A DNA stretch of 12,188 bases from an uncultured Angelakisella sp. (lineage in GTDB: Bacteria; Bacillota; Clostridia; Oscillospirales; Ruminococcaceae), in contig CAJFUT010000098.1 in the NCBI GenBank assembly GCA_904420255.1, forward strand, positions 1-12,188. The letters are read 5' to 3'. Each line of letters starts with the position of its first letter. Position 1 is the stretch's first letter. Positions 1 through 12,188 of the stretch are shown here, piece after piece. The translations under genes and the position numbers were made by a program. The notes under the pieces are model-generated. The model ran no database searches. It was not told the origin of the DNA and saw only the letters and a program-made list of their open reading frames with translations.

Positions 1-300
1 GTCCTCAAAATCGTAGGCCACCGGGTACTCCATCTGATACCCCGAGAGGAGGGCCCCCAGCTTCCGGGCCGAGGCCCGGGCCGCCTCAGGGGTCTTGTCG
101 TAGGCGTAAAGATAGGCCCCCCAGGGGAGCCCCGCTTCCCGCACCCCCTTCACGTTTTCCAGAAACCGCTGGTCCTGGGTCATCCCCCCCTGGTACCAGC
201 TCCACCCCGCACGGAGAATGGCGAAGCCCTTCCCCGCCGCCTTCACCCGCTTCCAGTCCACCGCCCCCTGATAGGCCGATACGTCGATGCCTTCCGTCAT
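1..300 (-). CDS. GH25 family lysozyme (N-terminal part, runs off the left edge)
   Basis: The minus strand from 300 reads 100 codons without a stop and continues past the window. The protein starts MTEGIDVSAYQGAVDWKRV, the DVSxYQGxxDW opening typical of glycoside hydrolase family 25 muramidases, which cut the N-acetylmuramyl-1,4-N-acetylglucosamine bond of peptidoglycan. Further family features follow: a FAILRAG beta strand (about residues 26-32), a GAYLYAYD strand (about 66-73), and YDFED at the edge, whose Asp97-x-Glu99 fits the catalytic DxE pair. The start is supported by a purine-rich AAGGGGAGAAGG ribosome binding site just upstream on the minus strand. No signal peptide is present, so export is either non-classical, by holin, or directed by domains beyond the window. 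The gene lies downstream of the M56/M23 operon but behind its terminator, so it is probably a separate transcript. The family call is firm; C-terminal wall-binding domains cannot be seen. Confidence 0.9.
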   Translation of the reverse strand, partial: MTEGIDVSAYQGAVDWKRVKAAGKGFAILRAGWSWYQGGMTQDQRFLENVKGVREAGLPWGAYLYAYDKTPEAARASARKLGALLSGYQMEYPVAYDFED

Positions 301-330
301 GGGCCTTCTCCCCTTTCCCTGTTTTCTGCC

Positions 331-360
331 ATTCTATGCCCCCGCCGCCGGGAGGGTGAA
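331..360 (-). promoter_or_regulatory. Possible sigma-A promoter of the GH25 gene
   Basis: On the minus strand TTCACC (360-355) and TAGAAT (336-331) are separated by 18 bases, followed by the gene start about 30 bases on. The -35 box is weak and the region is short, so this is only a candidate. Confidence 0.3.
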
Positions 361-367
361 AGGGCGT

Positions 368-398
368 AAAAAAGAAGCCCCGGAGGGGCTTCTTTTTT
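368..398 (-). terminator. Intrinsic terminator, symmetric, ends the BlaI-M56/M23 operon
   Basis: A perfect 14-bp stem (368-381 with 385-398) with a 3-base loop. The A-run on one side and T-run on the other make it functional in both directions. On the minus strand it lies 26 bases after the stop of the M56/M23 gene and would separate it from the GH25 gene. Confidence 0.9.
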
Positions 399-424
399 GT
401 ATCCCGGTTTTGTATCCCGGTGAA

Positions 425-2305
425 TCAGGGCCGGGTGCTGCCGATATAGTTCACCGGGTCCTGGGCCACGCCGCCGATCTTGATTTCGAAATGGCAGTGG
501 TTGCCGCTGGCGTTGCCGGTGCGCCCCACCAGGGCGATCAGGTCCCCCTGCTCCACATAGTCCCCCACCGACACCAGCACCTGGCTGCAGTGGGCGTAGC
601 GGGTAACCACACCGTCCCCGTGCTGGATGGTGACGCTTTTGCCGTAGGGCCACACCGAAACGTCGCTGGCGGCGGTCACCACCCCGGTGGCGGCAGCGTA
701 GATCTCGGTGCCGGCGTCGGCGGCGATATCCACCGCGTTGTGGCCGTAGTAGCCGTAAAAGCCGCAGGTGATGTAGCCGCCGTTCACCGGCCAGAGGAAG
801 CTGCCGTCCCAGGAAAGCCCCTCCAGGAGGGACTCCTCCTCGGATTTCCCCTCATCCTCCCCGGATTCTTCCCCGGCGTCCTCCGCCGGTTCCTCCTGGG
901 GCTCCTCCGCCGCTTCCCCGCCGCCATTCTCCCCTGCGGCCGCCTCCGCCTGGGCCGCTTCCTGGGCCGCCTGTTCCGCCGCCTCCCGGGCGGCCTGCTC
1001 GGCGGCCTGGCGGGCCGCTTCCTCAGCGGCTTCGGCCTCGGCCTCCGCCTGGGCCACCGCCGCCTGGACCTCGTCGGAAAGCACCACCTGCATCTGAAGG
1101 GGCTCCTGGTCCTGGGCGGGGACGTCGGTGGGGTTTGGCTGGGGAATCGCCTCAGGCTGGGAGGCCTCCCCGCTCCACAGCGCGGGGACCTCCCGGCTGC
1201 CGGCGCTTGCCACCACCGGGAGCTCCTCCCGGGAGAAAAGCTCCTGGAACACCGGGCCGGGGTTGGCCGCCGAGGAGCAGACCACCCCCACCGCCGCCAC
1301 CACCAGGCAGAGGGCGGCGGAAACCGCCCGGTCCAGGGGGGTGGCCCCGGCGGCGGCCCGCAGGAGGGAGAGGCGGCGCTTCAGCTCCTTCTTATCCATG
1401 GCCAGGAAGGCCCCCTGGGAGGCCGCCGGGCTTTTTTCCCGGCCCTCCCCGCTGCCCTGGGCCACGTCCAACAGCATCCTGCCGTACTTCCGCCTGCCCG
1501 AGGGGCTCATCCCCCGGGTGGTGCGCCGGTCGCAGCAGAGCTCGCAGCTCCGGTCCAGGTCCCGGAGCATCAGACGGGTCAGGGGGTTGAACCAATGGAT
1601 GGCCGCCACCACCAGGGCCGCCGCCTTGTACCACAGGTCCCGGCAGCGGTAGTGGGTCAGCTCGTGGCGGAGCATCATCTCCAGCTGGGAGTCGCTGTAG
1701 TCCTCCCGGGGGATCACCACCTTGGCCTTCCAGAGGCCCAGGAGCAGGGGGCTTTCCACACCGGGGCAGACCACCAGCTCCACCCGCCCCTGGGGGATCC
1801 CCGCCTCCGCCAGGGCCTCCTGGAACTTCTGATGGGCCCGCCCCTCGGGGCTGCAGGGGGCCGCGCATTTCTTCAGGGAGGCCCCCAGGCTGCGGTTATC
1901 CACCAGGCGCACCGCCAGGGTGAAAACCATCCCCAGGGCCCAGGCCCAGGCCAGCACCGGCATGGCCTGCTCCAGCCAGGCCGCCGCCAGCTGGAAAAAG
2001 CCGGGGGCCGCCGCCTCCGCCGCCCCCTGGACGGCCTGGGACGCCGCCGCCGAAGCCGGCGCCCCGGCGGAAGCGGCGCCGGAGGAAACCCCGGCGGAAG
2101 CCGCCTCCTTCCCCGCCCCGGCGGGCAGGGAGAAGGCAAAGGGCACCAGGTAAAGCACCAGGGGCAGGGTCCAGACGTAATAGTTCCAGCCGGTGCCCAG
2201 CCGGTCCTTCCACACCGCCTTGGCCCCCAGCACCAGCAGCGTCGCGGCGCTGCCGGCCAGGCTCAGGGAAACCACCAGGCGGAACAATCCTTCCAGCAAA
2301 GCCAT
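425..2305 (-). CDS. M56 membrane metalloprotease fused to an extracellular M23 peptidase
   Basis: A 626-residue protein. Hydrophobic segments lie at about 7-29, 43-60, 111-133 and 326-345. Between the third and fourth is the M56 (BlaR1/MecR1-type) zinc protease core: HELTH at 214-218 with a downstream SCELCCD (253-259) supplying a probable third ligand. After the fourth segment comes an Ala/Glu-rich, probably helical linker (about 410-490), then an M23/LytM domain (about 503-622) with complete zinc motifs: HNAVD (His522, Asp526) and HCH (His603, His605). By BlaR1 topology the M23 domain lies outside the cell and the M56 site inside. In BlaR1 the outer domain binds beta-lactam and the M56 site then triggers removal of BlaI; here a peptidoglycan-cutting or peptidoglycan-binding domain takes the sensor place. 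The gene starts 3 bases after the BlaI-type gene stop, so the two are co-transcribed. The domain calls are strong; the sensing role is inferred. Confidence 0.9.
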   Translation of the reverse strand: MALLEGLFRLVVSLSLAGSAATLLVLGAKAVWKDRLGTGWNYYVWTLPLVLYLVPFAFSLPAGAGKEAASAGVSSGAASAGAPASAAASQAVQGAAEAAAPGFFQLAAAWLEQAMPVLAWAWALGMVFTLAVRLVDNRSLGASLKKCAAPCSPEGRAHQKFQEALAEAGIPQGRVELVVCPGVESPLLLGLWKAKVVIPREDYSDSQLEMMLRHELTHYRCRDLWYKAAALVVAAIHWFNPLTRLMLRDLDRSCELCCDRRTTRGMSPSGRRKYGRMLLDVAQGSGEGREKSPAASQGAFLAMDKKELKRRLSLLRAAAGATPLDRAVSAALCLVVAAVGVVCSSAANPGPVFQELFSREELPVVASAGSREVPALWSGEASQPEAIPQPNPTDVPAQDQEPLQMQVVLSDEVQAAVAQAEAEAEAAEEAARQAAEQAAREAAEQAAQEAAQAEAAAGENGGGEAAEEPQEEPAEDAGEESGEDEGKSEEESLLEGLSWDGSFLWPVNGGYITCGFYGYYGHNAVDIAADAGTEIYAAATGVVTAASDVSVWPYGKSVTIQHGDGVVTRYAHCSQVLVSVGDYVEQGDLIALVGRTGNASGNHCHFEIKIGGVAQDPVNYIGSTRP

Positions 2306-2308
2306 GGG

Positions 2309-2668
2309 TCATTTCCCCCCTTCAAACCAGCGGCGGAGCTCCTCCAGCTCCTGATCCTCGATCTCCCCCGGCGCGCAGAGGGCCGCGAACAGGCTGCGGT
2401 AGGAGCCGCCGTGGATCTGCTCCACAAAGCTCCGGGTTTCCTGGCGGCGGTACTCCTCCCGGCTGAAGGCGGCCTGGTAGAGGTTTTGCCGCCCGGCCTT
2501 CTTGACGGTGAGGCAGCCCTTTTCCTCCAGGCGGGACAAAAAGGTAAGGAGGGTGGTGGCCTTCCAGCCCGTATCGGCCAGGCGCTCCATGAGCCAGGCC
2601 GTGGTGACGGGGCCGCCCCCCTCCCAGATGAGATTCATGATCTTCATTTCCGAATCGGATATTTTCAT
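2309..2668 (-). CDS. BlaI/MecI/CopY family transcriptional repressor
   Basis: A 119-residue protein, the usual family length. It opens MKISDSEMKIMNLIWEGG, the first helix of the BlaI winged-helix domain, followed by the recognition helix around WKATTLLTFLSRLEEKG (about 35-51) and the wing with KAGRQNLYQA (about 57-66). The C-terminal half (about 72-119) is the dimerisation part, also the place where family members are inactivated by proteolysis. The ATG at 2668 is preceded by GGGAGGAAG at good spacing. It is first in an operon with the M56/M23 gene. Two dyads in its promoter match what BlaI-type dimers bind, so it most likely represses its own operon until the M56 protease is activated. No beta-lactamase or copper gene is adjacent, so the signal is probably wall damage or turnover rather than copper; that last point is inference. 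Confidence 0.92.
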   Translation of the reverse strand: MKISDSEMKIMNLIWEGGGPVTTAWLMERLADTGWKATTLLTFLSRLEEKGCLTVKKAGRQNLYQAAFSREEYRRQETRSFVEQIHGGSYRSLFAALCAPGEIEDQELEELRRWFEGGK

Positions 2669-2692
2669 CGTTCCGCTTCCTCCCGGATGTTG

Positions 2693-2709
2693 TTCTACAG
2701 GATGTGGAA
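2693..2709. promoter_or_regulatory. BlaI-type operator 2, just after the transcription start
   Basis: The 17-bp dyad TTCTACAGGATGTGGAA is centred on 2701 and shares the left half-site TTCTACA with operator 1. Centres are 34 bp apart, about three helical turns, so two dimers would sit on the same DNA face. Confidence 0.65.
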
Positions 2710-2725
2710 TGTTGCCGCAGGCTTT

Positions 2726-2754
2726 ATTCTACATTATGTAAAACTTTTTGTCAA
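2726..2754 (-). promoter_or_regulatory. Sigma-A promoter of the BlaI-M56/M23 operon
   Basis: On the minus strand a consensus TTGACA (2754-2749) is followed after exactly 17 bases by TAGAAT (2731-2726). Transcription should start near 2719, about 50 bases before the BlaI-type gene. The proximal operator dyad lies between the two boxes and overlaps the -10. Confidence 0.85.
2727..2743. promoter_or_regulatory. BlaI-type operator 1, inside the promoter
   Basis: The 17-bp dyad TTCTACATTATGTAAAA is centred on 2735 with seven of eight base pairs matching. The TACA...TGTA core is the known hallmark of BlaI/MecI operators. It lies between -35 and -10, where binding would block polymerase. Confidence 0.75.
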
Positions 2755-2826
2755 CCCCAGGCGGCCCTGGCGCGGTTTTCCAGGGCGGGCGGCCCTCCAT
2801 GGGCCAAAGAATATCATCCCATCCCC

Positions 2827-2855
2827 GGGTGACGGGCGGATGAACGGCGGGTGAA
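2827..2855 (+). promoter_or_regulatory. Three 11-bp-phased direct repeats upstream of the promoter
   Basis: GGGTGAC (2827-2833), GGATGAA (2838-2844) and GGGTGAA (2849-2855) follow each other at exact 11-bp intervals and end 14 bases before the -35 box. Direct repeats at this period are the usual target layout of OmpR/PhoB-type response regulators. The regulator itself is not in the window. Confidence 0.45.
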
Positions 2856-2869
2856 TCTTTGGGGCGCGA

Positions 2870-2897
2870 TTGACAGCCGCCGCCTGCGTGGTATAAT
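2870..2897 (+). promoter_or_regulatory. Strong sigma-A promoter with extended -10
   Basis: Perfect TTGACA (2870-2875) and perfect TATAAT (2892-2897) with a 16-bp spacer and TGG immediately before the -10, which makes an extended -10. Transcription would start near 2904 and give a leader of about 280 bases before the sorted peptide gene. Confidence 0.8.
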
Positions 2898-2921
2898 AGC
2901 CTTAACGGGCTATTATACCAC
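2888..2921. repeat. Perfect 14-bp inverted repeat carrying a -10 box in each arm
   Basis: GTGGTATAATAGCC (2888-2901) and its exact complement (2908-2921) are separated by 6 bases. Each arm contains TGGTATAAT, so an extended -10 faces right and another faces left. A related direct copy, GTGGTATAATAGC, begins at 3001; that copy together with the 2909-2922 arm forms a second perfect 14-bp inverted pair (2909-2922 with 3000-3013). Confidence 0.75.
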
Positions 2922-2940
2922 ATTGTTTTAAAAGCCCTTT

Positions 2941-3110
2941 TCCTCGTCCCCTGTGGGGACAACCGGAAAAGATGGCCCATACCACAACCGCTTTGCGCTT
3001 GTGGTATAATAGCTTTATCGGCTTATCCTTTTATCCGCGCGCCCGTTCCCCGTCCCTGGGGGGCGGCCGAAAAAGACAGACCATGCCGCAGCCCCTTGGG
3101 CCTGCGGGAA
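2941..3110 (+). repeat. Tandem pair of divergent hairpin elements
   Basis: Bases 2941-3007 and 3047-3110 align end to end with about one gap after the first loop; most differences are A/G or C/T exchanges. Each copy has a GTCCC...GGGG hairpin (2946-2960; 3050-3066), a CCGRAAAAGA spacer, and a second hairpin (2979-3007; 3085-3108). The second stem keeps its pairing while its bases change: ACCACAA/TTGTGGT in the first copy, GCCGCAG/CTGCGG in the second. It may be a structured RNA or a palindromic protein site. Confidence 0.6.
3003..3010 (+). promoter_or_regulatory. Second candidate promoter, extended -10 without a clear -35
   Basis: GGTATAAT with TG placed to give TGGTATAAT (3002-3010) repeats the -10 of the first promoter. 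No TTGACA-like box is visible 16-18 bases upstream, where half of a hairpin (2979-2987) lies instead. It may be a weak or activator-dependent start, or only a duplicate of the first site. Confidence 0.4.
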
Positions 3111-3182
3111 ATGACGATATTTCAGCGCCTTTCCCCCGTCCCTGGGGAGGATGCCATGATTCATGATGAAGGAGTAGAAACC

Positions 3183-3368
3183 ATGAGATTATTCGGAACG
3201 CTTCTGGCTGCCGCTGCCCTGCTCTGGGGGAGCGTCCCCGCCTTCGCCCAGGAGGCTGTGGCCAACCCCTCCACCGGGGACAACAGCATGGTCACCCTGG
3301 CCCTTGTGATTATGGGTATCGCCGCCGTGGTGATTGTGGCGGTGCTTTTCTTCACCCGGAAAAAATGA
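3183..3368 (+). CDS. Minimal secreted peptide with NPxTG sortase sorting signal
   Basis: A 61-residue protein. The ATG at 3183 is chosen because AAGGAG (3169-3174) lies 8 bases upstream and a perfect signal peptide follows (MRLFGTLLAAAALLWGSVPA-FA, cleavage after about Ala22). Upstream in-frame starts would only add leader sequence without a binding site. Right after the cleavage site comes QEAVA and then NPSTGDNS (28-35), a hydrophobic stretch (about 37-57) and the positive tail RKK. Motif, membrane segment and tail together are the standard sortase sorting signal, in the NPxTG form often linked with sortase B-type enzymes. If both cuts occur, only about nine residues would be left on the wall. 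It may instead stay as a small membrane protein. There is no sortase gene in the window. It is followed by its own terminator. Confidence 0.8.
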   Translation: MRLFGTLLAAAALLWGSVPAFAQEAVANPSTGDNSMVTLALVIMGIAAVVIVAVLFFTRKK

Positions 3369-3373
3369 CCCGG

Positions 3374-3410
3374 CCCGCCCTCCCTGCCGACAGGGGAGGG
3401 CGGCTTTTTT
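3374..3410 (+). terminator. Intrinsic terminator of the sorted peptide gene
   Basis: A 10-bp perfect GC stem (3375-3384 with 3394-3403), then C and six T (3405-3410). It begins only 6 bases after the stop codon, so the LysR gene that follows should have its own start of transcription. Confidence 0.9.
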
Positions 3411-3498
3411 CTTCCGCCGGAACCGGCTCCCCGCGGCCGCTTCCCCCGGCAAGCCCGGATTTCAGCTATGCTCCCCACTGGGAAAAGGAGGTTCCTTC

Positions 3499-4386
3499 AT
3501 GGTGGACCATAAGCTCATCACCCTTCTGGCCCTGGTGGAGGCCGGCAGCTATACCCAGGCCGCCCGCAGCCTCAACCTGACCCAGCCCGCCGTCAGCCAC
3601 CACATCCGGCAGCTGGAGGAGGAGCTGGGGGTGCGCATCTTCGCCCGGCGCTCCAGGGCCCTGAAGCTCACCCCCGCGGGGCGGATCCTTCTGAAATACG
3701 CCCGGCAGGCCTCCGCCCTTTACACCGGCCTCCTCCAGGACCTGGAGGCCCAGCGGGCCGGCGTGGCCCACGTGGTGGTGGGCATCACCCCCTCGGTGGA
3801 GGAAACCCTGGCCCCCTGGGTGATGGCCTCCTACTGCGCCTCCCACCCCGACAGCAGGATCACCATTTTCTCCGATTCCCCGGACAGCCTCTGCCTCCGC
3901 CTTCGGACCCATGAGCTGGACATGGCCATCGCCGAGGGGCCGGTGTCGGCGGAGGGGCTGGTTTCGGTGCATCTGGACACCGACCGCCTCTGCCTGGTGG
4001 CCTCCCCGGAGCATCCCCTGGCGAAGGCGGGCGGCGCCACCCTGGCCGGCCTCAAGAAGGAGCGGCTCATCCTCCGCACCCCCCAGGCCGAGGCCAGGAG
4101 GCTGCTGGACGATTCCCTGGCCCGCCGCTCCGACAGCATCGGCAATTTCCATGTGATCCTGGAAACCGACAGCCTGGGCACCATCCGGGAGCTGGTGGCC
4201 TCCGGCCTGGGGGTGTCCATCCTGCCTCTCAGCGCCTGCCGGGAGGCTCTCCGCTCCGGGGTCCTCACCGAGGTCCCCATCCGGGATTTCCACCTGGCCC
4301 GGGAAATCTGCATCCTCCACACCCCGGATTTCTCCCGCCCGGAGCTGCTGGAGGAGCTGCGGCGGATCTATCTGGCCGGCGGCTGA
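3499..4386 (+). CDS. LysR family transcriptional regulator
   Basis: A 295-residue protein, the normal LysR length. The ATG at 3499 follows AAGGAGG (3485-3491) at 7 bases and gives the usual LysR start, MVDHKLITLLALVEAGSYTQ; the reading frame is open further upstream but has no binding site there. The winged helix occupies about 1-60, with AARSLNLTQPAVSHHIRQLE (about 21-40) as the helix-turn-helix and the long linker helix after it. The substrate-binding part (about 90-290) has the two-lobe pattern, with LVSVHLDTDRLCLVASPEHPL (about 154-174) in the first crossing and ETDSLGTIRELVASGLGVSILP (about 221-242) as the family's typical effector-site stretch. It sits between two terminators, not divergent from any gene, so its targets cannot be named. 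I saw no clear promoter in the 88 bases upstream. Confidence 0.93.
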   Translation: MVDHKLITLLALVEAGSYTQAARSLNLTQPAVSHHIRQLEEELGVRIFARRSRALKLTPAGRILLKYARQASALYTGLLQDLEAQRAGVAHVVVGITPSVEETLAPWVMASYCASHPDSRITIFSDSPDSLCLRLRTHELDMAIAEGPVSAEGLVSVHLDTDRLCLVASPEHPLAKAGGATLAGLKKERLILRTPQAEARRLLDDSLARRSDSIGNFHVILETDSLGTIRELVASGLGVSILPLSACREALRSGVLTEVPIRDFHLAREICILHTPDFSRPELLEELRRIYLAGG

Positions 4387-4404
4387 CGCCGGCCGTTTCT
4401 TTTT
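4374..4404 (+). terminator. Intrinsic terminator overlapping the LysR stop codon
   Basis: GGCCGGC (4374-4380) pairs with GCCGGCC (4388-4394), extendable by one G-C pair, and is followed by GTTTCTTTTT. The stem starts inside the last codons and the stop codon sits in the loop. Confidence 0.75.
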
Positions 4405-4426
4405 CCGCTCCGCAAAGGTTCTTTGC

Positions 4427-4455
4427 TTTACAGCCTGCGGGGGCCGTGATACCCT
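4427..4455 (+). promoter_or_regulatory. Candidate promoter of the XRE gene
   Basis: TTTACA (4427-4432) and TACCCT (4450-4455) are 17 bases apart. The -10 is poor, and the implied leader is only about 17 bases long, so the ribosome binding site would lie at its very end. Low confidence. Confidence 0.3.
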
Positions 4456-4478
4456 GGAAGGGAAGGGAGGCGCCATTG

Positions 4479-5099
4479 ATGAACGACATCGCAAAAAACA
4501 TCCGCCTTTTCCGGAGCCGGGAAGGGCTGACCCAGGAGGACCTGGGAGGACGGCTCCAGGTGACCCGCCAGACCGTTTCCAGCTGGGAGCGGGGCCAGAG
4601 CCTCCCCGATGTGGAGATGCTGGCCCGGATCGCCGGGGCCCTGGGGGTGGGAATCACCCAGCTGATTTACGGGGAGCAATACGAAAGCGAATACGCCCGG
4701 GGGCGGGACCGCCGGATCCGGGCGGCCCTGCTGCTGGGGGGCGCCCTGGCCCTGGCCCTTCTCCTGGCCCTCGGGATGGAGGAAGCGGCCCGGGACGCCT
4801 ACTACCGCTTTGACATCACCCCCCTCCGGGTCTTTTATCCGGCGCGGATGGCCTGCTTCCTCCTGGCCGGGGCCTTTGCCCCCGCCCTGCTGGCCGTCTG
4901 GAAGGACATCCGGGTCCGCAGCCTTCGGGTCCGCCGGTGCCTGCTTCTGGCAGGCGCGCTGCTCCTCCTTCCGGGGATCGGGGCGGCCCTCTGCCTCTTT
5001 GGCCTGCCCATTGCCGGGGCCTGGACCGTCCGCCTCCTGGACGCCCCCTGGCTCCAGCTCCTGCCGGGGGTTCTTCTCTGGCTGGGGCTCAGCCGGTAG
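4479..5099 (+). CDS. Membrane-anchored XRE family (HTH) regulator
   Basis: A 206-residue protein from the ATG at 4479, chosen over an ATG 33 bases upstream because AAGGGAGG (4463-4470) is well placed and the Cro/C1-type domain then begins at once: MNDIAKNIRLFRSREGLTQE. The helix-turn-helix covers about 5-62, with LTQEDLGGRLQVTRQTVSSW (about 17-36) the DNA-contacting part and GQSLPDVEMLARIA the usual fourth helix. A basic stretch (RGRDRRIR, about 74-81) precedes four hydrophobic segments at about 80-99, 120-140, 153-176 and 182-203. Such membrane-bound XRE regulators are common in Firmicutes, often read membrane or envelope state, and usually act on neighbouring genes; their signals are mostly unknown. 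Here the gene is alone between terminators. The fold is sure, the role is not known. Confidence 0.88.
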   Translation: MNDIAKNIRLFRSREGLTQEDLGGRLQVTRQTVSSWERGQSLPDVEMLARIAGALGVGITQLIYGEQYESEYARGRDRRIRAALLLGGALALALLLALGMEEAARDAYYRFDITPLRVFYPARMACFLLAGAFAPALLAVWKDIRVRSLRVRRCLLLAGALLLLPGIGAALCLFGLPIAGAWTVRLLDAPWLQLLPGVLLWLGLSR

Positions 5100-5155
5100 G
5101 GGGCCCCTCCCTTTCCTCCTTTTCCCCTTGATCTGATACAATACATATTATAAGG

Positions 5156-5173
5156 AAAAAGCCGCCTGGCGGC
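5156..5173 (-). terminator. Intrinsic terminator of the divergent LysR gene (minus strand)
   Basis: On the minus strand GCCGCCAGGCGGC (5173-5161) forms a tight hairpin and is followed by TTTTTCC (5160-5154). It lies about 60 bases past the stop of the LysR gene that ends at 5235. Confidence 0.7.
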
Positions 5174-5193
5174 ACCGAGCCCAGTTGGGGCAA

Positions 5194-5216
5194 GGATCGC
5201 CGGGCGGTCCTTTTTT
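5194..5216 (+). terminator. Intrinsic terminator of the XRE gene
   Basis: GGATCGC (5194-5200) pairs with GCGGTCC (5204-5210) including one wobble pair, 3-base loop, followed by six T (5211-5216). It is 95 bases after the XRE stop codon. Confidence 0.75.
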
Positions 5217-5234
5217 GCGGGCGGGGCCTTCCCC

Positions 5235-6101
5235 TCAGAGCTGCCGGAAATACCCCTGGACAAAATCCCGGAACAGGGCGGCGGCCGGGGAAAGGTACCC
5301 CTCCCGCCAGGAGAGGTTGATGTACCGCCGGCAGCGGGGGAAGGAAATGGGCACCAGGGCGATGCTGCCGGTTTTCATCCCGCTCCAGGTGACCCGGGGG
5401 ATGAAGGAGATGCCGATGCCCGCCCGGATCAGCTCCCGCACCGTTTCCGGGCTGTCGCTTTCCAGGATCACCGTGGGCTCGAAGCCCGCCATCCGGCAGT
5501 ACAGGTCGGTGATGGTGCGCAGGCTTTTCCCCCGCTGCAGGCAGATGAATTCCTCCCCCGCCACCTCCCGCAGGTCGATGCTCTCCTTCCGGGCCAGGGG
5601 GTTGGCTTCGGGCAGCGCCAGGAGGATCTCCTCCTCGATGAGGGTGGCCTCGTTCTCCCCGGTGCAGGGCTGGATGGAGGAAAAGAGGGAGAGGTCGCAG
5701 CTGCTGTGCCCCCGGGCGCCCAGGTCCTCCTGGACGATGCGCAGGCGGATGGAGGGGTGCTCCCGCTTGAAGCGCATCACCAGCTGGGGCAGCAGCTTGG
5801 AGGCGGCGTAAAGGGAGATGGTGACGCTGCTGCTGTTCCGTTCCAGGGCGTCGTCCAGCTCCCGGCGGATGTCCTCCACCTCCTGAAGGACCCGCCCGGC
5901 GTGGCGCAGCACCATCTCCCCGTATTCATTGAGGCGGATGTTCTTCCCGGACCGCTGGAACAGCTCCACCCCCAGCTCCGCCTCCAGGCCGGCGATGGTG
6001 CGGCTCAGGGAGGGCTGGGCCACATGGAGCTCCTCCGCCGCCCGGGTGATGTGCTGCAGCTCCGCCGCCTTCTTGAAATAGGCCAGGGTGTGGATGTCCA
6101 T
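5235..6101 (-). CDS. LysR family regulator, divergent from the malonate-type operon
   Basis: A 288-residue protein. The ATG at 6101 is preferred to one 45 bases upstream because AAAGGATG precedes it and the product then begins MDIHTLAYFKKAAELQHITR, the normal LysR start. The helix-turn-helix is about 18-38 (ITRAAEELHVAQPSLSRTIA), the linker helix extends to about 85, and the effector domain contains ESDSPETVRELIRAGIGISFIP (about 220-241). It is transcribed away from the mdcA-like operon from a promoter that interlocks with that of the operon, the classic layout for a LysR activator and its target. Classical malonate decarboxylase operons are also controlled by a LysR protein (MdcR), so a malonate- or malonyl-CoA-responsive activator is a reasonable guess. 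This is inference from position; the effector cannot be read from the sequence. Confidence 0.92.
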   Translation of the reverse strand: MDIHTLAYFKKAAELQHITRAAEELHVAQPSLSRTIAGLEAELGVELFQRSGKNIRLNEYGEMVLRHAGRVLQEVEDIRRELDDALERNSSSVTISLYAASKLLPQLVMRFKREHPSIRLRIVQEDLGARGHSSCDLSLFSSIQPCTGENEATLIEEEILLALPEANPLARKESIDLREVAGEEFICLQRGKSLRTITDLYCRMAGFEPTVILESDSPETVRELIRAGIGISFIPRVTWSGMKTGSIALVPISFPRCRRYINLSWREGYLSPAAALFRDFVQGYFRQL

Positions 6102-6146
6102 TTCCGCCCATCCTTTCATAACAAAAAAGATATGTATATGTAACAA

Positions 6147-6175
6147 AGTATATATTGGACGCTATCAAAAGTCAA
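6147..6175 (-). promoter_or_regulatory. Promoter of the divergent LysR gene
   Basis: On the minus strand TTGACT (6175-6170) and TATACT (6152-6147) are 17 bases apart. Transcription would start near 6140, about 40 bases before the LysR start codon. It overlaps the operon promoter on the other strand. Confidence 0.75.
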
Positions 6176-6184
6176 TGCTATGAT
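6155..6184 (+). promoter_or_regulatory. Promoter of the mdcA-like operon
   Basis: TTGGAC (6155-6160) and TATGAT (6179-6184) with an 18-base spacer, giving a start near 6191 and a 47-base leader. The spacer is longer than ideal, as expected for an activator-dependent promoter. The A/T-rich imperfect dyad at about 6133-6156 lies where LysR proteins bind relative to such a start. Confidence 0.7.
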
Positions 6185-6237
6185 GGACTTAATACTCAGC
6201 GGCGTAAGCAGGCTGCGGGAAAGGAAGGGAATTCTTT

Positions 6238-7878
6238 ATGATTTGGGACAAGGAGCGGCGCTCGAAGCAGGAGCGGATGGCCGGGGTGAAGCAGTACACC
6301 GACGGCGGCAAGGTGATCGAAACGGAATCCATCGTGCCCTTTTTGGAGGGCGTGATCCACCCCGGCGACCGGGTGGTGCTGGAGGGCTGCAATCAGAAGC
6401 AGGCCGCCTTCCTGGCCGGCGCCATGACCCGGCTGGACCCGGCCAAGGTCCACGGCCTCAATATGATCATCCCCTCCATCTCCCGGGACGAGCACCTGGA
6501 CCTGTTTGAGAAGGGGATCGCCGAGGAGATCAACTTCGCCTTCGCCGGGGTGCAGAGCCTGCGGCTGGCCCAGATGCTGGCGGAGGAAAAGCTGCGCATC
6601 GGCGCCATCCACACCTACCTGGAGCTCTACGGCCGGCTGTATGTGGACCTGACCCCCAACATCTGCCTCATCGCCGCCGACAAGGCGGACCGCAGCGGCA
6701 ACCTTTACACCGGCTACAACACCGAGGAAACCCCCATGCTCACCGAGGCGGCCGCCTTCAAAAGCGGCATCGTCATCGCCCAGGTCAACAGCATCGTGGA
6801 GGAAAGCGAGCTGCCCCGGGTGGATATCCCCGGCGGCTGGGTGGACTATATCGTCAAGGCCTCCGAGCCCTACCCCATGGAGCCCCTGTTCACCCGGGAC
6901 CCGGCCAAGATCCAGGACGCCCACATCCTCATGGGCATGATGGTCATTAAGGGCATCTACGCCAAGCACGGCGTCACCAGCCTCAACCACGGCATCGGCT
7001 ATAACGGCGCCGCCATTGAGCTGCTGCTGCCCACCTTCGGCAACTCCCTGGGCCTCAAGGGCAAAATCTGCACCCACTGGGTGCTGAACCCCCACCCCAC
7101 CCTGATCCCCGCCATCGAGGACGGCTGGGTGAAGCAGGTGTGCGCCTTCGGCGGCGAGCTGGGGATGGACCGGTACACCGCCGCCCGGCCCGACATCTTC
7201 TTCACCGGCCCCGACGGCTCCCTGCGCTCCAACCGGGCCGCGGCCCAGGTGGCCGGCCTCTACGGCATGGACCTTTTCCTGGGGGGCACCCTCCAGATGG
7301 ACTATGTGGGCAACAGCTCCACCGTCACCAGCGGCCGCCTCAGCGGCTACGGCGGCGCCCCCAACATGGGCAACAGCACCGGCGGCCGCCGCCACACCAC
7401 CAAGGCCTGGCTGGATATGGCCCCCCTGGGCGGCTCCATGGCCTCCGGGCGCAAGCTGGTGGTGCAGATGATGAAGAGCCGCAGCAAATTCGGCCCCGGC
7501 TTCGTGCCGGTGCTGGACGCGGTGGAGATCGGCAAAAAGGCCGGCATGGCCGCCGCCCCGGTGATGATGTACGGCGAGGACGTCACCCATGTGGTCACCG
7601 AGCAGGGCATCGCCTACCTCTACCAGGCCCAGAACGCCGAGGAGCGCACCCGCCTCCTGGGCGCCGTGGCCCAGGGGACCCCCATCGGGGACCTGGTGAG
7701 CCAGGCCCAGATCGCCCAGCTGCGGGCCGCCGGCAAGGTGGCCTATCCCGAGGACCTGGCCATCTCCCCCGACGCCGCCAACAAGGACCTGCTGGCCGCC
7801 AAGTCCCTGGAGGAGATCGCTGAAATCTCCGGCGGGCTGTACCAGGTGCCGGACCGGTTCAAGAAAAAACCGGAATAA
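6238..7878 (+). CDS. mdcA: MdcA-type malonate CoA/ACP transferase (malonate decarboxylase alpha subunit family)
   Basis: A 546-residue protein, close to the usual 550 of MdcA. Family stretches I recognise include EGCNQKQAAFLAGAM (49-63), MIIPSISRDEHLDLFEKGIA (76-95), LIAADKADRSGNLYTG (144-159), SLNHGIGYNGAAIELLLPT (248-266), FGGELGMDRYTAARPD (304-319), SGYGGAPNMGN (369-379) and YGEDVTHVVTEQGIAYLY (445-462). MdcA swaps acetyl for malonyl on the prosthetic group of the malonate decarboxylase ACP; it is related to acyl-CoA transferases. The Glu in GGELGM is a candidate for the acyl-CoA-transferase catalytic Glu. No ACP (MdcC/MadE) gene is here, so transfer to free CoA (acetyl-CoA + malonate to malonyl-CoA + acetate) is my inference. 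The ATG at 6238 follows AAGGAAGG at 9 bases. It is first in the operon, 27 bases before the thioesterase. A different short dicarboxylate as substrate cannot be excluded. Confidence 0.88.
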   Translation: MIWDKERRSKQERMAGVKQYTDGGKVIETESIVPFLEGVIHPGDRVVLEGCNQKQAAFLAGAMTRLDPAKVHGLNMIIPSISRDEHLDLFEKGIAEEINFAFAGVQSLRLAQMLAEEKLRIGAIHTYLELYGRLYVDLTPNICLIAADKADRSGNLYTGYNTEETPMLTEAAAFKSGIVIAQVNSIVEESELPRVDIPGGWVDYIVKASEPYPMEPLFTRDPAKIQDAHILMGMMVIKGIYAKHGVTSLNHGIGYNGAAIELLLPTFGNSLGLKGKICTHWVLNPHPTLIPAIEDGWVKQVCAFGGELGMDRYTAARPDIFFTGPDGSLRSNRAAAQVAGLYGMDLFLGGTLQMDYVGNSSTVTSGRLSGYGGAPNMGNSTGGRRHTTKAWLDMAPLGGSMASGRKLVVQMMKSRSKFGPGFVPVLDAVEIGKKAGMAAAPVMMYGEDVTHVVTEQGIAYLYQAQNAEERTRLLGAVAQGTPIGDLVSQAQIAQLRAAGKVAYPEDLAISPDAANKDLLAAKSLEEIAEISGGLYQVPDRFKKKPE

Positions 7879-7905
7879 CCCGGGCCGGCGGAAGGAGGAG
7901 CGACC

Positions 7906-8325
7906 ATGAACATTCAACCCATTGTCACACACCATTTTGTGAAAAGCGAGGACCTGAACCACCACGGGACCCTCTTCGCCGGCAGGACGGCGGAGTGGTT
8001 TGTGGAGGCGGGACTCATGTCGGCGGCGGTCTACCTGCCGCCGGAGAACATCGTCTGCGTCAAAATCCACGGGATGAATTTCCGCCGCCCCATCCCCCTG
8101 GGGGCGGTGGTGGAGCTGGTGAGCCGGGCCGTCCTGGCCGGGAGGACCAGCGTGGTATCCCACATCCGGCTGACCCTCCAGGGGGAGGAGGTGCTGGACG
8201 GCTTCATCACCTTTGTCAACGTGGGGAAGGACGGCCGTCCGGCGCCCCACGGCCTCACCCTGGAGGCCTCCACCCCGGAGGAACAGGCCCTCCAGGAGCG
8301 GGCCGGGAGCCTGCCCCGGGACTGA
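7906..8325 (+). CDS. Hotdog-fold acyl-CoA thioesterase family protein
   Basis: A 139-residue single hotdog domain. LNHHGTLFAGRTAEWFVEAG (17-36) is the family's N-terminal signature: the loop, then the long central helix that packs in the beta sheet. GMNFRRPIPLGAVVELVSRAV (56-76) and GRTSVVSHIRLT (79-90) are the following strands. In YciA/BFIT-type enzymes an Asp or Glu sits in the helix about twelve residues after the first Gly of GTLF; here that position is Val33, with Glu34 next to it and Glu30 before it, so the catalytic acid is uncertain. A strong GGAAGGAGGAG ribosome binding site precedes the ATG. Its place between the CoA transferase and the carboxyltransferase suggests it handles a CoA ester of the same pathway, by hydrolysis of malonyl-, acetyl- or a mis-loaded acyl-CoA. 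The fold is sure, substrate and activity are not. Confidence 0.85.
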   Translation: MNIQPIVTHHFVKSEDLNHHGTLFAGRTAEWFVEAGLMSAAVYLPPENIVCVKIHGMNFRRPIPLGAVVELVSRAVLAGRTSVVSHIRLTLQGEEVLDGFITFVNVGKDGRPAPHGLTLEASTPEEQALQERAGSLPRD

Positions 8326-8336
8326 CCCGGGACGGC

Positions 8337-8352
8337 GGCGCCCCCAGGCGCC
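8337..8352 (+). other. Small hairpin between thioesterase and carboxyltransferase genes
   Basis: GGCGCC (8337-8342), four loop bases, GGCGCC (8347-8352). No T-run follows, so it is more likely an mRNA stability or processing element than a terminator. Confidence 0.4.
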
Positions 8353-8394
8353 AAAGACCTTTATGAGAAAACCATTCAGATGGGAGGAATTCCA

Positions 8395-9942
<1,548 letters not shown>

Positions 9943-9956
9943 GGGAGGGCCGGACC

Positions 9957-10274
9957 ATGTTTGAGAACTTCCCCAGCGGACTGCTGGCCCTCCTGATCCT
10001 GGCTGCGGCCCTGGCCCTTGTGGTGGCGCTGCAGCGGCGGGGCGCCCGGGCCCAGGCCCCGGAAGAGGCCGCCCCGGCTCCCGCCCATCCCGCGGCCTCG
10101 TCCCAGCCCGCGCCCCAGGCTGCCCCGGACGCCGACCTGGCGGTTCTGGCGGCGGCGGCCATCGCCGCCTATCTGGGAACCAGCGCCGACCAGCTGGTGG
10201 TCCGGAGCATCCGCCGCATCGCCCCAAGCGAAACCCCCTGGATCCAGGCCGGCCGCACCGGCTCCATCCGATAA
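9957..10274 (+). CDS. OadG-like small membrane subunit of a Na+-translocating decarboxylase
   Basis: A 105-residue protein: one N-terminal membrane helix (about 8-26), a basic stop QRRGAR (26-31), an Ala/Pro-rich flexible linker (about 32-57), and a C-terminal conserved part DADLAVLAAAAIAAYLGTSA (58-77) followed by VVRSIRRI and PWIQAGR. This order is typical of the gamma/delta subunits (OadG, MmdD, GcdC-neighbouring small subunit) that hold the carboxyltransferase to the membrane pump. The ATG at 9957 is 14 bases after the carboxyltransferase stop, with AAGGGAGGG between, so translation is coupled. Its presence is the best evidence that the system is a membrane decarboxylase and not a soluble acyl-CoA carboxylase. 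The pump subunit it should contact is not encoded here. Confidence 0.88.
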   Translation: MFENFPSGLLALLILAAALALVVALQRRGARAQAPEEAAPAPAHPAASSQPAPQAAPDADLAVLAAAAIAAYLGTSADQLVVRSIRRIAPSETPWIQAGRTGSIR

Positions 10275-10281
10275 ACAAAAG

Positions 10282-10305
10282 GAGGCCCCGTCCATCGCGG
10301 GCCTC
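10282..10305 (+). other. Intercistronic hairpin covering a start-less Shine-Dalgarno
   Basis: GAGGCCC (10282-10288) pairs with GGGCCTC (10299-10305). It takes in the end of AAAAGGAGG (10277-10285), a strong ribosome binding sequence with no ATG, GTG or TTG at the right distance; ATC at 10294 opens a frame of seven codons ending at 10317. It lies in the 56 bases between the OadG-like and biotin carrier genes and may tune their ratio. No T-run follows. Confidence 0.45.
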
Positions 10306-10330
10306 GATCAACAGTGAGGTGTAAACAACC

Positions 10331-10753
10331 ATGAGCATCAAGAGATTCCGCATCGTTCTGGACGGCGTCCCCCATGAGGTGGAGGTGGAGGAGCTGGGAA
10401 GCGCCCCCTCCTCCCCTGCGGCTCCTGCGGCCGCACCGGCAGCGGCGCCGGCCCCTGCCCCCGCTCCCGCACCGGCGGCCCCTGCCCCCGCTCCCGCACC
10501 GGCGGCCCCCGCGCCTGCCGCGCCGGCTTCCTCCGGCGGCGGCGATGCGGTGACCGCCCCCATGCCGGGCACCATCGTCAACGTGCCCGTCGCCCCCGGC
10601 CAGGCGGTGAAGCAGGGCCAGGTGCTGGCGGTGCTGGAAGCCATGAAGATGGAGAACGAGATCGTCGCCCCCCGGGACGGGGTTGTGGCGTCGGTCGCGG
10701 CGAAAAAAGGCGACTCGGTGGCCTCCGGCGATCTGCTCCTTACCCTTCAGTAA
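10331..10753 (+). CDS. Biotin carboxyl carrier protein of the decarboxylase
   Basis: A 140-residue protein: an N-terminal beta segment ([20 protein letters not shown], 1-20), an Ala/Pro linker (about 25-68), and the biotinyl domain (about 71-140). EAMKMENE (103-110) is the biotinylation site with Lys106 as the attachment residue, and [10 protein letters not shown] (76-85) is the first strand of the fold. It carries the carboxyl group from the carboxyltransferase to the membrane decarboxylase subunit; this is the MmdC/GcdC role. The linker contains a perfect 27-bp tandem duplication. The ATG at 10331 is preceded by TGAGGTG at 9 bases. It is the last gene of the operon, followed by a strong terminator. 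Length, linker and position next to the OadG-like gene fit the gamma subunit of Na+-pumping decarboxylases. Confidence 0.93.
10451..10504 (+). repeat. 27-bp perfect tandem duplication in the carrier protein linker
   Basis: Bases 10451-10477 and 10478-10504 are identical; a further degraded partial copy follows. The unit keeps the reading frame and encodes nine Ala/Pro residues, so copy number would change the length of the swinging arm without disturbing the biotinyl domain. Confidence 0.9.
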
Positions 10754-10780
10754 TCTCCTGGCTGTCCCTGTCCCCGGCAG

Positions 10781-10814
10781 GCCCTGGGCCATCCCGGAGC
10801 CGCGGCCCCAGGGC
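10781..10814 (+). other. GC-rich stem-loop after the carrier protein gene
   Basis: GCCCTGGGCC (10781-10790) pairs with GGCCCCAGGGC (10804-10814) with one bulged base. It has no T-run and precedes the true terminator; it may protect the mRNA 3' end. Confidence 0.45.
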
Positions 10815-10832
10815 TATGGGCGAAAAAAGCAA

Positions 10833-10885
10833 GACCCCGGGAATCCCTCCGCGTCCGGCGGCGGGGTTCCCGGGGCCTTTTTCTT
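10833..10885. terminator. Strong bidirectional intrinsic terminator
   Basis: CCCCGGGAA (10835-10843) pairs perfectly with TTCCCGGGG (10867-10875), and pairing continues inward with one mismatch to a small loop near 10855. CCTTTTT follows on the plus strand, and on the minus strand GTCTTGCTTTTTT follows. It ends the decarboxylase operon from the left and the ZIP gene from the right. Confidence 0.9.
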
Positions 10886-10902
10886 CGGATTTTTGGGGAC
10901 GC

Positions 10903-11706
10903 TCAGCCCAGGGCCACATCCAGCACCATCATCACCAGGAAGCCTGCCAGCACCCCCATGGTGCCGCTGTTGCTGTGCTCCCCCAAATGGGCCTCGGGGA
11001 TCAGCTCCTCCACCACCACATAGATCATGGCCCCGGCGGCAAAGGCCAGGAACCAGGGCATGAGGGGGGCCACCTGCCCTGCCACCAGCACGGCGATCAC
11101 CCCGCCGATGGGCTCCACCGCGCCGCTGCCCGCACCCAGCAGGAAGCACCGGCGGCGGCTCATCCCCTCCTGGCGCAGGGGGAGGCTCACCGCCGCCCCC
11201 TCGGGGAAGTTCTGGAGCCCCATCCCCAGGGCCAGGGCCAGGGCGCCGGCCAGGGTCACCGCCCCCTCCTCCCCCTGGGCGGCCATGGCGAAGGAAAGGC
11301 CCACCGCCATCCCCTCGGGGATGTTGTGGAGGGTCACCGCCAGCACCAGCAGAACGTTTTTGGGCAGGCGGCTGGGCAGGCCCTCCGCCTCCCGGCTGCC
11401 GGGGTGGAGGTGGGGCAGGAAGGTATCCAGCCCCAGCAGGAACAGGGCCCCCAGCAGGAACCCGCCCGCCGCCGGGAGCCATCCCGGCTGGCCCATCTCC
11501 TGGGCCATCTCGATGGCGGGGTTCAGGAGGCTCCAGACGCTGGCGGCGATCATCACCCCGGCGGCGAAGCCCAGGAACACCCGCTGGATGGCGGGATTGA
11601 TCTCGTCCCTGAAGAAAAACACCATGGCGCTCCCCGCCGCCGTGGCCAAAAAGGTGAAGCCGGTGCCCAGCAGGCAGAGGAGCAGCGGAGAATGAGCGAG
11701 GTCCAT
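10903..11706 (-). CDS. ZIP family divalent metal transporter (ZupT/GufA-like)
   Basis: A 267-residue membrane protein, the usual size for bacterial ZIP carriers. It has about eight hydrophobic segments and the binuclear metal site motifs: HNIPEG (127-132) in the fourth and QNFPEG (165-170) in the fifth membrane helix, with VEPIGG (197-202) and VVEELIPEAH (221-230) further on. A short His-containing loop LPHLHPG (97-103) lies between the third and fourth helices. ZIP proteins bring Zn2+, Fe2+ or Mn2+ into the cytoplasm; which metal cannot be told. Gln165 replaces the His often seen first in the second motif, as is common in the GufA branch. The ATG at 11706 is chosen because AAAGGA precedes it at about 8 bases and the protein then begins with the first helix; 25 residues added by an upstream ATG look unrelated. 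It stands alone, tail to tail with the decarboxylase operon. Confidence 0.92.
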   Translation of the reverse strand: MDLAHSPLLLCLLGTGFTFLATAAGSAMVFFFRDEINPAIQRVFLGFAAGVMIAASVWSLLNPAIEMAQEMGQPGWLPAAGGFLLGALFLLGLDTFLPHLHPGSREAEGLPSRLPKNVLLVLAVTLHNIPEGMAVGLSFAMAAQGEEGAVTLAGALALALGMGLQNFPEGAAVSLPLRQEGMSRRRCFLLGAGSGAVEPIGGVIAVLVAGQVAPLMPWFLAFAAGAMIYVVVEELIPEAHLGEHSNSGTMGVLAGFLVMMVLDVALG

Positions 11707-11892
11707 AAAGCAATCCTTTCTTTTTTCGTCCGTGAGAGAAGCGCCTACATGGCGGTAGGTTGTGTCCCGCTCCCTGAGCATATCACTTGGGATTCAGAAG
11801 GCGCATTTTTTATCCGTCCAAGCTGAGCGGCGCACTCATTTGCGCTTCTGCGTCCGCAGCTAACGTCATTGCCAGCGGGGGCTACCCCGCCG

Positions 11893-11918
11893 TCACTTTC
11901 CCCATCAAAAGAAAGTGG
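11893..11918. repeat. Diverged copy of the CACTTTC hairpin
   Basis: CACTTTC (11894-11900), ten loop bases, GAAAGTG (11911-11917), followed by GCCAAAGAA, resembling the CACTTTCTCT...AGAGAAAGTGACAAAGA core of the two full repeats to the right. Confidence 0.55.
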
Positions 11919-11952
11919 CCAAAGAATCCGCTGCGCGGGGCCTCTTTCTGAT

Positions 11953-12016
11953 ATTACTTCGGTCGGGCCGGAAGTCCGGGCTTCACTTTCTCTACCGAGA
12001 GAAAGTGACAAAGAGC
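11953..12016. repeat. 64-bp hairpin repeat, copy 1
   Basis: It differs from copy 2 at 6 of 64 positions, 119 bases away. It holds a perfect 11-bp stem TCACTTTCTCT (11983-11993) with its complement (11998-12008) around a 4-base loop, then ACAAAGAGC. Confidence 0.8.
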
Positions 12017-12071
12017 CGGGGGAAACCCCTGGACCCCTTTTTTCTACTCCGCCGGGTTTTTTCTCAATCAG

Positions 12072-12135
12072 ATTACTCCGGTCGGACCGTAGGTCCGGGC
12101 ATCACTTTCTCTGCCGAGAGAAAGTGACAAAGAGC
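12072..12135. repeat. 64-bp hairpin repeat, copy 2
   Basis: It has the same layout as copy 1: stem TCACTTTCTCT (12102-12112) with its complement (12117-12127). It also has a second small hairpin, CGGACC/GGTCCG (12084-12089 and 12093-12098). The changed bases include the loop, while the long stem is unchanged. Confidence 0.8.
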
Positions 12136-12188
12136 GGCCGGGGAGCCCCCCGGGCCCCCGTGCAGGGCGACAGCCTTCCAGCGGGGGA

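What the first reader, a model, noticed from the sequence alone, without database searches (positions are those of the whole stretch)
6238..10753. Possible ACP-free malonate decarboxylation system: MdcA-type transferase joined to an MmdA-type Na+-pump decarboxylase
The operon puts an MdcA-family transferase with carboxyltransferase, OadG-like and biotin carrier subunits of the methylmalonyl-CoA decarboxylase type. The known malonate decarboxylases (biotin-free Mdc of Klebsiella/Pseudomonas, biotin-dependent Mad of Malonomonas) both use a special ACP with a phosphoribosyl-dephospho-CoA group and a split carboxyltransferase or decarboxylase pair. Here the ACP, its cofactor-making and charging genes and the split subunits are all absent, and a one-piece CoA-ester carboxyltransferase is present. 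I infer a cycle on free CoA: acetyl-CoA + malonate gives malonyl-CoA + acetate, then malonyl-CoA gives acetyl-CoA + CO2 with Na+ export. A hotdog thioesterase and a divergent LysR complete a compact module.
Basis: partly seen in the sequence, partly recalled or inferred. Interest (0 to 1): 0.75.

Follow-up and report, generated by a model that had tools for sequence, protein, structure and literature searches.

The report
ACP-free, CoA-based malonate decarboxylation operon
Some anaerobic bacteria appear to break down malonate with a shortened enzyme set that uses ordinary coenzyme A instead of the special carrier protein of the classical malonate decarboxylases, in most cases linked to a sodium pump.

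Summary
The operon is real: divergent LysR, mdcA, 4HBT thioesterase, MmdA-like carboxyltransferase, weak OadG-like protein, biotin carrier. It belongs to a conserved gene set. Of 80 mdcA loci fetched, 14 carry mdcA plus the one-piece carboxyltransferase and no separate mdcB/C/D/E/G/H; the other 66 have mdcC and mdcD. Complete Hungatella hathewayi DSM 13479 has the operon but no MdcC/CitD-type ACP, MdcG, CitG/MdcB or methylmalonyl-CoA mutase. These MdcAs form one clade: ten published active-site positions kept, four conserved ACP-interface positions lost. The core mechanism, CoA transfer to malonate then biotin-dependent malonyl-CoA decarboxylation, is well supported but not biochemically shown.

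Two corrections. The Na+-pumping beta subunit, present in all 14 relatives whose sequence reaches that point, is missing from the window operon, which ends at a strong terminator after the biotin carrier; the MAG's only detected beta belongs to an oxaloacetate-decarboxylase operon. Na+ export here therefore needs a borrowed beta or another carboxyl acceptor. The thioesterase is not core (2 of 17 loci). A new variant of a known kind.

The parts
5235..6098 (-). divergent LysR-type regulator
   Evidence: PF03466 + PF00126; a relative lies divergently upstream of mdcA in 9 of the 14 ACP-free loci (recounted) and in L099
6147..6184 (.). divergent promoter-like sites between LysR and mdcA
   Evidence: two sigma-70-like matches, one per strand; 2 found in 5900-11000 against a shuffle mean of 0.5; consensus only
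6238..7878 (+). mdcA: proposed acetyl-CoA:malonate CoA-transferase
   Evidence: PF16957, TIGR01110 above cut-off; aligns to 5vit/6mpr MdcA; active-site positions kept, ACP-interface positions changed
7906..8325 (+). 4HBT hotdog thioesterase, accessory
   Evidence: PF03061; found between mdcA and the carboxyltransferase only in the window and L099, i.e. 2 of 17 loci
8380..9942 (+). MmdA/PCC-beta-type one-piece carboxyltransferase, proposed malonyl-CoA:biotin carrier carboxyltransferase
   Evidence: PF01039; TIGR01117 878.1 bits, under its cut-off; follows mdcA in the 14 ACP-free loci and in L095 and L099
9957..10274 (+). short OadG-like subunit (one membrane helix by eye)
   Evidence: TIGR01195 20.3 bits, sub-threshold; protein in the same place in L006 is PF04277
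10331..10753 (+). biotin carboxyl carrier protein, Ala/Pro linker, EAMKMEN biotinylation motif
   Evidence: PF00364 77.9 bits; MKM at residue 105
10831..10879 (+). intrinsic terminator that closes the operon where relatives have oadB
   Evidence: hairpin -40.1 kcal/mol, z -3.60, followed by a T run; terminator-like hits

Best explanation
An ACP-free malonate decarboxylase on free coenzyme A. MdcA moves CoA from acetyl-CoA to malonate, giving malonyl-CoA and acetate. The MmdA-like carboxyltransferase moves the carboxyl group of malonyl-CoA to the biotin carrier and regenerates acetyl-CoA. In the family as a whole the dedicated OAD-beta membrane subunit, held by the OadG-like subunit, decarboxylates carboxybiotin and exports Na+. 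Net: malonate to acetate + CO2 without ATP, with acetyl-CoA as a catalytic carrier. In this window the dedicated beta gene is gone from the operon; the carrier most likely hands its carboxyl group to the beta subunit of the genome's oxaloacetate decarboxylase. Shown by sequence: gene set, clade, kept catalytic and lost ACP-contact residues, missing ACP/cofactor/methylmalonyl-CoA mutase genes. Inferred: every reaction, the Na+ coupling, and the borrowing of beta.
For: 14 of 80 mdcA loci have mdcA+carboxyltransferase and no separate mdcB/C/D/E/G/H (the only mdcD matches lie inside the carboxyltransferase); 66 of 80 have mdcC and mdcD. Two unnamed relatives of the window host repeat the gene set (G281, G283). 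Own MAG: no PF06857. Complete H. hathewayi: no PF06857, PF10620, PF01874 or PF01642. MdcG in 0 of 17 operon genomes, 2 of 2 positive-control genomes. All 7 PF06857 hits in the 14 genomes lie beside CitF (6) or methylaspartate ammonia-lyase (1), so I take them for citrate/citramalate lyase carriers. One MdcA clade, 17 rows, support 98. Active-site positions 10 of 10 kept; conserved ACP-interface positions lost 4 of 4 against 35 of 385 equally conserved columns, Fisher p 9e-5, including F424, whose Ala mutant disrupted the P. aeruginosa complex (PMC5534430, sections 10 and 11 read). No methylmalonyl-CoA mutase in 16 of 17 genomes. Operon beta in 14 of 14 readable loci keeps D203, S382, N412, the Na+ residues of PMC7274780 (passages seen). 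Two small genomes (G005 behind L008, G013 behind L016) show only one OAD-beta, and its coordinates are those of the operon's.
Against: No biochemistry. The window operon has no beta subunit. The operon beta varies at R304 (R in 1 of 14) and N311 (N in 7 of 14), both essential in Salmonella OAD. Loss of F424 is not unique to ACP-free enzymes: of five Mad-type MdcAs with an ACP gene nearby (L164-L168), F is kept in 1 and E466 in 4. Two further MdcAs without ACP genes nearby (L098, L100) have no carboxyltransferase either, so ACP-lessness and this decarboxylase are not strictly linked. The carboxyltransferase scores under the curated mmdA cut-off and I built no carboxyltransferase tree, so its substrate is argued from context only. 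G281 and G283 were not searched for PF06857. MAGs are incomplete.
Confidence: 0.77

Rival explanations
1. Window-specific variant: with beta lost, the carboxyltransferase and carrier work as a transcarboxylase. The carboxyl group of malonyl-CoA is passed to pyruvate through the OadA-type subunit of the oxaloacetate decarboxylase operon, as in the propionibacterial transcarboxylase, giving oxaloacetate instead of free CO2.
For: No beta in the window operon and a terminator in its place; the MAG has an OadA-OadG-like-carrier-OadB operon at C36/C227; the carboxyltransferase matches the transcarboxylase 12S chain 1on3 at 672.6 bits.
Against: The genome still has one OAD-beta that could serve instead; the MAG is 81% complete; none of the 14 relatives readable past the carrier gene lacks beta, and G283, with the same thioesterase insertion, has an operon-type beta.
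Confidence: 0.12
2. The carboxyltransferase/carrier set is a methylmalonyl-CoA decarboxylase of the succinate-to-propionate route and only happens to sit next to mdcA.
For: Best NCBIfam match is TIGR01117 mmdA; the MmdABCD subunit plan is the same; one operon genome, G002, does have methylmalonyl-CoA mutase.
Against: Methylmalonyl-CoA mutase (PF01642) is absent from 16 of 17 genomes with the operon, including a complete one, while the search rings in 8 of 14 control genomes; the pair mdcA-carboxyltransferase recurs in 17 loci of several families; the 10 operon carboxyltransferases scored (window plus 9) all fall below the mmdA cut-off.
Confidence: 0.05
3. A normal ACP-dependent Mdc or Mad system whose ACP and cofactor genes lie elsewhere in the genome.
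For: PF06857 proteins exist in 5 of 14 operon genomes and CitG-type proteins in 8 of 17.
Against: All 7 PF06857 hits are in citrate/citramalate lyase surroundings; MdcG absent in 17 of 17; complete H. hathewayi has none of these; ACP-contact positions are lost.
Confidence: 0.04

Closest known systems
Biotin-dependent malonate decarboxylase of Malonomonas rubra (Mad) and Mad-like loci found here (L096, L164-L167)
   Same: MdcA-type transferase, biotin carrier, OAD-beta-type Na+ subunit, malonate as substrate
   Different: Mad uses an ACP (PMC7274780 passage) and, recalled, a split carboxyltransferase; here no ACP, a one-piece carboxyltransferase and an OadG-like subunit
Biotin-independent malonate decarboxylase Mdc (Klebsiella, Pseudomonas)
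   Same: MdcA with the same active-site residues
   Different: no MdcC ACP, no MdcD/MdcE, no MdcB/G/H
Methylmalonyl-CoA decarboxylase MmdABCD Na+ pump
   Same: subunit plan: carboxyltransferase, delta subunit like OadG, biotin carrier, beta (PMC7274780 passage); CoA-ester substrate
   Different: joined to MdcA; 16 of 17 hosts lack methylmalonyl-CoA mutase; TIGR01117 below cut-off
MatA/MatB malonyl-CoA route (recalled; only the An and Kim reference was seen)
   Same: malonyl-CoA on free CoA as intermediate
   Different: MatB spends ATP and MatA is a biotin-free decarboxylase (recalled); here activation is by CoA transfer and decarboxylation is biotin-dependent (inferred)

Membership tests
Mdc (biotin-independent malonate decarboxylase) | MdcA-type transferase with conserved malonate pocket | tested here: met
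   TIGR01110 above cut-off; 10 of 10 active-site positions
Mdc (biotin-independent malonate decarboxylase) | MdcC ACP and MdcB/MdcG cofactor genes | tested here: not met
   (MAG 81% complete; H. hathewayi complete)
Mdc (biotin-independent malonate decarboxylase) | split MdcD/MdcE decarboxylase | tested here: not met
   only weak MdcD/MdcE-like matches, inside the one-piece carboxyltransferase
Mad (Malonomonas-type, biotin-dependent) | ACP-bound malonyl thioester (ACP gene) | tested here: not met
   no PF06857 in the MAG or in complete H. hathewayi
Mad (Malonomonas-type, biotin-dependent) | biotin carrier | tested here: met
   PF00364 with MKM
Decarboxylase Na+ pump (OAD/MmdABCD family) | OAD-beta membrane subunit encoded with the complex | tested here: not met
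   window: absent; relatives: present in 14 of 14 loci that reach past the carrier gene
Decarboxylase Na+ pump (OAD/MmdABCD family) | essential residues of beta | tested here: inconclusive
   Na+ residues D203, S382, N412 kept in 14 of 14 operon betas of relatives and in the MAG's OAD beta fragment; R304 kept in 1 of 14 and N311 in 7 of 14 operon betas
Methylmalonyl-CoA decarboxylase (MmdA) | carboxyltransferase over the curated mmdA score | tested here: not met
   878.1 against 998.8; nine relatives 846-890
Methylmalonyl-CoA decarboxylase (MmdA) | methylmalonyl-CoA supply in host (mutase) | tested here: not met
   PF01642 absent from own MAG and from 16 of 17 operon genomes in all
Malonate CoA-transferase activity | acetyl-CoA:malonate CoA transfer | not testable with these tools
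   needs enzyme assay

The most novel reading that the evidence does not exclude
A third class of malonate decarboxylase that dropped the ACP and its phosphoribosyl-dephospho-CoA cofactor machinery and joined an MdcA to a CoA-ester Na+-pump decarboxylase, with a sister clade in which the same MdcA feeds malonyl-CoA into an aldehyde dehydrogenase (malonate reduction), and with this window's lineage having shed its own Na+ pump subunit so that malonyl-CoA carboxyl groups are passed to the oxaloacetate decarboxylase machinery.
Probability: 0.2. Interest if true: 0.85.

Novelty: new variant of a known kind. Interest (0 to 1): 0.68.

Why it matters
Curated models name this MdcA 'malonate decarboxylase subunit alpha' (TIGR01110, equivalog) and point its partner to methylmalonyl-CoA decarboxylase, so automatic annotation can suggest two wrong pathways. 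If right, it adds a malonate route that needs no special cofactor and no ATP, would explain malonate use by anaerobic Bacillota, and shows how an ACP-dependent enzyme can become a CoA enzyme by losing its docking surface. H. hathewayi DSM 13479, a named strain with a complete genome, makes it testable.

Tried and rejected
Glutaconyl-CoA decarboxylase reading rejected: GcdA structures match the carboxyltransferase at only 92.6 and 83.6 bits against 686.8 for PCC-beta 1vrg. Methylmalonyl-CoA reading made unlikely. 'ACP elsewhere' made unlikely. Idea that the MAG's C36/C227 beta is the operon's lost beta rejected: it is 90% identical to the OAD-operon beta of G281 and 70% to the operon-type beta of G281, while operon-type betas of L004 and G283 are 97% and 91% identical to G281's. 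Substrate residue: all 16 readable operon carboxyltransferases, window included (17 loci less the truncated L012), read GGAYIGM; I place this Ile at ScPccB D422 / ScAcCCB I420 (PMC7835884 passages) from a recalled motif, not from an alignment, and 1vrg also has Ile and 1on3 Leu there, so it is only compatible with acetyl/malonyl use. Literature: searches listed no paper whose title or shown abstract describes this ACP-free operon; the library lacks most subscription journals. I recall, unverified, 1990s work on malonate breakdown through malonyl-CoA in Sporomusa malonica; one search did not list it. Papers seen: PMC5534430 passages and sections 10, 11; PMC7274780, PMC12303837 (reference list only), PMC7835884, PMC7320173 passages; all others listing only. 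No structure prediction was run.
Full report
WHAT IS THERE. The window is a whole contig (G000:C98) of a 1.98-Mb, 81%-complete MAG. MdcA passes the curated mdcA model (804.9 against 789.15 bits) and aligns nearly end to end with the solved MdcA chains 5vit and 6mpr. The next genes are a 4HBT thioesterase, a one-piece carboxyltransferase of the PCC-beta/MmdA type (878.1 bits, under the 998.8 mmdA cut-off), a short protein with a sub-threshold OadG match, and a biotin carrier with an EAMKMEN motif. A divergent LysR gene shares an intergenic region with one promoter-like site on each strand. A strong hairpin with a T run (-40.1 kcal/mol, z -3.60) follows the carrier gene.

CONSERVATION. By tblastn, 14 of 80 (L004-L017: Angelakisella, Erysipelotrichaceae, Hungatella hathewayi, Clostridiaceae, Lachnospiraceae and unplaced Bacillota/Clostridia records) have mdcA followed by the carboxyltransferase and no mdcB/C/E/G/H match, mdcD matching only inside the carboxyltransferase; 66 of 80 have mdcC and mdcD, and none of those 66 has a carboxyltransferase match above 300 bits. 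Unnamed relatives G281 and G283 add two more such loci. An OAD-beta gene follows the carrier in 12 of 14 loci (L005 and L012 are cut by contig ends before it) and in G281; in G283 carrier and beta lie on a second contig end, that beta being 91% identical to G281's operon beta. The window is the exception. Counting the window, L095 (G281) and L099 (G283), 17 loci carry the mdcA-carboxyltransferase pair.

SURVEY. MdcA is rare in the samples drawn. Family level: 11 of 297 genomes ring with PF16957; the strong ones are own, G281, G283 (ACP-free), G282 (ACP genes nearby), G261 (Mad-like: ACP, split subunit, OAD-beta), G081 and G101 (neither set; aldehyde dehydrogenase beside mdcA), and G158 (fragment next to mdcB-like pieces). 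Class level: 18 of 391 ring, only own and G627 full length; G627 is ACP type. Phylum level at E 1e-50: 6 of 398, own plus five Mad-like.

NO ACP. The MAG has no PF06857 match (E. coli control rings). Among the 14 genomes behind L004-L017, 5 have 7 PF06857 matches; six lie beside CitF and one beside methylaspartate ammonia-lyase, so I take them for citrate or citramalate lyase carriers. MdcG (PF10620) is absent from 17 of 17 operon genomes and present in 2 of 2 positive controls (Klebsiella, Clostridium magnum). CitG/MdcB (PF01874) occurs in 8 of 17, not in the window's MAG or H. hathewayi. The complete H. hathewayi genome (G007) has none of PF06857, PF10620, PF01874. G281 and G283 were not searched for PF06857.

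THE TRANSFERASE. In a quick-method tree of 85 MdcAs the 17 ACP-free rows are one side of a branch (98), and with the two aldehyde-dehydrogenase-linked MdcAs (L098, L100) a larger one (99). Residues that bind malonate or form the oxyanion holes in P. aeruginosa MdcA (PMC5534430 section 11) are the same in all 17 (Ile261 is Ile or Val in both groups). Positions the same paper mutated at the ACP interface are replaced: F424 (61 F, 3 Y, 1 H of 65 ACP-type; 0 of 17 here), E466 (63 of 65; 0 of 17, all Gln), I490 (65 of 65 Ile/Val; 17 of 17 Gly), R521 (63 of 65; 4 of 17). Among columns at least 90% class-conserved in the ACP group, 4 of 4 such sites are lost against 35 of 385 others (Fisher p 9e-5), and 0 of 10 active-site columns. 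F424A disrupted the holoenzyme in that paper; single mutants at the other three sites did not. In the best 120 of 7999 protein clusters found (65-100% identical), none has F at 424 (2 have His), E at 466 or I/V at 490, and nine active-site columns are identical in 119-120 of 120, Ile261 being Ile/Val/Leu. Against: of five Mad-type enzymes with an ACP nearby, E466 is kept in 4 and F424 in 1, so F424 alone is not diagnostic.

THE DECARBOXYLASE. Methylmalonyl-CoA mutase is absent from 16 of 17 operon genomes (only G002 has it), so methylmalonyl-CoA is an unlikely substrate. The operon betas of relatives keep the Na+ residues D203, S382, N412 in 14 of 14, but R304 in only 1 and N311 in 7 of 14, both also essential in Salmonella OAD (PMC7274780 passages). 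Neighbouring genes fit malonate: AEC-type permeases beside the operon in L006, L008, L009; an amidase downstream in L013, L015, L016, L017.

THE WINDOW'S OWN TWIST. A search with the operon-type beta finds nothing credible in the window (best E 7.4), and the MAG's only beta pieces (ends of C36 and C227) belong to an OadA-OadG-like-carrier-OadB operon; the C227 piece is 90% identical to G281's OAD-operon beta. So this genome either borrows that beta, has an unassembled one, or passes the carboxyl group on. The 4HBT gene, shared only with G283 among the 17 loci, may release surplus acyl-CoA; this is a guess.

VERDICT. An ACP-free, CoA-based malonate decarboxylation operon: a new variant made of known parts. 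The chemistry is inferred from sequence; the Na+ step in this particular genome is open.

Noticed in passing
L098:8325-11579 and L100:7685-11929: MdcA of a sister clade next to an aldehyde dehydrogenase family protein (PF00171), in L100 also a 3-hydroxyisobutyrate-dehydrogenase-like protein, without ACP or decarboxylase genes found: possibly malonate to malonyl-CoA to malonate semialdehyde to 3-hydroxypropionate.
   Followed up: partly
L016:15309-21629 and L017:8711-14999: After the malonate operon come an amidase, a CoA-ligase-fold protein (AllF-like, recalled), AllG, a PF04199 cyclase and a molybdopterin-dehydrogenase FAD subunit; this could be an oxidative pyrimidine (barbiturate) route that delivers malonate.
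   Followed up: partly
L097:651-2264 (contig of the same length as L023's): An ACP-type mdcA with an in-frame TAA.
   Followed up: no
L101:4572-6071: A short mdcA piece followed by mdcB-like pieces, looking degraded.
   Followed up: no
L137:6577-11855 (Hungatella hathewayi): A mixed cluster with an OadA-type and a distant (41%) carboxyltransferase, OadG-like, carrier and OAD-beta genes together.
   Followed up: no
window 11953-12148: Two 77-nt direct repeats, 84% identical, each holding a TCACTTTCTC...GAGAAAGTGA palindrome, next to the contig end.
   Followed up: no
window 425-2668 (-): By eye (not scanned) a BlaI-like regulator gene followed by an M56-type membrane peptidase gene whose C-terminus looks like an M23 peptidase.
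   Followed up: no
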